Assembly (NCBI GenBank): GCA_030148665.1
Contig: JASBSZ010000026.1
Span: 1 to 64,000, forward strand
Length of the DNA stretch: 64,000 nucleotides
DNA from: Alphaproteobacteria bacterium
GTDB lineage: Bacteria > Pseudomonadota > Alphaproteobacteria > Rhodobacterales > Rhodobacteraceae
Reading direction: 5' to 3'
This document shows positions 1 through 64,000 of the stretch, in pieces (the stretch's first letter is position 1; each line of letters begins with the position of its first letter). Under the pieces are notes generated by a model. The model did no database searches. It saw only the letters and a list, made by a program, of their open reading frames with translations, and was not told where the DNA came from. The position numbers were made by a program, and so were the translations under genes.

Positions 1-141
1 ACCGTCAATCTCGTCATACGCCTTGAAGTTGCCGAAAAACTTCGTGATCGCCGCCGTCAGCGTCGTCTTGCCGTGGTCAACATGGCCAATCGTGCCAATG
101 TTCACATGCGGTTTCGTGCGTTCAAACTTTTCCTTTGCCAT
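1..141 (-). CDS. tuf: Elongation factor Tu, N-terminal part (cut by window edge)
   Basis: EF-Tu is the GTPase that delivers aminoacyl-tRNA to the ribosome. Only the first 47 codons lie in the window. They begin [20 protein letters not shown] and run into the P-loop GHVDHGKTT at about residues 19-27, followed by the start of the switch I region. The start is fixed by the family N-terminus. It is the last gene of the str operon here, 33 bases after fusA. Confidence 0.97.
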
Positions 142-174
142 GATGGCCTCCTCTTGATCTCGTGATCGCGTTTC

Positions 175-2292
175 TCACGCGTATTTCGCCTGAATTTCTT
201 CCGAAATGTTCTGCGGTACCGGCTCGTAATGCGAGAACTGCATGGTGAAGTTCGCGCGTCCCGAGGACATCGACCGCAGCGTGTTGATATAGCCAAACAT
301 GTTGGCCAGCGGCACATTGGCCTCGATGGCGACGGCATTGCCGCGGGGCTCCTGCCCCTGCACCTGACCACGACGGCTGGTAAGATCGCCGATGATGTTG
401 CCCGTGTATTCCTCGGGGGTGACCACCTCGACCTTCATGATCGGTTCCAGCAGCCTGGCACCGGCCTTTTTCAGGCCCTCGCGCATGGCCATGCGACCGG
501 CAATTTCGAACGCCATGACCGACGAGTCGACATCGTGGAATGCACCGTCGACCAGCTTGACCTTGACGTCGATCACCGGGAAGCCCGCCAGCGGACCGCT
601 GTCCAGGACGCTTGCGATACCCTTTTCGACGCCGGGGATGTATTCCTTGGGAATGGCCCCGCCGACGATCAGCGATTCAAAGCTGTAGCCTTCGCCCGGC
701 TCGGTCGGCTCGATTTCCATCTTGACGCGGGCGAACTGACCCGAACCACCGGTCTGCTTCTTGTGGGTGTAGTCCACTTCGGCCTTGTGGCTGATGGTTT
801 CACGATAGGCCACCTGCGGCGCGCCGATATTGGCCTCGACCTTGAATTCGCGCTTGAGACGATCCACCAGGATATCGAGGTGAAGTTCGCCCATGCCCTT
901 CATGATGGTCTGGCCGGATTCCAGATCGGTCTCGACACGGAAGGACGGGTCCTCGGCGGCAAGACGCGCAAGGCCGGCGGCCATCTTTTCCTGGTCGGCC
1001 TTGGTCTTGGGCTCGACCGCGATCTCGATCACCGGATCGGGGAAGGTCATCGTTTCCAGCACGACCGGATGCTGCGGGTCGCACAGCGTGTCACCGGTGG
1101 TGGTATCCTTGAGGCCGGCAAGCGCGATGATGTCGCCCGCGAACGCCTCGGTGATTTCCTCGCGGTTGTTCGAGTGCATCATCATCATGCGACCGACGCG
1201 CTCTTTCTTGCCCTTGGTCGAGTTCAGCATCTTGTCGCCCTTGTTGAGGGTGCCCGAATAGATGCGGGTGAACGTCAGGGTGCCGACAAACGGGTCGTTC
1301 ATGATCTTGAACGCCAGCGCCGAGAACGGCATGTCGTCATCCGCGCGCCGTGCGATGTTCCGGGTTTCGGTTTCGTCACCCGGCTCGAAGCCCATGTAAT
1401 CGGCAACGTCCAGCGGGCTGGGCAGATAGTCGATCACCGCGTTCAACAGCGGCTGCACGCCCTTGTTCTTGAAGGCCGAGCCGGCCAGAACCGGAACGAA
1501 TGCCATTTCCAGCGTGCCCTTGCGGATCAGCTTGCGCAGGGTATCCACGTCGGGCTCTTCGCCTTCGAGATAGGCTTCCATCGCCGCGTCGTCCATTTCG
1601 ACGGCGGTTTCGATCAGCGTCGCGCGCCATTCCTCGGCAAGGTCCTTGAGGCTGTCGCGCACTTCACGCAGCTCCCAACTTGCGCCCAGGTCGTCGCCGG
1701 CCCAGACCCATTCCTTCATGGTGATCAGGTCAACGATGCCTTCCAGATCGTTCTCGGCACCGATCGGAATTTGGATCGGCGCCGGGGTGGCACCGGTACG
1801 GTCCTTGATCATCTTCACGCAGTTGAAGAAGTCGGCACCGATCTTGTCCATCTTGTTGACGAACACGATGCGCGGCACCTTGTAGCGATCAGCCTGGCGC
1901 CAGACGGTTTCGGTCTGGGGTTCGACACCGGCATTGGCGTCAAGCACGGCAACCGCACCGTCAAGCACGGCGAGCGAGCGCTCGACCTCGATGGTGAAAT
2001 CCACGTGGCCGGGGGTGTCGATGATGTTCAGACGGTGCTTGGGTGTCTGGGCAGTCTTGCCGTCATCGGTGCGCTCCCAAAAGGTGGTGGTCGCAGCCGA
2101 AGTGATGGTGATGCCACGCTCCTGCTCCTGCTCCATCCAGTCCATGGTGGCGGCGCCGTCGTGCACTTCGCCGATATTGTGGGATTTGCCGGTATAAAAC
2201 AGGATCCGCTCGGTGCAGGTGGTCTTGCCTGCATCGATATGCGCCATGATCCCGAAATTCCGGTACCGTTCGAGGGGATATTCGCGTGCCAT
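175..2292 (-). CDS. fusA: Elongation factor G
   Basis: EF-G is the GTPase that drives ribosomal translocation and, with ribosome recycling factor, subunit splitting. The 705-residue protein has the usual length. The G domain carries AHIDAGKTT (about residues 17-25), the switch II motif DTPGHVDF near residue 92, and NKMD near 146. Domains II to V follow, including the MGELHLDI stretch near residue 467. It is third in the minus-strand order rpsL-rpsG-fusA-tuf, 21 bases after rpsG, and probably shares the promoter upstream of rpsL. Nothing looks damaged. Confidence 0.99.
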
Positions 2293-2313
2293 CTGCTTGT
2301 CGCCTTTGGTATG

Positions 2314-2796
<483 letters not shown>

Positions 2797-3168
2797 TTAC
2801 TTCGGACGCTTGGCGCCGTATTTCGAACGGCGCTGACGACGGTCCTTGACACCCTGGGTATCGAGCACACCACGCAGAACGTGATAGCGAACGCCAGGAA
2901 GGTCTTTCACGCGCCCGCCACGGATCAGCACGACCGAGTGTTCCTGCAGGTTGTGGCTTTCGCCGGGGATGTAGCTGATGACCTCGAAACCGTTGGTCAG
3001 ACGCACCTTGGCAACCTTGCGCATGGCCGAGTTCGGTTTTTTCGGCGTCGTGGTATAGACGCGGGTGCAGACGCCGCGCTTCTGCGGGCAGGCCTGCAGG
3101 TGCATGGACTTCTGGCGTTTTACTTTCGGCTGCCGCGGCTTGCGGATCAGCTGTTGGATCGTTGGCAT
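2797..3168 (-). CDS. rpsL: 30S ribosomal protein S12
   Basis: S12 lies at the decoding centre and affects accuracy. The 123-residue protein starts [15 protein letters not shown] and contains [19 protein letters not shown] at about residues 39-57 and the PGVRYH loop. The lysine in TPKKPNS is the usual wild-type state; substitutions there or in the second conserved lysine give streptomycin resistance in many bacteria, and none is seen here. First gene of the operon, with an approximately 200-base leader behind the promoter at 3373-3401. Confidence 0.99.
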
Positions 3169-3372
3169 TCGGCTTACCCCGTTCTACCCGTTTCAAACTC
3201 GAATCGGCGCACCGCCCCGGAGGCAACACACCAAAACCGCAAGCGTCCCCTTTCTTCGGGAAGCGCCGCGGTGGAATTCCAGAGGATCGTGGCGAATTTC
3301 GCCAGGATCTTGACCGCCCGATTGTGGCTTTTGATGCGAAAAGGCATTGATACCCTTCCGGCAAGTGACGCG

Positions 3373-3401
3373 CGTATATGGGGAGTCGCAACTCTTGTCA
3401 A
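3373..3401 (-). promoter_or_regulatory. Housekeeping sigma promoter of the str operon
   Basis: On the minus strand TTGACA (3401-3396) is followed after exactly 17 bases by TATACG (3378-3373), close to the sigma-70 consensus. The predicted start is near 3366, giving a leader of about 200 bases before rpsL. From here up to the cobalamin riboswitch at 3578 I see no convincing gene. Confidence 0.75.
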
Positions 3402-3577
3402 CAGGCGCCAACCCCGGCGGGCCGGATTAGCGCACAAATCGCCCGGAACACGGCCCTCACGCGCCAAATCCGGCGGATCTGCGCGATCTTGAACGAAATC
3501 GGGATCCGACAGGCCACGGGCATTCCCGGCCGCGATCGGGACTTGACCCGACACTGGCCGGCCTGCCATTAACAGAG

Positions 3578-3773
3578 GGCAAGGTTCCCCGACAGGCCGC
3601 CAAGCGGCCGGGGATGAAATGGGAATGCGGTAGGGGACGACCCAAAGAGGGGCCCAAAGCCGCAGCCGCCCCCGCGACTGTATGCGGAGAGCGCCCGCCA
3701 AGATGCCACTGGGCCAACCAGCCCGGGAAGGCGGCGAAGCGCGACGACCCGCAAGCCAGGAGACCAGCCCTGC
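3578..3773 (+). promoter_or_regulatory. Cobalamin (adenosylcobalamin) riboswitch
   Basis: The class-defining elements occur in order: AAGGTTCCC (3581), GGGAAT (3621), CCGCGACTGTATGCGG (about 3671-3686), GCCACTG (3705-3711), GGGAAGGCGGC (about 3724-3734) and the B12 box AGCCAGGAGACC (3754-3765). It ends about 47 bases before cbtB, whose SD (AAAGGA) lies in the expression platform. Riboswitches of this class lower expression when adenosylcobalamin is abundant, which fits the downstream cobalt importer cbtBA and possibly the whole run to cobN. I did not see a strong terminator before cbtB, so translational control is the simpler guess. Confidence 0.93.
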
Positions 3774-3820
3774 ATGATTGAAACCAACCATCCGTCGGGT
3801 GTGACGGGAAAGGAAGCACA

Positions 3821-3991
3821 ATGAATACCACCGTACAAACACAGACCCAGGCAACGACCGACCTTGCCAGTATTGCCATCGTCGGGCTGATCGGTCTGGC
3901 CTTTATCTTCATCACGGGTATTGCACAGGCATCGGTGCTGCATGACAGCGCCCATGACGTACGTCACGCAATCGGCTTTGCCTGCCACTGA
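3821..3991 (+). CDS. cbtB: Cobalt transporter subunit CbtB, 56 aa
   Basis: This short membrane protein is the small partner of CbtA in a B12-regulated cobalt uptake system. The 56 residues have a polar N-terminus, one transmembrane helix (about residues 17-38, SIAIVGLIGLAFIFITGIAQ) and a histidine-rich C-terminus, HDSAHDVRHAIGFACH, which is the family signature and a plausible metal-binding site. The start follows AAAGGAAGCACA. It directly follows the riboswitch and is 14 bases before cbtA. Confidence 0.9.
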   Translation: MNTTVQTQTQATTDLASIAIVGLIGLAFIFITGIAQASVLHDSAHDVRHAIGFACH

Positions 3992-4005
3992 GTGAATTCT
4001 GACCA

Positions 4006-4731
4006 ATGTTGAAAAGGATGCTCGCCAGCGCTCTGTTCGCTGGCCTTGCAGCCGGAGTCGTTGCTTCGGTCCTGCATTTCACCCTCCTCGTACCCGTCAT
4101 CATCGAGGCCGAGGAATATGAATCCGGTGCCCTGGTGCATTTCTCGTCGGCACCCGATGCCACAACCGCGATCACCGACAAACAGGGCGCCCAGGAGCGG
4201 CCTGACACCTCGCTATGGCATCGCGATACCAACCAGCTGCACCGAGGCATCATGACCTTTGGCATGGAACTGGTGGCCTATACGGGTTTCGCTCTGGTGC
4301 TGGTGGCGCTCTATGCGCTGGCGGGGCGTTTCGGCCACAGGATAACCATACGCGAGGGAATCCTGTGGGGGTTTGCGGGTTTTCTGGCCTATAACGTGGC
4401 ACCTGCCGCGGGCCTGCCCGCCGAAACCCCCGGTATCCCGGCCGCCGATCTGGCGGCGCGGCAGATGTGGTGGCTGGGAACGGTTCTGGCAACCGGCATC
4501 GGGCTGGCACTGCTGGCTTTCGGTCGCAATCTGATCCTGCCGGCAATCGGAATCGTTTTGATCGCCATCCCTCACCTGATCGGAGCCCCCCACCCACAGG
4601 AATATGCGGGCGTGGCACCTCCGACGCTGGAAGGGCTGTTTGCAGGACGTTCGATTGCCGTCGCTGCGGTGACCTGGACTCTGCTTGGGCTGTTGACCGC
4701 ATATTTCTGGGTACGTGCGCAACGCGCCTGA
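4006..4731 (+). CDS. cbtA: Cobalt transporter subunit CbtA
   Basis: This is the multi-spanning partner of CbtB, predicted to import cobalt for corrin synthesis. The 241 residues show about five or six hydrophobic segments, the first at residues 5-32, with His residues in the loops (HRDTNQLHRG near 67-76, GAPHPQEY near 193-200). The extracytoplasmic loop after helix 1 is acidic (EAEEYESG). The pairing with CbtB behind a cobalamin riboswitch is the standard genomic context. The substrate is inferred from that context, not tested. Confidence 0.9.
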   Translation: MLKRMLASALFAGLAAGVVASVLHFTLLVPVIIEAEEYESGALVHFSSAPDATTAITDKQGAQERPDTSLWHRDTNQLHRGIMTFGMELVAYTGFALVLVALYALAGRFGHRITIREGILWGFAGFLAYNVAPAAGLPAETPGIPAADLAARQMWWLGTVLATGIGLALLAFGRNLILPAIGIVLIAIPHLIGAPHPQEYAGVAPPTLEGLFAGRSIAVAAVTWTLLGLLTAYFWVRAQRA

Positions 4732-4870
4732 TCCCCGGTCGCGGCCACCACCTGCGCGGCCCCGGCTTTCCCGGCCTTCACGCAAATCCGGTTGACCTTG
4801 CCGGCCCATCCGCCGACAAGGCGAACAAGGCCGACAATCCGCCATACGGAAACGAGGACATCTCAACCCC

Positions 4871-5911
4871 ATGCCCCGCAAGATCCCCGCCACCGTCATC
4901 ACCGGCTTTCTGGGTGCAGGCAAGACGACCCTGATCCGCCATATCCTTGCAAACGCAAACGGCCGGCGCATCGCGCTGATCATCAATGAATTCGGCGACC
5001 TCGGCATCGATGGCGAGATCCTCAAGGGCTGCGGCGATGCCACCTGCCGCGACGAGGACATCACCGAACTGGCCAATGGCTGCATCTGCTGCACGGTGGC
5101 CGAGGAATTCATCCCCACCATGGAAAAACTGCTGGCCCGCAGCGACGCCCCGGACCACATCGTGATCGAGACCTCGGGGCTGGCCCTGCCACAGCCCCTG
5201 GTGCGCGCCTTCAACTGGCCCGAGATCAGCACCCGCGTCACCGTCGATGGCGTGGTGACGGTGGTTGACGGCAAAGCCGTAGCCGAGGGGCTTTTCGCCC
5301 ATGACCCGGCTGCCGTCGATGCCCAGCGCAAGGCCGACGAGATGCTTGACCATGAAACGCCCCTGTCGGAGCTGTATGACGACCAGATCGCCTGCGCCGA
5401 CCTGATCGTCGTGAACAAGGCCGACCTTCTGGAACAGGCAGACGCCGACCATCTGGTCACCCGCCTGCGCGAACAGGCCCGCGATGGCGTGCAGGTCCTG
5501 CGCAGCACCATGGGCCGGCTGCCGGTCGATGTGCTGCTGGGCATGAATGCCGGCGCCGAAACCGACATGGCCGGCCGCGCCGCGCCCCATCACGATTCCG
5601 AAAAGGGCGAACATGACCACGACCATGACGAATTCGAAAGTCTTGTCGTGACCCGGCCAGAAATCGACGACCCCGCCACTTGGGTTGCGCAGCTTTCCGA
5701 CATCATCCGGCGGTTCGACATCCTGCGCCTCAAGGGCTTTGCCTCGGTTGCAGGCAAACCCATGCGCCTGACGGTGCAGGCGGTCGGCCCGCGTATCGAA
5801 CACTACTTCGACCGCCCCTTCGAAACGAACGAACCACGCGAAACCCGCCTTGTCGTCATTGGCGAGGCCGGACTTGACCGCGCGGCAATCCTCGCCGCCC
5901 TGACCGCATGA
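4871..5911 (+). CDS. cobW: CobW-type metallochaperone GTPase
   Basis: CobW is a COG0523 G3E GTPase, thought to deliver Co(II) to the aerobic cobaltochelatase CobNST. The 346 residues contain the Walker A GFLGAGKTT (about 10-18), the nucleotide-dependent metal-site motif CICC within NGCICCTV near residue 73, Walker B-like IVIETSGLALP near 97-107 and NKAD near 182. A His/Asp-rich loop HHDSEKGEHDHDHDEF (about residues 238-253) precedes the C-terminal domain. It lies 139 bases after cbtA and overlaps the next gene by four bases (ATGA). The close link to cobN supports the cobalt assignment over zinc COG0523 relatives. Confidence 0.93.
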   Translation: MPRKIPATVITGFLGAGKTTLIRHILANANGRRIALIINEFGDLGIDGEILKGCGDATCRDEDITELANGCICCTVAEEFIPTMEKLLARSDAPDHIVIETSGLALPQPLVRAFNWPEISTRVTVDGVVTVVDGKAVAEGLFAHDPAAVDAQRKADEMLDHETPLSELYDDQIACADLIVVNKADLLEQADADHLVTRLREQARDGVQVLRSTMGRLPVDVLLGMNAGAETDMAGRAAPHHDSEKGEHDHDHDEFESLVVTRPEIDDPATWVAQLSDIIRRFDILRLKGFASVAGKPMRLTVQAVGPRIEHYFDRPFETNEPRETRLVVIGEAGLDRAAILAALTA

Positions 5912-6366
5912 GCCGCAGCGTCGAGATATCCCCCGCCGACCCCAGGGCCCCCGAGGCACAGGCCCTGCTGAAGGCCAGCCACGCCCTGATGGATGCGCTG
6001 TTTCCGTCGGAATCGAACCACTACATGACCGCCGACGATCTGTCCGCGCCCGGTGTGCTGTTCTTTCTGGCACAGCTCGACGGCCATGTCGCCGGCTGCG
6101 GCGCGCTGGTGCTGAAAGACGGCTATGGCGAGATCAAGTCCATGTTCGTCGACCCCGCCCGACGCGGCGGCAGAATCGGCTCGCGCCTGCTGGAACGGCT
6201 TGAAAAGGCGGCGCGCGACAACGGACAGACCATCCTGCGCCTTGAAACCGGCGACACGCTGACGGCGGCCCGGCGTCTTTATGCCAGCCACGGATATCGC
6301 GAATGCGCGCCCTTCGGCGAATACCGCAAGGACCCGCGCAGCATCTTCATGGAGAAGGAATTGTGA
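5908..6366 (+). CDS. GNAT-family N-acetyltransferase
   Basis: A 152-residue acetyl-CoA-dependent acyltransferase of the GNAT fold. The acetyl-CoA binding motif is seen at IKSMFVDPARRGGRIGSRLL (about residues 72-91), and the C-terminal motif ARRLYASHGYRECAPFGEY near 118-136 is typical of the PhnO/YsnE-like group. The start overlaps the cobW stop by four bases (ATGA), so it is translationally coupled inside the cobalt cluster, between cobW and cobN. Its substrate is unknown, and I know of no step of cobalamin synthesis that needs it. Confidence 0.85.
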   Translation: MSRSVEISPADPRAPEAQALLKASHALMDALFPSESNHYMTADDLSAPGVLFFLAQLDGHVAGCGALVLKDGYGEIKSMFVDPARRGGRIGSRLLERLEKAARDNGQTILRLETGDTLTAARRLYASHGYRECAPFGEYRKDPRSIFMEKEL

Positions 6367-6375
6367 GCATCCGGC

Positions 6376-6452
6376 TTCTTCTTTGCACAAATACTCCCGC
6401 CGGAGGCGCGTTAGGCCAGCGCGGCGCAAGCGAGTATTTGAACAAAGAAGAA
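6376..6452. repeat. Inverted-repeat element after the GNAT gene (repeat family copy 1)
   Basis: The left arm (6376-6396, TTCTTCTTTG...CAAATACTC) is matched at 19 of 21 positions by the inverted right arm (6432-6452), around a 35-base GC-rich centre. The left arm begins nine bases after the GNAT stop codon, and the right arm ends just before the cobN ribosome-binding site. The same TTCTTCTTTG sequence recurs at 43864 and, inverted, at 60101. In RNA it would form a long hairpin between two coding regions of the cluster. Confidence 0.85.
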
Positions 6453-6469
6453 ACCCCGCGGAGGCCTTG

Positions 6470-9400
6470 ATGCATCTGCTTGCGGCGCAGCCCGGCATGG
6501 TCAGCGACGGGTCGGAACCCGTTGACCTGAACCAGAGCCCTGCCGATGTGGTGGTGATTTCGGCCGCCGATACCGAGCTGGCGGCGCTGGCGCAGGCGCG
6601 CTCGACGCTGGGGGAAAAGGCCCCCGGCCTGCGTCTGGCCAATCTCACCCATCTGTCGCATCCGATGTCGGTAGATCTGCATATAGATCAATGTGCGCGG
6701 CACGCACGGCTGGTGGTGATCCGTCTGCTGGGCGGGCTTGGCTACTGGAAATACGGGGCCGAGCAATATGCCATACAGCTGGCGCAGGCCGGTGTCAGGC
6801 TGGCCCTGTTGCCCGGCGACGACAAGCCGGACGAGGAACTCTGGCGCCTGTCCACAATCCAGCGCGATGAATGGGAAATGCTGTGGGCCTATCTGGTCGA
6901 GTGCGGGCGGGAGAACGCCGCGAATTTCCTGCGGTTGTGTCAGGCCATGCTGGGCAAGGGCGAGCGCCCGCCCGCGGCCAGGCCGCTGCTCAGATCCGGA
7001 CTGTACTGGCCGGGATCGGATTCCACGGATATGGATATGCTGCGCGCACATTGGCAAGATAACGCGCCCGTGGTTCCGGTCGTCTTTTACCGCGCGCTGG
7101 TTCAGGGGGCCGGGCTGGCCCCGATTGATGCGCTGATCGAGGCGCTGATGACGCAAGGGTTGAACCCACTGCCCGTCTTTGTGGCCTCGCTCAAGGATCC
7201 GCTTTCGGTTGCAACGCTGGAAGGGCTGTTCGAACAGGCCCCGCCGGATGTGATCCTCAACTGCACCAGCTTTGCCACCGGCACGCCCCATGCGGGGGAT
7301 GATGGCGCGCACAACCCGCTTGCAGGCGGGGCTGCCAATGATGCCCCCGTCTTTCAGGTAGTGCTGTCATCGGGCAGCGAAGAGGGCTGGAATGACGGGC
7401 TTTCCGGGCTGTCGGCCCGCGATATCGCCATGAATGTTGCCCTGCCCGAGGTTGACGGGCGGATTCTTTCCCGCGCGATCAGTTTCAAGGGGCAGGCCTG
7501 GTTCGACGAGGCAACGCAATGCGCCATTGCATCCTATCAGCCGCGAATGGACCGCGTTGATTTCGTCGCGGGTCTGGCCGCAGGCTGGGCGGCGCTGCGG
7601 CGCAAGAATCCGGCGGATCGCAGGGTTGCCCTGGTACTGGCAAACTATCCCAACAAGGATGGCCGCCTAGCCAATGGCGTCGGGCTGGACACGCCGGCCG
7701 CCACCGTTCATGTGCTGAAACTGCTGAAGGAGGCCGGCTATCGCCTGCACGGCGCGCCTGACGACAGCGATGCCCTGATGCAGATGATCCTTGGCGGGCC
7801 AACGAACTGGCTGGTCGACCGTTTCTCGCGCACAGGCGGCGTCGATCTTTCGCTGGCGGAATACCAGATCGACTATGGCCAGCTGCCCGCAGATCTGCGC
7901 GCACGCATCGAAGAGCGCTGGGGCCCACCCGAAGGCGACCCTTTCTTTCAACAGGGCGAGGTCGATTGCGGGCGTTTCAAGTTGTCGGTCCTGCAATTCG
8001 GCAATGTGGTGGTCGGGGTGCAGCCCGCGCGGGGCTATAACATAGACCCGACCGACAGCTATCATTCGCCGGATCTGGTGCCGCCGCATAACTATCTGGC
8101 CTTTTATTTCTGGCTCCGCCACCAGTTCCGGGCCGATGCCATCGTGCATATGGGCAAGCATGGCAATCTGGAATGGCTGCCGGGCAAGTCTCTGGCCCTG
8201 TCCGAGGGCTGTTTCCCCGAGGCCGCCCTTGGCCCGCTGCCCCATATTTACCCCTTCATCGTCAACGACCCCGGCGAGGGCACACAGGCCAAGCGGCGCG
8301 CGCAGGCCGTCATCATCGACCATCTGACGCCGCCCCTGACACGGGCCGAAAGCTATGGCCCGCTGCGCGATCTGGAATCGCTGGTGGACGAGTATTACGA
8401 GGCCGCCGGCGTTGACCCCCGCCGCATCAACCACCTGCGCGACGAGATCCTGGCCCTGACCTCGGCCACGGGTATTGCGCAGGATGCCGGGCTTTCGGGC
8501 CACGACGAGGAAAGCGACCTGGCAAAGCTGGATTCCTGGCTGTGCGAGCTGAAAGAGGCGCAGATTCGCGACGGGCTGCACATCTTTGGCCAATCGCCCA
8601 AAGGAAGGCTGGAACGCGACCTGCTGCAGGCGCTGCTGCGGGTGCCGCGGGGCGATGGCAAGGGGGGAAATGCCTCGTTGCAGCGGGCGCTGGCCGCCGA
8701 TCTGGGGCTGGAATTCGACCCGCTTGATTGCGACATGGCGGCGCCATGGCAGGGGCCGCGCCCGGATGTGCTGGCCGATCTGTCCGACGACCGCTGGCGC
8801 AGCGCCGGCGATACCGTCGAACGGCTGGAGCTGCTGGCGGCCCGCCTGCTAGACGGTGCCGAACCCGGCGACTGGCCCCAAACCCGGTTGGTTCTGGATC
8901 AGGCCTTTGACCATGTGCTGCCGGCCTTGCGCGCCTGCGGGCCTGATGAAGGGGCCAACCTGCTGCGTGCGCTGGACGGGCGGTTCATCGACCCTGCTCC
9001 TTCGGGCGCGCCGACGCGCGGGCGGCTGGATGTTCTGCCCACAGGGCGCAATTTCTACAGTGTCGATACCCGCGCCGTGCCCACCCCCACCGCCTGGGCG
9101 CTGGGGTGGAAATCGGCGAACCTTTTGATCGAACGACACCTGCAAGACCACGGCGACTGGCCACGCGCCATGCTGATCACGGCCTGGGGCACTGCCAACA
9201 TGCGCACAGGCGGCGACGACATCGCCCAGGCGCTGGCCCTGATGGGGGTGAAACCGACATGGGACAGCGCAAACCGCCGCATCACAGGGTTCGAGATCCT
9301 GCCGCTTTCGGTTCTCGACCGGCCACGGGTGGATGTAACGCTGCGGATCTCGGGTTTTTTCCGCGACGCCTTTCCCCAGCTGATAGACCTGTTCGACAGC

Positions 9401-10186
9401 GCCGCCCGCGCCGTCATGGCGCTGGATGAGGCCCCCGATATGAACCCCGCCGCCGCGCGCGCCCGAACCGAAGGCAAACAGGGCCAGCATCGGGTATTCG
9501 GCTCGAAACCCGGCGCCTATGGGGCCGGTTTGCAGGCAATGATCGACGAGCGTCTTTGGGGCGACAAGGCGGACCTGGCCGAGGCCTATCTTGAATGGGG
9601 CTCTTACGCCTATGGTGCAGGACATGAAGGCACCCGCGCCCGCACGGCGCTTGAGGCGCGGCTGTCGCAGGTCGAGGCCATCGTCCAGAATCAGGACAAC
9701 CGCGAACACGACCTGCTGGACAGCGACGACTATTACCAGTTTGAAGGCGGCGCCGCGGCGGCCGTTTCAACCCTCCAAGGCAGCGACTGCCCCATCTATC
9801 ACAACGACCACTCGCGCCCCGAACGCCCCGTTATTCGCACGCTGGAACAGGAAATCGCCCGCGTGGTGCGCTCGCGCGTGGTCAACCCGAAATGGATCGA
9901 AGGCGTCAAGCGCCACGGCTACAAGGGCGCGTTCGAGATTGCCGCGACGGTCGATTACATGTTCGCCTTTGCCGCCACCACGGGGGCCGTCAAGTCACAC
10001 CATTTCGACCTGATCCATGCGGCTTTCATCGAGGATGACGAAACCCGCGCATTCCTGCAGCGGCACAACGCACCGGCACTGGCCGAAATCGCTGAACGCC
10101 TGCTTGAGGCGATCACACGCGGCCTCTGGCAGCCCAGATCGAACATCGCGCGGGACAGGATAAATTCACTATTGACCTCTGCATGA
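6470..10186 (+). CDS. cobN: Aerobic cobaltochelatase subunit CobN
   Basis: CobN is the large, porphyrin-binding subunit of the ATP-dependent CobNST complex, which inserts Co(II) into hydrogenobyrinic acid a,c-diamide. The 1238 residues fit the family length. Hallmarks include NYPNKDGRLANGVGLDTPAA near residue 393, HMGKHGNLEWLPGKSLALS near 560, and the late segment containing AWGTANMRTGGDDIAQAL near 905. The ATG at 6470 was chosen because GCGGAGG precedes it; the frame stays open further upstream through the repeat, which is unlikely to be coding. CobS and CobT are not in the window. Confidence 0.96.
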   Translation: MHLLAAQPGMVSDGSEPVDLNQSPADVVVISAADTELAALAQARSTLGEKAPGLRLANLTHLSHPMSVDLHIDQCARHARLVVIRLLGGLGYWKYGAEQYAIQLAQAGVRLALLPGDDKPDEELWRLSTIQRDEWEMLWAYLVECGRENAANFLRLCQAMLGKGERPPAARPLLRSGLYWPGSDSTDMDMLRAHWQDNAPVVPVVFYRALVQGAGLAPIDALIEALMTQGLNPLPVFVASLKDPLSVATLEGLFEQAPPDVILNCTSFATGTPHAGDDGAHNPLAGGAANDAPVFQVVLSSGSEEGWNDGLSGLSARDIAMNVALPEVDGRILSRAISFKGQAWFDEATQCAIASYQPRMDRVDFVAGLAAGWAALRRKNPADRRVALVLANYPNKDGRLANGVGLDTPAATVHVLKLLKEAGYRLHGAPDDSDALMQMILGGPTNWLVDRFSRTGGVDLSLAEYQIDYGQLPADLRARIEERWGPPEGDPFFQQGEVDCGRFKLSVLQFGNVVVGVQPARGYNIDPTDSYHSPDLVPPHNYLAFYFWLRHQFRADAIVHMGKHGNLEWLPGKSLALSEGCFPEAALGPLPHIYPFIVNDPGEGTQAKRRAQAVIIDHLTPPLTRAESYGPLRDLESLVDEYYEAAGVDPRRINHLRDEILALTSATGIAQDAGLSGHDEESDLAKLDSWLCELKEAQIRDGLHIFGQSPKGRLERDLLQALLRVPRGDGKGGNASLQRALAADLGLEFDPLDCDMAAPWQGPRPDVLADLSDDRWRSAGDTVERLELLAARLLDGAEPGDWPQTRLVLDQAFDHVLPALRACGPDEGANLLRALDGRFIDPAPSGAPTRGRLDVLPTGRNFYSVDTRAVPTPTAWALGWKSANLLIERHLQDHGDWPRAMLITAWGTANMRTGGDDIAQALALMGVKPTWDSANRRITGFEILPLSVLDRPRVDVTLRISGFFRDAFPQLIDLFDSAARAVMALDEAPDMNPAAARARTEGKQGQHRVFGSKPGAYGAGLQAMIDERLWGDKADLAEAYLEWGSYAYGAGHEGTRARTALEARLSQVEAIVQNQDNREHDLLDSDDYYQFEGGAAAAVSTLQGSDCPIYHNDHSRPERPVIRTLEQEIARVVRSRVVNPKWIEGVKRHGYKGAFEIAATVDYMFAFAATTGAVKSHHFDLIHAAFIEDDETRAFLQRHNAPALAEIAERLLEAITRGLWQPRSNIARDRINSLLTSA

Positions 10187-10394
10187 AGCCGACCCTGCGG
10201 GTTGCAGGGCATCGGCCGGGCAGCCGGGGCGTGCAGCCGGTCGAATGGAGGGGTGAAGTCGGCGCGATGTTCCGCAAGGGGCGGGAATGGTGCCGAGACC
10301 CTTCACTGTTGATTCCCCAAGGGCCTGGCCCGGCCGGTAACATACGCGTTCGTGATCGAAAATCGTACATGCGACCTGAAAAATCGTCATTTTC

Positions 10395-10436
10395 TTGACC
10401 CAAGTCAAAGATTCGCCACCCGAAACGACGATATAC
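10395..10436 (+). promoter_or_regulatory. FNR/FnrL-type box and -10 of a small transcription unit
   Basis: TTGAC-CCAA-GTCAA (10395-10408) is a perfect dyad of the TTGAY-N4-RTCAA form bound by FnrL and related CRP/FNR proteins. Its centre is 10401.5. A GATATA hexamer at 10430-10435 places a start near 10443, that is -41.5 for the box, the class II activation spacing. The 200 bases between cobN and this box (10187-10394) contain GC-rich palindromes but no gene or riboswitch that I can recognise. Confidence 0.65.
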
Positions 10437-10500
10437 CCACATCAACAGATCGATAGAGCGACTCGAAACCACCTGATGGCTCTGTTGTGAAAGGAAACAT

Positions 10501-10638
10501 ACGGCGCGACACAAGACAGTTCTGATTACCTTCTGCCGGGTTCTGTTCTCCCTCGGCTACACCCTTGAGACCCTCTTCTTCCTCGGGTCGGCAAGGGCGG
10601 TATTCCGGCAGAAAAGATCTTCCCTGAGGGGCCTATGA
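10501..10638 (+). CDS. Possible 45-aa membrane peptide with ACG start
   Basis: An open frame of 45 codons plus stop lies inside the FNR-type transcript. It encodes a hydrophobic segment VLITFCRVLFSLGYTLETLF (about residues 7-26) followed by a basic tail, as in single-span small membrane proteins. About 73% of its third positions are G or C, as in neighbouring genes. No ATG, GTG or TTG is in frame, but ACG sits five bases after AAGGA, normal spacing, so ACG may be the initiator, or an ATG may have mutated. A terminator follows 14 bases after the stop. I do not recognise the family. Confidence 0.4.
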   Translation, partial: TARHKTVLITFCRVLFSLGYTLETLFFLGSARAVFRQKRSSLRGL

Positions 10639-10652
10639 CCCCGAACTTTGAT

Positions 10653-10681
10653 GGGGGACCTTCGGGTCCCCCCTTTTTTTT
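10653..10681 (+). terminator. Rho-independent terminator with UUCG tetraloop
   Basis: GGGGGACC (10653-10660) pairs with GGTCCCCC (10665-10672) around a TTCG tetraloop and is followed by eight T residues. It separates the small FNR-type unit from cobO, which starts 158 bases further on. Confidence 0.9.
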
Positions 10682-10838
10682 CGAGTTTACACGGAAATTT
10701 CCCTCTTGCAACCTTTCCACCCCATCGACATCCTGCGTGCATCCCGCTCAGGCGGCATGGTGCGAATGCGCCGGCGATGAACAACGCACGGAAAGTCCGG
10801 CAAGATATCGCGGGAACAAAACGATAATTGGGAAGATA

Positions 10839-11447
10839 ATGACCGACGACACCGACCGCCACGCAATGAAGATGGCCAGGAAAAAGGCCGCCCGCGACAA
10901 GATCATGGCCACCAAGACCGGCGAAAAGGGTCTGATCATCGTGCATACCGGCAAGGGCAAGGGAAAATCCTCGGCCGCCTTTGGCATGATCTTTCGCTGC
11001 ATTGCCCATGACATGCAAAGTGCCGTCGTGCAGTTCATCAAGGGCGGCATGTCCACCGGCGAGCGCGATCTGATCCTGTCGAAATTCAGCGATATCTGCG
11101 AATTTCATACGATGGGCGAGGGCTTTACCTGGGAAACCCAGGACAAGACCCGCGACACCGAAATGGCGCAAGCCGCATGGCGCAAGGCGCAGGAACTGAT
11201 CCGCAACCCCGAAAACCGGATGGTTCTGCTGGACGAAATCAACATCGCCATCCGCTATGGCTATGTCGATATCAGTGATGTGGTCGAATTCCTGACCACG
11301 GAAAAGCCGGAAATGACCCATGTCGTGCTGACCGGGCGCAATGCGGCACCGGAACTCATTGAAATCGCCGATCTGGTGACCGAAATGGAGCTGGTGAAAC
11401 ATCCTTTCCGCTCGGGCATCAAGGCACAGATCGGTGTCGAATACTGA
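10839..11447 (+). CDS. cobO: Cob(I)yrinic acid a,c-diamide adenosyltransferase
   Basis: CobO (CobA/BtuR family) transfers the adenosyl group of ATP to the corrin cobalt. The 202-residue protein has the P-loop TGKGKGKSSAAFGM (about residues 36-49), the Walker B-like VLLDEINIAIRYGYVD near 129-144 and VVLTGRNAAPELIEIADLVTEM further on. The ATG at 10839 is preferred; the frame is open further upstream only through the terminator. It follows the cobN cluster but appears to have its own transcript. There is no cobalamin riboswitch in its leader that I can see. Confidence 0.95.
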   Translation: MTDDTDRHAMKMARKKAARDKIMATKTGEKGLIIVHTGKGKGKSSAAFGMIFRCIAHDMQSAVVQFIKGGMSTGERDLILSKFSDICEFHTMGEGFTWETQDKTRDTEMAQAAWRKAQELIRNPENRMVLLDEINIAIRYGYVDISDVVEFLTTEKPEMTHVVLTGRNAAPELIEIADLVTEMELVKHPFRSGIKAQIGVEY

Positions 11448-11469
11448 GCATCACATCAGGGAACATGAC

Positions 11470-12009
11470 ATGAGCAACCCGAAAATCCTGGGTATCTCGG
11501 GCTCTTTGCGCCGGGAATCACGAAACACCGCCCTGCTGCGCGAGGCGATACGGCTGTTTGGCGACTGTGACGCCGAAATCGCCGACCTGCGGCTGCCGCT
11601 CTATGACGGCGATCTTGAGGACCGCGTCGGCCTGCCGGACGAGGTGAAAAGGCTTGTCGCCCAGATCCGCGCCGCTGACGGTATCATCATGGTAACCCCG
11701 GAATACAACAAGATGATCCCCGGCGTGCTGAAAAACGCGCTCGACTGGATCAGCCGCGACACGCCGCCCCCGATGAAGGGCAAGCCGCTGGCAATCCTGT
11801 CGGCCTCGGCCGGGGGGACGGGCGGCGAGGTTGCCCAGTTCACCCTGCGCCACGCCCTGGCCCCGTTCGGTGCCCATGTCTTGCAGGGGCCGGCGGTGGT
11901 GATCCCCGGATCGGACGACGCATTCGACGAAACCGGCCGTCTGGCTGACCCGTCGCGCGAGAAATTCGTGGCGGCCCTGATGGCAAACCTGCGCGAGGCG
12001 ATCGGCTAG
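11470..12009 (+). CDS. NADPH-dependent FMN reductase
   Basis: A 179-residue flavodoxin-fold reductase of the NADPH-dependent FMN reductase family (ChrR/YieF/ArsH-like). GISGSLRRESRNTALLREA (about residues 7-25) is the phosphate-binding loop; PEYNKMIPGVLKNALDWISR near 77-96 is the other signature. The ATG at 11470 has CAGGGA upstream and gives the standard N-terminus; an in-frame ATG at 11434 overlaps the end of cobO. Physiological substrate unknown (quinones, chromate and flavins are used by relatives). A link to cobalt reduction before adenosylation is possible but unproven. Confidence 0.9.
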   Translation: MSNPKILGISGSLRRESRNTALLREAIRLFGDCDAEIADLRLPLYDGDLEDRVGLPDEVKRLVAQIRAADGIIMVTPEYNKMIPGVLKNALDWISRDTPPPMKGKPLAILSASAGGTGGEVAQFTLRHALAPFGAHVLQGPAVVIPGSDDAFDETGRLADPSREKFVAALMANLREAIG

Positions 12010-12044
12010 CATCATTTGCCCGGCCGCATGCAAAGCGCAGGATT

Positions 12045-13109
12045 TTACCCCATATTGGCCGCCAGCGTGAAACTTGCGGGAATGTCGGCCTTTCCGTCGA
12101 TCACCAGATCGGCCATCACCTGCGCCACCTTGACGGCCATGCCGAACCCGATCTTGAAGCCACCATTGGCGATGTAGACGTTTTCGCGCAAGGGGTGTCG
12201 GTCCAGGATCGGGGCACGACGGCGCCCGCGCGGACGCACCCCTGCCCAGCGCTGCAACACCTTTGCCCCGTGCAGGACCGGGCAGATCTCGACCGCATGT
12301 TCGTGGATGGCGTCAAGCTGGTCATCGACAGAAACCGGATCGTCCCATTCGTTTTCGGTGGTCGAGCCAATCGCAACCGTTGCATTGGCATGAGGAATGA
12401 TGTGGCGCCCATCGGCGAAAAGCTGGGGCATGTCATGCGCATCATGGGCCAGCAGCAGACCCTGCCCCTTGATTCCCTTGCCGATTGGGGCGCCAAGTTC
12501 CCGCGACAATTCCTCCAGCCCCTCATATCCGGTGCACAGGATGGTCGCATCCGCGCCCTGGCCCCGTGTCATGTCGCGTGTCGTGCCCTCGACGATTTCG
12601 CCGCCCAAGGCGCGAACGGCCCCGGCCAGACTGGTGCAGGCACCACGTGGAGACATGCGCGCCGACAGGGTTTCGTGCACCACATATCCGGTCGGACTGA
12701 CGGGTGCAAAGGGGCCTGCCTCGGAAACCGGAATCACCTGCCATTCGGCCAGCCCCTTCCAGTTGTGCCGTGCCGATTCGACGCGGGCGCGGGCCAGTTC
12801 CAGCTGTCGGTCATCGGCAATCGCCATCAGACGGCCGTTGCGCCCATAGCCCGAGCGAACGCCGCTAAGGGCATCGACGTCCGACCAGAAATCCTGCGCC
12901 GCAATCAGGCTGTCGAACTGGAACTGTTTCTTTTCGTTCCAGTTGTCCGGGGTATGCGGCGCGAGGGCTCCGACCACCCCGCCCGAGGATCCGGCTGCGA
13001 CGCGGCGTTTTTCCAGCACGCGAACGCGCGCACCCTTGCGCAGGCAGGCATAGGCAATTGCGAGGCCGAACACCCCGGCGCCCAATATCTCGATCTCGGG
13101 CATTGTCAT
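12045..13109 (-). CDS. FAD-dependent oxidoreductase (DAO family, possible MnmC-oxidase analogue)
   Basis: The 354 residues form a D-amino-acid-oxidase-type flavoprotein. The Rossmann motif is GAGVFGLAIAYACLRKGARV at about residues 10-29, and the C-terminal FAD motif is GGFKIGFGMAVKVAQVMADL near 316-335. Family members include glycine oxidase ThiO, DadA and the C-terminal domain of MnmC. It is divergent from mnmD with only 59 bases between starts. In enterobacteria the MnmD methylase and an FAD oxidase are fused as MnmC. The layout suggests a split version, but the substrate is not shown by sequence. Confidence 0.8.
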   Translation of the reverse strand: MTMPEIEILGAGVFGLAIAYACLRKGARVRVLEKRRVAAGSSGGVVGALAPHTPDNWNEKKQFQFDSLIAAQDFWSDVDALSGVRSGYGRNGRLMAIADDRQLELARARVESARHNWKGLAEWQVIPVSEAGPFAPVSPTGYVVHETLSARMSPRGACTSLAGAVRALGGEIVEGTTRDMTRGQGADATILCTGYEGLEELSRELGAPIGKGIKGQGLLLAHDAHDMPQLFADGRHIIPHANATVAIGSTTENEWDDPVSVDDQLDAIHEHAVEICPVLHGAKVLQRWAGVRPRGRRRAPILDRHPLRENVYIANGGFKIGFGMAVKVAQVMADLVIDGKADIPASFTLAANMG

Positions 13110-13168
13110 CGGTATTCTCCCGGCTCATTCTTGCTCGTGGAAAAGCCGATTCAGCTATAGGACACGGC

Positions 13169-13858
13169 ATGACGGGCGACCAGAGGGAAATGGCCGGGAT
13201 CACCTGGCGCGAGGGCCGGGTGCCGGTGGCAACCCGTTTTCAGGACCCCTATTTCTCGTTGCAGGACGGGCTGGCGGAAACGCGCCATGTCTTTCTTGCC
13301 GGCAACGACCTGCCGGCCCGGTTTTCCCCCGGTTTTCATGTGGCCGAGCTGGGTTTCGGTACCGGGCTGAACCTGCTGACATGCTGGCAGGCGTGGCTGG
13401 ACAGCGGTCACGCGGGCGAGCTGCACTATACCGGTTTCGAGGCCTTCCCCATGGATGTGCATGATATGGAAAGGGCGCTGGCGGCATTTCCGGTGCTGGC
13501 GCCGCTGGCCGGTGCGCTGCTGTCCCGCCGGGCCGCAGGGCAATGGCGGTTTTCCCTCGGCCCGGTCAGGGTCGAGATCGTGGTCGGGGACGCGCGCCAC
13601 ACCCTGCCCGGCTGGAAAGGCGCTGCGGATGCCTGGTTCCTCGACGGGTTTTCGCCGGCCAGAAACCCGGAAATGTGGGAGCCCGGGCTGATGGCGCAGG
13701 TTGCCCGCCACACGAAAGCCGGGGGAACATTCGCAACCTATACCGCGGCAGGCCATGTGCGTCGCACCCTGAGTGACGCCGGTTTTACGGTCGAGCGTAT
13801 CCCGGGGTTCGGACGCAAGCGCCACATGACCCGCGGCCGGATCAATGCAGCGCCGTGA
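13169..13858 (+). CDS. mnmD: tRNA (mnm5s2U34) methyltransferase MnmD
   Basis: This SAM-dependent enzyme makes the last methylation of the wobble uridine, converting nm5s2U to mnm5s2U. The 229-residue protein begins MTGDQREMAGITWREGRVPV and has the SAM loop AELGFGTGLNLL (about residues 59-70) and DAWFLDGFSPARNPEMW near 153-169, both diagnostic. It equals the N-terminal half of enteric MnmC without the oxidase half. The FAD oxidoreductase that could supply the missing activity is divergent next door. A second in-frame ATG occurs ten codons on. Confidence 0.92.
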   Translation: MTGDQREMAGITWREGRVPVATRFQDPYFSLQDGLAETRHVFLAGNDLPARFSPGFHVAELGFGTGLNLLTCWQAWLDSGHAGELHYTGFEAFPMDVHDMERALAAFPVLAPLAGALLSRRAAGQWRFSLGPVRVEIVVGDARHTLPGWKGAADAWFLDGFSPARNPEMWEPGLMAQVARHTKAGGTFATYTAAGHVRRTLSDAGFTVERIPGFGRKRHMTRGRINAAP

Positions 13859-13894
13859 CAGCATGACAGACGGGCGGGAGGTTGGCGTTTTCCG

Positions 13895-15853
13895 TCAGCC
13901 CCGTTTCAGATCGCGCGTGATCATGTGCCGCGGCGTGCGCCCCGTCAGCCGCGCACGATAGACATGAAGCGATTCGATCACCCGCATCACGTAGTTGCGC
14001 GTTTCCTTGAAGGGGATGTTTTCGATCCAGTCGATCTGATCCACGTCATCGCGACGCGGATCACCATATTTCTGGATCCAGCTGCGCACCCGGCTGGGGC
14101 CGGCGTTGTAGGCGGCAAAGGCCAGAATGTATGAGCCGTTGAAATCCTTGAGCTGTTCGGCCAGGTAGGCCGATCCGATCTGGGCGTTGTATTTCCAGTC
14201 CTCGATCAGCTTGGCCTTGGAATAGGGCAGGCCCAGGGCCTTGGTCATCTTGCGGGCGGTTCTGGGCATGACCTGCATCAGCCCGCGCGCCCCGGCGGGC
14301 GAGATGATGGTCTGGTCAAGCTCGCTTTCCCGCCGGGCAATGGCCATGGCCACCTCGGGCGCCAGACCGAATTTCTGGCGAGCCAGATCGGTTACCGGGA
14401 AATAGGTGCGCGGCAGGATATAGCCCTTGCGCGCAGCCCATTTGGAAAGACGTACCGCAATATTGGGGCGCCCCATGTCCATCGCCATCTCGGCCAGTTC
14501 CTGAAAGGCCGGCCCATCTGCGCCCTCGGCCTGCTTGCGGACAAACTGTTCGGCCAGGCGGGGGCGGTCGGCCCGGTTCAGCAGCCAGGCCGCACGAATG
14601 AGAGGGCTGTTCACGAAAGGCGCCTTGCGCCAGTCGGGCGCCTTCTGCACGCCGGCAAGCTGGACATCGGGCTTTGCGCCGATCCGCTCGGCCGCCAGCT
14701 GGCCGTAAAAGCTGGTCTGATAGCGGGCCGCGAATTCATAGGCCTTGTGGGCGTTCTTCCTGTCGCCCTTGGCATCATAGGCGCGGCCCAGCCAGTAACC
14801 TGCGCGCCCGAAACTGATCGGCGTGCCCACTGCGGCGCGGAAATTCCTGAAATGCAGCAATGCGCGGTCGGGATTGTTGAACTTGCGCAACGAGATATAG
14901 CCGGCCAGCCATTCCAGATCGGCATAATCAGGCCCCGAGGCCAGGAAATGGTTGGCCGCGATGACATAGGCGCGTTTCTTGTTTCCCTCGCGCAGTTCGC
15001 GCCGCGCCATGTTGCGCCGTATCCCGGCCCATTTTGCCGGCCTGCCCAGCTTGGCAACCGAGACCGACCGCTTGATCAGCAGATCACGCGCGGATTCGTA
15101 CAAGCCCTTGCGCAGGCGCCATGAAACCCGCTCATAGGCCAGGCCCGGATCGTCGCGCAGCTTTGCCGGCACCGCGCGAATCAACGCATCGACACCGCGC
15201 TTTCCGGTGCGCAGTGCCAGGCGCGCCCTGGCCAGGCTGACATAGGCCGACGGCACCAGGGGGTAGAGCACCTCGGCCTGGCTGCGCAGCCCCCGCCACA
15301 GCAGCATGTCGAGCCGCGCGACATGGTAAGGCGCAAGCATCTTGCCATACCGACCGAGGAATTCTGCGGTTTCCTCCTTGCTCAGGGAAAAGCTGCGCCA
15401 GGCACGCAGGATCTGTGCCCTGGCTGCCTTGGGTTTGCCGACCGCCTCGAGCGCACGCGCCAGGCGCAGCACGCCGGTTCCGGTCCGGGCATGGATACGG
15501 CGGAAGTATTCGACAATCTCGGCCGGGTCGGCATCGTCGGGAATGACCGCCTCGCCCTTGATGTGCAGCAGGGTCAGACCGGGCCAATCCGGGTTGCGTG
15601 CCAGAAACGCGCGATAGGCGGCCCAGTCGTCGGCCCCCTTGCGCAGGCGGATCCATTCGACGATGTCGCGGGCAATCGGATCGCCGGCCTGACGGGCCAG
15701 CACGTCCGCCTGATCCCATTGTTCGGCATCGGTCGCGTCAATGGCCCTGGCCAGCGCCGAACCATCCTGCTGCCCTGTCTGGGCGACAAGGGGCCCGGCA
15801 CCGACAAGCGCCGCGATGATGACGGCAATAAGCGCCTGCACCCTGTTGAACAC
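13895..15853 (-). CDS. slt: Soluble lytic murein transglycosylase
   Basis: A periplasmic peptidoglycan-cleaving enzyme of about 652 residues. A signal peptide lies at the N-terminus (VQALIAVIIAALVGAGPLVAQ), a long alpha-superhelical U/L domain forms the middle, and the SLT catalytic domain is near the C-terminus: MAIARRESELDQTIISPAGA, with the catalytic Glu in ARRESE, then GLMQVMPRTARKM and FAAYNAGPSRV. The GTG at 15853 gives a clean signal peptide behind GGAAAA. An ATG at 15934 would add 27 residues without signal character. Convergent with mnmD. Confidence 0.9.
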   Translation of the reverse strand: MFNRVQALIAVIIAALVGAGPLVAQTGQQDGSALARAIDATDAEQWDQADVLARQAGDPIARDIVEWIRLRKGADDWAAYRAFLARNPDWPGLTLLHIKGEAVIPDDADPAEIVEYFRRIHARTGTGVLRLARALEAVGKPKAARAQILRAWRSFSLSKEETAEFLGRYGKMLAPYHVARLDMLLWRGLRSQAEVLYPLVPSAYVSLARARLALRTGKRGVDALIRAVPAKLRDDPGLAYERVSWRLRKGLYESARDLLIKRSVSVAKLGRPAKWAGIRRNMARRELREGNKKRAYVIAANHFLASGPDYADLEWLAGYISLRKFNNPDRALLHFRNFRAAVGTPISFGRAGYWLGRAYDAKGDRKNAHKAYEFAARYQTSFYGQLAAERIGAKPDVQLAGVQKAPDWRKAPFVNSPLIRAAWLLNRADRPRLAEQFVRKQAEGADGPAFQELAEMAMDMGRPNIAVRLSKWAARKGYILPRTYFPVTDLARQKFGLAPEVAMAIARRESELDQTIISPAGARGLMQVMPRTARKMTKALGLPYSKAKLIEDWKYNAQIGSAYLAEQLKDFNGSYILAFAAYNAGPSRVRSWIQKYGDPRRDDVDQIDWIENIPFKETRNYVMRVIESLHVYRARLTGRTPRHMITRDLKRG

Positions 15854-16014
15854 GACCGTTTTCCAATACTGCTCTTTTGCACATACCCTATCGCATCGGG
15901 GCGCCGAATCAAAGCACCGCTTGGAAAGGGGCAATTTCGATATTACCCTGACGGCGTTTCCCTGTTATTGGGGGCGCAATTCAACATCCAGACAAACCGA
16001 GAAAGGAGCGTGTC

Positions 16015-16887
16015 ATGTTCAAAGGGTCCATTCCAGCACTGGTGACCCCGTTCAAGAACGGCCAGGTGGATACCGATACGCTCAAACAGCTGGTCGAGTG
16101 GCAGATCGCCGAGGGCAGCAACGGCCTGGTCCCGGTCGGCACCACGGGTGAAAGCCCGACACTCAGCCACGAGGAACACCGCCTTGTGGTCGAGGTCGTG
16201 GTCAAGGCCGCCGCCGGCCGCGTGCCGGTGATTGCCGGCGCGGGTTCCAACAACACCACCGAATCGATCGAGCTGGTCGAACATGCCCGCGCGGTTGGCG
16301 CCGATGCCGCGCTTGTCGTCACGCCCTATTACAACAAGCCCACCCAGCGCGGGCTGATCCGGCATTACACGGCACTGAACGAGGTCGGCCTGCCGATCAT
16401 CATCTACAACATCCCCGGCCGTTCGGTCGTTGACATGACCCCCGAAACCATGGGCGAACTGGCCCGGCTGGAAAACATCGTCGGTGTCAAGGATGCGACC
16501 GGCGACATCGTGCGCGTCAGCAAGCAGCGCGCCACCTGCGGCAAGGATTTCATCCAGCTGTCGGGCGAAGATGCCTCGGCGCTGGGATTCAACGCCCATG
16601 GCGGGCAGGGCTGCATCTCGGTCACGGCCAATGTGGCGCCGAAACTGTGCGCCGAATTCCAGGCGGCCACATTGTCGGGCGACTGGGAGCGCGCGCTGGA
16701 ACTGCAGGATCTTCTGCTGCCGCTGCACACGGCGATCTTCCTTGAACCCGGCCTTGTCGGTGCAAAATACGGGCTGTCCCTGCTGGGCAAATGTTCAACC
16801 GAGGTGCGCTCGCCCCTGACCGATCTGTTGCCTGAAACCAGGGTGGCAATCGAACAGGCCATGCGGCTCGCCGGGGTGATCGACTGA
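16015..16887 (+). CDS. dapA: 4-hydroxy-tetrahydrodipicolinate synthase
   Basis: DapA condenses pyruvate with aspartate semialdehyde, the first committed step to diaminopimelate and lysine. The 290 residues carry [14 protein letters not shown] (about 43-56), the active-site Tyr in [14 protein letters not shown] (about 104-117), YNIPGRS near 132, and the Schiff-base lysine in GVKDATGD (about 159-166). The start follows AAAGGAGCGTGTC. It is divergent from slt. Confidence 0.97.
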
Positions 16888-16904
16888 CCGGCCAAGGGCG
16901 CGTT

Positions 16905-17348
16905 TCATCCCTTTCTCTTGCGCGCCTCGCGCTGATTGACCCGAACGAATCGCAGCATTTCGACCAGCATCGCCGTGGACAAGCCCAGATTGAGCAGCCC
17001 GTTCACGGCAGCCATGCCCCCCAGCAGGCGCCATTTGTGGGGCAACAGGATGTCTCCGAATCCCAGTGTCGTGAATGCCGTGATCGAGAAATACATCGAT
17101 CCCTCGAAGGTCAGGAACACCCCCAGCACCCACAGGGCAAGCGCCCAGATCCAGACCGATACCGTAACCGTGCCCAGAACCCAGAGGACGGTCACCGACA
17201 GCATCAGCATCAGCTTTGGCTGATGCGGCTCGCGCAGCAGCCAGTCATTCACCCACGCAAACATCTTTTCCAGAACGAAAAAGGAAAAACCGGTTCCCAG
17301 CACCGTCAACAGGATCAGCGCCGTCCCCAGGGCGATCTGAATGAACAT
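16905..17348 (-). CDS. Two-helix ion (potassium) channel protein
   Basis: A 147-residue membrane protein with the ion-channel pore domain (Ion_trans_2). There are hydrophobic segments at about residues 2-27, 49-78 and 109-128, with a pore loop [16 protein letters not shown] at about 88-103. TLGFGD is a recognised variant of the potassium selectivity filter TVGYGD. No RCK/TrkA-type regulatory domain follows. The ATG at 17348 starts directly at the first membrane helix. It is convergent with dapA. Confidence 0.8.
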
Positions 17349-17494
17349 GCCTGTGCCCCCCGTCACCGTGTCCGTGGACCCGCATAGACCGAATTTGCGC
17401 ACACTGTGCAAGCGTTTTGTCCCCCGCCGGCGGGCCGGTATCCGTGGCGGCCGATCCATGGCAGGTGGACTTCGGCAGGGGGCTGACCTATTTC

Positions 17495-17980
17495 ATGGCC
17501 ATGGCCAAGAAGAAGAACCAGAACCCGAATTTCAAGCTGATCGCCGAAAACCGGCGGGCGCGACATGATTACGCGATCGAGGACGACCTTGAATGCGGCA
17601 TCGTCCTGCTGGGGTCCGAGGTCAAATCCCTGCGCCAGGGCAAGGCGAACATCGCCGAAAGCTATGCCACGGTCGAGGATGGCGAATTGTGGCTGATCAA
17701 CGGCCATATCCCGGCCTACGCCCAGGCAAAATCCTTTCCACACGAGGAAAGGCGCAAGCGCAAGCTGCTGGTCAGCAAGCGCGAACTGGCCAAGCTGTGG
17801 AACGCCACGCGGCGCGAGGGCATGACACTGGTTCCGCTGCGGCTGTATTTCAACGAAAAGGGTCTAGCCAAACTGAAGCTGGGCATCGCCAAGGGCAAGA
17901 AAAAGGCCGACAAGCGCGAGACCGAGCGCAAGCGTGACTGGCAACGCCAGAAGGCCCGCCTGTTGAGGGAGCGCGGCTGA
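17495..17980 (+). CDS. smpB: tmRNA-binding protein SmpB
   Basis: SmpB carries tmRNA into stalled ribosomes in trans-translation. The protein has 161 residues from 17495, or 159 from the second ATG at 17501, which gives the common start MAKKK. The former is closer to the AGGGGG at 17477. Family blocks are seen: [52 protein letters not shown] and the basic C-terminal tail [20 protein letters not shown]. Its stop shares one base with the next start. Confidence 0.97.
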
Positions 17981-18243
17981 TGCAGTGGCTCGACATGATT
18001 GCCATTGTCGCCGGCATCCTGAGTGCAAATCTGGGGGCCGTCCTTGTGTCCCGCGTCAATCTGGGCCTGTTTGCCAACAGCATCCTCGGGGCGCTGGGCG
18101 CAGGGGCGACGATATTGATGCCGGCACCGCTGCACGGGGCCATTGCCGGCCATTGGGTGCTGGCGCTGGCCGCCGCCTCGATCGCCGGCCTCGTGATCAC
18201 GCTGCTTGTCGGTGTGCTGAACGAGCTGCGATTCCGAAACTGA
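17980..18243 (+). CDS. Small membrane protein of unknown function
   Basis: An 87-residue, very hydrophobic protein, with segments at about residues 5-27, 31-50 and 56-82, Gly/Ala-rich, ending in the basic tail NELRFRN. Its ATG overlaps the smpB stop by one base (TGATG), so it is probably translated by coupling with smpB. The size and glycine-rich helices resemble GlsB/YeaQ-like small membrane proteins, but I see no signature that decides it. Confidence 0.75.
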   Translation: MQWLDMIAIVAGILSANLGAVLVSRVNLGLFANSILGALGAGATILMPAPLHGAIAGHWVLALAAASIAGLVITLLVGVLNELRFRN

Positions 18244-18275
18244 CCCGATTCACGGCATGAAACCGGCATGAAGGT

Positions 18276-18291
18276 GTGGGAAAACTTGCAA
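18276..18291 (+). repeat. GTGGGAAAACTTGCAA motif, copy 1
   Basis: These 16 bases lie 68 bases before the sseA start. They are repeated exactly at 20753-20768 before cfa, and their core GGGAAAACTTG recurs at 59221-59231 before a response-regulator gene. Function unknown. Confidence 0.5.
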
Positions 18292-18358
18292 CCCGCGCCG
18301 CAGCCGGATAATCCGGTCTGGGCCCGCAGGCCCCCGACCGCCGCTTTTGCAGGAATAC

Positions 18359-19213
18359 ATGATGCCCCATAGCGACCCGAAAACCCTGGTATCGACCGAC
18401 TGGCTGGCGCAGCATCTGCATGACCCGGATCTGAGGGTCATAGACGCCTCGTGGTATCTGCCCGCGATGGGGCGCGACGCGCGGGCCGAATATGATGCCG
18501 CCCATATCCCCGGTGCCCGCTTTTTCGACATCGACGAAATAGCAGACACACGTTCGGACCTGCCGCACATGGCGCCTCCGGCCGAAAAATTCGTCTCGCG
18601 CATGCGGGCAATGGGCATCGGAGACGGGCATCAGGTGGTGGTCTATGACGGCGCCGGCCTGCTGTCAGCGGCACGGGTATGGTGGCTGTTCCACCTGTTC
18701 GGCAAAACCGACACCGCCGTTCTGGACGGGGGATTTCCGAAATGGCAGGCCGAAGGGCGCGAGACCGAGGACATGCCCCCCGTCATGCGCGATCGCCACA
18801 TGACCGTCAGCCGCAATGCCCGCCTGATCAAGGATGTGACCCAGGTCGCCGCCGCCAGCAAGCTGCGCGATGCCCAGATCCTCGACGCCCGCTCGGAAGG
18901 ACGATTCCGCGGCGACGAGCCCGAGCCCCGCGAAGGCCTGCGCAGCGGCCATATCCCCGGATCGATCAACATCCCCTACACCAGCCTTCTGCAGGATGAC
19001 GGCACGATGCGCCCTGACCCCGAGCTTGCCCGCGTCATGCACGACGCAGGGGTTGACATGAAAAAGCCGGCAATCACCACCTGCGGGTCGGGCGTGACGG
19101 CGGCGATCATCAACCTGGCGCTTGCCCGTCTGGGGCATCGAAACCACGCGCTTTACGATGGCTCATGGGCCGAGTGGGGCATGTACAACGACCTCAAGGT
19201 GGAAACCGGCTGA
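18359..19213 (+). CDS. sseA: 3-mercaptopyruvate sulfurtransferase
   Basis: A tandem-rhodanese enzyme that moves sulfur from 3-mercaptopyruvate to thiophilic acceptors. The first rhodanese domain (residues about 8-140) contains the GHQVVVYDGAGLLSAARVWW stretch, where the Cys position is not conserved. The second (about 155-284) has the active-site loop CGSGVTA, which marks mercaptopyruvate specificity rather than the CRKGVT of thiosulfate rhodanese. AGGA lies four bases before ATG 18359; the adjacent ATG at 18362 is equally possible. Twenty bases separate it from the aminotransferase gene, which could supply mercaptopyruvate. Confidence 0.93.
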   Translation: MMPHSDPKTLVSTDWLAQHLHDPDLRVIDASWYLPAMGRDARAEYDAAHIPGARFFDIDEIADTRSDLPHMAPPAEKFVSRMRAMGIGDGHQVVVYDGAGLLSAARVWWLFHLFGKTDTAVLDGGFPKWQAEGRETEDMPPVMRDRHMTVSRNARLIKDVTQVAAASKLRDAQILDARSEGRFRGDEPEPREGLRSGHIPGSINIPYTSLLQDDGTMRPDPELARVMHDAGVDMKKPAITTCGSGVTAAIINLALARLGHRNHALYDGSWAEWGMYNDLKVETG

Positions 19214-19233
19214 GGCAAACCAGGAAAAGAGCG

Positions 19234-20418
19234 ATGCTGGAAAATCTGCACAAACAACCGCCTGACAAGATCCTGCAACTGATGCAGATGTATCGCGACG
19301 ACCCGCGCGACACCAAGATCGACCTGGGCGTGGGTGTCTACAAGAACGCCCAGGGCGTGACCCCGATCATGCGCGCCGTCAAGGCCGCCGAAAAGCGCCT
19401 GTGGGAAAGCGAAACCACCAAGGCCTATACCGCGCTGGCGGGTGACGCCGGATTCCACAAGGTGATGCGCGAACTGGTGCTGGCCGATTCGGTTGCCGCC
19501 GAACGCGTGGCCGCCGCCGCCACGCCCGGCGGCACCGGCGCCATCCACATGGTGCTGGAGCTGATCAGGATGGCCAACCCCGACGCCACCGTCTGGCTGT
19601 CGGCCCCCACATGGCCGAACCACCCCTCGATCATCCGCCATCTCGGCATGAAGATGGCCGAGTATCGCTATTTCGACAACACCTCGCGCGCGGTTGATTT
19701 CGAGGGTATGCTGGCCGACCTGAAAACCGTCAAGGCGGGCGATGTGGTGCTGCTGCATGGCTGCTGCCACAATCCGACGGGCGCAAACCTGAACCCGACC
19801 CAGTGGGAACAGGTCGCCGAAATCCTGCTGGAGCGCGGCGCAATCCCGTTCATCGACATCGCCTATCAGGGCTTTGGCGACGGGCTGGACCAGGACGCCG
19901 CCGCCGTGCGCATGCTCGCATCCCGGATGCCGGAAATGATGATCGCGGCGAGTTGCTCGAAAAACTTTGGCGTCTATCGCGAACGCACCGGCATCGTTCT
20001 GGCCATCGCACCCGACGGCGACACGCAGGCGGTGACGCAAGGCAACCTTGCCCATCTGAACAGGCAGAATTTCTCGTTCCCGCCAGATCACGGGGCGCGC
20101 CTTGTAACCATCATCCTGTCGGATGACGAGCTGCGGGCCGACTGGATGGCCGAACTTGAGGAAGTGCGCCTTGGCATGTTGGCGATTCGTCAGCAACTTG
20201 CAGATGAATTGCAGCGCCTCTCGGGATCCGACCGCTTTGCCTTTGTTGCCCAGCATCGCGGCATGTTCTCGCGCATGGGGGCCACGCCGGAACAGGTGGT
20301 CGAGCTGCGCGAAAGGCACGGTATCTACATGGTCGGAGACAGCCGCATCAACATTGCCGGACTGAACGAGACCACCGTTCCGATCCTTGCCAGGGCATTG
20401 ATCGACGTGGGGGTGTGA
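19234..20418 (+). CDS. Aromatic amino acid / aspartate aminotransferase (class I)
   Basis: A PLP-dependent aminotransferase of the AspC/TyrB subgroup. The 394 residues contain KIDLGVGVYKNAQGVTPIMR near the N-terminus, CCHNPTGANL (about 177-186), DIAYQGFGDGLDQDA near 208-222 and the PLP lysine in SCSKNFGVYRERTG (about 241-254). AGGAAAAGAGCG precedes the ATG. Members accept aromatic amino acids, aspartate and sometimes cysteine. Cysteine transamination would give 3-mercaptopyruvate, the substrate of the adjacent SseA, so a functional pair is plausible (inference). Confidence 0.92.
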   Translation: MLENLHKQPPDKILQLMQMYRDDPRDTKIDLGVGVYKNAQGVTPIMRAVKAAEKRLWESETTKAYTALAGDAGFHKVMRELVLADSVAAERVAAAATPGGTGAIHMVLELIRMANPDATVWLSAPTWPNHPSIIRHLGMKMAEYRYFDNTSRAVDFEGMLADLKTVKAGDVVLLHGCCHNPTGANLNPTQWEQVAEILLERGAIPFIDIAYQGFGDGLDQDAAAVRMLASRMPEMMIAASCSKNFGVYRERTGIVLAIAPDGDTQAVTQGNLAHLNRQNFSFPPDHGARLVTIILSDDELRADWMAELEEVRLGMLAIRQQLADELQRLSGSDRFAFVAQHRGMFSRMGATPEQVVELRERHGIYMVGDSRINIAGLNETTVPILARALIDVGV

Positions 20419-20490
20419 AACCGGCCGCAACAAAAAGTGTTTTGTGTTATCCACAAGATATGGCACCATTCCCCCTGACAGCAACAAGCG

Positions 20491-20565
20491 AAAGGAGGTG
20501 GTCCAGTGTCTGAAGAGATGTTGGAGAAAGTGATCGGATCAACGCGGCGAGGGGATATCCGATAA
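20491..20565 (+). CDS. 19-codon leader-like ORF behind an extended Shine-Dalgarno
   Basis: AAAGGAGGTGGTCC (20491-20504) is complementary to 14 bases of the usual 16S rRNA 3' tail with a single G-U pair, far longer than a normal SD. A GTG at 20506 opens VSEEMLEKVIGSTRRGDIR and stops at 20565. The rest of the 405-base gap between the aminotransferase and cfa holds the hairpin at 20612-20670 and a motif copy. The peptide matches no attenuator type I know. It may be a real leader peptide, or only a by-product of an RNA that imitates ribosome-binding sequences. Confidence 0.4.
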   Translation, partial: KGGGPVSEEMLEKVIGSTRRGDIR

Positions 20566-20611
20566 CACCATCCCCGCCAGGGCTCTGATCGGTTCGCGGA
20601 AATTCCCGACC

Positions 20612-20670
20612 GGATCACCCTCCAAGGCTCTTGAACATATTGGGGTCGCGCTGTCTGGCGCGGCCCCTTT
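20612..20670 (+). terminator. Anti-SD-like sequence followed by terminator hairpin
   Basis: GGATCACCCTCC (20612-20623) nearly equals the 16S rRNA tail and can pair with GGAGGTGGTCC upstream (20494-20504), with one bulged C and one G-U. Nineteen bases later GGGGTCGCGC (20642-20651) pairs over ten positions with GCGCGGCCCC (20658-20667) around TGTCTG, followed by TTT. The hairpin looks like an intrinsic terminator with a weak tail, ending a short RNA well before cfa. Confidence 0.6.
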
Positions 20671-20752
20671 CCATTGGCCCGGAAACCGGAATTTTTCCTG
20701 TATTGACAAACCTTTCCCCACAGGAACGACACGACAAATTTATCCCTTACCC

Positions 20753-20768
20753 GTGGGAAAACTTGCAA
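20753..20768 (+). repeat. GTGGGAAAACTTGCAA motif, copy 2
   Basis: Exact 16-base copy of the sequence at 18276, here 56 bases before the cfa start on the same strand. A TTGACA at 20703-20708 upstream has no good -10 at 17 bases. Confidence 0.5.
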
Positions 20769-20823
20769 AAAAGACCCATTTTATGGTTTCATCAACCTGT
20801 CGCGAGCATGTGGGGAGCCTGTC

Positions 20824-22116
20824 ATGGAAACTTCTACTTGTGAAAGTTACGCCATCCTGAAGGACGATTACGACCCTACCCCTTCAGGATTTGAACGCAA
20901 CATGACGACAAGGGTCCTGCGGACCCTGTTCGGGGGGCTGCCCGTCGCGCTCGACTTCGGAGACGGAGATATCCGCCCGCTTGGCAGCGCGCCGGCCAGG
21001 GTGCATTTCTGCCCGCCCCGCTTTGGCACGCTGCTGTCAATCCTGGTCAATCCCGGCCTGCGCCTGGGCGAGACATTCATGGACGGGAAATGGTATCTCA
21101 GCCGCGGCAGGGTGTTCGACTTTCTCCTGCTGATGGTCACGACCAAGGGCGGCGCCTTCAAGCACCACGGCATCAACCTGGGCCTGACCGAAAGCCTGGT
21201 CCACTATTACAAGCAATTCGTCGCCACCTTCAGCGCAACGCGCGAGGTTGCCCGCCATTACGACGTGAACACCGAGCTGTTCAAGCACATGATCGGCGAC
21301 AACCTGGTCTATTCCTGTGCCTTTTTCGAGGACGACCTCGACGATCTGGATGCCGCCCAGAAACGCAAGTTCGAGACCATCTTTGCGCGCATGCGTCTGG
21401 ACGAGGTCTCTGCGCCCAGGGTCCTGGACATCGGTTGTGGCTGGGGCTCGTTCGAGCGCTACTTTCCCCGCGACCGCGAGGCCGTTCTTGACGGTATCTC
21501 GATTTCCGAAGGCCAGATTTCCTACGCCCGCACGCAGATCGAAAACCTGTCCGACAAGGGGCGGGTGCAGGTTTCGTTCCACAAGCAGGATTACCGCCAT
21601 TTCTGCCAGCAGAACGCCGGGAAATATGACCGGGTGGTTTCGATCGGCATGCTCGAACATGTCGGGCGCTCGAAATACACCCATTATTTCCGCGAGATCC
21701 GCAAGGCCCTGAAACCCGGGGGCATCGGGCTGATTCATTCGATCGTCAAGCACCAGCCGGGGGCGACAAACCTGTGGATCGACCGCTACATCTTTCCCGG
21801 CGGCTATGCCCCGCTGGTTTCCGAGGTCGTACAGGGTGTCGAACGTTCCGGGCTGAAGATCAGCGCCGTTTACCACCATGACGGCTGGAATTACATCAAG
21901 ACCCTGCGCGTCTGGCTGAAGAACCTGCTGGAAAACGAAAACGCGATCCTGAACATCCTGCAGACCGAACAGGAGGGGTCGCCCGACCGTCGCGCACGCG
22001 TTGCCAGAACCACATATCGGATGTTCATCTTTTACCTGTCGGCGGTACAGCTGATGTTCCACCCCGATTACGGCGACGACGGCGTGGCCCATTTCGTGGT
22101 CGAAAAGCCGGCCTGA
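20824..22116 (+). CDS. cfa: Cyclopropane-fatty-acyl-phospholipid synthase family methyltransferase
   Basis: This family methylates unsaturated acyl chains of membrane phospholipids using SAM. The 430 residues have an N-terminal lipid-binding region and a C-terminal methyltransferase domain with the SAM motif VLDIGCGWGSFERYFP (about residues 201-216), then MLEHVGRSKYTHYF near 278-291 and the late motif WIDRYIFPGGYAP near 319-331. The start has no strong SD, so a downstream initiator is possible. Family members also include mycolic-type and other lipid methylases, so the exact product is not fixed. Confidence 0.88.
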   Translation: METSTCESYAILKDDYDPTPSGFERNMTTRVLRTLFGGLPVALDFGDGDIRPLGSAPARVHFCPPRFGTLLSILVNPGLRLGETFMDGKWYLSRGRVFDFLLLMVTTKGGAFKHHGINLGLTESLVHYYKQFVATFSATREVARHYDVNTELFKHMIGDNLVYSCAFFEDDLDDLDAAQKRKFETIFARMRLDEVSAPRVLDIGCGWGSFERYFPRDREAVLDGISISEGQISYARTQIENLSDKGRVQVSFHKQDYRHFCQQNAGKYDRVVSIGMLEHVGRSKYTHYFREIRKALKPGGIGLIHSIVKHQPGATNLWIDRYIFPGGYAPLVSEVVQGVERSGLKISAVYHHDGWNYIKTLRVWLKNLLENENAILNILQTEQEGSPDRRARVARTTYRMFIFYLSAVQLMFHPDYGDDGVAHFVVEKPA

Positions 22117-22144
22117 TCCGGGGGGCCGGCGGCGGGGCTGACCC

Positions 22145-22585
22145 TCAGCCGGATGCGTCATCCGACGTGTCAGCCCTTGGGCTGCGGCGCATTGCCTTGA
22201 TTGCGCCGCGCCTTGTCTTTGCCTCGATACGCCGCCTCTTGGATGCCAGTGTGGGGCGGGTCCTGATCCTCTTTTTCGGGCGAACCAGCGCGGCGCGAAT
22301 CATTTCCGCAAGCCGTTCCTCGGCTGCCGCGCGGTTCATGGCCTGGCTGCGATGGGTATCCACCCGCAAAACAATGGCGCCCTCGCGCGTCCAGCGGCGC
22401 CCGGCGATCCTTTTCAGCCGGGCCTTGACGTCGGGGGCCAGCGCCGGCGAACGCGCCGCCTCGAAACGTAGCTCGACCGCGGTTGCCACCTTGTTGACAT
22501 TCTGCCCCCCGGGACCGGATGCCCTGACAAAGGTCTCCGACAGCTCCCAGTCCTGCAGCACGATATCCTGATTGACACGGATCAT
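22145..22585 (-). CDS. arfB: Alternative ribosome-rescue peptidyl-tRNA hydrolase ArfB
   Basis: ArfB (YaeJ) hydrolyses peptidyl-tRNA on ribosomes stalled at the end of non-stop mRNAs, as a backup for trans-translation. The 146 residues contain the catalytic GGQ within RASGPGGQNVNKVATAVELR (about residues 21-40) and a long basic C-terminal tail rich in Arg/Lys (RPKKRIRTRPTLASKRRRIE) that enters the mRNA channel. The ATG at 22585 gives the family start MIRVNQDIVLQDWELSE. It sits in the same window as smpB, so both rescue routes are present. Confidence 0.92.
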   Translation of the reverse strand: MIRVNQDIVLQDWELSETFVRASGPGGQNVNKVATAVELRFEAARSPALAPDVKARLKRIAGRRWTREGAIVLRVDTHRSQAMNRAAAEERLAEMIRAALVRPKKRIRTRPTLASKRRRIEAKTRRGAIKAMRRSPRADTSDDASG

Positions 22586-22741
22586 TTCCGTTTCATTCCC
22601 GCCGACGGCGCGCCCTGTGGTGACGCCCGGTTCAGGGGTGCCACCACCGCGGTGCGGGTGCAAGAAAAAGAGCGCCGGATACGCGGCACGACAACGGGAC
22701 GTTGCCGCGCCGTCACGCCGTGATTTGGGAAAGATCCGGCC

Positions 22742-24172
22742 TCAGCCCGCGCAACAGCTGAGTTTCGCGACATCCTTGTCAAAGGTCTGCGCCGCCAGTT
22801 TCAGCCCCTCGACCGTGGTCAGATAGGGAAAGATGGTTTCGCCCAGGCTGCGTGTGGTCATTCCCATCTTCAACGCCATTGCCAGCGTCTGAATGCTGTC
22901 AGCGCCTTCCGGGGCAATGATCGTACCCCCCAGCAGGCGATCGTCGGCGCGATTGGCAACCAGCTTGATCAACCCCCTGGTATCGCGCGCTGCCAATGCC
23001 CGAGGCAGATTGTCGAGTGTCAGGATCGCGGTCTTGACGTCGAAACCGGCATCGCGGGCCTGTGCCTCGGTCAACCCGACCCCGGCCACCTGTGGATCGG
23101 AAAACACCACCCAGGGCATGGCCGCGTTGTCATATCTTAGATCCGCAAGGCCCAATGCGTTATTGACGGCAACCTTTGCCCCATGCGCCGCCATATAGAC
23201 GAACTGGTCGCGATCGGTGCAGTCCCCTGCCGCATAGATACCGGGAATGCTGGTCTGCATGTCGTCGCCGACGACGATCGCGCCGCGCGTATCGGTCCGA
23301 ACCCCCACACCATCGAGGCCGAGACCCTGTGTGTTGGCCCGCCGTCCTGACGTGGCGACCAGCTTTTCCGCGCTCAGCGCAATCGCCTTGCCGTCCTTTT
23401 CGATGGTCAGGGTAATGCCGCTGTCATCACCGCGAACACCCCTGTATGACAGGTTGTCGTACAGTTCTATCCCCTCGTCGCGGAAACTGTCGGCCAGCAA
23501 TCTGGAAACCTCGGGCTCGACCCTCGACAACAGATGCGAGCGCGTGACCAGCGTGACCGCCACCCCCATCCGCGACAGCATCTGGGCCAGCTCGACCCCG
23601 ATATATCCGGCGCCCACCAGGATGACGCTGGCCGGCTTTTGCGCGAGATCCAGCAATGCGGTGCTGTCCAGAACCGGAATATCGTCGATCCCGTCGATCG
23701 CGGGCATTTCCGCGTGGCTGCCGGTTGCGACAACCGTTTTCGGGGCGCGGATCAGCCGCCCGCCAACCTGGGCGCCGCCATCTCTCAGTTGCGCCGGCCC
23801 CTCGTCGATATAGGTGATACCGTCATATTGAGGCAGGATGTCCGAGTATTTTTTTGTCCTCAGCGATGCAACCAGATCGTCCTTTGCCGCAACGACCTGT
23901 GGCCAGTCGACCGCATGCCGACAGGGCGCGATCCCCGGAAAGCGGGCGGCGGAAACACCACCATGCACCGCCTCGGCAGCGCGGATCATCGCCTTGGACG
24001 GCACACAGCCGACATTGACGCAAGTCCCGCCGATGGTACCGTGGCCGACCAGGGCCACGCGCCGGCCAGCCTCGGCCGCGGTAATCGCCGCCGAGAACCC
24101 TGCCGAGCCCGCGCCGATCACGATCAGGTCGAAATCATCTGACCCGCCCTTGTCGTCGTTGAAATCCTTCAT
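22742..24172 (-). CDS. merA: Mercuric reductase
   Basis: MerA reduces Hg(II) to volatile Hg(0) with NADPH and FAD in the cytoplasm. The 476 residues carry the FAD motif VIGAGSAGFSAAITAAEAGR, the redox-active disulfide in GGTCVNVGCVPSK (about residues 50-62), the NADPH site ILVGAGYIGVELAQML in the middle and the C-terminal vicinal cysteine pair in KLSCCAG, which delivers Hg(II) to the partner active site and distinguishes MerA from other disulfide reductases. There is no N-terminal HMA (NmerA) domain. The ATG at 24172 overlaps the upstream small ORF by four bases and follows GGAGAAA. Confidence 0.95.
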   Translation of the reverse strand: MKDFNDDKGGSDDFDLIVIGAGSAGFSAAITAAEAGRRVALVGHGTIGGTCVNVGCVPSKAMIRAAEAVHGGVSAARFPGIAPCRHAVDWPQVVAAKDDLVASLRTKKYSDILPQYDGITYIDEGPAQLRDGGAQVGGRLIRAPKTVVATGSHAEMPAIDGIDDIPVLDSTALLDLAQKPASVILVGAGYIGVELAQMLSRMGVAVTLVTRSHLLSRVEPEVSRLLADSFRDEGIELYDNLSYRGVRGDDSGITLTIEKDGKAIALSAEKLVATSGRRANTQGLGLDGVGVRTDTRGAIVVGDDMQTSIPGIYAAGDCTDRDQFVYMAAHGAKVAVNNALGLADLRYDNAAMPWVVFSDPQVAGVGLTEAQARDAGFDVKTAILTLDNLPRALAARDTRGLIKLVANRADDRLLGGTIIAPEGADSIQTLAMALKMGMTTRSLGETIFPYLTTVEGLKLAAQTFDKDVAKLSCCAG

Positions 24173-24351
24173 CGCCGTTTCTCCACCAGATATGCGTTGG
24201 CAAATATGCCGAAAGCCGTGGCCCTCGGGCATTTTCGTCGCGGTTTCTTCGTTGCGGTTTCGCCCTGGGTCATGCACGCGAGTCGGCCCCAGTCCAGCAG
24301 GCCCATTCCCGCCGCCACCGGCCGGTTGTTACCGGCCAGAGGCCCGTTCAC
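24169..24351 (-). CDS. 60-aa ORF between merP and merA, unknown
   Basis: This GTG-started frame overlaps the merP stop by four bases (GTGA) and its own stop overlaps the merA start by four bases (ATGA), the pattern of a translationally coupled operon gene. The protein is polar and basic, with two cysteines (LACMTQ, RKCPRA), and the first half shows strong G/C bias in third positions. It is in the place where merC, merF or merE often occur, but has no membrane segments like those. It may be a genuine new mer-associated protein or a chance frame. Confidence 0.4.
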   Translation of the reverse strand: MNGPLAGNNRPVAAGMGLLDWGRLACMTQGETATKKPRRKCPRATAFGIFANAYLVEKRR

Positions 24352-24674
24352 GACCCCTGCGCCGGTTTCTTTACCAATGACGCCGGATAACCGTATTGCA
24401 TCGTCGATTGCAGCAACTGATCGACCGTCGCCTTTTCGTCATCGTACTGGACGACAAACTGGGCCATCTGCTTGTTCGCGTCATAGAATCCGCCGGTGAT
24501 CCGGGCGCTCTCGACCGACTGGATCGCCTGCGAGGCGATATAGGGGCAGGACGAGCAATAGAGCCCGGTCACCTCGATATTCACGGTGCGCTCGGCAGAA
24601 AGGGCCGCACCACCTGTCAGGGCCAGGCCCAGAGTTGCAACGCCTGTTGCAACAACTACGGAAAGTCTGTTCAT
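24348..24674 (-). CDS. merP: Periplasmic mercury-binding protein MerP
   Basis: MerP binds Hg(II) in the periplasm and passes it to MerT. The 108 residues comprise a signal peptide (MNRLSVVVATGVATLGLALT..., to about residue 28) and an HMA domain with the metal-binding pair in VTGLYCSSCPYIASQAI, in place of the usual GMTCxxC. It lies 23 bases after merT and overlaps the following 60-codon ORF by four bases. Confidence 0.92.
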   Translation of the reverse strand: MNRLSVVVATGVATLGLALTGGAALSAERTVNIEVTGLYCSSCPYIASQAIQSVESARITGGFYDANKQMAQFVVQYDDEKATVDQLLQSTMQYGYPASLVKKPAQGS

Positions 24675-24697
24675 GGAATCTTGCCTTTCATCACTGA

Positions 24698-25120
24698 TCA
24701 GAACGGGTTGAGAAGAACAGGCGCAACATACTGGAACGACTGCGCCCCGATGACGATGACCAGGGAAACCCACAGTACCGCCCGCATGACCGTACGGTTC
24801 ACGGGCCGCGCGCAGGTACCGTCAGCGCAGTTTTCCGCGCTCACCGGGCGGTAGGCCTTCCAGAATCCATAGGCGAGAACGACAACTGCGAAAGCAAGAA
24901 AATACCAGTGAAACTGGTAAAGCGCGCTCAGCCGCCCGACAAACACGCCGGTAACCCCCAGCATGACCAGCGTCAGCGGCAGTATGCAGCACGAGATCAT
25001 CGCCAGCGCACCCAGCAGCGACAGGCCGATCGTTGCCAGGGTGCCGCGTTTTTCATCCACATGGCCGTCGCCCGATGCGCCTGGCGCGGCCGACGTGCCT
25101 GCGGGTGTCGATTCGGACAT
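24698..25120 (-). CDS. merT: Mercuric transport protein MerT
   Basis: MerT is the inner-membrane Hg(II) importer of the mer operon. The 140 residues have three membrane segments after a polar 25-residue N-terminus. Helix 1 carries the essential vicinal cysteines in LGALAMISCCILPLTLVMLG (about residues 36-55). A second pair, ENCADGTCARP near 103-113, sits in the loop before helix 3. The ATG at 25120 was chosen over one 17 codons upstream that would overlap the promoter. Confidence 0.92.
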   Translation of the reverse strand: MSESTPAGTSAAPGASGDGHVDEKRGTLATIGLSLLGALAMISCCILPLTLVMLGVTGVFVGRLSALYQFHWYFLAFAVVVLAYGFWKAYRPVSAENCADGTCARPVNRTVMRAVLWVSLVIVIGAQSFQYVAPVLLNPF

Positions 25121-25152
25121 CGTATTCCCCCTCTTGCGAAGATTGTGCCGAC

Positions 25153-25183
25153 TGCTTACGCTCTGTATCAACTACAGGCTCAA
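25153..25183 (-). promoter_or_regulatory. MerR-type promoter/operator of the merT-P-A operon
   Basis: Reading on the minus strand, TTGAGC (25183-25178) and TAAGCA (25158-25153) are separated by exactly 19 bases, the over-long spacer that MerR-family activators correct by twisting DNA. The spacer holds the perfect dyad CTGTA-TCAAC-TACAG (25163-25177). merR starts 11 bases beyond it on the other strand, so the site should serve both activation of merTPA and autorepression of merR. Confidence 0.9.
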
Positions 25184-25193
25184 GAGGTTTTTC

Positions 25194-25619
25194 ATGGTCA
25201 GGCCAAATTCACCGCACCGCGGGCTGCGCAGGATCGATCTGTCGCGCCAGACGGGCTGCAATATCGAAACCATCCGGTATTATGAAACGATCGGTCTTAT
25301 GCCCGATCCACCACGCAGCCCCAAGGGATATCGCATCTATTCGAACGAGCACGTCTCGCGGCTGAACTTTGTCATGCGCGCGCGTGCCCTTGGCTTTACC
25401 CTTGATGAAATCCGCGGCCTTCTGGCGCTGGTCGATGGTGGCAGACACAGCTGCGCCGAGGTGCGCGACCTTGCCTCGCAACACCTGGAAAACGTACGCG
25501 AGAAAATTCGCGATCTCAGACGTGTGGAAACGGTTCTGGCGACAACCATCGGCCAGTGCAGCGGCACGGATGCCCCCGATTGCCCCGTCATCGAGGCGCT
25601 GAGCGATTCTCTCGCCTGA
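25194..25619 (+). CDS. merR: Mercury-responsive regulator MerR
   Basis: A MerR-family activator/repressor of 141 residues. The winged helix-turn-helix lies at the N-terminus (IDLSRQTGCNIETIRYYETIGLM, about 13-35), followed by the dimerisation helix. The three metal-ligand cysteines are present: one in RHSCAEV (about residue 83) and two in GQCSGTDAPDCPVIE (about 120-130), matching mercury-sensing MerR spacing. Divergent from merTPA across the 19-base-spacer promoter. Confidence 0.92.
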   Translation: MVRPNSPHRGLRRIDLSRQTGCNIETIRYYETIGLMPDPPRSPKGYRIYSNEHVSRLNFVMRARALGFTLDEIRGLLALVDGGRHSCAEVRDLASQHLENVREKIRDLRRVETVLATTIGQCSGTDAPDCPVIEALSDSLA

Positions 25620-25667
25620 AAACCCGCGCCGCAACCGCAGGTGCATGCCGACCGACAAGGAAAAGAA

Positions 25668-25744
25668 TGGTCGGAGTGAGAGGATTCGAACCTCCGGCCC
25701 CTGCCTCCCGAAGACAGTGCTCTACCAGGCTGAGCTACACTCCG
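25668..25744 (-). tRNA. tRNA-Pro (anticodon CGG), CCA encoded
   Basis: Read on the minus strand, a full cloverleaf is seen: acceptor CGGAGTG/CACTCCG, D arm GCTC/GAGC, anticodon stem CTGTC/GGCAG with loop TTCGGGA (anticodon CGG, reading CCG), T arm GGAGG-TTCGAAT-CCTCT, discriminator A and encoded CCA (25670-25668). Its 3' end faces the mer cluster, 48 bases from the merR stop. Confidence 0.97.
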
Positions 25745-25829
25745 TGACCAACGGCTTGGCGGATACACGCAACGCATGGAAATGGCAAGTGGCTGCGGCA
25801 AATTTCGCCGCTGTCGGGCGTTTTGCCAA

Positions 25830-26027
25830 TCACTCCAGCTTGCGCGCCTCGTCCACCAGCATGACCGGGATGCCGCCCCTGACCGGATAGGCCAGCTGGG
25901 CGTTTCTTGAAATCAGTTCGTTTCGTTCGGCGTCATATACCAGCGGGCCGTGGGTCAGCGGGCAAACCAGCGCTTCCAGCATTTTCCGATCCGGGGCCGG
26001 GTGTTTGCCGTCGGCAGGTCGGGTCAT
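25830..26027 (-). CDS. Trm112 family protein
   Basis: A 65-residue zinc-ribbon-like protein of the Trm112/UPF0434 (YcaR) family. [17 protein letters not shown] (about residues 16-32) and [20 protein letters not shown] at the end match the family. Only one cysteine is present, as in many bacterial members that no longer bind zinc. Its ATG overlaps the stop of the LON-domain gene by four bases. Eukaryotic Trm112 activates methyltransferases; the bacterial role is uncertain. Confidence 0.9.
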
Positions 26028-26680
26028 TGGAGTTTCCGATCTTCTCCGCCGGCGGCCAGTGAAAATTCCATCAGCGTGATCAAGGTCTTGCGCCGGTCGG
26101 CCAGGGTGCGCGATTCAAGCAGGGCCTGCTTTTCCTCGTGATCGAAGGGAAACATCATCGCCATCGAATTGATCAACAGCTCGTCCTCGGCCTTTTCCAG
26201 GCTGGCCCAGTCGGATCCGGTTCCGCTGGCGCTGAGAAATTTCCCCAGCACGTCCAGAAAATGCCGCCGGTCGAATTCAGGGTCGGGAGCGGGCTTGTCC
26301 AGATCATGCGTGAATTCGCGCCAATCGACCTGGGCGCTCAGATAGGGCCTGAAGCCGTCCTGAATCGCCTTTACGCGAAACCGCGCAACCCCGCCCAGGG
26401 TAATGCGATAGCGTCCGTCCTCGGTTTCGACAAAGGCCATGATCCGGCCGGCACAACCAACCTGGTGCAGCGGTGGCCCGCTGTCGCCATCCTTTTCGGG
26501 GCCGTTGGGCTGGACCATGCCGATCAGACGGTGCCGCGTCGCCAGGGCGTCCTCGATCATTGCCAGATAGCGCGGCTCAAAGATGCTGAGCGGCAGATGC
26601 GCCCGGGGCAGCAACAGTGCCCCAGGCAGCGGAAACAGCGGAATCCCGTCAGGCAGATCGGCCGGTTTGAACATGCTCAT
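26024..26680 (-). CDS. LON peptidase substrate-binding domain protein
   Basis: A 218-residue protein consisting of the N-terminal substrate-binding domain of Lon protease without the ATPase or protease parts. [30 protein letters not shown] (about residues 14-43) is the family signature, and [29 protein letters not shown] near 74-102 continues the fold. It is 21 bases downstream of the thioredoxin gene and coupled to the Trm112 gene. The molecular role of such solo LON domains is not settled. Confidence 0.9.
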
Positions 26681-26701
26681 CAGCCTAACCGCAATCCGCG
26701 C

Positions 26702-27610
26702 TCAGGCAAAGAGCATCGACGAAAGCTTGCGCCGCCCCCTCAGAGCCACGGGATCGTCGGGCTTGAGCGAATCAAAGATCTTGAACAGCTGATCGCGCGC
26801 AGCGCCGTCATTCCATTCGCGATCGCGCCGCAGCAGTTCCAGCAATTCGTCAACCGCAGCGGCGGTATCGCCCGTTGCGGCCAGTGCGGTGGCCAGATCG
26901 AATCGCGCCTGGTGATCGTCTGGGTCGGTTTCCAGCCTCGCCCGCAGTTCGGGGATCGGGCCGGCCTCGGCTGCGGCCTCGGCCAGATCGATCTGGGCCT
27001 GGATGGCCGCGATTTCCGGCGCGTCGCGAATGGCCTCGGGCGCGGCCTTCAGCAGCTCCTTGGCCTTGTCGGCCTCATCCAGCGCCAGATGCGCCCGCAC
27101 AAGCCCGGCATAGGCGGGGGCGTTGTCCGGGTCTTCCTGCAGGATTGCGGCAAAGGTTTCGACGGCATCCACCGCTGCACCCTCGGCCAGCATTTCCTCG
27201 GCGGCCTTGACCGCCTCTTCCAGCCCGCCATCGCCTCCGGCCATGTCGATCAGCTTGCCGATGAATTCCTTGAGCTTGGACGGAGGCTGTGCCCCCATGA
27301 AACCATCGACCGGCTTGCCGTCGTGAAAGGCATAGACCGTCGGAATCGACTGCACCCGCAGCTGGGCCGCGATCTGCTGGTTTTCGTCAACGTTGATCTT
27401 GACCATTCTTACCTTGCCGCCAGCGGCCTGGATTTCGGCCTCGAGCGCCGGGCCGAGACTGCGGCAGGGCCCGCACCAGGGCGCCCAGAAATCCACGACG
27501 ATGGGGGTTTCCTTGCTGGCCTCGATCACATCCTCCATGAATGTGAGTTCGGAGCCCTCCTTGATCAGATCGCCCGCGGCCGGGGCGGCACCATTCGCGC
27601 CAAGTTCCAT
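26702..27610 (-). CDS. Thioredoxin with TPR domain (CnoX/YbbN-like chaperedoxin)
   Basis: The 302 residues combine a thioredoxin fold with a C-terminal tetratricopeptide region. The redox site is WAPWCGPCRSLGP (about residues 43-55), an intact CGPC, unlike E. coli CnoX (YbbN) where it is SxxC. After about residue 130 come acidic, alanine-rich TPR helices (AVDAVETFAAILQEDPDNAP and onward). CnoX-like proteins hold oxidatively damaged clients and pass them to GroEL. Here it precedes the LON and Trm112 genes in a probable operon. Confidence 0.9.
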   Translation of the reverse strand: MELGANGAAPAAGDLIKEGSELTFMEDVIEASKETPIVVDFWAPWCGPCRSLGPALEAEIQAAGGKVRMVKINVDENQQIAAQLRVQSIPTVYAFHDGKPVDGFMGAQPPSKLKEFIGKLIDMAGGDGGLEEAVKAAEEMLAEGAAVDAVETFAAILQEDPDNAPAYAGLVRAHLALDEADKAKELLKAAPEAIRDAPEIAAIQAQIDLAEAAAEAGPIPELRARLETDPDDHQARFDLATALAATGDTAAAVDELLELLRRDREWNDGAARDQLFKIFDSLKPDDPVALRGRRKLSSMLFA

Positions 27611-27702
27611 GATGTTGTACCTCTGTCCATTTCTGCGGCGATTCGCCGTTGCTGTGCCCTATGTAGGAAGCCCTGCCCCCAAGCCCAAGCCCCGCGCCGG
27701 GC

Positions 27703-28491
27703 TCAGAGATCAAATGTCGCAAATACCGGCGCGTGATCGGACGGTCTTTCCCATCCGCGCGCCGCGCGCAGGATATGGCTGGAATGCGCGGCAGAGGCGA
27801 TATCGGCACTGGCCCAGACGTGATCGAGCCTGCGCCCCCGGTCGGCAGCGTCCCAATCGCGGGCACGATAGGACCACCACGAATAAAGCCTGCCGTCAGG
27901 GATATCCTGCCGGGTGACATCCACCCATTTCCCCGATTCCTGCGCGTCGGTCAGATGGGCGACCTCGATCGGGGTATGCGAGACAACCCTGAGCAACTGC
28001 TTGTGGCTCCAGACGTCATCCTCGCGCGGGGCAATATTCAGATCGCCGACAAGGATTGCCCTTTGCGGACGTTCAGCGCGAAAATGGTCCCGCATCTCGG
28101 CCAGATAGTCGAGCTTCTGGCCGAATTTCTCGTTTACCTCGCGGTCGGGAATGTCCCCCCCGGCAGGGACATAGAAGTTGTGGATGACCACCCCGTTTTC
28201 CAGCTGCCCGGCAACATGACGTGCCTGGCCGAGGGCGGCGAAATCATGGCGTGCGACCTCGCGCAGCGGCAGGCGCGAAAGGATCGCAACGCCATTATAC
28301 CCCTTCTGGCCATTGGCCAGAATATGGCGATACCCCAGCGCGGCAAAGCCCTCGGTCGGAATCCGGTCCACCGGAGACTTGCATTCCTGCAGGCACAGGA
28401 TATCGGGACCCTGCTCTTGCAAGAGCTTCAGGACCAGCGGCTCGCGCAGGCGGATCGAGTTGATGTTCCATGTGGCGATGGTAAAGGACAT
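27703..28491 (-). CDS. xth: Exodeoxyribonuclease III family AP endonuclease
   Basis: An EEP-superfamily DNA repair nuclease of 262 residues that cuts at abasic sites and trims 3' ends. It starts MSFTIATWNINSIRLREP. LCLQECKSP with the metal-binding Glu is near residues 36-44, LVGDLNIAPREDDVW near 143-157 carries the catalytic Asp and Asn, and RRLDHVWAS plus the final RPSDHAPVFATF complete the metal site. The ATG at 28491 is chosen because the upstream frame lacks homology-like residues. Confidence 0.94.
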   Translation of the reverse strand: MSFTIATWNINSIRLREPLVLKLLQEQGPDILCLQECKSPVDRIPTEGFAALGYRHILANGQKGYNGVAILSRLPLREVARHDFAALGQARHVAGQLENGVVIHNFYVPAGGDIPDREVNEKFGQKLDYLAEMRDHFRAERPQRAILVGDLNIAPREDDVWSHKQLLRVVSHTPIEVAHLTDAQESGKWVDVTRQDIPDGRLYSWWSYRARDWDAADRGRRLDHVWASADIASAAHSSHILRAARGWERPSDHAPVFATFDL

Positions 28492-28563
28492 GCGGCCTCG
28501 CAACGGGAAAGCGGTTTGTCCGACCATAGGGAGCACCCCCGCCAAGGGCAACCGCGAGCCCGC

Positions 28564-29214
28564 CTAGAGAGGCTCGAAAACCCCCTTTACCCCGTCGTAA
28601 ACCTCGATCCGGCCCGAGCCGATATCATGCCATAACCCATGCAGGGTCAGGGTTTCGGCCCGAACCGCCGATTCGACGAACGGGAATGTCATCAGGTTCT
28701 GCAACGATATGCGAACCCCCTCATGCTCGAGCGCCTTGATCCGTGCATCCGCATCGTCAATATCACGCACCTCGTCGAAACCGGGACGCAGCAACTCCAT
28801 CCAGCGGCCGACGAAACTCGAACCGCTCTCGAGTTCGGGGGCGTTGCCCATGCACATGTCGTGACAGCCCTTGACGCCGCCGCATTGCGAATGACCCATG
28901 ACCAGAAGATGGGCCACACCCAGCGCGCCAACGGCATATTCTATGGCCGCCGAAGTTCCGTGCAGGTCGCCATCGGGATTCCATGCCGGTACCAGATTGG
29001 CGATGTTGCGATGGATAAAGAACTCGCCCGTGCCGGCACCGAACAGCGATGAAACATGCACCCTGCTGTCGCAACAGGAAATGATCATCGCCCTCGGGTG
29101 CTGCCCCTCGGAGGCAAGTTTCTGGTACCACGCCTTATTTTCGGCGAATTCGGTCGCTTTCCATCCCCGGTACCGGGACACCAGATAGCGCGGCAGTGGT
29201 CTGGCATGTTCCAT
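28564..29214 (-). CDS. Beta-class carbonic anhydrase
   Basis: This zinc enzyme interconverts CO2 and bicarbonate. The 216 residues start MEHARPLPRYLVSRYRGWKA. Zinc ligands are seen in IISCCDSRV (Cys, with the Asp-Arg dyad; about residues 39-47) and GHSQCGGVKG (His and Cys; about 99-108). FIHRNIANLVP near 62-72 is the third family block. It is a single gene, divergent from the leucyl aminopeptidase. Confidence 0.95.
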   Translation of the reverse strand: MEHARPLPRYLVSRYRGWKATEFAENKAWYQKLASEGQHPRAMIISCCDSRVHVSSLFGAGTGEFFIHRNIANLVPAWNPDGDLHGTSAAIEYAVGALGVAHLLVMGHSQCGGVKGCHDMCMGNAPELESGSSFVGRWMELLRPGFDEVRDIDDADARIKALEHEGVRISLQNLMTFPFVESAVRAETLTLHGLWHDIGSGRIEVYDGVKGVFEPL

Positions 29215-29381
29215 GACCCGAGCAATATCGGCCCTTGGGTGCAAAGAAAAGTTTTTTTGCGCCTTTCGCACAGAACCCCCACTATCGGGCAGGTCCCGCC
29301 ATGAGGCGCCCTTGCGCACGGACACGAAAGAGATAGTCTCGGGCGCAGAAAAGGATCTTCGTACATATGGAAAGGCAGATC

Positions 29382-30770
29382 ATGACCCCGAAATTCGCGG
29401 ATGACGGTGCTGATGCTGTGCCGATCTCGGTCATTCGGAAAGAGGCGCTGAATCTCTGGCTGTCGGATCAGGACCAGCATGTGGCCAACTGGGTTGCAGC
29501 GTCGGGATTCAAGGCCGATCTCGGCCAGATCCTGCCGATTCCCGACGACCGGGGCCGGCTCGCCCGTGTTCTGTTCGGCTGGGGGGACATGCGCGCACGC
29601 GCACGCGGCCGATTTCACCTGGCCGCGGCCGTGGAAAAGCTGCCGGCCGGAACATATCGCGTGGAAGCGGGGCTGACCGAGGTCGAGGCACGGGAATCGG
29701 CCCTCGGGTGGTTGCTGGCCACCTATCGTTTCACCCGCTATGCCGGCGAAAAACGCGACCTGCCACAGCTGGTGGCGCCCGAAGGTGTGGATGTGGCCCG
29801 GATCCAGGCAACGGCTGCCGCGGCCTTTCTGGCGCGCGATCTGATCAACACCCCGGCCAGCGACATGGGCCCCGACGCCCTGCAGGATGCCTTTGAATCG
29901 CTGGCGGCAGAATTTGGCGCATCTTCCAGCGCCATCGTCGGCGATGATCTGATCCAGGAAAACCTTCCGCTGATTCACGCGGTTGGACGCGCCGCGGGAC
30001 AGGCGCCACGTCTGCTCGACCTGCGCTGGGGCAAGGAAGGCCGGCCCAGGGTGACGCTGGTGGGCAAGGGGGTCTGTTTCGATACCGGCGGCCTGAACCT
30101 CAAGCCGGGCGCCTCGATGGGCCTGATGAAAAAGGACATGGGCGGCGCGGCCACGGTGATGGGCCTTGCCCGCATGATCATGGCGCTCGACCTGCCGGTG
30201 CAGCTGCGGGTCCTGATCCCGGCGGTCGAAAATGCGGTGTCGGGTAGCGCCATGCGGCCCGGAGACATCCTGCCTTCGCGCAAGGGGCTGACGGTCGAGG
30301 TCAACAACACCGATGCCGAAGGGCGCCTCGTACTGGCAGACGCCCTGGCAATGGCCGACGAAGAGGCCCCGGACTACCTGTTCTGCATGGCAACGCTGAC
30401 GGGTGCCGCGCGGGTGGCGCTGGGTCCCGGCCTGGTGCCGTTCTATACCGACGATGACAGCCTTGCCCATCAGCTGGCCCGCGCCGGCCGGCACGAGCGC
30501 GACCCCCTGTGGCGGATGCCCCTGTGGGACCCCTACGAGAACCGGCTCGAACCCGGCATAGCCGATCTCGACAACGCGCCCTCGGGTGGATTTGCCGGGT
30601 CGATCATGGCGGCCCTGTTTCTGCGGCGTTTCGTCGAGAATGCCGATCTTTTCGCCCATTTCGACATCTACGGCTGGAACCCCGAGGCGGCACCGGCAAG
30701 GCCCAAGGGCGCCGCGTTTCAGGCGGCCAGGGCGATATTCCACGTCCTGCATCAAGAGCTGTCGGAATGA
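29382..30770 (+). CDS. Leucyl aminopeptidase (M17 family)
   Basis: A two-metal exopeptidase removing N-terminal residues from peptides in the cytoplasm. The 462 residues include LVGKGVCFDTGGLNLKPGAS (about 226-245; Lys and Asp metal ligands), MKKDMGGAATVMG near 248-260 and the signature NTDAEGRLVLADALA (about 308-322). AAAGG precedes ATG 29382 by seven bases; an in-frame ATG at 29367 lies on top of that site. Its stop overlaps the next gene by four bases (ATGA), so it is coupled to the NlpC/P60 hydrolase. Confidence 0.94.
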   Translation: MTPKFADDGADAVPISVIRKEALNLWLSDQDQHVANWVAASGFKADLGQILPIPDDRGRLARVLFGWGDMRARARGRFHLAAAVEKLPAGTYRVEAGLTEVEARESALGWLLATYRFTRYAGEKRDLPQLVAPEGVDVARIQATAAAAFLARDLINTPASDMGPDALQDAFESLAAEFGASSSAIVGDDLIQENLPLIHAVGRAAGQAPRLLDLRWGKEGRPRVTLVGKGVCFDTGGLNLKPGASMGLMKKDMGGAATVMGLARMIMALDLPVQLRVLIPAVENAVSGSAMRPGDILPSRKGLTVEVNNTDAEGRLVLADALAMADEEAPDYLFCMATLTGAARVALGPGLVPFYTDDDSLAHQLARAGRHERDPLWRMPLWDPYENRLEPGIADLDNAPSGGFAGSIMAALFLRRFVENADLFAHFDIYGWNPEAAPARPKGAAFQAARAIFHVLHQELSE

Positions 30771-31582
30771 CGCATCCCCGCCTCATCCCGGCGAACGGGC
30801 GGGTGGCCCATGTCTCGCTGAAGGGCAAGGTTGCTGCCGACGAATTTGTCGAGGGCCGCCTGATGCAGGTCCTTTGGCCGGTAGCGGATCTGTTGCGCAC
30901 CCCCCGAGGGGACATGGACTGTCAGCTGCTCTATGGGAACGGGTTTCTTGTCCTCGAAATCCGGGATGGGCATGCCTTCGGACAGAACCCCCGCGACGGG
31001 TATGTCGGATATGTCGCGCAAGAGGCCCTTGGCCCGTGGCAGGAGCCGACCCACCACGTCTGCGCGCTGGCGACCCATCGCTATCACGCGCCCGACATGA
31101 AATCCCGCGCACTGGGTGCCCTGCCGATGGGTGCATGGCTGCACATCACCGGCTGGCAAGGGGGGTTTGCCGCCCTGCCCGACGGCAGTTTCGTGCCTGC
31201 CCAGCATGTCTCGCCACTGGAACAGACGGCCGATGATTTCGTGGCGGTGGCCGAATCCTTTCTTGGCATACCCTATCTGTGGGGGGGCAATTCCGTCTGG
31301 GGCATGGATTGTTCCGGCATGGTCATGCTGGCACTCGGCGCCACCGGGCGCGCCTGCCCGCGCGATACCGACATGCAGCAGGCCGAACTGGGCGTACCCC
31401 TTGCCACGAACGAGGCACCCAAACGCGGCGATCTGATTTTCTGGAAAGGCCATGTCGGCGTCATGCAGGACGGCACCCGACTGCTGCATGCCAACGCCCA
31501 TCACATGCGGGTAACATCCGAGCCCCTGGTCGAAGTCGAAAGCCGTGCCACCGGCCCCGTTACCGCGCGCCGGCGTCTATAA
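30767..31582 (+). CDS. NlpC/P60 family peptidoglycan hydrolase
   Basis: The 271 residues have two SH3-like regions (about 10-140) and a C-terminal NlpC/P60 (C40) domain. The catalytic Cys is in WGMDCSGMVMLAL near residue 185, the His in KGHVGVMQDG near 228, and a following His (LLHANAHH) completes the triad region. Members cut D-Glu-DAP bonds in stem peptides; recycling of murein peptides together with the coupled aminopeptidase is plausible. No signal peptide is visible, so it probably acts in the cytoplasm. Confidence 0.9.
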   Translation: MTHPRLIPANGRVAHVSLKGKVAADEFVEGRLMQVLWPVADLLRTPRGDMDCQLLYGNGFLVLEIRDGHAFGQNPRDGYVGYVAQEALGPWQEPTHHVCALATHRYHAPDMKSRALGALPMGAWLHITGWQGGFAALPDGSFVPAQHVSPLEQTADDFVAVAESFLGIPYLWGGNSVWGMDCSGMVMLALGATGRACPRDTDMQQAELGVPLATNEAPKRGDLIFWKGHVGVMQDGTRLLHANAHHMRVTSEPLVEVESRATGPVTARRRL

Positions 31583-31924
31583 TGCGCGGATCAGCTTGCG
31601 TTCGAGCACCCGCATGACCGTCACCAGATCATGGCCGCGGCGCAGGATCCGACCATCCATGCCCAGAACCGCGTATTGCCCCTGACGCGCGGCCAGCCGA
31701 GGGCGTTTCTCGATTCGATACACGGGGTGTTCGGCGGTGCGGCGAAACACCGAAAAGACCGCGACATCGTGCAGGTGGGATATCCCGTAGTCACGCCACT
31801 CGCCCGCAGCGACCATCCTGCCGTAAACGGACAGAATCACGGCCAGTTCGCGCCGGTGAAAACTGACCCGATCCACCTGAACGCGGCCAGGCCCAAGGGT
31901 TTGCGCGGATTTCACGACCTTCAT
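31577..31924 (-). CDS. DUF2794 family protein
   Basis: A 115-residue soluble protein of a family restricted largely to Alphaproteobacteria. VSFHRRELAVILSVYGRMVAAGEWRDYGI (about residues 19-47), FSVFRRTAEHPVYRIEKRP (about 56-74) and GRILRRGHDLVTVMRVLERKLIRAL at the C-terminus are the family blocks. Function unknown. An upstream ATG at 31954 would add ten residues; neither start has a clear SD. Its 3' end overlaps the end of the NlpC/P60 gene by six bases. Confidence 0.85.
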   Translation of the reverse strand: MKVVKSAQTLGPGRVQVDRVSFHRRELAVILSVYGRMVAAGEWRDYGISHLHDVAVFSVFRRTAEHPVYRIEKRPRLAARQGQYAVLGMDGRILRRGHDLVTVMRVLERKLIRAL

Positions 31925-32066
31925 TGTTTCAGTTTGTCGGCAAATTCCTGCCATATCAAGAACATTGCCCCGCTATTTTCATCAATCACGGAATCACCCC
32001 CTTGTTGCCTGGAATTGTTCCCATTGCCTCCCAGATTCTGCCGGGATCGGCAGCGATATATCGACC

Positions 32067-32185
32067 TGTAGCGAGTAACAGCTCACTCCGGTGCCGCGGC
32101 AATCAGCCCCCACCCAGACCCGCGGTACCGGAGGCTACAATCAACCGAGCGACTGCCCCCGCCATCACCGTCGGGGGCTTTTTTT
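32067..32185 (+). ncRNA. Structured small RNA, tandem copy A, with terminator
   Basis: An outer stem TGTAGC (32067-32072)/GCTACA (32134-32139) encloses a small GAG/CTC hairpin and a 14-pair stem (32086-32099 with 32120-32133, one G-U). The main loop contains CAGCCCCCACCCAGA. A terminator follows: GCCCCCG (32155-32161)/CGGGGGC (32172-32178) plus seven T. Two further copies lie downstream. No coding frame fits. Confidence 0.75.
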
Positions 32186-32303
32186 CGCGCCGGCGACATC
32201 GTTTCCGAAACGGAAACCCAGAGTTTCGAAAATCTTGTGCGATTGCCGCCTTTTAGCCCGTTTTTACCCGGCTTCTGGCCCGAATCCCCGGCGATAAGAA
32301 ACC

Positions 32304-32420
32304 TGTAGCGAGCGAAGGCTCACCCCGGTACCGCGGTTGTTTCAGCCCCCACCCAGAGCCGCGGTACCGGGAACTACCACAACCAAACCGTCCCACCGAT
32401 CAGGCGGGGCGGTTTGTTCT
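32304..32420 (+). ncRNA. Structured small RNA, tandem copy B, with terminator
   Basis: It opens with the same TGTAGCGAGC. A four-pair hairpin GAGC/GCTC (32310-32313 with 32318-32321) precedes a perfect 13-pair stem (32324-32336 with 32359-32371) whose 22-base loop again holds CAGCCCCCACCCAGA. A terminator stem AAACCGTCCC (32385-32394)/GGGGCGGTTT (32406-32415) is followed by GTTCTT. The stem sequence differs from copy C but pairing is kept. Confidence 0.75.
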
Positions 32421-32556
32421 TGCGGGTCGTGTTCCTTTCATGGCGACCGCGATTGCGACCCTGCGGCGCACGGGTTCACGATCATGTAATCAAATGTCGC
32501 CAAATCGCCCTTTTGTTTCCAAACCACCGCCCGGTTCGAGTCTCAGTACTTGGCCC

Positions 32557-32626
32557 GTAGCTGATAAGCTTCCCTCGGCGTCGTGTTGAACAGCCCCCAC
32601 CCAGATGCACGACGCCGAGGATCTTT
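32557..32626 (+). ncRNA. Structured small RNA, tandem copy C
   Basis: GTAGC (32557-32561) overlaps a short AGCT/AGCT hairpin (32559-32562 with 32567-32570). The main stem is a perfect 13 pairs, CCTCGGCGTCGTG (32573-32585)/CACGACGCCGAGG (32608-32620), quite different in sequence from copies A and B, around a 22-base loop with CAGCCCCCACCCAGA. ATCTTT follows directly, so the main stem may itself terminate. Between the copies (32186-32303, 32421-32556) I see no gene. Confidence 0.7.
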
Positions 32627-32734
32627 CCCTGCCCCATCGCTTCAAGACGTCGAAACGCTTTTGCAGGCCGGCCCGCCTGTCCTGTAGACTTGGCCCGTCA
32701 ACAGATTCGCATCAACAGAATGTCAGGAGGGGCC

Positions 32735-34315
32735 ATGCGTGATTTCCAACTGCCGGGCCGGTCGGCCGTGTTCGCCACGAACGGCATTTGTGCAACCTCG
32801 CACCCCCTGGCGGCAAAAGTTGCCGTACAGATCATGGAGGCCGGCGGCAATGCGGTTGACGCCGCCATCGCCGCTGCAGCCGTGTTGACGATTGCCGAAC
32901 CTCCCATGTGCGGAATCGGCGGCGATTGTTTCGTCCTGCTGAAACCTGCAGGGGATGAGCGAATCATCGCGCTGAACGGTTCAGGTCGCGCACCCGGCGC
33001 GTTGTCGGCCGACGCGCTGCGCGAGGCCGGCCATAGGGAAATGCCGTTATACGGGGTCGAATCGGTCACCACCCCCGGTGCGATCGACGCCTTTTGCCGC
33101 CTGTCGGCCGACTGGGGCCGCATGGGTCTGGCCGCCAGCCTGGCACCGGCCATCCATTACGCCGAGGCAGGGGTGCCGGTCGCCCCACGCACCGCATTCG
33201 ACTGGAAGAATGCCGAACCCCATCTGCAGGGCGACGCGCGCAAGTTTCACCTTTTCGCGGGCAAGCCCCCCGAAATCGGCCAGATCTACCGCGCACCCAC
33301 CATTGCCGAGGTCCTGCGGCGGGTCGCCATGGACGGGCGCGAGGCATTCTACGAAGGCGAGGTCGCCCAGGACATGGTCGATTCGCTCCGCTCGCTCGGT
33401 GGTGTTCACACGCTTGACGATCTTGCCAAGCAACATTGCGCGTATGTCGAACCCCTGGCCGGCGCCTACAAGGACGTCGAGCTGGTCGAACACCCGCCAA
33501 ACGGGCAGGGCGCCACGGCCATATTGATGAACAACATCCTTGCCCGTTTCGATCTGGGCGCGCTCGACCCGCTGGGCGCCAGGCGCGCGCATATCGAGGC
33601 CGAAGCCGCCAAGCTGGCCTATGACGCGCGCAACCGTTTTCTGGCCGACCCCGAGCATGTGACTCGGCTGGATCACATGCTGTCATCCGAAACGGCCGAC
33701 AGGCTGGCCGCGCTGATCGATCCGGCGCGCGCAATGGGGGCTGCCGCGTCCCTGACGTCGGCCGTACACAAGGACACCGTTTACCTGACCGTGATCGACA
33801 AGGATCTGATGGCCGTGTCGCTGATCTATTCGGTTTATCACGGATTCGGAACCGGCCTTGCATCGCGGAAATTCGGTATCGTGTTCCAGAACCGCGGTGC
33901 AGGTTTCTCGCTGACACCGGGTCACCCGAACGAGGCCGGCCCCGGCAAGCGCCCCATGCACACGATCATTCCCGCGATGCTGCGTCAGAACGGCAGGCTG
34001 ACCATGTCGTTCGGCGTGATGGGCGGGGCTTATCAACCATGCGGCCACAGCCGTGTCGTGACGAACATGGTCGATTTCGGCATGTCACCGCAGGCGGCAC
34101 TGGATGCGCCACGCAGTTTCGCAGACGAGGGTGTCCTGAAGGTCGAGCGCGGCTACAGCCGGGCCGCGATGCAGGAGCTGGCCGACATGGGCCACCGGAT
34201 CACGGTACCCGAGGTGCCGTTGGGCGGTGGGCAGATCGTCAGGATTGATCATGCGCGAGGGGTGCTCGAGGGGGCATCAGATCCGCGCAAGGACGGATGC
34301 GCCCTGGGGTATTGA
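32735..34315 (+). CDS. ggt: Gamma-glutamyltransferase family protein
   Basis: An Ntn-hydrolase of 526 residues that splits or transfers the gamma-glutamyl group of glutathione and related compounds after self-cleavage into two chains. ATSHPLAAKVAVQIMEAGGNAVDAAIAAAAVL is near the N-terminus, followed by PPMCGIGGDCFVLL. The processing nucleophile is the Thr of the KDTVYLTVIDKD segment (near residue 347), where many members have T-T-H. AGGAGGGG six bases before ATG 32735 decides the start. No clear signal peptide is seen, unlike E. coli Ggt. Some relatives are cephalosporin acylases, so the substrate is open. Confidence 0.88.
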   Translation: MRDFQLPGRSAVFATNGICATSHPLAAKVAVQIMEAGGNAVDAAIAAAAVLTIAEPPMCGIGGDCFVLLKPAGDERIIALNGSGRAPGALSADALREAGHREMPLYGVESVTTPGAIDAFCRLSADWGRMGLAASLAPAIHYAEAGVPVAPRTAFDWKNAEPHLQGDARKFHLFAGKPPEIGQIYRAPTIAEVLRRVAMDGREAFYEGEVAQDMVDSLRSLGGVHTLDDLAKQHCAYVEPLAGAYKDVELVEHPPNGQGATAILMNNILARFDLGALDPLGARRAHIEAEAAKLAYDARNRFLADPEHVTRLDHMLSSETADRLAALIDPARAMGAAASLTSAVHKDTVYLTVIDKDLMAVSLIYSVYHGFGTGLASRKFGIVFQNRGAGFSLTPGHPNEAGPGKRPMHTIIPAMLRQNGRLTMSFGVMGGAYQPCGHSRVVTNMVDFGMSPQAALDAPRSFADEGVLKVERGYSRAAMQELADMGHRITVPEVPLGGGQIVRIDHARGVLEGASDPRKDGCALGY

Positions 34316-34371
34316 TGATCCGGCCCTGCCCGACCATCCCCAGTCACCCCTGTTCCGTCGAGGCCTGTTGC

Positions 34372-34698
34372 TCAGTGCATCAGGGCATCGACGCGATAGC
34401 GCCCGTTGTCGAGCGCCCCGAACATCGCCGGTACGTCAGGGTGGCCAACGGGCTCGCCGCTTTCGTCGGGCAGTAGATTCTGCTCGGAAACATAGGCCAC
34501 ATAGTAGGAATTCTCGTTTTCCGCCAGCAGATGATAAAAAGGCTGCTCGCGGCTGGGTCGATTTTCCTCGGGAATGGCCATCCACCACTCCTCGGAATTC
34601 TCGAATACCGGATCGATATCGAAAATCACGCCGCGGAATGAATATTTCCGGTGGCGAACCACCTGGCCGATACTGAATTTTGCGCTTTTTCTCAACAT
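34372..34698 (-). CDS. hspQ: Heat shock protein HspQ
   Basis: A 108-residue member of the HspQ/YccV family (also called hemimethylated DNA-binding protein). KFSIGQVVRHRKYSFRGVIFDIDPVF (about residues 6-31) and QPFYHLLAENENSYYVAYVSEQNL (about 52-75) are the family core. In enterobacteria HspQ binds Lon and enhances its proteolysis. Divergent from the AEC transporter gene. Confidence 0.92.
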   Translation of the reverse strand: MLRKSAKFSIGQVVRHRKYSFRGVIFDIDPVFENSEEWWMAIPEENRPSREQPFYHLLAENENSYYVAYVSEQNLLPDESGEPVGHPDVPAMFGALDNGRYRVDALMH

Positions 34699-34794
34699 GA
34701 CAGATTGCAACCCCCGTAATTGTTACTAAACCTTCGTGAAAATCCTGTCCACCAGCGGGCCCGCACTAGCACGCAATTTTTCGGGAAACAATTG

Positions 34795-35676
34795 ATGTCC
34801 ATTGTTCTCACGGTACTGCAGATTGTAGCGCCCGTATTCATCCTTGCCGGTATCGGATTCGCATGGGTCAAGCTGGGCGAGGAATACCGCGTACGCTTTG
34901 TCACGCGCCTGACGATGAACCTGGGTATCCCGGCACTGGTGTTTACCTCGCTGATGAAGACACGGATCGATCCCGATGCCCTGACCGGGGTCGTGCTGGC
35001 CGGACTGGTGGCCTATGGCGGCATGACGGTTGCGGTCTTTCTGGTGGTCAGGCTGTTCCGTCTGGACGTGCGCACCTACATGGCGCCTCTGCTTTTCGGC
35101 AATACCGGAAATCTGGGCCTGCCATTGGCGATGTTTGCCTATGGCGAGTTGGGGTTGGGCTATGCCGTTGTCATCTTTGCAATAATGGCGATCTATTCCT
35201 TCACCTTCGGTGTCTGGCTGGTCTCCGGGGGAGGATCGGTGCTGAAGGTTCTGAAGGAGCCTCTGGTCACTGCCGCGCTGCTGGGTGCCCTGTTTTTGTG
35301 GAATGGCTGGCAAACTCCGGGCTGGATCACGAACACGCTGGATCTGATCGGCCAGATGGCGATTCCGCTGATGCTGATCACCCTGGGCGTTGCGGTCGCA
35401 CGCCTCAGGCCCGCGGGATTTGGCCGTGCCCTGGTGCTGTCCGTGCTGAAGGTCCTGCTTGCCGTCGCGGTGGCGACTGGCGCAGGGTTGTGGTTTCAGT
35501 TGCCGGCAGTTCCCTTTGCCGTTCTGGTCCTGCAGCTTTCCACACCTGTTGCCGTTTCGTCATACCTGCTGGCAGAAAAATACGAGGTGAATTCCGAGGA
35601 GGTCGCCGGACTGGTGGTGATTTCCACGCTGTTTTCCCTGGTATCGATTCCCGTGACCCTGGCCTTCCTGCTGTGA
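34795..35676 (+). CDS. AEC family transporter
   Basis: An inner-membrane carrier of the auxin efflux carrier family, which exports organic acids, malonate or malate in characterised bacterial members. The 293 residues show about nine or ten hydrophobic helices, beginning MSIVLTVLQIVAPVFILAGIG. The family block GNTGNLGLPLAMFAYGELGLGYAVVI lies at about residues 102-127, and VLQLSTPVAVSSYLLAEKYEV near 244-264. CGGGAAA precedes ATG 34795. The substrate cannot be told from sequence. Confidence 0.9.
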   Translation: MSIVLTVLQIVAPVFILAGIGFAWVKLGEEYRVRFVTRLTMNLGIPALVFTSLMKTRIDPDALTGVVLAGLVAYGGMTVAVFLVVRLFRLDVRTYMAPLLFGNTGNLGLPLAMFAYGELGLGYAVVIFAIMAIYSFTFGVWLVSGGGSVLKVLKEPLVTAALLGALFLWNGWQTPGWITNTLDLIGQMAIPLMLITLGVAVARLRPAGFGRALVLSVLKVLLAVAVATGAGLWFQLPAVPFAVLVLQLSTPVAVSSYLLAEKYEVNSEEVAGLVVISTLFSLVSIPVTLAFLL

Positions 35677-35756
35677 TGCCGGGCCCGAAAACCCTTCGCC
35701 CCGGCCCGATCCTGCCGTAAGATACGTGCCAACGGGGCAGAGGGAATGCGACAGGC

Positions 35757-36347
35757 ATGGTAATGGGCAGGATGATCCTCGTGCTGTTTCTGGCGGGTTG
35801 CAGCGGTGCCGCACCGCCGCCGCCGACAGATCTGGACGACGCCTGCAAGATACGCGCCGAACGGCCCGAATGGTTCGACGCCATGGCCAGGGTGGAACGC
35901 AAATGGCAGGTGCCTATCCCGGTCCAGCTGGCAATCATCCATCAGGAAAGCCGGTTCCGGGGCGATGCGCGCACTCCGCTGAGCTTCAAGCTGGGGGTCA
36001 TACCGATGGGGCGGTATTCGTCCGCCTACGGTTATGCACAGGTCATCGACAGTACCTGGAAATGGTACCAGCGCGACACGGGAAACCCTGGCGCCCGGCG
36101 CGACAACTTTGCCGACGCGGTCGATTTCATGGGGTGGTACATGGACCAGTCAAAGCAAAAGCTGGGTATCCCCAAGACCAACGCCCGCAAGCAGTACCTT
36201 GCCTACCATGATGGCCATTCCGGCTATCGCCGCGGCACGCATCGGCACAAAGGATGGCTGCTGCGCATATCGCGTCAGGTGGAACGCCGCGCCCACATGT
36301 ATGAAAAGCAGCTGAGTCAGTGCAAGGCCGGCAAGGGGGCCGCCTGA
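35757..36347 (+). CDS. Lytic transglycosylase-like lipoprotein
   Basis: About 196 residues. The N-terminus is a lipoprotein signal with lipobox VLFLAGCSG, so the protein is lipid-anchored. The rest is an SLT-type lysozyme-like domain: IPVQLAIIHQESRFRGDAR with the catalytic Glu, then SAYGYAQVIDSTWKWYQRDTG and NFADAVDFMGWYMDQS. It is a compact enzyme without accessory domains. Two ATGs (35757, 35763) are possible; the second has AGG at better spacing. Confidence 0.88.
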   Translation: MVMGRMILVLFLAGCSGAAPPPPTDLDDACKIRAERPEWFDAMARVERKWQVPIPVQLAIIHQESRFRGDARTPLSFKLGVIPMGRYSSAYGYAQVIDSTWKWYQRDTGNPGARRDNFADAVDFMGWYMDQSKQKLGIPKTNARKQYLAYHDGHSGYRRGTHRHKGWLLRISRQVERRAHMYEKQLSQCKAGKGAA

Positions 36348-36361
36348 ACCGGCAACCTCGC

Positions 36362-36994
36362 CTATCGCCTGTTGTCGTTCAGTTTCATCATTTCGAGCGG
36401 CACGCTGAACAGGCTGTCGGAAAGATCGACGCCGGTTTGCAGCTGACCCAGTATCACCGTCGTGCGACTGCCGCCCTCGTCGGTGATGATCCACTGGCGC
36501 AGCTCGATCGGATTGCCGGTAAAGACCAGATCGATATAGCCGATTTCGGGCCGCTTGGGATCCTGGGCGCGAATTGTCGTGGTCGTACCGTCCGATCTGT
36601 AATCGGTGATCATCCCCGAGCGCGCCAGATCGACCTTGCGCGCAAGAATCACCGAAAGGGGTGTGCGTTTCAGCGGGAACTGCTGCGGCGGTTCGTTCGA
36701 CTTGAAATCGAAAATCGCGACACTGCCGCCGCCGGCAATCACCAGCCCGGCATTGGGGGGATCATATTCGAACCGCATCCTGCCCGGGCGGCGGAGATAC
36801 AGCATTCCTGTCGAGATGCTGCCATCCGGGTTGATCTGGGTGATCTTTGCCCTGGCGGTCTTGAGGTTGTTCAGCCAGTCCGAAATCGCCGAAACCGGAA
36901 TCGGACGGGGCGGCGTCTGCTGCTGCGCCACGGCAGGCAGGGCCAGGCAGGTGACGGCCACGAGCATCAGCAGGGCGTTTCGGACAGGTTTCAT
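36362..36994 (-). CDS. lolA: Outer-membrane lipoprotein carrier protein LolA
   Basis: LolA shuttles lipoproteins across the periplasm from LolCDE to the outer membrane. The 210 residues have a signal peptide (VRNALLMLVAVTCLALPAVA, cut near residue 22) and the LolA fold with ISTGMLYLRRPGRMRFEYDPP near residues 67-87 and a late DLSDSLFSVPLEM. It lies 124 bases downstream of ftsK on the same strand, a common Rhodobacterales arrangement. The longer upstream frame is rejected because the signal peptide would be internal. Confidence 0.92.
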   Translation of the reverse strand: MKPVRNALLMLVAVTCLALPAVAQQQTPPRPIPVSAISDWLNNLKTARAKITQINPDGSISTGMLYLRRPGRMRFEYDPPNAGLVIAGGGSVAIFDFKSNEPPQQFPLKRTPLSVILARKVDLARSGMITDYRSDGTTTTIRAQDPKRPEIGYIDLVFTGNPIELRQWIITDEGGSRTTVILGQLQTGVDLSDSLFSVPLEMMKLNDNRR

Positions 36995-37118
36995 GGGGGC
37001 CTTATAGTGGGTGGAACCTGTCGGCGCCAGAGGGCCCCCTGCGCCGCGTTGCACGCATGGGTTCACATATGTGCGACCCGGCCCCAGCGCTGCCAAAGGG
37101 CCGTCGGACACGCGGGTG

Positions 37119-39887
37119 TCAGCCCCCTTCGGGAACCAGTATTTCACGCTTGCCGACATGGTTTGCGGGGCTGACCAGACCCGATTCCTCCATCTGCTCG
37201 ACCAGCCGCGCGGCCTTGTTATAGCCGATTGCCAGCTTGCGCTGGATATACGAGGTCGAGCATTTCCTGTCTTTCAGAACGATCGCCACGGCCTTGTCAT
37301 ACAGCGCGTCCTGGGAATTGGTGTTGCCCCCCAGACCCAGAACCTGGTCGATCTCGCTTCCCGTTTCACCGTCAGGGCCTTCGACGACGCCCGAGACATA
37401 TTCGGGCGCTCCCATGCTCTTGAGGTGGTTGACGACCTCCTCGACCTCTTCGTCGGAGACAAAGGGCGCATGGATCCGCGTGATGCGTCCGCCGCCGGCC
37501 ATGAACAGCATGTCGCCCATGCCCAGCAACTGCTCGGCCCCCTGCTCGCCCAGGATGGTGCGGCTGTCGATTTTCGACGTCACCTGAAAACTGATCCGGG
37601 TCGGGAAATTGGCCTTGATCGTGCCGGTGATGACATCGACACTGGGCCGCTGGGTGGCCATGATCAGATGGATGCCGCTGGCCCGCGCCATCTGGGCCAG
37701 ACGCTGGATGCAGGCCTCGATCTCCTTGCCGGCAACCATCATCAGATCGGCCATCTCGTCAACGACGACCACGATATAGGGCATGGTTTCGGGGGTGAAT
37801 TCCTCGGTTTCAAAGATGGGCTCGCCCGTTTCATCATCAAACCCGGTCTGTACCGTTCGGCTGAAGTTCTCGCCCTTGGCAAGCGCATCGCGCACCCGGC
37901 CGTTATAGCCGTCGATATTGCGCACCCCCATGCGCGACATCTTGCGATAGCGCTCTTCCATCTCGGCCACGACCCATTTCAGGGCGACAACGGCATTTTT
38001 CGGGTCGGTCACGACCGGAGACAGCAGATGCGGAATACCGTCATAAACGCTGAGTTCCAGCATTTTGGGGTCGATCATGATCATGCGGCATTCATCCGGG
38101 CGCAGCTTGTAAAGCAGGCTCAGGATCATCGTGTTGATCGCCACGGATTTGCCTGATCCGGTGGTGCCGGCAATCAGCAGATGCGGCATCTTTGCCAGGC
38201 TTGCGACCACCGGCTGGCCCGAGATGTTCTTGCCCAGCGCAAGGGGCAGTTTCTGCGTCGTGTCGCCAAAATCGCGGGCCGACAGGATTTCGCGCAGCAG
38301 CACCTTTTCCCGGTTTGCGTTTGGCAGCTCGATCCCGATGACCGAGCGCCCCGGCACCGTGGAAACCCGCGCCGAAAGGGCCGACATCGAACGGGCAATA
38401 TCATCGGCAAGCCCGATCACCCGACTTGCCTTGAGCCCCGGAGCGGGTTCGAGTTCGTACATGGTGACGACCGGCCCGGGGCTGACAGAAACGATCTCGC
38501 CCCTGACGCCATAATCTTCCAGCACGTTTTCCAGCATCCGCGCATTTTCCGCGAGTGCCGCATCGGACAGTGTATGACGTTCGACCCCCGCAGGATTGGA
38601 CAGCAGGCCCAGCGGCGGGAATTCGTATTCGGGCCTGCGCTCGTCGAAGGCCAGGCTCGGCTGGGCCTCTTCGGCTGCCTTGCGGCTGTTGCGCACCGGG
38701 CGTTTGGGGGCGTGACGCACGACTGCCTTGGGTTCCGGCGTGGGGGGGACAAAGGTCGTTGTGGCCGATCCGCCCCCCTTGGCCGTATCGATCGGGGAAT
38801 CGGACGCGTCCGCCCCGGCCGGCCGTCTGCCCGGTGTCGCGATCAGAGGCTCGGGCCGGGGGGTGGTGGCCTGGGCCTCGTGCGCGGCGGTGCGTTTGCG
38901 GATCGCGTCGATGATGCGGCTCCGCACCCGGTCGTCTGCGGGCGCGGTGATTCCGGTTTCGGGGGGCTCGTGGGTGACTAGCTCGGGCTCGACCTCGATC
39001 CTTTTCGGGGCGGTGCGCCGCGCAAAGACGCTGATACGGGGTTTGCCCGCCGAACGAGGGGTATCGCCTTCCCTTGCCGCAGGGCGCCGCCCCTTGCCGC
39101 CGGCCATGACCGATGCCCCGGCGTGGCCCGGCGCAGCATCTGCCGCACCCCCGTCATCGACGCTGGGATATGTCGGCGATTTCACGCGCCGGGCCCTGAA
39201 GGCCGGGCTGTGCGAAACCGCCATGTGCAGCAATGCACGCAGCATGCGACCCAGCATCCCGGCCAGCGAGGCGTATGAAACGATGATACCGAACAGCATG
39301 AATCGCCCGAATGAGGCAATCTCGGCACGCGAAAAGCCCAGCACGAACAGGCTGCCGCCGACAAAGGCCGCCGCCAGGGCCGCGCTGATGATCTTGACCG
39401 ACAGCAGCAGATCCAGTGGCGACATTGCCAGCAGCGCGGCCAGCGCCGTATCTCCGGCCAGGCCGCCCAGCCCGAAACTGTGTTGCCAACCGGTCCCCGG
39501 AGCATAGGTCGAGGCAAACACCGCCGCCAAGGCCACCGCGATGGGGGAAAAGATCATCCGGCCGATGAACATCTCTTCGCCGCGGTGAAAAAAGAAACGC
39601 AGCCCCCAGCCGGCAAGAATCGCCACGATCGCCCATGCCGCAATGCCGATGGTGACAAACAGGGGGCTGGCAATGGTCGCCCCGAACCGGCCCAGCAGGT
39701 TTCGGGCCGGGGCATCGGTCGCGCTCAGCCAGCTGGGGTCGTCAGGGGTATAGGACCACAGCATTGCCGCCACCATCAGGCCCAGCGCAATCATCAACAG
39801 GCCCAGCAATTCCTTTCCCCGTTGTTGCAAAGCCATCTGCATGTCGCGTTCCAGCAACGGATCCCTGTGTCTGACCTGATATGCCAT
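37119..39887 (-). CDS. ftsK: DNA translocase FtsK
   Basis: FtsK pumps chromosomal DNA through the division septum and activates XerCD dimer resolution. The 922 residues hold about four N-terminal membrane helices (to about residue 215), a Pro/Ala-rich, charged linker (about 225-440), the alpha-beta motor with Walker [19 protein letters not shown] near 571-588 and Walker [14 protein letters not shown] near 692, and the C-terminal gamma winged helix ([30 protein letters not shown]) that reads KOPS sequences. It is 12 bases downstream of the aminotransferase gene. Confidence 0.96.
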
Positions 39888-39899
39888 CTCTGCCTTGCC

Positions 39900-41081
39900 T
39901 CACCCTTGAATGCAGTCGCGGATCATTTCCAGCCCGCGCTGCATTTCATTTTCCGGGGCCACCATCGCGACCCTGATATATTCACTGCCCGGATTGATGC
40001 CGTTGACCTCGCGCCCCAGATAGGCGCCGGGCAGAACCCTGACGCCGGTTTCGCGCCACAGTTTCACGGTCACCTCCTCGCCATCGCCAACCCTCAGCCA
40101 GAGAAAGAACCCCGCCTCGGGCGAAACATAGCCTTCCATGCCGGAAAACACCTCGTCGGCAAGATCGTATTTTCGCCGGTAGAGGGCGCGGTTTTCGCGT
40201 ACATGTTCCTCGTCCCCCCAGGCGCGGGCCGCCACATGCTGCAACGGCAATGGCAACGGCGCGCCGGCATAGGCGCGCAGGCGCTTCATCTCGGCAATGC
40301 TGCGCGGCCCGCCCGCCGCAAAGCCCGAGCGCAGCCCCGGCAGGTTTGAACGTTTCGAAAGCGAATGCAGCGAGATGACCCGATCGGGATCGATCCCTGT
40401 CCGCGCGGCTGCCTCGAGCACACCTGGCGGCGGAACGTCACGATAGATCTCGGCATAACATTCATCGGCGAAAACCAGGAAATCATGTCTTTCCGCCAGA
40501 GCCAGAAGATCGGCCCAGTATTCATGCGAGGCTATCGCCCCCTGCGGATTGGATGGCGAACACAGGTAGACGGCCGCGGTATCGTCAAGAACACTGGCAG
40601 GGAGCCTGTCGAAATCAGGCAGGAATCCGTTTTCCTGCTGGCAGGGGATGAAAACCGGTTCGGCCCCCACGGCGGCGGCCGCAACCGCATAAACCTGGTA
40701 AAAGGGGTTGGGGATCAGCACCTTGGGCCGACGGCCGTTCTTGCGTTCGGGACACAGGGCAATACACAGGTTGAACAGCCCTTCCCGGGTGCCGTTCAGG
40801 GCCAGGATCTCGGTTTCCGGGTCCTTCGCGACGCCGTAGCGGTGCGCAATCCACCTGGCGATGGACTGCCGCAATTCAGCCGAGCCGTCATTGGGCGGAT
40901 ATTTCGCGAACCCCTCCAGATTGGCCGCCAGCACCTCGGCCACAAAGGCCGGCATGGGGTGGCGCGGCTCGCCAATCGACATGGCGATTTCCTCGCCGCC
41001 GGGCGCGTGGCCGGCAAGCAGCGCCCGCAGACGCGGGAACGCATATTCTGGCAGGTTCGAAAACCGCTCGGGAAACCGCAT
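39900..41081 (-). CDS. Class I/II aminotransferase (DapC-like)
   Basis: A fold-type I PLP aminotransferase of 393 residues. NGTREGLFNLCIALC (about 88-102), PNPFYQVYAVAAAA (about 115-128), CSPSNPQGAIAS (about 168-179), FADECYAEIY and the PLP lysine in SLHSLSKRSNLPGLRSGF (about 227-244) are seen. The motifs match N-succinyldiaminopimelate aminotransferase DapC, and DapA is elsewhere in the window, but substrate assignment in this family is unreliable. It lies between amidase and ftsK, all on the minus strand. Confidence 0.88.
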   Translation of the reverse strand: MRFPERFSNLPEYAFPRLRALLAGHAPGGEEIAMSIGEPRHPMPAFVAEVLAANLEGFAKYPPNDGSAELRQSIARWIAHRYGVAKDPETEILALNGTREGLFNLCIALCPERKNGRRPKVLIPNPFYQVYAVAAAAVGAEPVFIPCQQENGFLPDFDRLPASVLDDTAAVYLCSPSNPQGAIASHEYWADLLALAERHDFLVFADECYAEIYRDVPPPGVLEAAARTGIDPDRVISLHSLSKRSNLPGLRSGFAAGGPRSIAEMKRLRAYAGAPLPLPLQHVAARAWGDEEHVRENRALYRRKYDLADEVFSGMEGYVSPEAGFFLWLRVGDGEEVTVKLWRETGVRVLPGAYLGREVNGINPGSEYIRVAMVAPENEMQRGLEMIRDCIQG

Positions 41082-41196
41082 CATTGCCTCGATCTTCGGG
41101 GTCTCGACGCCCCTTTGCGAGAACAATACCGCGTGTTTCCCTTTCGGTCCAGCGTCACCTTTGCAATGGCCCGGCCCTGGCGGCCGGGCCCTGTCG

Positions 41197-42537
41197 TCAC
41201 CCCTGGGCGTTCAGAGCCTCCTGCAGGGCTGCTCCCAGACGCAGGATCCGGGCCTCGGACATCGGCGCGCCAAGCAGCATGATCCCGGTCGAGGGCACTC
41301 CCGTGGGCACGGTCAGCGCACACAGCCCCATGAGGTTGCCGATACGCGTATTGCGCAGCGCCAGCAGGTTTTCGGTGACATAATAGACATGATCGGTCTT
41401 TAGCCGTTCGAGTTCCGGCGGCATGACGGGCGAGGTCGGAACGATGACCGCATCATATCCGGCCGTGCGTTCGAGATACGCCTTGCGCAATGCGCGCAGC
41501 TTCATCCAGTCCTGCACATATTGGACGCCGCTGAATTTCGCCCCGGCGCGAAAACGGTCCAGGATCTCGTGATACATCAGATCGGGTGCGGCTTCGATCA
41601 CGTCGCGCCACTGGGCATAGGCATCGACGGTAAACAGGCAGGCGGCCAGGGGCATCGCCTCGGCGACCTCGGGGATATCGCCATGATCGACCTGCCCACC
41701 TGCCTCGCGGATCGCGGCGACGGCACGCTCGAACCCCTTGCGCGGGATATCGCGCACATCCTCCATGCCGACCGATTCAAGGACAAGAAACCGTCGCCCT
41801 TCCAGGCTGGCACCTTGCAGGTCGGGGGCCTTGCCGCCGCCCAGCACGGCAAGAAACAGCGCCGCATCCTCGACCGTCCTGCACAGCGGGCCAACGGTAT
41901 CAAAGGTTTCACATAACGGAACCACACCGCGCAGCGAAAGCAGGCCGTGGGTCGTTTTCAGCCCGACCAGATCATTCCAGGCCGACGGGATCCGCACCGA
42001 GCCCCCGGTATCGGAACCCATCCCGGCCGCAGCCAGCCCGAACGCCACGCTTGTTGCCGCGCCTGACGACGACCCTCCGGGCACGGCCGACGCATCGTTC
42101 ACGCAGGGCGGCGTTTCGGTCACCGGGTTGTAGCCAAGCCCCGAAAAGGCCAGCTCGCTCATGTGGGTCTTGCCCAGACAGACAAGCCCGGCCATGGTCG
42201 CGTTTTCCAGAACCTCGGCGTCGCGGTCGGGCACCCGCCCCTTGAGATGGGCCGATCCGGCCTCGGTCGCCGTGCCGGCGCTGTCGAAAAGATCCTTCCA
42301 GGAAATCGGCACCCCGTCCAGCGGCCCCAGCCGCAACCCCTTTCGCGCCCTTTCCGATGCCGCGCGGGCCTCGGCCATGGCGCGCTCGGCCGTTACCGCC
42401 GAATAGATCCGGTCGCGCAGGGGATGCCCCTCGATCGCATCCAGGTAGGTTCGCGCCAGGGCGAGGGGATCGATTTCCCCCCTCTCGATCCCTCGACCCA
42501 GCTCGGCGGCACTCTGAAACAGCCATTCCTGCGACAT
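41197..42537 (-). CDS. Amidase signature family protein
   Basis: A 446-residue Ser-cisSer-Lys hydrolase. The catalytic lysine is in VPISWKDLFDSAG (about residues 73-85), and the serine pair is in the Gly/Ser-rich PGGSSSGAATSVAFGLAAAG and GSDTGGSVRIPS segments (about 147-180). Members include GatA, aryl-acylamidases and others. The lack of gatC/gatB nearby argues against the amidotransferase subunit. It is divergent from the ubiH-type gene, 84 bases apart. Confidence 0.9.
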   Translation of the reverse strand: MSQEWLFQSAAELGRGIERGEIDPLALARTYLDAIEGHPLRDRIYSAVTAERAMAEARAASERARKGLRLGPLDGVPISWKDLFDSAGTATEAGSAHLKGRVPDRDAEVLENATMAGLVCLGKTHMSELAFSGLGYNPVTETPPCVNDASAVPGGSSSGAATSVAFGLAAAGMGSDTGGSVRIPSAWNDLVGLKTTHGLLSLRGVVPLCETFDTVGPLCRTVEDAALFLAVLGGGKAPDLQGASLEGRRFLVLESVGMEDVRDIPRKGFERAVAAIREAGGQVDHGDIPEVAEAMPLAACLFTVDAYAQWRDVIEAAPDLMYHEILDRFRAGAKFSGVQYVQDWMKLRALRKAYLERTAGYDAVIVPTSPVMPPELERLKTDHVYYVTENLLALRNTRIGNLMGLCALTVPTGVPSTGIMLLGAPMSEARILRLGAALQEALNAQG

Positions 42538-42621
42538 GTCACTCTCCCATCTTGCTTTGCGTGAACGGTAAACATGGTTTGAGCAATGGACAATCCCGCT
42601 CGTTCGGCCATAAAGAGGGGC

Positions 42622-43857
42622 ATGACCGGCAAGAATCCCCATAGCGACGTCCTGATCATCGGTGGCGGGCTGAACGGCCCGGCGCTGGCGCTGGCGCTGG
42701 CGCAAGGCGGCCTCTCGGTCACGATCGTCGACGCACTGCCACTCGAAATGTTGCGCCAAGACGATTTCGACGGCCGCGCCTATGCCCTGGCCCTGGCATC
42801 CAGACACATGCTGGACGCGCTGGGAATCTGGCCGCAGGTCGCTGCGCACAGCCAGCCGATACAGGACATCATCGTATCCGACGGTCGCCCCGGCGAAGGC
42901 GCGGCACCCTGGACGCTGCATTTCGATCACGCCGAACTCGAACAGGGTCCGATGGGCTACATGCTGGAAGATCGCTTTCTGCGGCGCGCGCTGTTGCAGC
43001 TGATCGAACAGGACGCGCGGATCACCGCGATCCACGGACGCAGGGCGGTCGCGCAGACGACCGACGCCGACCATGCCCAGGTCACATTGGACGACGGGAC
43101 ACAACTGTCGGCCCGCCTGCTGGCCGGGTGCGACGGGCGCGACAGCGAAACCGCACGCCGCGCCGGCATCAGCCGCACTGGCTGGGGATATCGCCAGACG
43201 GGCCTTGTCTGTGCGATCGCGCATGAACGGCCCCACAACGGGATCGCGCACCAGTTCTTCATGCCGTCCGGGCCCCTGGGAATCCTGCCGCTGCCGGACA
43301 ACCGATCCTCGATCGTCTGGGCCGAAACCGACGAGCGCGCCAAATGGATAAACTCACTGTCCGACGACGAATACATGGCCCAGCTGCACCCCCGTTTCGG
43401 CGATTTCCTGGGCAGGATCTCGCTTCAGGGCAAACGCTTTTCCTATCCGCTGCGATTGACGCTGGCCAACAGCTTTGTCGGCCGGCGCCTGGCACTGGTC
43501 GGAGACGCTGCCCACGGCATGCATCCCCTTGCCGGGCAGGGGCTGAACATGGGCCTGCGCGACGTCGCCGCCCTGGCCGAGGTTCTGATCACCGCCGCGC
43601 GCAGGGGTGAAGACATCGCCTCGCCCCTGGTCCTCGGGCGATATCAACAATGGCGCCGGTTTGACGTTGCCTCCATGGCTGTGGCAACCGATGGCATCAA
43701 CAGACTGTTCTCGAACGACAATTCGCTCCTCAGGCTCGGCCGGGACCTGGGCCTCGGCCTGGTCAACGCACTGCCGCCCCTTCGTCGGGGTTTCATGCGC
43801 AGCGCCGCGGGCCTGACAGGTGATCTGCCGCGCCTGATGCGCGGCATGCCTATCTGA
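42622..43857 (+). CDS. UbiH/UbiF-type FAD-dependent ring hydroxylase
   Basis: A flavoprotein monooxygenase of the ubiquinone-biosynthesis hydroxylase family. The 411 residues carry the N-terminal FAD motif VLIIGGGLNGPALALALAQG (about 10-29), the ARLLAGCDGRDSETARRAGI DG-type motif (about 163-182) and the C-terminal LVGDAAHGMHPLAGQGLNMGLRD (about 292-314), diagnostic for UbiH/F/I/L. Which ring position it hydroxylates cannot be decided. AGAGGGG precedes the ATG. The product should act on membrane-bound quinone precursors. Confidence 0.9.
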   Translation: MTGKNPHSDVLIIGGGLNGPALALALAQGGLSVTIVDALPLEMLRQDDFDGRAYALALASRHMLDALGIWPQVAAHSQPIQDIIVSDGRPGEGAAPWTLHFDHAELEQGPMGYMLEDRFLRRALLQLIEQDARITAIHGRRAVAQTTDADHAQVTLDDGTQLSARLLAGCDGRDSETARRAGISRTGWGYRQTGLVCAIAHERPHNGIAHQFFMPSGPLGILPLPDNRSSIVWAETDERAKWINSLSDDEYMAQLHPRFGDFLGRISLQGKRFSYPLRLTLANSFVGRRLALVGDAAHGMHPLAGQGLNMGLRDVAALAEVLITAARRGEDIASPLVLGRYQQWRRFDVASMAVATDGINRLFSNDNSLLRLGRDLGLGLVNALPPLRRGFMRSAAGLTGDLPRLMRGMPI

Positions 43858-43863
43858 CAGGCC

Positions 43864-43921
43864 TTCTTCTTTGCCCAAATACTCTGGGGGAGTCGCGGAA
43901 CGCGACGGGGGCAACGCCCCC
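43864..43921 (+). repeat. Dispersed 3'-end repeat, copy 2
   Basis: TTCTTCTTTG..CAAATACTC (43864-43884) begins six bases after the hydroxylase stop codon. Two hairpins follow: GTCGCG-GAA-CGCGAC (43892-43906) and GGGGGC-AAC-GCCCCC (43907-43921). There is no T run. Same family as 6376-6452 and 60071-60119. Confidence 0.85.
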
Positions 43922-43946
43922 ACCCCGGCCCCCCAAATGGCCTCGT

Positions 43947-45053
43947 TCAGAGGCTGCCCTCAAGTGCCGCGATGATCGCATCGCCCATTTCCGCGGTACT
44001 TGCCGCCCGGCCACCTTCGGTCTGCATCAGGTCCGCCGTGCGCACGCCATCGGCAAGAACCTGTTCCACTGCCTTTTCAAGACGCGTGGCCTCATCCCCC
44101 CGATCAAAGGAATAGCGCAGCGCCATGGCAAAGCTCAGGATGCAGGCAATCGGGTTGGCCTTGCCCTGACCCGCGATATCCGGGGCAGAGCCGTGCACCG
44201 GCTCGTACAGGGCCTTGGGGCGGCCGTTCTCCATGGGGGCGCCAAGGCTGGCCGAGGGCAGCATGCCAAGGCTGCCGGTCAGCATTGCCGCGACGTCGGA
44301 AAGAAGGTCGCCAAAAAGGTTGTCGGTCACGATGACGTCAAACTGCTTGGGGTTACGCACCAGCTGCATGCCGCCATTGTCGGCATACATGTGGCTCAGC
44401 TCGATATCGGGATAGTCGGCATCATGCACCCTTTGCACCACTTCGCGCCACAGGATGCCGCTTTCCATGACATTTGCCTTTTCCATCGAGCATACGCGTC
44501 CGTCCCGCTTGCGTGCCAGCTCGAACGCCGACCGCGCCACCCGGTCTATCTCCGATTCCGTATAGCGCTGGGTATTGATGCCGACACGTTCATTGCCCTC
44601 GGTGATGATGCCTCGGGGCTCGCCGAAATAGATGCCGCTGGTCAGTTCGCGCACGATCATGATGTCCAGCCCGGCCACGACTTCGCGCTTGAGCGAGGAA
44701 AAATCGGCCAGCGCGTCAAAGCATTGCGCAGGGCGCAGATTGGCAAACAGGTCCATTTCCTTACGCAGGCGCAGCAATCCGCGTTCGGGTTTCACGCTGA
44801 AATCCAGCCCATCGTATTTGGGACCGCCAACGGCACCCAGCAACACCGCATCGACCGATTGCGCCTTGTTCATGACCTCGTCAGTCAGGGGCACACCGTG
44901 CACGTCGTACGAGCAACCCCCGACCAGATCTTCGGTCACATCGAACTTCAGATCGCGCCGGTCGCCGAACCACTCGATGATCTTGCGTACCTCGGCCATG
45001 ACCTCGGGGCCGATGCCGTCACCCGGCAGGATCAGAAGAGAAGGGTTGCTCAT
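43947..45053 (-). CDS. leuB: 3-isopropylmalate dehydrogenase
   Basis: LeuB oxidatively decarboxylates 3-isopropylmalate, the third step of leucine synthesis, with NAD. The 368 residues include [13 protein letters not shown] (about 6-18), [11 protein letters not shown] near 71-81, [14 protein letters not shown] (about 134-147) with substrate residues, and the metal/NAD signature [20 protein letters not shown] near 239-258. It is separated from leuDC by a membrane-protein gene, with a terminator between leuD and that gene, so it may have its own promoter. Confidence 0.97.
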
Positions 45054-45178
45054 GTCACGGTCCTTTCCTTGCTTGTCGCCGCCGAGGCGTATCGCCTGTA
45101 ACCCCTGGGGTCAAGCAGCCCGCGGCCGGGCAAGGTGAACGCCCAGGAATTGCCGCCGGGGAAATGTCGGCAGAACGA

Positions 45179-46015
45179 TCAGGCCGGCGCGAAATCGGCG
45201 GTGCCAGGGGCATGCAGCTGGTCCCGCTTACGCCGGATCAACCGCGCAATGCGTGCCATGGCAATTCCCCGCATGAACAGGCTGGCGGGAAGAAAGGCCC
45301 ATACCACCACCGTCCAGATCAATGTCTGGCTGCCTCCGAAAGTCGAGAAATCGTAGTAACCCGACGACAGCTGCGCCACCAGAGGAACAAGGAAGGGCAG
45401 GGTAAATCCGAAAACGATATTGACGCGCGCATCCCGCGTCAGCCGCTTTTCGACATCGAATCCCGAGGCTGGATCGAATGTGGGCAGGTTCACCCAGATA
45501 TTGAACGAACCACGCCCCAGGGGCCACGACACCAGCCTTATCGAGATCACGAATGCCGCAAGTGACAGCAACGACACAAGATAGGCAATGCCGGCAGCGG
45601 CCCGAATGACCGTCGTGCCTGCGGCGGCGCCGTCATTGGACAACAGATTGGTCAGGATCCGCGCGGGGCTGAAAGGAAAATCCATGGCACGCCCGATCAG
45701 CATGCCGATATCAAAGACCACCCGCGTCAGCCATGTGCCCCCCTCCTGCCCGCGAAACATGATCGCCAGCATCAGGACAGTCAGAAACAGCGATATGAAA
45801 CGAATACGGTTGAACGGCGGCGCAAAGCGGAATTCGACAAGGCCAGGATGGCTCGAACCATATTCGATCATCACCAGAACCGCACCAACCAGCGCAAAGA
45901 CCAGCGAGATGTCGCGCGCGCCCCTTTCGGTTCCGGGCAATATCAAGGATGGCATCGCGATCAGCAGCGCCACAAGTAGCGCGCGAACAAATGCACCGAA
46001 TAGCCGTGAAACCAC
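45179..46015 (-). CDS. Conserved-looking integral membrane protein, unknown
   Basis: A 278-residue protein with about six or seven hydrophobic segments (near residues 9-27, 37-50, 72-86, 98-110, 139-163, 200-220, 230-252), a proline/phenylalanine-bearing middle loop and a basic C-terminus (RIARLIRRKRDQLH). No motif I recognise. It lies between leuD and leuB on the same strand, but the terminator after leuD makes it a separate unit. It could be a permease-like or structural membrane protein. Confidence 0.75.
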   Translation of the reverse strand: MVSRLFGAFVRALLVALLIAMPSLILPGTERGARDISLVFALVGAVLVMIEYGSSHPGLVEFRFAPPFNRIRFISLFLTVLMLAIMFRGQEGGTWLTRVVFDIGMLIGRAMDFPFSPARILTNLLSNDGAAAGTTVIRAAAGIAYLVSLLSLAAFVISIRLVSWPLGRGSFNIWVNLPTFDPASGFDVEKRLTRDARVNIVFGFTLPFLVPLVAQLSSGYYDFSTFGGSQTLIWTVVVWAFLPASLFMRGIAMARIARLIRRKRDQLHAPGTADFAPA

Positions 46016-46217
46016 TGCTCAAACCCTCTGTCCTGGCCGGGCTCGATACATTGTCGAACCCTGTTCCGTTCAGATTTTCCCGCTGCTCATGCGGGCTGCC
46101 TCATTTCTGCCTTAATCTTGCCTTTTTTTGCCAGAATTCGTCAAGGGTCTTGCAAGTCATGCGAAATTTTCGTCTCTCCGGTGGCTCGACTGTCGCCCGA
46201 ATGCATCATCCCGACAC

Positions 46218-46246
46218 GGAAAAGGCCCCCGCCTGAAACGGGGGCC
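46218..46246 (-). terminator. Rho-independent terminator after leuD
   Basis: On the minus strand GGCCCCCG (46246-46239) pairs with CGGGGGCC (46231-46224) around seven bases and is followed by TTTTCC. It closes the leuCD transcript 30 bases after the leuD stop. Confidence 0.85.
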
Positions 46247-46276
46247 TGCCGTTACGCGCCTGTCGGTGCTGCGGTC

Positions 46277-46882
46277 TCAGACCCAGGGCATCTGCGCCTT
46301 GTAACGGGCTTCAAAGCTGTCGATTACCGACGCCTTTTCCAGAGTCAGCGCGATGTCGTCGAGCCCGTTCAACAGGCAGTGTTTCTTGAACGGGTCGATA
46401 TCGAAATGAAACTCGGTGCCGTCCGAGGCGCTGACCGTCTGGTTTTCCAGATCGACGGTGATGCGCGCATTCTCGCCACGCTCGGCGTCTTCCATCAGCA
46501 CATCGACCTGTTCCTGCGGCAGTTTGATCGGCAGGATGCCGTTCTTGAAGCAGTTGGAATAAAAGATATCGGCAAAGCTGGGCGCGATCACGCAGCGGAT
46601 GCCGAAATCCAGCAGCGCCCAGGGCGCGTGTTCGCGCGAGGAACCGCAGCCGAAATTTTCACCCGCGATCAGAATCTGCGCGTTGCGCCAGGCCGGTTTG
46701 TTCAGCACGAAATCGGGGATTTCGTTGCCGTCGGCGTCATAGCGCATCTCGTCAAACAGATGCACGCCCAGGCCGGTGCGCTTGATCGTTTTCAGAAACT
46801 GCTTGGGGATGATCATGTCGGTGTCGATATTGATCAGCGGCATGGGCGCGGCAACGCCCGACAGTTTGGTGAATTTTTCCAT
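46277..46882 (-). CDS. leuD: 3-isopropylmalate dehydratase small subunit
   Basis: LeuD is the swivel-domain subunit which, with LeuC, isomerises 2- to 3-isopropylmalate. The 201-residue protein starts [20 protein letters not shown] and has [16 protein letters not shown] (about 18-33) and the signature [19 protein letters not shown] (about 69-87) with the substrate-binding SSREHA. Its start shares one base with the leuC stop (TGATG), so the subunits are coupled one to one. Confidence 0.97.
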
Positions 46883-48288
46883 CAGATCATCTCCCTCACA
46901 TCGGTCAGGCGGCCGGTCACCGCCGCAGCCGCGGCCATTGCCGGGCTGACAAGATGGGTGCGGCCTCCGCGGCCCTGGCGGCCCTCGAAATTGCGGTTGC
47001 TGGTCGAGGCACAGCGTTCGCCGGGGGCCAGCTGGTCGGGGTTCATGGCAAGGCACATGGAGCACCCCGCAAGACGCCATTCGGCACCGGCGGCCTTGAA
47101 TATCTCGGCCAGCCCCTCGGCCTCGGCCTGTTCGCGCACGAGGCCCGAGCCGGGCACGATCAGCACGCGCACGCCGTCTGCCACCTTGCGGCCTTTCAGG
47201 ATCTGGGCAGCGGCGCGCAGATCCTCGATCCGGCCATTGGTGCAGGAACCGATGAACACCGTATCGACCTTGATATCGGTCAGCGGTGTGCCCGGTTCCA
47301 GCCCCATATATTCCAGCGACCGGCGCACAGCCTCGACCTTGCCGCCCTCGAAATCTTCGGGTGCGGGGACTGTGGCCGTGATCGGTAGCACATCCTCGGG
47401 GCTGGTGCCCCAGGTGACGACGGGGGCGATGTCCTCGGCGCGCAGGCGCACGACCTTGTCGTAATGGGCGCCTTCGTCGGTTTTCAGCGTCTGCCAGTAG
47501 GTATACGCGGCCTCCCAGGCGGCGCCCTTCGGCGCGTGGGGGCGGCCCTTGATATAATCAAAGGTGGTTTCATCCGGCGCGATCAGACCGGCCCGTGCGC
47601 CGCCCTCGATGGCCATGTTGCACACGGTCATGCGGCCCTCCATCGACAGGCTGCGGATGGCTTCGCCCGCATATTCGATCACATGGCCCGTGCCGCCCGC
47701 GGTGCCGATCTCGCCAATGATCGCCAGCGTGATGTCCTTGGCGGTCACGCCCGGCTGCAGCTCGCCGGTGATTTCCACCAGCATGTTTTTCGATTTCTTC
47801 TGGATCAGGGTCTGGGTGGCCAGAACATGCTCGACCTCGGAGGTGCCGATGCCGTGGGCCAGCGCGCCGAATGCGCCGTGGGTGGCGGTGTGGCTGTCGC
47901 CGCAGACGACGGTCATGCCCGGCAGGGTCCAGCCCTGTTCGGGGCCGACGATATGCACGATGCCCTGGCGGATGTCATCGACCGGGTAATAGACGACCCC
48001 GAATTCGCGCGCGTTCTTGTCGAGCGCATCAACCTGAATGCGGCTTTCCTCGTTCTCGATCCCCTTTTCACGGTCAAGCGTGGTGGGCACATTGTGATCG
48101 GGCACGGCGATGGTCTTTTCCGGCGCGCGGACCTTGCGACCGGCCATGCGCAGCCCTTCAAAGGCCTGGGGGCTGGTGACCTCGTGCACGAGGTGGCGGT
48201 CGATATACAACAGACAGGTGCCGTCATCATCCTGCTGGACGACATGGGCGTCCCATATCTTGTCATAAAGGGTCTTGGGGGCGGTCAT
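46882..48288 (-). CDS. leuC: 3-isopropylmalate dehydratase large subunit
   Basis: LeuC carries the [4Fe-4S] cluster of isopropylmalate isomerase. The 468 residues include [20 protein letters not shown] (about 129-148), the first cluster Cys in [13 protein letters not shown] (about 345-357), and the remaining two in the [12 protein letters not shown] block (about 408-419), where [17 protein letters not shown] follows. It starts with [15 protein letters not shown], behind GGGAGAGAAAA. A 28-codon ORF lies 59 bases upstream. Confidence 0.97.
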
Positions 48289-48347
48289 TTTTCTCTCCCG
48301 CGGGTATGTTGGTGGTACTGTCGGTCAGGCGGCTGTCGCGCGGCGCG

Positions 48348-48434
48348 TCAAAGCGCGGCCAGAATCGCCAGCGCCTCGCCGTGAAAACGCCAGGGCAGGC
48401 GGGCGCGGTCATCCATGTCGAATATGCGTTTCAT
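48348..48434 (-). CDS. 28-codon ORF in the leuC leader
   Basis: An ATG-started frame of 28 codons ends 59 bases before leuC. The C-terminus GEALAILAAL has three of the peptide's four leucines in its last eight residues, which would suit a leucine-sensing leader peptide. There is no clear SD, and I could not define alternative hairpins with a terminator before leuC. A GCCGCC just after the frame could pair with GGCGGC upstream of it. It may be a chance frame. Confidence 0.3.
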   Translation of the reverse strand: MKRIFDMDDRARLPWRFHGEALAILAAL

Positions 48435-48466
48435 GGGCTGTGGTGTAGCCGCCTTTGAACGGCGGG

Positions 48467-49480
48467 TCAAATGGGCCTGCCGTCCTGCCAAAGGGTATCC
48501 GTTGGGCGCACAAAGCCGGTCTTGATCCCGCGCCAGTTGGTGATCGGGCCGTGCATGTATTTGCGTGCGGCCGGATGTTCCGGGTCCAGCGCCCCCAGCC
48601 GGGCCAGAAGGGCGGAAATCACGGCCTCGGCTGCGCGGGTGGCGCCATCTTCGATCTTGACGGCGATGCCCAGGCGCGGGCCCGGCAGGATGGCGACAAA
48701 CACCCCCTCGGCGCCGGTCTTGATCGAGGCGACGCCGCCCATGGCGCGCATCAGTTCGGTACAGGCACGGCCCTCGCCGGCGACCAGCTCGGGATGGCGC
48801 GCCATGGCGGCCACCAGACGTGCCGCGGCCATGTTGCGCGCGTGGCTGCCGGTTTCGCCTGCCGCCATGCGGGCCATTGCCGTTGCCATGCCCTGCAGGG
48901 TGGTCGCGAAATTCGGGGCGGAACACCCGTCGATGCCAAAGCCGGGGCTGGTCATGCCGGTCATTTCCTCAAACGCTTCGCGCACGGCCAGCTGCACCGG
49001 ATGGTCGGGATCGACATATTCCGGCCCCGCGCCAAGGTGCCGGGCCAGTGTCAGAAACCCGGCATGTTTGCCCGAACAGTTGTTATGCACCTGACAGGGC
49101 TGTTTGCCCTCGCGAATCAGGGTGTCGCGTGCGGCGCGGTCCTTGGGCTCGTGCGCGCCACAGCGGAAATCGTCATCCCCCAGCCCCAATGTTTCAAGCC
49201 AGGCATTGACGCGTTCGGTATGAATTGCAGCACCGTTATGCGAGGCACAGGACAGCGCAAGCTGTTCGGGCCGCAGACCGGCATCAGCAGCGGCCCCGCT
49301 TTCGACCAGCGGCAGGGCCTGCAGCATCTTGGCGGCCGACCGGGGCAGGAACACCAGTTCAGGGTCGCCCCAGGCAGATATGATCTCGCCATCGGCATTG
49401 CAGATCACCGCGTGACCCCGATGTTGCGATTCAAGGATCGGGCCGCGCCAGATCTCGACCAGTTGTTGCGCATCTGCCAT
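48467..49480 (-). CDS. Asparaginase (Asparaginase_II / rhizobial type)
   Basis: A 337-residue member of the Asparaginase_II family (PF06089), unrelated to the E. coli AnsB fold and first known from rhizobia. FLPRSAAKMLQALPLVES (about residues 43-60), LALSCASHNGAAIHTERV (about 73-90), VHNNCSGKHAGFLTLARHLG (about 131-150) and GIDGCSAPNF carry the expected Ser, Lys and Cys residues. AAGGAGGT five bases before ATG 49480 is an excellent SD and fixes the start. It lies upstream of leuC on the same strand but is probably separate. Confidence 0.9.
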   Translation of the reverse strand: MADAQQLVEIWRGPILESQHRGHAVICNADGEIISAWGDPELVFLPRSAAKMLQALPLVESGAAADAGLRPEQLALSCASHNGAAIHTERVNAWLETLGLGDDDFRCGAHEPKDRAARDTLIREGKQPCQVHNNCSGKHAGFLTLARHLGAGPEYVDPDHPVQLAVREAFEEMTGMTSPGFGIDGCSAPNFATTLQGMATAMARMAAGETGSHARNMAAARLVAAMARHPELVAGEGRACTELMRAMGGVASIKTGAEGVFVAILPGPRLGIAVKIEDGATRAAEAVISALLARLGALDPEHPAARKYMHGPITNWRGIKTGFVRPTDTLWQDGRPI

Positions 49481-49736
49481 GTCGACCTCCTTGTCTGCCA
49501 TCTGCGTCGGTTTTCGGGCAAATCGATCGGAAACGCCACCCCTGTGCGACAATATTCGTCGCGTTCATCCGGGCTCGGCCGGTGGGCGGTTTTCCGCGCG
49601 CAAGGCTGGAAATGTGACGATTCTGCGTTAGACTGGGCTGGCAGGGTGGTTTATGGTCCCCCTGTCGGACAGGTTCGCGCAGACGTGCCGTCCCGATGCG
49701 CAACGAGGCAGAAAACAGCTGGAGGCTGTGGGTGGA

Positions 49737-50267
49737 ATGACAGGAAAATCGGCAATTGTTTCCGGGGTCTTCGCGATTGTGATGGCCATGCCGGTCGGTG
49801 CCCTTGCACAACAATCGACAAACCGCGTCGATGCCAAGACCGACTGGAGCGTCTTTGTAGAAAGCAATCCGACAGAATGCTGGATCGTTTCGGCCCCCAA
49901 GAAGAGCGTCAACACCCGCAACGGCAAGATCGTCGCGGTCAATCGCAGTGACACCCTGCTTTTCGTTTCCTTTCGCCCCAAGGCGGGCGTCAAGGGCGAG
50001 GTCTCCTTTACCGGCGGATATCCGTTCAAGCAGGGCTCGTTCGTCACCATGAAGATCGACCAGAACAGCTACAAGATGTTCGTTGACGGCGAATGGGCCT
50101 GGCCGGCGACGCCGGGTGACGACGCCAAGATCACCACATCCATGAAACGGGGGCGCACCGCCGTGTTGACCGGCATGTCCTCGCGCGGGACAAAGACGGA
50201 AGACACCTTTTCGCTGCTCGGCTTTACCGCGGCATTGCAAGAGGCCGAAAAACGCTGCGGCGGCTAG
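49737..50267 (+). CDS. Invasion-associated locus B (IalB) family protein
   Basis: A 176-residue secreted protein of the IalB family, common in Alphaproteobacteria. A signal peptide (AIVSGVFAIVMAMPVGALAQ) is cleaved near residue 25. Mature motifs are DWSVFVESNPTECWIVS, LFVSFRPKAGVKGEVSFTGGYPF and MKRGRTAVLTGMSSRGTKTEDTFSL. Bartonella IalB contributes to erythrocyte invasion; in free-living relatives the role is unknown and the name should not be read as virulence. The ATG at 49737 follows GGAGGCTGTGGGTGGA. Confidence 0.88.
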   Translation: MTGKSAIVSGVFAIVMAMPVGALAQQSTNRVDAKTDWSVFVESNPTECWIVSAPKKSVNTRNGKIVAVNRSDTLLFVSFRPKAGVKGEVSFTGGYPFKQGSFVTMKIDQNSYKMFVDGEWAWPATPGDDAKITTSMKRGRTAVLTGMSSRGTKTEDTFSLLGFTAALQEAEKRCGG

Positions 50268-50279
50268 GGCGCGGTATCG

Positions 50280-50867
50280 TCACCTGCCAGCCGCCCTGCG
50301 GTGGGCCGGGCGTGCACGCGCACGCGCGAAATATGCCTCGACCACGGGCTCGCCGATCTCGAAACCGGCGGCCCTTGTCCAGCTGCCGCAATGCGCGGTG
50401 ACGATATCGGCAACCGTGAAGGTATCGCCCATCAGCCATTCGTTTTCGCCCAGGCGGGCGGCCAGTGTCTTCATCGAACGGCGAAACTCCCAGCGCAGCG
50501 AATCCTTGACTGCGGGGACACGCATTTCCTCGGGCAGAACGAATGTGTGGCGGGCGGCGGTCCACAACACGCCATCCATTTCATCGCAGGCGAACTGGGT
50601 AAACGCATCCTGGCGCGCCCGTTCGATGCTGCCGGCCGGGAAGGTCAGCTTTCCGTGCCGGTCTGCAAGAAACTGCATGATCGCAACCGAATCGACCAGA
50701 ACCTCGTCATCGACCAGAAAACACGGGATCTTGCCCGCCGGGTTGAGATCGCGCACCTCGTCGCTGCGGGGTTTTGCCGGAGCGTGCTGGTAATCCAGTC
50801 CCATTTCCTCAAGCGCCCAGAGCACCCGAAAGGCGCGGCTGTTCTTTTCTCCGATCAATTTGTACAT
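50280..50867 (-). CDS. Glutathione S-transferase family protein
   Basis: A 195-residue GST. The thioredoxin-like N-terminal domain starts MYKLIGEKNSRAFRVLWALE, with the catalytic Ser near residue 10 and the cis-Pro/glutathione site in GKIPCFLVDDEVLVDSVAIM (about 46-65). The C-terminal helical domain has ENEWLMGDTFTVADIVTAHC (about 145-164), the conserved N-capping box. Substrate unknown. It is 26 bases downstream of holA on the same strand. Confidence 0.9.
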   Translation of the reverse strand: MYKLIGEKNSRAFRVLWALEEMGLDYQHAPAKPRSDEVRDLNPAGKIPCFLVDDEVLVDSVAIMQFLADRHGKLTFPAGSIERARQDAFTQFACDEMDGVLWTAARHTFVLPEEMRVPAVKDSLRWEFRRSMKTLAARLGENEWLMGDTFTVADIVTAHCGSWTRAAGFEIGEPVVEAYFARARARPAHRRAAGR

Positions 50868-50893
50868 GTCCCTGTTTCCCTGTCTGTCCACTG

Positions 50894-51916
50894 CTATTGT
50901 CTTGCCAGCATGGCGATACGAATGAAGGCGCGTTCCAGCAGCGCCCTTTGCGGCACGGGCCTGGCGCTGCGCAGGTCGAGATCGGTGTCTGTCAGGATTG
51001 CGAGGATGCGCTCAAGGCAGCCTACACCCAGTTTCCGCGCCTGGCGCGCCATGCGGTCGCGGCGCGGGCCGAAAACCGGCGGGCGGGCCGATGCCAGCCC
51101 GGCCTCGACACCGCGCGGATTTCCGGCCGCGGCGTGCAGCAGCCGAAAATGGCGGGTTGCTCCGATGCAGATGGTGGTCGGGTTCATTCCCTGTCCTTCG
51201 AGACGCTGCATGACCGGGCCGATCTGACCCACGGCCCCCTCGGCAATCAGGTTGAGGGCATCGTCCAGCTCGGCCTCGATCGTCGCGGGGGCGCAGGCCG
51301 CCACATCCGCGCTGGTCATCGGGGTGTCGCGATCCAGCATGTAAAGCGCCGCCTTTTCCAGCACCTGCCGGAAATCCCCCGGATCGAGGGCCTGCGCCAA
51401 TGCCTGAAGATCGTGCATTGCGTCATCGCCGATCCGGGTCAGGCCGGCCTCGCGCAAGGCCTCTTCGATTTCGCTGCGTGACGGCGGGTCGGCATGAATC
51501 GCCACCGCCAGCGCATTAGCATGGCCCTCGAACAGCCTGCGCAGGCTGGATCGCGCCGTCAGTTGCCCGGCCGTGACCACCAGCATGGCATCGTCGCGCG
51601 ACCAGTCCTCCAGTGCCGCGGCAATGGTCCGGGTCACGCTGTCGCCTGCCTCTTCCAGAAAGACGACCCTCTGGCCCGGAAAAAATCCACGCGCCCGCAA
51701 TGCATCGCTCAGCAGGGCCGGGTCCTTGCGCAGCTCGGCACCGCTCAGGCGGACCAGGCGCATCTCTTCCTCGCCCGTTTCGCCGACAAGCGCCTTGATC
51801 ACCTGCTGACGGCGCAGCGCCACGCGCATGGAATCGGCCCCATGGATCAACAACCCGGCGCGGCGCGTATCCGGGGCGCGAAAGAATTCTGCGCCGTCGC
51901 GTGAATTCAGCTTCAT
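50894..51916 (-). CDS. holA: DNA polymerase III delta subunit
   Basis: The delta subunit opens the beta clamp during loading. The 340 residues show the family pattern: AGLLIHGADSMRVALRRQQVI (about 20-40), RGFFPGQRVVFLEEAGDSVT near 76-95 and the C-terminal helical collar domain with a FRLLHAAAGNPRGVEAGLASARPPVF stretch. The ATG at 51916 overlaps the lptE stop by four bases; an ATG three codons upstream is less likely. The order leuS-lptE-holA is a common proteobacterial operon. Confidence 0.92.
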   Translation of the reverse strand: MKLNSRDGAEFFRAPDTRRAGLLIHGADSMRVALRRQQVIKALVGETGEEEMRLVRLSGAELRKDPALLSDALRARGFFPGQRVVFLEEAGDSVTRTIAAALEDWSRDDAMLVVTAGQLTARSSLRRLFEGHANALAVAIHADPPSRSEIEEALREAGLTRIGDDAMHDLQALAQALDPGDFRQVLEKAALYMLDRDTPMTSADVAACAPATIEAELDDALNLIAEGAVGQIGPVMQRLEGQGMNPTTICIGATRHFRLLHAAAGNPRGVEAGLASARPPVFGPRRDRMARQARKLGVGCLERILAILTDTDLDLRSARPVPQRALLERAFIRIAMLARQ

Positions 51917-52407
51917 CTTGCCCACGACCGGGCTGTGGATTCCAGCCGCAATGCCACCGCATCGGCCAGCAGGCCAACCAGGCGCCGACGCGCCGCCCTT
52001 TCCGATGCCCGGGTGACAAGGGTTTGCGCGCTGGCCGTATAGCCCGCGGTCTGGCGCAGGACGTCATGGAACAACACATCCCCCGTTCTGCGCGAAAGAA
52101 CCCGGATCTCGGCCTTGCCGCTCAGGGTATGACGCTCGAGCCCGGTCGTGTTCAGCACCAGCGCGCGATCGGTGATCGTCAAGGCCACGGACACGTCGAA
52201 ACGCGCGTTCTCGCGCGGTCGGCCAAAGCGCGTTTCCAGCGCTTCCAGCAGGGCAAAGCCATCGGGCGATTCGATCAGGTTGAATCGCAGGTCGCGCTGC
52301 AGGGCGCGCGCCGCGCTGCCTTTTTCCAGAAGCGGCGTATAACCGCACCCCGCCAATGGCAGGGCAGCCAGTATCTTCAACAGGTTGCGGCGTTCATACA
52401 ACGACAT
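51913..52407 (-). CDS. lptE: LPS-assembly lipoprotein LptE
   Basis: LptE plugs the LptD barrel and helps place lipopolysaccharide in the outer leaflet. The 164-residue protein has a lipoprotein signal with lipobox LPLAGC followed by GYTPLLEKG, the typical LptE start of the mature protein, and a small alpha/beta domain after it. The start lies within the end of leuS (14-base overlap), and the stop overlaps holA by four bases. Confidence 0.9.
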
Positions 52408-54949
52408 TCACGATCCGGCCGGGCACGACGATCAGTTTTCTCGGCTCCCTGCCCTTGAGGAACCTGATCACAGCATCATCGGCAAGGACCAGTTTTTCAA
52501 CCTCTTCCTTGGACATGTCCTTTGGAACGCGGATTTCCGAACGCCGCTTGCCATTGACCTGGATCGGCAGTGTCACCGTGTCGTCAACCAGCAGCGACGC
52601 GTCCGCCTTGGGCCAGGGGGCCTGCGAAACCAGCCCCTCGCCGCCCAGCGCCTGCCAGATTTCCTCGGCCAGGTGGGGGGTCATCGGCTGCATGAGCTGG
52701 GCAAGGGTCAGCATGGCGCGGCGTCTGGCGCCTGCCCCCGCACCCGACCTGGCGATTGCGTTGGCAAAGGCGTAGAGGGCGGCGACCGCCTTGTTGAAGG
52801 CGAAATCCTCGATCCCCCGTGTGACAGCGTCGATCGCGCGCGCGGTCTCGCGTTCCAGGGCCGGGTCAACGGTATCCGACGCATCGGCAGAAGCAATCTC
52901 CGAGGTCATGCGCCACAGGCGTTGCAGATGTTTCCACGCAGCCTCGGCACCGGCAGCCGTCCATTCGACGTCACGTTCCGGCGGGCTGTCGGACATCACG
53001 AACCAGCGCGCGGTGTCGGCGCCGTACTGGTCGATGATGTCGGCCGGATCGACGACGTTCTTCTTGGATTTCGACATCTTGATGACGGGGCCAACCTCGA
53101 CCGGCTCGCCCGTTGCACGCAGAACAGCGCCGTTTTCCCTCAGTTCGACCTCGTCGGGGCTGTGCCAGACGGGCAGGCCGTTCGGGCCTGTGGTCGAATA
53201 TGTCTCATGCGTGACCATGCCCTGGGTGAACAGGGCGTCAAACGGCTCGATCGCCTTTTTCGGCAGATGACCCGTCAGGTGCATGGCGCGCGCAAAGAAC
53301 CGGGAATACAGCAGATGCAGGATCGCGTGCTCGATGCCGCCGATATACTGATCGACGTTCATCCAGTACTCGGCATCCTCCATGACAGTGGGGGTTTTCG
53401 CATGCGGTGCGGTAAAGCGCGCGTAATACCAGCTGGAATCGACAAAGGTATCCATCGTGTCGGTTTCCCGCCGCGCGGGCCTGCCGCATTTCGGGCAAGG
53501 GGTGTCGCGCCATGTGGGGTGACGGTCCAGCGGGTTGCCCGGCTTGTCAAAGCTGACATCCCTGGGCAGCTCGACGGGCAGGTTTTCCTTTTTCTCGGGC
53601 ACGACACCGCAATCGGGGCAGTGCACCACGGGAATCGGACAGCCCCAATAGCGCTGACGGCTGATCCCCCAGTCGCGCAGGCGGTATTGGGTCACGCCCT
53701 TGCCCCAGCCCTGGCTTTCGGCCAGCCTGATGGTGGCCTCGATCGCCTCGTCCCCGGTTGCGATATCCAGCCCCGTGAAATGGTCGATCCATTTTACCTT
53801 TTGCTCTTTTGGCGGCACAAAGGCGGTATCGGTAACAGGCTGCGGATCATCAAGCGCCAGGAATGTGTCGATCACCGGCAACCCGTATTTCCTGGCGAAA
53901 TCCAGGTCGCGCTGGTCATGGGCGGGGCAGGCAAAGATCGCGCCGGTGCCATAATCCATCAGGATGAAATTGGCGATCCAGACGGGCAGTTCCCAGTCGG
54001 GGTTCAGGGGATGGCGTACCTTAAGCCCGGTGTCCAGACCCTTCTTTTCGGCCGTTTCCAGATCGGCCTCGGATGTGCCCATGCGGCGGCATTCGGCGTT
54101 GAATGCGGCAATGTCGGGATTGTCGGCCTCGAGCGCACGCGCCAGCGGGTGATCGGGCGAAATACCGACAAAGCTGGCCCCCATCAGCGTATCGGGGCGC
54201 GTGGTAAAGACCTCGATCCTGTCATGCCCGGCGGCGGGGGTCGTCAGATCAAAGGCGAATTGCAGGCCACGGCTCTTGCCGATCCAGTTCTTCTGCATCA
54301 GGCGCACCTTTTCGGGCCAGTTCGTCAGCCCGTCCAGCGCATCCAGCAGCTCCTCGGCGAAATCCGAGATGCGAAAGAACCACTGTGTCAGCGCGCGACG
54401 TTCCACCGGCGCGCCGGAACGCCAGCCCTTGCCGTCGATCACCTGCTCGTTGGCCAGCACCGTCATGTCTACCGGGTCCCAGTTGACGACGGCCTCCTTG
54501 CGATAGACCAGCCCGCGCTCCATCATGTCGATGAACATGGCCTGCTGCTGGCCGTAATATTCGGGGTCGCAGGTGGCGAATTCGCGGCTCCAGTCGATGG
54601 ACAGGCCCATCGGTTTCAGCTGGGCGCGCATGTCGCTGATGTTCTGATAGGTCCAGTCGCCCGGATGCACGCCCTTGTCCATGGCGGCGTTCTCGGCCGG
54701 CATGCCGAAGGCGTCCCAGCCCATGGGGTGGAGCACATTGAACCCTGTTGCCTTTTTGTAACGCGCGACCACGTCGCCCATGGTGTAGTTGCGCACATGC
54801 CCCATGTGGATGCGCCCCGATGGGTAGGGAAACATTTCAAGGACATAATATTTCGGCCGATTCTCGTCACGTTTCGCGGAAAAGACATCGGCCTCTTCCC
54901 AGGCTTTCTGCCATTTCGGCTCGACGACACGGGCATTGTAGCGGGACAT
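52394..54949 (-). CDS. leuS: Leucyl-tRNA synthetase
   Basis: LeuRS charges tRNA-Leu. The 851 residues have the class I motifs HMGH in [20 protein letters not shown] (about 36-55) and KMSKS in [18 protein letters not shown] (near 615-632), a zinc-ribbon with [11 protein letters not shown] and [10 protein letters not shown] (near 430-480), and the CP1 editing domain with [13 protein letters not shown] near 253-265. First gene of the leuS-lptE-holA unit, 96 bases after the DUF3576 gene. A very long open frame on the opposite strand is only its shadow. Confidence 0.98.
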
Positions 54950-55045
54950 GTTTTCATCACCTTGTCAGAACTGCCGGGCACGTCGCTGCCGAGCGCCCGG
55001 CGCGTTTCTAATTCGCAAATTCCGTTGGGTCCAGAGGCCGCGCTG

Positions 55046-55558
55046 TCAAAGCTTGCCGTCGGCGATGCGCAGCTCGCGCGCGCGGGTCAGTATCGCGTCC
55101 TCGATGGCGCGCACGGTTGCGGCCGAGGCCGGCCCCGAGCGCGTCATGATCGCCACCCGCAACGAGCGCGCGTCCAGCGCCGGATCCTGAATATAGACGG
55201 TTGCACGATATTGCCGGCTGCTGCCCTTTGGCCGACCCCAACCCATTACGATCACGCCGGAAAACGGATCGGCCGCCTCGACCGGAAGGAAGGAAAGCAC
55301 ATCGAGCGACGCCTTCCAGATGTATTTGTTGACCTCGATGGTCACGTCGGGGTTGCTGGAATTCTTGAACAGGCTCCAGATCGTGCCCTTGGCGCCAGCG
55401 GGGGCACGGCGGGTTTCCTGGTCGACAACGGCCGGTGTGCTGTCGGCCCCGGGGGTGCTGGCAGAGGTATTGGCGCGCTTGAACAGCCCGCTGTTGCCGC
55501 AACCGGCCAGGACAAGCGCCCCGGACATGGCCAGAACCAGTTTCAGTTTCATCGACAC
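55046..55558 (-). CDS. DUF3576 family lipoprotein
   Basis: A 170-residue outer-envelope lipoprotein. The signal ends at the lipobox ALVLAGCG. The mature protein has a low-complexity linker, then the DUF3576 domain with VNKYIWKASLDVLSFLPVEAADPFSGVIVMGW (about 77-108) and AIEDAILTRARELRIAD near the end. The family has no assigned function. It precedes leuS on the same strand, a frequent alphaproteobacterial neighbour relation, suggesting an envelope role with LptE. Confidence 0.88.
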   Translation of the reverse strand: MSMKLKLVLAMSGALVLAGCGNSGLFKRANTSASTPGADSTPAVVDQETRRAPAGAKGTIWSLFKNSSNPDVTIEVNKYIWKASLDVLSFLPVEAADPFSGVIVMGWGRPKGSSRQYRATVYIQDPALDARSLRVAIMTRSGPASAATVRAIEDAILTRARELRIADGKL

Positions 55559-55837
55559 GCTTGATCCCTCCGGCGCGACCTGTTGCAGGCAGATGCTGTC
55601 TGTCTAGCGAACCCCACAGATCGGAACAAGGGTTTTCGTTTGGCCCGTTTCCCTGCTGCGCGGCGCGTCGGCCATGATCCGCGCAAAACTGTGGCAAAGC
55701 TGCACCAGAAAGCGCAACTTTGATTTATCGCCGTCCTCGCCCGCTTGACCATCATCGGACAAGATGTGATTGATCGGGCCACTCGATTTGGATTCCCCGA
55801 ATTGAGGTGCACCTTTCAACTTTAACGAGGGAAAACA

Positions 55838-56740
55838 ATGAAAAAAGTTCTTCTCACGACTACGGCTCTGACGCTGATCGCTGGCGCCGCAGCTGCGGAA
55901 GTATCCCTGTCGGGCGCTGCCCGCTTTGGCTTCCAGTACACTTCGGCCCCGGCTGTCGGCATGCCGAACACCACGCTTGAAAAGCGGACCACGATCAACA
56001 TCGACGCCTCGACCAGCACCGACAGCGGCCTGGCCCTGGGTGCCCGCGTCCGCATCCGCAGCGACGAAGTCACCGGTAGCGCCGTCAACGGCTCGGTCGT
56101 CTATGCCAAGCAAGGCAACATGAAGGTTTCGGTCGGCAACATCGCCGGTGCCGAGGCCTCGATGCCGGGCCTGTTCGGCGGCTCGGTCGGCCTGAACGGC
56201 AACGGCTACCACAACGTCGTGACCAACACCGTCACCGCCGGCTACTGGGGCTGGGATTCGTATTCGAGCCGCGGTAACGGCGCCAATGGCGTGCAGGTCG
56301 ACTATTCGATGGGCAACGTCAACCTGTCTGTCTCGTACAGCGCGCTGAACGACGCGACCACCGCCGCTAACCGCCTTGGCGCCATGGTTTCGTTCACCAC
56401 CGGCGGCTGGACCATCGCGGCCGGCACGCAGCAAAGCTCGGCCGCTGGCGGCGCTGGCGACAATACTGTCCTGACCGTGGGTGGCAAGCTGGGCAATGTC
56501 GGCGTTGGCCTGGCCTATGCCGACAACAACGGCACGACCAAAACGGCCGTGAACGCCTCGTTCAACACCGGCGCGATGACCATCAGCGGCTTTATCGCCA
56601 ATGATTCCTCGGCTGGTGCCAATGTTTCGTCGGGCCTGAACGTGTCCTACGACCTGGGCGGTGCGGCGATCGTCGTCGGCATCACCCGCACCCCGATGGC
56701 ATCGACCGTTGCCTCGGGCGGCGTGAAGTTCGGCTTCTAA
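55838..56740 (+). CDS. Outer-membrane porin (Rhodobacter type)
   Basis: A general-diffusion porin of 300 residues. The signal peptide MKKVLLTTTALTLIAGAAAA is followed by AEVSLSGAARFGFQY and a long run of alternating beta strands. The protein ends in phenylalanine (GGVKFGF), the BAM recognition signal. Codon use is strongly biased to C-ending codons, as in highly expressed genes. AACGAGGGAAAACA precedes the ATG, TTGACC lies at 55745, and a terminator follows. Strictly monocistronic. Confidence 0.93.
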   Translation: MKKVLLTTTALTLIAGAAAAEVSLSGAARFGFQYTSAPAVGMPNTTLEKRTTINIDASTSTDSGLALGARVRIRSDEVTGSAVNGSVVYAKQGNMKVSVGNIAGAEASMPGLFGGSVGLNGNGYHNVVTNTVTAGYWGWDSYSSRGNGANGVQVDYSMGNVNLSVSYSALNDATTAANRLGAMVSFTTGGWTIAAGTQQSSAAGGAGDNTVLTVGGKLGNVGVGLAYADNNGTTKTAVNASFNTGAMTISGFIANDSSAGANVSSGLNVSYDLGGAAIVVGITRTPMASTVASGGVKFGF

Positions 56741-56764
56741 GCTGACCTGACAGTCCGAATCGGG

Positions 56765-56791
56765 AAGAGCGGGCCTTGTGCCCGCTCTTTT
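56765..56791 (+). terminator. Rho-independent terminator of the porin gene
   Basis: AAGAGCGGGC (56765-56774) pairs with GCCCGCTCTT (56780-56789) around CTTGT, followed by further T residues, 25 bases after the stop. Confidence 0.9.
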
Positions 56792-56857
56792 CCTTTTGGG
56801 GGTTTGCCCAGGCCGGTGCCGCGCGATATATCGGGGTGGCGTTTTACGGGGAAACAG

Positions 56858-57520
56858 ATGTCGCTGACAGAGATACAGGCACGGCTGAGAAAGGCCGAAC
56901 AGGACGCCGGGCGCGAACCCGGTTCCGTCACGCTGATCGCGGTGTCAAAGGTACAGCCAATCGCGCGCCTGCGCGACGTGCTGGATGCCGGCCACCGCAT
57001 ATTCGGCGAAAATCGCGTGCAGGAGGCCGCCCATAAATGGCCGGCCCTTCAGGATGAATACGGCAAGGTTCAACTGCACCTGATCGGCCCGCTGCAGACG
57101 AACAAGCTGAAACAGGCGCTGGAACTGTTCGACGTGTTTCACACGCTTGACCGCCCCAAACTGGCCCGCAAGCTGGCCGACGCGGTGCAGGCACGCGGCC
57201 GATGCCCCGAACTGTTCATCCAGGTCAACACCGGGGAAGAGCCGCAAAAGGCCGGCATCCTTCCCGCGCAGGCCGATGATTTCATTGCCGAATGTCGGGC
57301 CATGGACCTGCCCGTTTCCGGCCTGATGGTCATCCCGCCGGTGAACGAGGAACCCAGCCTGCATTTCGCCCTGCTGCGCAAGATTGCCCGGCGCAACGGT
57401 CTGGAACGCCTGTCGATGGGCATGAGCAGCGATTTCGAGCGTGCCGTCGCCTTGGGCGCAACCCATGTGCGCGTGGGCAGCGCCCTGTTCGGGGCGCGCG
57501 ACTACGGCAAGGCAGGTTAA
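56858..57520 (+). CDS. YggS/PROSC family PLP-binding protein
   Basis: A 220-residue PLP carrier protein involved in vitamin B6 homeostasis. It starts MSLTEIQARLRKAEQDAG. The PLP lysine is in LIAVSKVQPIARLRDVL (about residues 28-44), GHRIFGENRVQEAAHKWP follows (about 47-64), HLIGPLQTNKLKQAL near 75-89, and GMSSDFERAVALGATHVRVGSALFG at the end binds the phosphate. Its stop overlaps that of the convergent L,D-transpeptidase gene by four bases. Confidence 0.94.
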   Translation: MSLTEIQARLRKAEQDAGREPGSVTLIAVSKVQPIARLRDVLDAGHRIFGENRVQEAAHKWPALQDEYGKVQLHLIGPLQTNKLKQALELFDVFHTLDRPKLARKLADAVQARGRCPELFIQVNTGEEPQKAGILPAQADDFIAECRAMDLPVSGLMVIPPVNEEPSLHFALLRKIARRNGLERLSMGMSSDFERAVALGATHVRVGSALFGARDYGKAG

Positions 57521-58032
57521 ACCGCGCTCACGACCACCCGCGCATCGGGTTGCCATGTTTCCAGGATCCGGCGCAGCACATCCGGCGCAAAGGCGATGCA
57601 GCCCGCCATCGGATGGCGCGGTTTCCGCCAGACATGCAGGAAGATGGCCGACCCCATGCCGGGCGTGGCCAGCGGCCAGTTGTAATCGAGCACTGCGATC
57701 ATGTCATACAACGGGTCGGCCCGGCGCAGATATTCATGGCTGAAAGGGTGGTCCGGGGCGCGGCCTGCCAGGTTGTAGGCAGGGTCGCGCGGGTCGTCCG
57801 ACCATATGTCACGCGGACCGATCCGCCGCAAAGGCCCGGCGAAACGGGGTGCCGCCACCCGATCGGGCCGATACCAGACCTCACCAATACGCCAACTCCC
57901 CGTTGGTGTGAGCCCGTCGCCCTCGGCCCTTTTCAGCCCGATTCCACCCCGCCCGACAGCGCAAGGAAAGCGCTGTCCGCGATAGCGCGCATATCCGGGC
58001 AGGATCGCCAGGTCGATGGCGCGCGCTGTCAC
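57517..58032 (-). CDS. L,D-transpeptidase family (YkuD) protein
   Basis: A 171-residue YkuD-domain protein. The catalytic region is [21 protein letters not shown] (His near residue 129, Cys near 144), in which MAGC replaces the SHGC of the best-known L,D-transpeptidases; this is the normal pattern of the small alphaproteobacterial group. I see no signal peptide. Its ATG overlaps the ribA stop by four bases, so it is coupled to riboflavin synthesis, with no evident reason. Confidence 0.85.
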
Positions 58033-59120
58033 AGCAGGTGCCCGCTCTTTCGGGCCTTGGTGTCCAGATAGGCGGTGTTGTGCGCATTGCGTCCGACGCG
58101 CAGCGGCACGCGCTCGACAACCTCGATCCCGGCCTCGTTCATCATCGCGACCTTTCTGGGGTTGTTGGTCATCAGGCGAACGGCAGAAAAGCCCAGCTTG
58201 CGCAGGATCTCGGCCCCAAGGCGGAAATCGCGCTCGTCATCCTCGAATCCGAGGCGATGATTGGCCTCGACGGTATCAAACCCCTGATCCTGGAGGCTGT
58301 AGGCGCGCATCTTGTTGGCCAGACCGATGCCGCGGCCCTCTTGATTCATGTACAGCAGAACGCCCGCCCCTTCGGCCGCGATCTGGTCAAGTGCGGCCCG
58401 CAGCTGCGCACCGCAATCGCATTTCAGACTGCCCAGCAGATCGCCGGTGAAACAGGCCGAGTGCAGCCGTGCCAGCACCGGGGCCGCGCGATCCGGTTGC
58501 CCTATTTCGACGGCGTAATGTTCCTCGCCGCCGTCCTCGGGGCGGAAAACATGCAGCCGCCCGGCCGTGGATACGGCCATCGGCAGCCGCGCCGCCGATA
58601 CCTCGTGCAAGGGGCTGGTTTCCGCCAGAAGGGGGGCGGCCTCGCCGATATCCAGCAGGTTCAGCCCATGCGCCAGCGCCAGCGCAGGACCGTCGGGGAT
58701 CCGTACAACCACCGCAGCGGGCAAGAGCTGCGCCTGCTTGCACAGTTTCAGGGCCGCGCGATGCAGATCGGCACTACCGCCACGCGCGGTGTTGCACGGA
58801 CCCTTGAGCGGGGTCATGAGATCCGCCGACGGATCGGCCAGCGCACGCAGCCATGCGACATCGGCCGTCGGTGGTATCACGATTCGGGCGATGTCGCCGT
58901 CATAGGCCCGGGCGCGCAGGGTTTCGGCACGATGCGCCGTGATCGCCAGCACCGCGTCATCGCCCAGACCGCGGGCGTCTGACAGGCGCGCGTCCGACAG
59001 GGTTTCGGCGGCCAGAACCAGCGCCGCAGGACCGCCGTCTGTCAGGACCACGGGAACGCCCATGCGCAGATCGGCCCGCAGGCGGGCAATTTTTTCCACG
59101 GTATCGGGGCCTAGCGACAT
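58029..59120 (-). CDS. ribA: GTP cyclohydrolase II with degenerate N-terminal domain
   Basis: RibA opens the GTP imidazole ring, the first step of riboflavin synthesis. The 363 residues are far longer than a plain RibA of about 200. The C-terminal half is complete: [20 protein letters not shown] with the three zinc cysteines (about 223-242), [20 protein letters not shown] (about 260-279), [10 protein letters not shown] and [10 protein letters not shown]. The N-terminal 165 residues resemble a decayed RibB (DHBP synthase) domain without its acidic metal motif. Coupled to the downstream L,D-transpeptidase gene. The start is taken at the ATG giving [12 protein letters not shown]. Confidence 0.9.
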
Positions 59121-59218
59121 CGGCGCCTTCCTTTGTAACAATTCACACCCAACCTATATCCTGCGCCGTGGAAAGTTGAAACATTACCGGCCATTTCGAC
59201 ACGTCCCCGTGAAAGCAG

Positions 59219-59238
59219 GCGGGAAAACTTGTTTCCCG
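59219..59238 (+). repeat. GGGAAAACTTG motif, copy 3, within a dyad
   Basis: GCGGGAAAACTTG matches 12 of 13 positions with the two exact copies at 18276 and 20753. Here it forms a dyad CGGGAAA-ACTTG-TTTCCCG (59220-59238), 50 bases before the regulator start. Confidence 0.5.
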
Positions 59239-59288
59239 GTGAAATCGCGCACATTTCTGTCAACGAAACAAGTACAGGAGAGATTTCC

Positions 59289-59975
59289 ATGGGCAATGTG
59301 AAAAAGATCCTGATGGTCGATGATGACGACGATCTGCGCGAGGCGCTGTCCGACCAGCTGGTCCTGACCGAGGAATTCGACGTGTTCGAGGCCGAGGACG
59401 GCGCAAGCAGTCTGGAAAAGGCCAAGGGCGCGCTGTACGACTTGGTAATCCTCGACGTCGGCCTGCCCGATATGGACGGGCGCGAATTGTGCCGTCTCAT
59501 GCGCAAGCAGGGGGTCAAATGCCCGATCATCATGCTGACCGGACATGACTCGGATGCCGATACGATTCTGGGTCTGGACGCCGGGGCCAACGACTATGTG
59601 AGCAAACCCTTCAAGTTTCCGGTGCTTCTGGCCCGCATCCGCGCGCAGCTGCGCCAGCACGAGCAATCGGAAGACGCCGTTTTCCAGCTGGGCCCCTATA
59701 CCTTCAAGCCCGCGATGAAGATGCTGATCACCGAGGATGATCGCAAGATCCGCCTGACCGAAAAGGAAACCAACATCCTGAAATTCCTTTACCGGGCCAC
59801 CGATGGTGTGGTTGCGCGCGATGTGCTGTTGCACGAGGTCTGGGGATATAATGCCGGTGTCACGACCCACACGCTGGAAACCCATATCTACCGCCTGCGC
59901 CAAAAGATCGAACCCGATCCCAGCAACGCGCGTTTGCTGGTGACCGAAAGCGGTGGCTATCGACTGGTAGCCTGA
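59289..59975 (+). CDS. OmpR-family response regulator, CenR-like
   Basis: A two-domain DNA-binding response regulator of 228 residues. The receiver has the acidic pocket VDDDDD, phospho-Asp in LVILDVGLPDMDG (about residues 53-65) and KPF near 105. The C-terminal winged helix contains IRLTEKETNILKFLY and GYNAGVTTHTLETHIYRLRQKIE, a recognition helix closely like that of alphaproteobacterial CenR, a cell-envelope regulator essential in Caulobacter. No histidine kinase is adjacent. AGGAGA seven bases before ATG 59289 fixes the start. The CenR assignment is by remembered similarity only. Confidence 0.85.
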   Translation: MGNVKKILMVDDDDDLREALSDQLVLTEEFDVFEAEDGASSLEKAKGALYDLVILDVGLPDMDGRELCRLMRKQGVKCPIIMLTGHDSDADTILGLDAGANDYVSKPFKFPVLLARIRAQLRQHEQSEDAVFQLGPYTFKPAMKMLITEDDRKIRLTEKETNILKFLYRATDGVVARDVLLHEVWGYNAGVTTHTLETHIYRLRQKIEPDPSNARLLVTESGGYRLVA

Positions 59976-59997
59976 GTTTTCCCTCCCTGATGGACTG

Positions 59998-60023
59998 GCC
60001 CGGCCCTGTGCCGGGCTTTTTTT
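59998..60023 (+). terminator. Rho-independent terminator of the response-regulator gene
   Basis: GCCCGGC (59998-60004) pairs with GCCGGGC (60010-60016) around CCTGT, followed by seven T residues. Confidence 0.92.
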
Positions 60024-60070
60024 CATGCAATCCGCTCGAAATGGCGTCATGGCCCGCAAATGTTGCGCCG

Positions 60071-60119
60071 CGGGGGCTGTCTGCCCCCGCACCCCCGAGC
60101 GTATTGGTACAAAGAAGAA
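60071..60119 (-). repeat. Dispersed 3'-end repeat, copy 3
   Basis: On the minus strand TTCTTCTTTGTACCAATAC (60119-60101) begins six bases after the dnaE2 stop and is followed by a GGGGGC/GCCCCC hairpin (60090-60071). Same order and orientation to the upstream gene as copies 1 and 2. Confidence 0.85.
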
Positions 60120-60125
60120 GGCCCG

Positions 60126-62990
60126 TCATGGAGTCAGGATCGGCCTCAGCAGGGCAAGGGGGTGGCGGCGCAGGGTCAGGTGCATGGCGACGTAATCGGC
60201 AACGATATGTTCGCCCTCGCACATCTCGGGCAGGGTGACGGGGGATTCGTTCAGAGCTTCGCCTTCCAGATCGCCGGCAAAAAGAGGCAGCTCGGCAGGG
60301 GCCTTCAGCGCGCGGGCCTGCCACTGGGCCTCGCGGCGGGCAAGGCCCAGAGAGGCAAACACGTCTGCCTCGGCCAGCCGGTAAAGCAGGCGCGGGGGCG
60401 TTCCGGCGCGGCGCCAGACATCCCGGACGGAACGATAACCGTTGCCACGCGCGACGGTGATCCAGGTTGCGTCTTCTTCCCGCAAACCGCGGATCTGGCG
60501 AAAGCCCAACCGCAGGGCCAGCCCGCCCCGGCCGTCGGGTTCCATCACGTTATCCCAGAAGCTGGCGTTGATGCAGACGGGCCGCACCTCGACCCCGTGT
60601 TCGCGGGCGTCGCGGATGATCTGGGCCGGGGCGTAAAAGCCCATCGGCTGGCTGTTCAGCAATGCGCAGGCGAAAATGCCGGGGTGGTGGCGCTTGATCC
60701 AGGCACTGGCATAGACCAGCAGGGCAAAGCTGGCAGCATGGGATTCGGGAAACCCGTAGGAACCGAACCCCTCGATCTGGCTGAAACAGCGTTCGGCAAA
60801 ATCGCGCTCGTAGCCGTTTTTCGCCATGCCGCTCAGGAAACGCTCGCGAAAGGCGCTGACGCTGCCGGTCTTGCGAAATGTCGCCAATGAGCGGCGCAGG
60901 CGGTCGGCCTCGTCCGCCGTGAATCCCGCGCCGATCATGGCAATCTGCATGGCCTGTTCCTGAAACAGCGGCACGCCCAGCGTCTTGCCCAGCACCTCGC
61001 CCAGCGCGTCGGATGGCAGGCTCACGGGTTCCTCGCCATTGCGGCGGCGGATGAAGGGATGCACCATGTCGCCCTGAATGGGGCCGGGGCGCACGATGGC
61101 GACCTGGATCACCAGATCATAGAAATTTCGCGGCTTCATCCGGGGCAGAAAATTCATCTGCGCGCGGCTTTCGATCTGGAATATGCCCAGGCTGTCAGCC
61201 TTGCACAGCATGTCGTAAACGGCCGGATCCTCGGGCGGCAGCGTCGCAAGGGTGAAATCCTGCCCGTGATGCTGGCGGATCAGATCCAGCGCCTTGCGGA
61301 TGCAGGTCAGCATGCCGAGGCTCAGCACATCGACCTTGAGGATGCCCAGCGCGTCTATGTCGTCCTTGTCCCAGCAGATCAGGGTGCGGTCCTCCATCGC
61401 GGCGTTTTCCACGGGCACCAGCTCGTCCAGGCGGCCCCTGGTGATGATGAAGCCACCGACATGCTGTGACAGATGGCGGGGGAAGCCGCGAATTTCCTCG
61501 CATAGCTGCAATGTCAGGCGCAGATGGGGGTCGGTCGGGTCAAGGCCGATCTCGCGCAGGCGCGCCGCCGTCACGCCGCCGCGGCCCCAGCCCCACAGCT
61601 GGGACGACAGCGCGGCGATGGTGTCATCCGACAGGCCCATGGCGCGGCCGACCTCGCGGATGGCGCGCTTGCCGCGATAATGGATCACGGTTGCACACAG
61701 GCCGGCACGGTGGCGGCCGTATTTTTCATAGATGTGCTGGATCACCTCTTCGCGGCGTTCATGTTCGAAATCGACATCGATATCGGGGGGCTCGTCGCGG
61801 GCCTCGGACACGAAACGTTCAAACACCATCGAGCCGATTTCCGGGCTGACCGAGGTCACGCCCAGCGCATAGCAGGTGATCGAATTGGCGGCCGAGCCAC
61901 GCCCCTGGCACAGGATGTCGCGCGAACGCGCAAATTGCACGATGTCGTGGACGGTCAGGAAATAGGGTTCGTATTTCAGCCGCCCGATCAGGGCCAGTTC
62001 GTGATCCAGCATCTTGCGCACACGCGCGGGCACGCCGCCCGGATAGCGCCTTTTCAACCCGGCACGCGCCAGGCGTTCCAGGCGCGCGGCAGGTGCCTCG
62101 CCGCTGGCAACCTCGGACGGGTATTCATAACGCAGATCATCCAGCGAAAAGCGGCAGCGTTCGGCAATACGCCCGCTTTCATGAACGGCACCTTCATGGC
62201 CGCGGAACAGCTGCAGCATTTCGGCCTCATCGCGCAGGCGGCGTTCGGCATTGGCCAACGCCGCGCGCCCCAAATGGTCGACACGGCAACCCTTGCGAAT
62301 GGCGGTCAGCACATCGGCAAGACGGCGACGGTGCGGGCGGTGCATGATTGGCAGGGCCTGGGCGACAGGAGGGATGGCAAGGCTTTCGGCCAGCGCGGTG
62401 AGGTGATCAAAGCGGGTGCTGTCCTGCCCGTCATAACGGGGAGCCATCACCAGGCTGCATTGACCGGGGAAGCGGGAGGTCAGGCGGTGGGCATGGGAAA
62501 GCCAGTCTTTTGCGGGGGAAACCCCCGGCAATAGCAGCATTTCCTGCCCCTCGCCCCATTCCAGCAGGTCGCCGAACCGCAGCAGACATTTTCCCTTGTC
62601 GGCCCGCAGCTGTCCGGCCGTCAGCATCCGGCAGAGCCGCCCCCAGGCTGCGCGGTCACGCGGCAGAACAATCAGGGAAAAGCCGCTGTCCAGCACCAGC
62701 CGCGCCGCCGGGATCAGACGCGGCACGGTCAGGATCGCGGCCGACGGTGCGGCGGGCGCACCCTCGGGACGGGGCGGTCCGATGGTTTCGGCCTTCTGCC
62801 GCAACTGCACCCAGCGTGCCACCTCGCGCAGCTCGACATGCGCCCGCACGATGCCGGCGACCGAGTTCTCATCGGCAATCGCCAGCGCCGGCATCCCCAT
62901 CAGCGCCGCCAGATCGGCGTATTCCTCGGGGTGTGCGGCGCCGTGCAGAAAGGTGAAATTCGATGTGATTCCCAGCTCAACATATGCCAT
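60126..62990 (-). CDS. dnaE2: Error-prone DNA polymerase DnaE2, apparently lacking the C-terminal OB domain
   Basis: DnaE2 is the C-family translesion polymerase of SOS mutagenesis. The 954 residues start MAYVELGITSNFTFLHGAAH with the PHP domain. Catalytic aspartates are in EPPDIDVDFEHERREE (near 401-416) and ILKVDVLSLGML (near 545). The HhH-containing part follows, but the protein stops at LRRHPLALLRPILTP, where longer family members as I know them continue for roughly 100 residues through an OB fold. The repeat element lies directly after the stop. No imuA, imuB or lexA is adjacent. A LexA-like box is 13 bases upstream of the start. Confidence 0.9.
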   Translation of the reverse strand: MAYVELGITSNFTFLHGAAHPEEYADLAALMGMPALAIADENSVAGIVRAHVELREVARWVQLRQKAETIGPPRPEGAPAAPSAAILTVPRLIPAARLVLDSGFSLIVLPRDRAAWGRLCRMLTAGQLRADKGKCLLRFGDLLEWGEGQEMLLLPGVSPAKDWLSHAHRLTSRFPGQCSLVMAPRYDGQDSTRFDHLTALAESLAIPPVAQALPIMHRPHRRRLADVLTAIRKGCRVDHLGRAALANAERRLRDEAEMLQLFRGHEGAVHESGRIAERCRFSLDDLRYEYPSEVASGEAPAARLERLARAGLKRRYPGGVPARVRKMLDHELALIGRLKYEPYFLTVHDIVQFARSRDILCQGRGSAANSITCYALGVTSVSPEIGSMVFERFVSEARDEPPDIDVDFEHERREEVIQHIYEKYGRHRAGLCATVIHYRGKRAIREVGRAMGLSDDTIAALSSQLWGWGRGGVTAARLREIGLDPTDPHLRLTLQLCEEIRGFPRHLSQHVGGFIITRGRLDELVPVENAAMEDRTLICWDKDDIDALGILKVDVLSLGMLTCIRKALDLIRQHHGQDFTLATLPPEDPAVYDMLCKADSLGIFQIESRAQMNFLPRMKPRNFYDLVIQVAIVRPGPIQGDMVHPFIRRRNGEEPVSLPSDALGEVLGKTLGVPLFQEQAMQIAMIGAGFTADEADRLRRSLATFRKTGSVSAFRERFLSGMAKNGYERDFAERCFSQIEGFGSYGFPESHAASFALLVYASAWIKRHHPGIFACALLNSQPMGFYAPAQIIRDAREHGVEVRPVCINASFWDNVMEPDGRGGLALRLGFRQIRGLREEDATWITVARGNGYRSVRDVWRRAGTPPRLLYRLAEADVFASLGLARREAQWQARALKAPAELPLFAGDLEGEALNESPVTLPEMCEGEHIVADYVAMHLTLRRHPLALLRPILTP

Positions 62991-63002
62991 GCCGGGCAGT
63001 AT

Positions 63003-63017
63003 ATTCACCTTTTGTTC
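63003..63017 (-). promoter_or_regulatory. LexA (SOS)-like box upstream of dnaE2
   Basis: ATTC-N7-GTTC (plus-strand reading) matches seven of eight positions of the alphaproteobacterial LexA site GTTC-N7-GTTC. It lies between rppH and the dnaE2 start, where an SOS operator would be expected. Confidence 0.45.
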
Positions 63018-63049
63018 GCAACGCGAGTCTCTGACGAAAATTGCGGGAA

Positions 63050-63547
63050 TCAGGCGGTGTCTTCGCCGATCTGTTCACAGAATTCGCGAATGACGCGCTC
63101 ATAAGTGTCGCGCTTGAAGGGGACGATGCGCGACAACAGCTCTTCGGCGGGCAGCCAGCACCATCGGCTGAATTCCGGGTGATCGGTTTCGATGTCGATC
63201 TGGCTGTCGTCACCGTGAAAGCGCATCAGGAACCAGCGCTGTTTCTGCCCGCGATAGCGACCGTTCCACAGTTTCGGAACCAGGTGATAAGGCAGATCAT
63301 AGGGGATCCAGTCATGTGTTTCGGCCACGATCTCGACCGCCTCGGGCGGGATACCCGTTTCCTCCTGCAACTCGCGCAGGGCCGCGTCGCGCGGATCCTC
63401 GCCCGGTTCGACCCCGCCCTGGGGCATCTGCCAGGCGTCCATGTTGCTGTCGATCCGCTGCCCCGCAAAGATCCTGCCATCGCCGTTGCACAGCATGATC
63501 CCGACGCAGGGGCGGTAAGGCAGGTCGTCGAAATTACCGCTGCTCAT
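63050..63547 (-). CDS. rppH: RNA pyrophosphohydrolase
   Basis: RppH removes pyrophosphate from the 5' end of mRNA, starting 5'-dependent decay. The 165 residues begin [20 protein letters not shown]. The Nudix box is complete, [20 protein letters not shown] (about residues 43-62) plus TGI, and [12 protein letters not shown] near 100-111 with a following FSRWCWLP is typical for RppH rather than other Nudix enzymes. It lies between ctpA and dnaE2 on the same strand. Nine codons further upstream are also open. Confidence 0.93.
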
Positions 63548-63631
63548 CGAACCGTTCCCGTGATATCTGTCCAATACCCGTCACGCCCCGATCACGGCAT
63601 GCGATCGGGGCACGACTCTGATATAGGGTTT

Positions 63632-64000
63632 TCAGTTCGCCTTTTTAAGAACCGCCATTCCGCGCAGCAGGTCGATGGCATAGGCCAGCTGGTAATCCTC
63701 GGCCCGTTTGCGGGCGGCCTCGATACGCGCCTTGCGTTCCTGTTCAAGCTGCTTCTTTTCCTCGGGCGTCAGGCTGTCATTCTTGAGCGCGCCGCGCAGA
63801 TCGGCCTCGGACAGGAATTTCGGCTTTTTGTCCTTGCTGTCCACCTTGGCAGGCGGGCGCTGTTCGACAATGATGTCCGGCAGGATGCCCAGGTTCTGGA
63901 TCGACCGGCCCGAGGGCGTGTAATAGCGGGCGGTTGTCAGGCGCATGGCGCCATTGCCTTGCAGCGGGATGATCGTCTGGACCGAACCCTTGCCAAAGCT
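63632..64000 (-). CDS. ctpA: C-terminal processing peptidase (S41), C-terminal part
   Basis: The last 122 codons of an S41 family periplasmic serine protease, cut by the window edge. The fragment begins with [15 protein letters not shown], in which the Lys is the general base of the Ser/Lys dyad, then [20 protein letters not shown], and ends in a charged, coiled-coil-like region ([20 protein letters not shown]) and [10 protein letters not shown]. Catalytic Ser and PDZ domain lie outside. Upstream of rppH on the same strand, 84 bases apart. Confidence 0.93.

Follow-up and report, generated by a model that had tools for sequence, protein, structure and literature searches.

Three tandem structured units lying between a DUF2794 gene and ggt appear, as judged by sequence comparison, to belong to a genuine small-RNA family of the Rhodobacteraceae that has no match in Rfam 15 and no description that we could find in open-access main texts. 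They were studied in a stretch of 64,000 nucleotides (the window), positions 1-64,000 on the forward strand of contig JASBSZ010000026.1 from the Alphaproteobacteria bacterium assembly GCA_030148665.1 (Rhodobacteraceae). An initial annotation of this DNA had proposed a multi-copy, trans-acting small RNA, and the small-RNA part of that interpretation is well supported by conservation, structure, strand, upstream repeats, the terminators of the first two copies and independence from ggt, all of which are established at the level of sequence. Our preferred reading, for and against which we see about equal weight, is that the units are separate genes of one autonomous small-RNA family, each with its own GCC-repeat promoter under ChvI and each acting in trans through its loop. 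The three would then probably be regulatory RNAs that are switched independently of one another.

The order in the window is DUF2794, copies A, B and C, and ggt, with the two loci at which the family resides adjacent to one another. The DUF2794 gene (31,577-31,954, minus strand; Pfam PF10984) is the divergent neighbour of a first sub-type of the RNA in many genomes, and ggt, encoding gamma-glutamyltranspeptidase (32,735-34,315, plus strand; Pfam PF01019), is the downstream neighbour of a second sub-type in most cases seen, both assignments drawing also on synteny. All three units are on the plus strand and were delimited by cmsearch and folding: copies A (32,065-32,142, 86.1 bits) and B (32,302-32,381, 84.4 bits) are of the DUF2794-linked sub-type and copy C (32,554-32,629, 75.7 bits) is of the ggt-linked one. 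Sequence and folding confirmed the architecture described in the annotation. The long stem and loop of A occupy 32,086-32,133, with 14 bp formed by 32,086-32,099 and 32,120-32,133; the stem of B has 13 bp (32,324-32,336/32,359-32,371) and that of C 13-14 bp (32,573-32,585/32,608-32,620), and the loop CAGCCCCCACCCAGA is identical in A (32,104-32,118), B (32,343-32,357) and C (32,591-32,605). Separate terminators on A and B, likewise claimed earlier, were recovered by folding and by a terminator scan at 32,155-32,186 (hairpin 32,155-32,178 followed by a T run) and 32,385-32,421 (hairpin 32,385-32,415), which gives a predicted RNA of about 115-120 nt for each of these two copies. No intrinsic terminator was detected after copy C by the strict scan. 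Candidate -10 elements precede A (GATATA, 32,055-32,060, plus strand) and B (GATAAG, 32,293-32,298, plus strand), the former read from the sequence and the A-rich block of 131 aligned copies, the latter from the sequence and the upstream alignment; promoter scoring gave TTGCAG-N18-TAGACT (32,661-32,690, plus strand), which follows copy C and precedes ggt, as a candidate promoter of ggt.

Throughout the 2.77 Mb assembly (94% complete) the 15-base loop CAGCCCCCACCCAGA occurs at three exact places, all in the window, and at one further site with a single mismatch outside the three units. A, B and C are also the only strong copies found in this assembly by the covariance model; a fourth, weak match (E 0.009) was discarded, its loop being absent.

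The predicted fold consists of a small AGC...GCT hairpin followed by the 13-14 bp stem, which would present an unpaired loop with the core GCCCCCACCC. Folding z-scores were -6.0 for A alone, -5.0 for A with its terminator, -5.5 for B with its terminator and -3.4 for C, and in none of the four tests did any shuffled sequence fold as well as the real one. In an alignment of 107 copies, drawn from 96 sources after leaving out near-identical loci and loci that the model did not match, standard pairs make up 97.8% of the cells in the long stem, and two-sided changes occur at 13 of its 14 pairs. None of 500 shuffles reached any of five stem measures, a control that ignores the relatedness of the copies; sliding the partner strand by one to three columns, which preserves relatedness, lowered the paired cells from 98% to 31-53%. 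G-U cells outnumber A-C cells in the long stem by 154 to 14, so the RNA corresponds to the plus strand of the window. Compensatory helix changes are thus joined by strand-specific wobble pairs, as expected of a structured RNA.

The small hairpin behaves differently from what had been claimed for it. It is best written AGC...GCT, and its three pairs are invariant in 107 of 107 aligned copies, so that it provides no evidence of covariation; by eye, the pairs closing it appear to change together in divergent DUF2794-linked copies (TAGCG/CGCTA, CAGCG/CGCTG, GAGCG/CGCTC). Folding of A predicts a further pairing, GUAG/CUAC, below the junction; 88.6% of its cells are paired among 11 seed copies, while the bases for it are not general across the 107-copy alignment. 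The core GCCCCCACCC is present in all 107 copies, a constancy that is partly built in, since an exact loop pattern had served to retrieve the loci. Among 28 divergent copies found by a model alone (itself favouring the loop, with matches up to E 0.1 included), GCCCCCA is kept in 27 and GCCCCCACCC in 16.

Covariance models built on 11 copies (R1) and on 107 copies (R2) were used to survey related genomes. R1 matched 293 of 394 Rhodobacteraceae genomes under strict filters (E <= 0.01), leaving 101 with no match at that threshold, with a copy number of mostly 1-3 per genome. Together with the two-sided changes in the stem, this bears out the earlier proposal of a multi-copy family selected for its structure, and the homologues found in Rhodobacteraceae combine a conserved loop with compensatory stem changes, as the annotation had suggested looking for. 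In a draw across the order, R2 matched 133 of 149 genomes and 64 of 72 genera at E <= 0.001, the other 16 genomes giving no match at this level; all 149 are Rhodobacteraceae, and the figure therefore carries no information on other families of the order. A class-wide draw with R1 yielded four matched genomes of 289 (E <= 0.001; 265 of the unmatched genomes were not itemised), all four from Rhodobacteraceae. R2 was also run on 40 genomes in which R1 had matched weakly or not at all; 25 of them matched at E <= 0.1 in 28 places, of which 26 are near DUF2794 or ggt, one is near HspQ and one is near none of these. Ruegeria, Roseovarius, Sulfitobacter, Litoreibacter, Rhodovulum, Gemmobacter and Marivita are among the matches listed (80 of 117 loci). 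Tandem copies about 180-270 nt apart recur, with nine genomes as examples, and in the R2 search one genome has three copies in a row. Searching with the exact loop was misleading by itself: 14 exact 15-mer places were found in 10 of 295 genomes, four of them stemless; many copies depart from the 15-mer by a single base at one of its ends, while the models detect the RNA in most genomes of the family. Two contigs labelled Enemella and Castellaniella (L094 and L129) also carry the RNA, L094 with ggt downstream; they are possibly contamination or misbinning by Rhodobacteraceae.

Nearly all copies that could be placed are at two loci, and these correspond to the two sub-types. The first begins with GTAGCGA or similar and lies near a divergent DUF2794 gene, the nearest copy being mostly 94-201 nt away; the second begins with GTAGCTGCAT or similar and lies upstream of ggt. 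Most copies found precede ggt in the same orientation, usually by 43-190 nt. One genome has both loci, apart from each other. In a strict scan, intrinsic terminators followed 16 of the 31 copies within 900 nt of DUF2794 (copy C of the window is among the 15 without), and by eye further terminators are likely in this group. The same scan found terminators in 3 of 107 ggt-only copies; for two of these the hairpin lies in the ggt promoter region and may be spurious. The ggt-linked sub-type is thus mostly devoid of a recognisable terminator, which we counted against an autonomous small RNA. Ten rows of the tally (nine distinct copies) lie beside HspQ and 23 beside DUF2794 alone, in each case with no ggt within 900 nt. 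The tally comprised 164 rows, among them five pattern matches lacking model support, one copy counted twice and about 25 loci taken by pattern outside the model search. Of 96 regions between the RNA and ggt, 82% scored at least 9 for a promoter of the TTGACA-N16-18-TATAAT type, as against 17% of shuffles; single-base shuffles served as the control here and for the repeat spacings in 137 regions given below.

Upstream of the RNA there is a regular array of short repeats. When 131 upstream regions were aligned on GTAGC, conserved CC dinucleotides appeared at -59, -48, -37 and -26, separated by A/T-rich blocks, along with an A-rich, -10-like block from -12 to -8. In 137 regions, GCC-GCC distances of 11, 22 and 33 bp occurred 52, 76 and 51 times, compared with 4.5, 4.1 and 2.9 in shuffled sequences; a distance of 12 was also raised (16 vs 4.5), and exact GCC-N8-GCC was present in 49 of the 137 regions (4.4 when shuffled). 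Within the window the array of copy B is best in phase (32,245-32,280, plus strand; GCC at -60, -57, -49 and -27, CC at -38, the phased series being -60, -49, -38, -27). The arrays of A (32,007-32,042, plus strand; GCC at -61, -42 and -28 relative to GTAGC, CC at -48/-47 and -38/-37), where the 11-bp phase is imperfect, and of C (32,499-32,531, plus strand; GCC at -58, -50 and -28, CC at -38) are less exact. Direct repeats with an 11-bp period would suit a regulator of the OmpR family.

The consensus site of ChvI in S. meliloti is N-GCC-N8-GCC, and the Caulobacter ChvI site has been reported as TTGC-N3-GCAA in the same source (PMC9731502, consulted in part). In Caulobacter a small RNA, ChvR, is under ChvI control, according to the portion of PMC6237742 available to us. 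CenR of R. sphaeroides was set aside as a candidate regulator because its motif is given as TGA-N8-TGA in the part of PMC9275681 consulted. From the form of the repeats we infer that the copies are activated by ChvI. A gene for a response regulator lies ahead of hprK in each of 16 genomes inspected, that of the window included, and from operon order and sequence we take it to be a ChvI-like gene. Autoregulation was checked as possible support: in the 16 regions upstream of this gene, GCC pairs 11 bp apart occurred once (0.1 expected) and pairs of GGC, its reverse complement, at that distance four times (0.3 expected), and a GCC array of the kind seen at the RNA is not clearly present. The assignment to ChvI therefore draws on resemblance of motif and spacing. 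By eye, the DNA ahead of the chvI-like gene carries a conserved element resembling GATTCGC...GATTGATTC in many of the 16 genomes.

Comparison with known families gave no assignment. At the gathering score, Rfam 15 recognised in the window only a cobalamin riboswitch and tRNA, both outside the units; in an 811-bp region searched up to E 10 there were 12 weak matches, none of which came near gathering (best E 0.31), and 20 related loci gave no match. The cobalamin riboswitch lies at 3,565-3,786 of the window on the plus strand (116.9 bits). The CcsR1-4/cuckoo RNAs of Rhodobacter and its relatives are homologous small RNAs encoded side by side, with the motif CCUCCUCCC in an exposed, C-rich loop. 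OmrA and OmrB of enterobacteria are tandem related small RNAs controlled by an OmpR-family regulator, bound by Hfq and endowed with a 5' seed; the likeness, by description alone, is in the tandem copies, and the bacterial class is another. RepG of Helicobacter recognises a G tract in an mRNA leader through a C/U-rich loop, and is similar in its C-rich loop but belongs to an unrelated organism; no G-tract target was found here.

ChvR of Caulobacter crescentus, compared by description, is closer in kind: it is an alphaproteobacterial small RNA under ChvI-ChvG control whose stem-loop sequences pair with mRNA, as far as the consulted part of PMC6237742 describes it, and the repeats upstream of the present RNA resemble the reported ChvI site. 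It differs in being specific to C. crescentus, with a locus upstream of recF/gyrB (same source, same portion), whereas the present RNA matched only Rhodobacteraceae in the class-level search (4/289 genomes). The HRC-8-4 motif of Rhodobacterales shares an order-specific stem with conserved loop bases but is found mainly between cco operons, and neither ggt nor glutamyl occurs in the main text (PMC8632094, consulted in part). P. denitrificans sRNA-29 was dropped from the comparison, as it lies antisense to Pden_0526 (PMC6686037, in part). In the portions consulted, the word glutamyl is absent from reports on R. pomeroyi (PMC4809877) and P. denitrificans (PMC5107571), and ggt and glutamyl are both absent from PMC2864571. 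No description of this RNA was found in the open-access main texts searched; its transcripts may have been detected earlier.

Several other explanations were weighed against autonomous small-RNA genes. Membership in the anti-Shine-Dalgarno CcsR/cuckoo group would account for the stem-borne C-rich loop, the tandem arrangement of several homologues and the alphaproteobacterial host, and yet we hold it to be highly improbable: CCUCCUCCC is absent from all 107 copies, the locus is a different one, CCTCCTCCC occurs in 0 of 107 copies (CCTCC in 7), and the central A of CCCACCC would be mismatched against the A of GGGAGG-type sites. The loop, judged by its sequence, is not a general anti-Shine-Dalgarno sequence, and the annotation had noted that it differs from the anti-Shine-Dalgarno motif of alphaproteobacterial small RNAs. 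A cis-acting leader of ggt, riboswitch or attenuator, duplicated upstream, would explain why most copies sit on the same strand mostly 43-190 nt before ggt and why the ggt-linked type mostly has no terminator. It is very unlikely in our estimation, given the sigma-70-like promoter that intervenes in most of the 96 cases, the copies beside HspQ or DUF2794 with no ggt within 900 nt, and the terminators and divergent neighbour of A and B. Because copies occur with no adjacent ggt and such a promoter usually separates the RNA from ggt, the RNA does not resemble a leader of ggt, in agreement with the earlier view. Least credible of all is a mobile or repeated DNA element, REP-like or a phage-borne palindrome, rather than an RNA gene. 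One copy does occur with the same sequence on two phage-like contigs, but there are mostly only 1-3 copies per genome, nearly all of those placed are at two loci, the G-U pairs are asymmetric between strands, and upstream repeats and terminators are common to the copies.

For base pairing through the loop, the complement would be UGGGUGGGGGCU. GGGTGGGGGY is not enriched in 14 genomes summed (237 places, the RNAs' own antisense included, vs 228 for its reversal). GGTGGGGGYT occurs less often than the reversed control in the two genomes counted (18 vs 44 in G000 and 19 vs 32 in G169), which is possibly avoidance or codon bias. Its 37 places in these two genomes include five that are the RNAs' own antisense; 30 were retrieved, and a mechanical listing puts most of them inside open reading frames; 20 of the 30 compared with Rfam gave one tRNA and nothing else. 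The shorter GGGTGGGG occurs within 0-18 bases of ATG at 598 places in 16 genomes. A conserved target was sought in 60 of these places from 4 of the 16 genomes (20, 20, 18 and 2 regions), and none of the 37 frames of at least 40 aa compared, from 36 regions, were related at E 1e-4. The search used few seed patterns and leaves room for targets elsewhere in mRNAs or in other genomes and for shorter seeds; limited as it is, this prediction of targets for the C-rich loop returned no conserved one. The suggestion that the loop binds G-rich ribosome-binding sites is so far unsupported, the loop not being of the anti-Shine-Dalgarno type, its complement not enriched and the target frames unrelated. Independently of this, GGTGGGGGCTGTCTGCCCCCACACCCCCGA, which contains the loop complement, is present at two separate places in the same genome (contigs C9 and C18, near position 1500 of loci L378 and L382) and is apparently a repeated palindromic element.

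The partner may instead be a protein. CsrB/RsmZ-type RNAs sequester a regulator, and here the loop might be the recognition site of an RNA-binding protein that the tandem copies titrate or scaffold. Such a role agrees with one loop core carried on widely different stems, with copies repeated some 180-270 nt apart in several genomes and with the small target sample, in which no mRNA came up repeatedly. Set against these are the 1-3 strong copies per genome, few for a titrating sponge, and the appearance of each copy as a separate transcription unit rather than part of one multi-site RNA. We regard this explanation as possible though rather unlikely, even though a protein partner would account for the constant loop no less well than base pairing does. 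A more specific version appears improbable to us: a core non-coding RNA of Rhodobacteraceae, carried also by phage, whose near-invariant GCCCCCACCC loop is bound by an RNA-binding protein not yet recognised, the copies being separately switched decoys or scaffolds in a ChvI-run envelope-stress response with no base pairing involved.

Under the preferred reading of autonomous small-RNA genes, each unit would be transcribed alone from a promoter with 11-bp-phased GCC repeats and turned on by an OmpR-type regulator, most simply ChvI, with A and B ending at their own predicted terminators. Each RNA would act in trans, and all copies would use the exposed loop as their seed to pair with G-rich stretches of a few mRNAs; on this pairing scheme the targets would carry GGGUGGGGG stretches. 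The stem would keep the loop open and protect the RNA, and tandem copies would give dosage or separately tuned outputs, as at other duplicated small-RNA loci.

An RNA present in most sampled Rhodobacteraceae, with a barely changing loop and mostly at two loci, is a concrete gap in annotation and an experimental handle, the more so as the family (Ruegeria, Sulfitobacter, Roseovarius and Rhodovulum among the named matches) includes common marine bacteria and laboratory models. The repeat-bearing upstream region makes ChvI testable, and the loop makes a pull-down of targets or proteins straightforward.

A copy of the RNA is also found on phage-like contigs. Of 53 pieces fetched from viral contigs, 30 were checked for the stem by script, and 30 of the 53, together with one host locus, were searched with the model; most exact-loop matches look like chance and only two are real. 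These two IMG/VR phage-like contigs bear the same RNA sequence (L016, 832-912, and L044, 1,303-1,383; 83.1 bits). On L016 the copy is flanked by the gene of an unknown phage protein and by a ParB/methyltransferase gene, ahead of terminase genes, and the frames of L044 follow the same order. Plasmids searched with the window sequence gave six weak matches, none better than E 1; one of the six was intergenic, in a Paracoccus plasmid. A hand-composed consensus had zero matches in the plasmid and phage collections. No clear GCC array is visible by eye upstream of the phage copy. On its 3' side the sequence has a terminator-like hairpin, and AAAGGTGGGGCC, located 3' of the stem and including the loop-complementary GGTGGGG, could pair with the loop.
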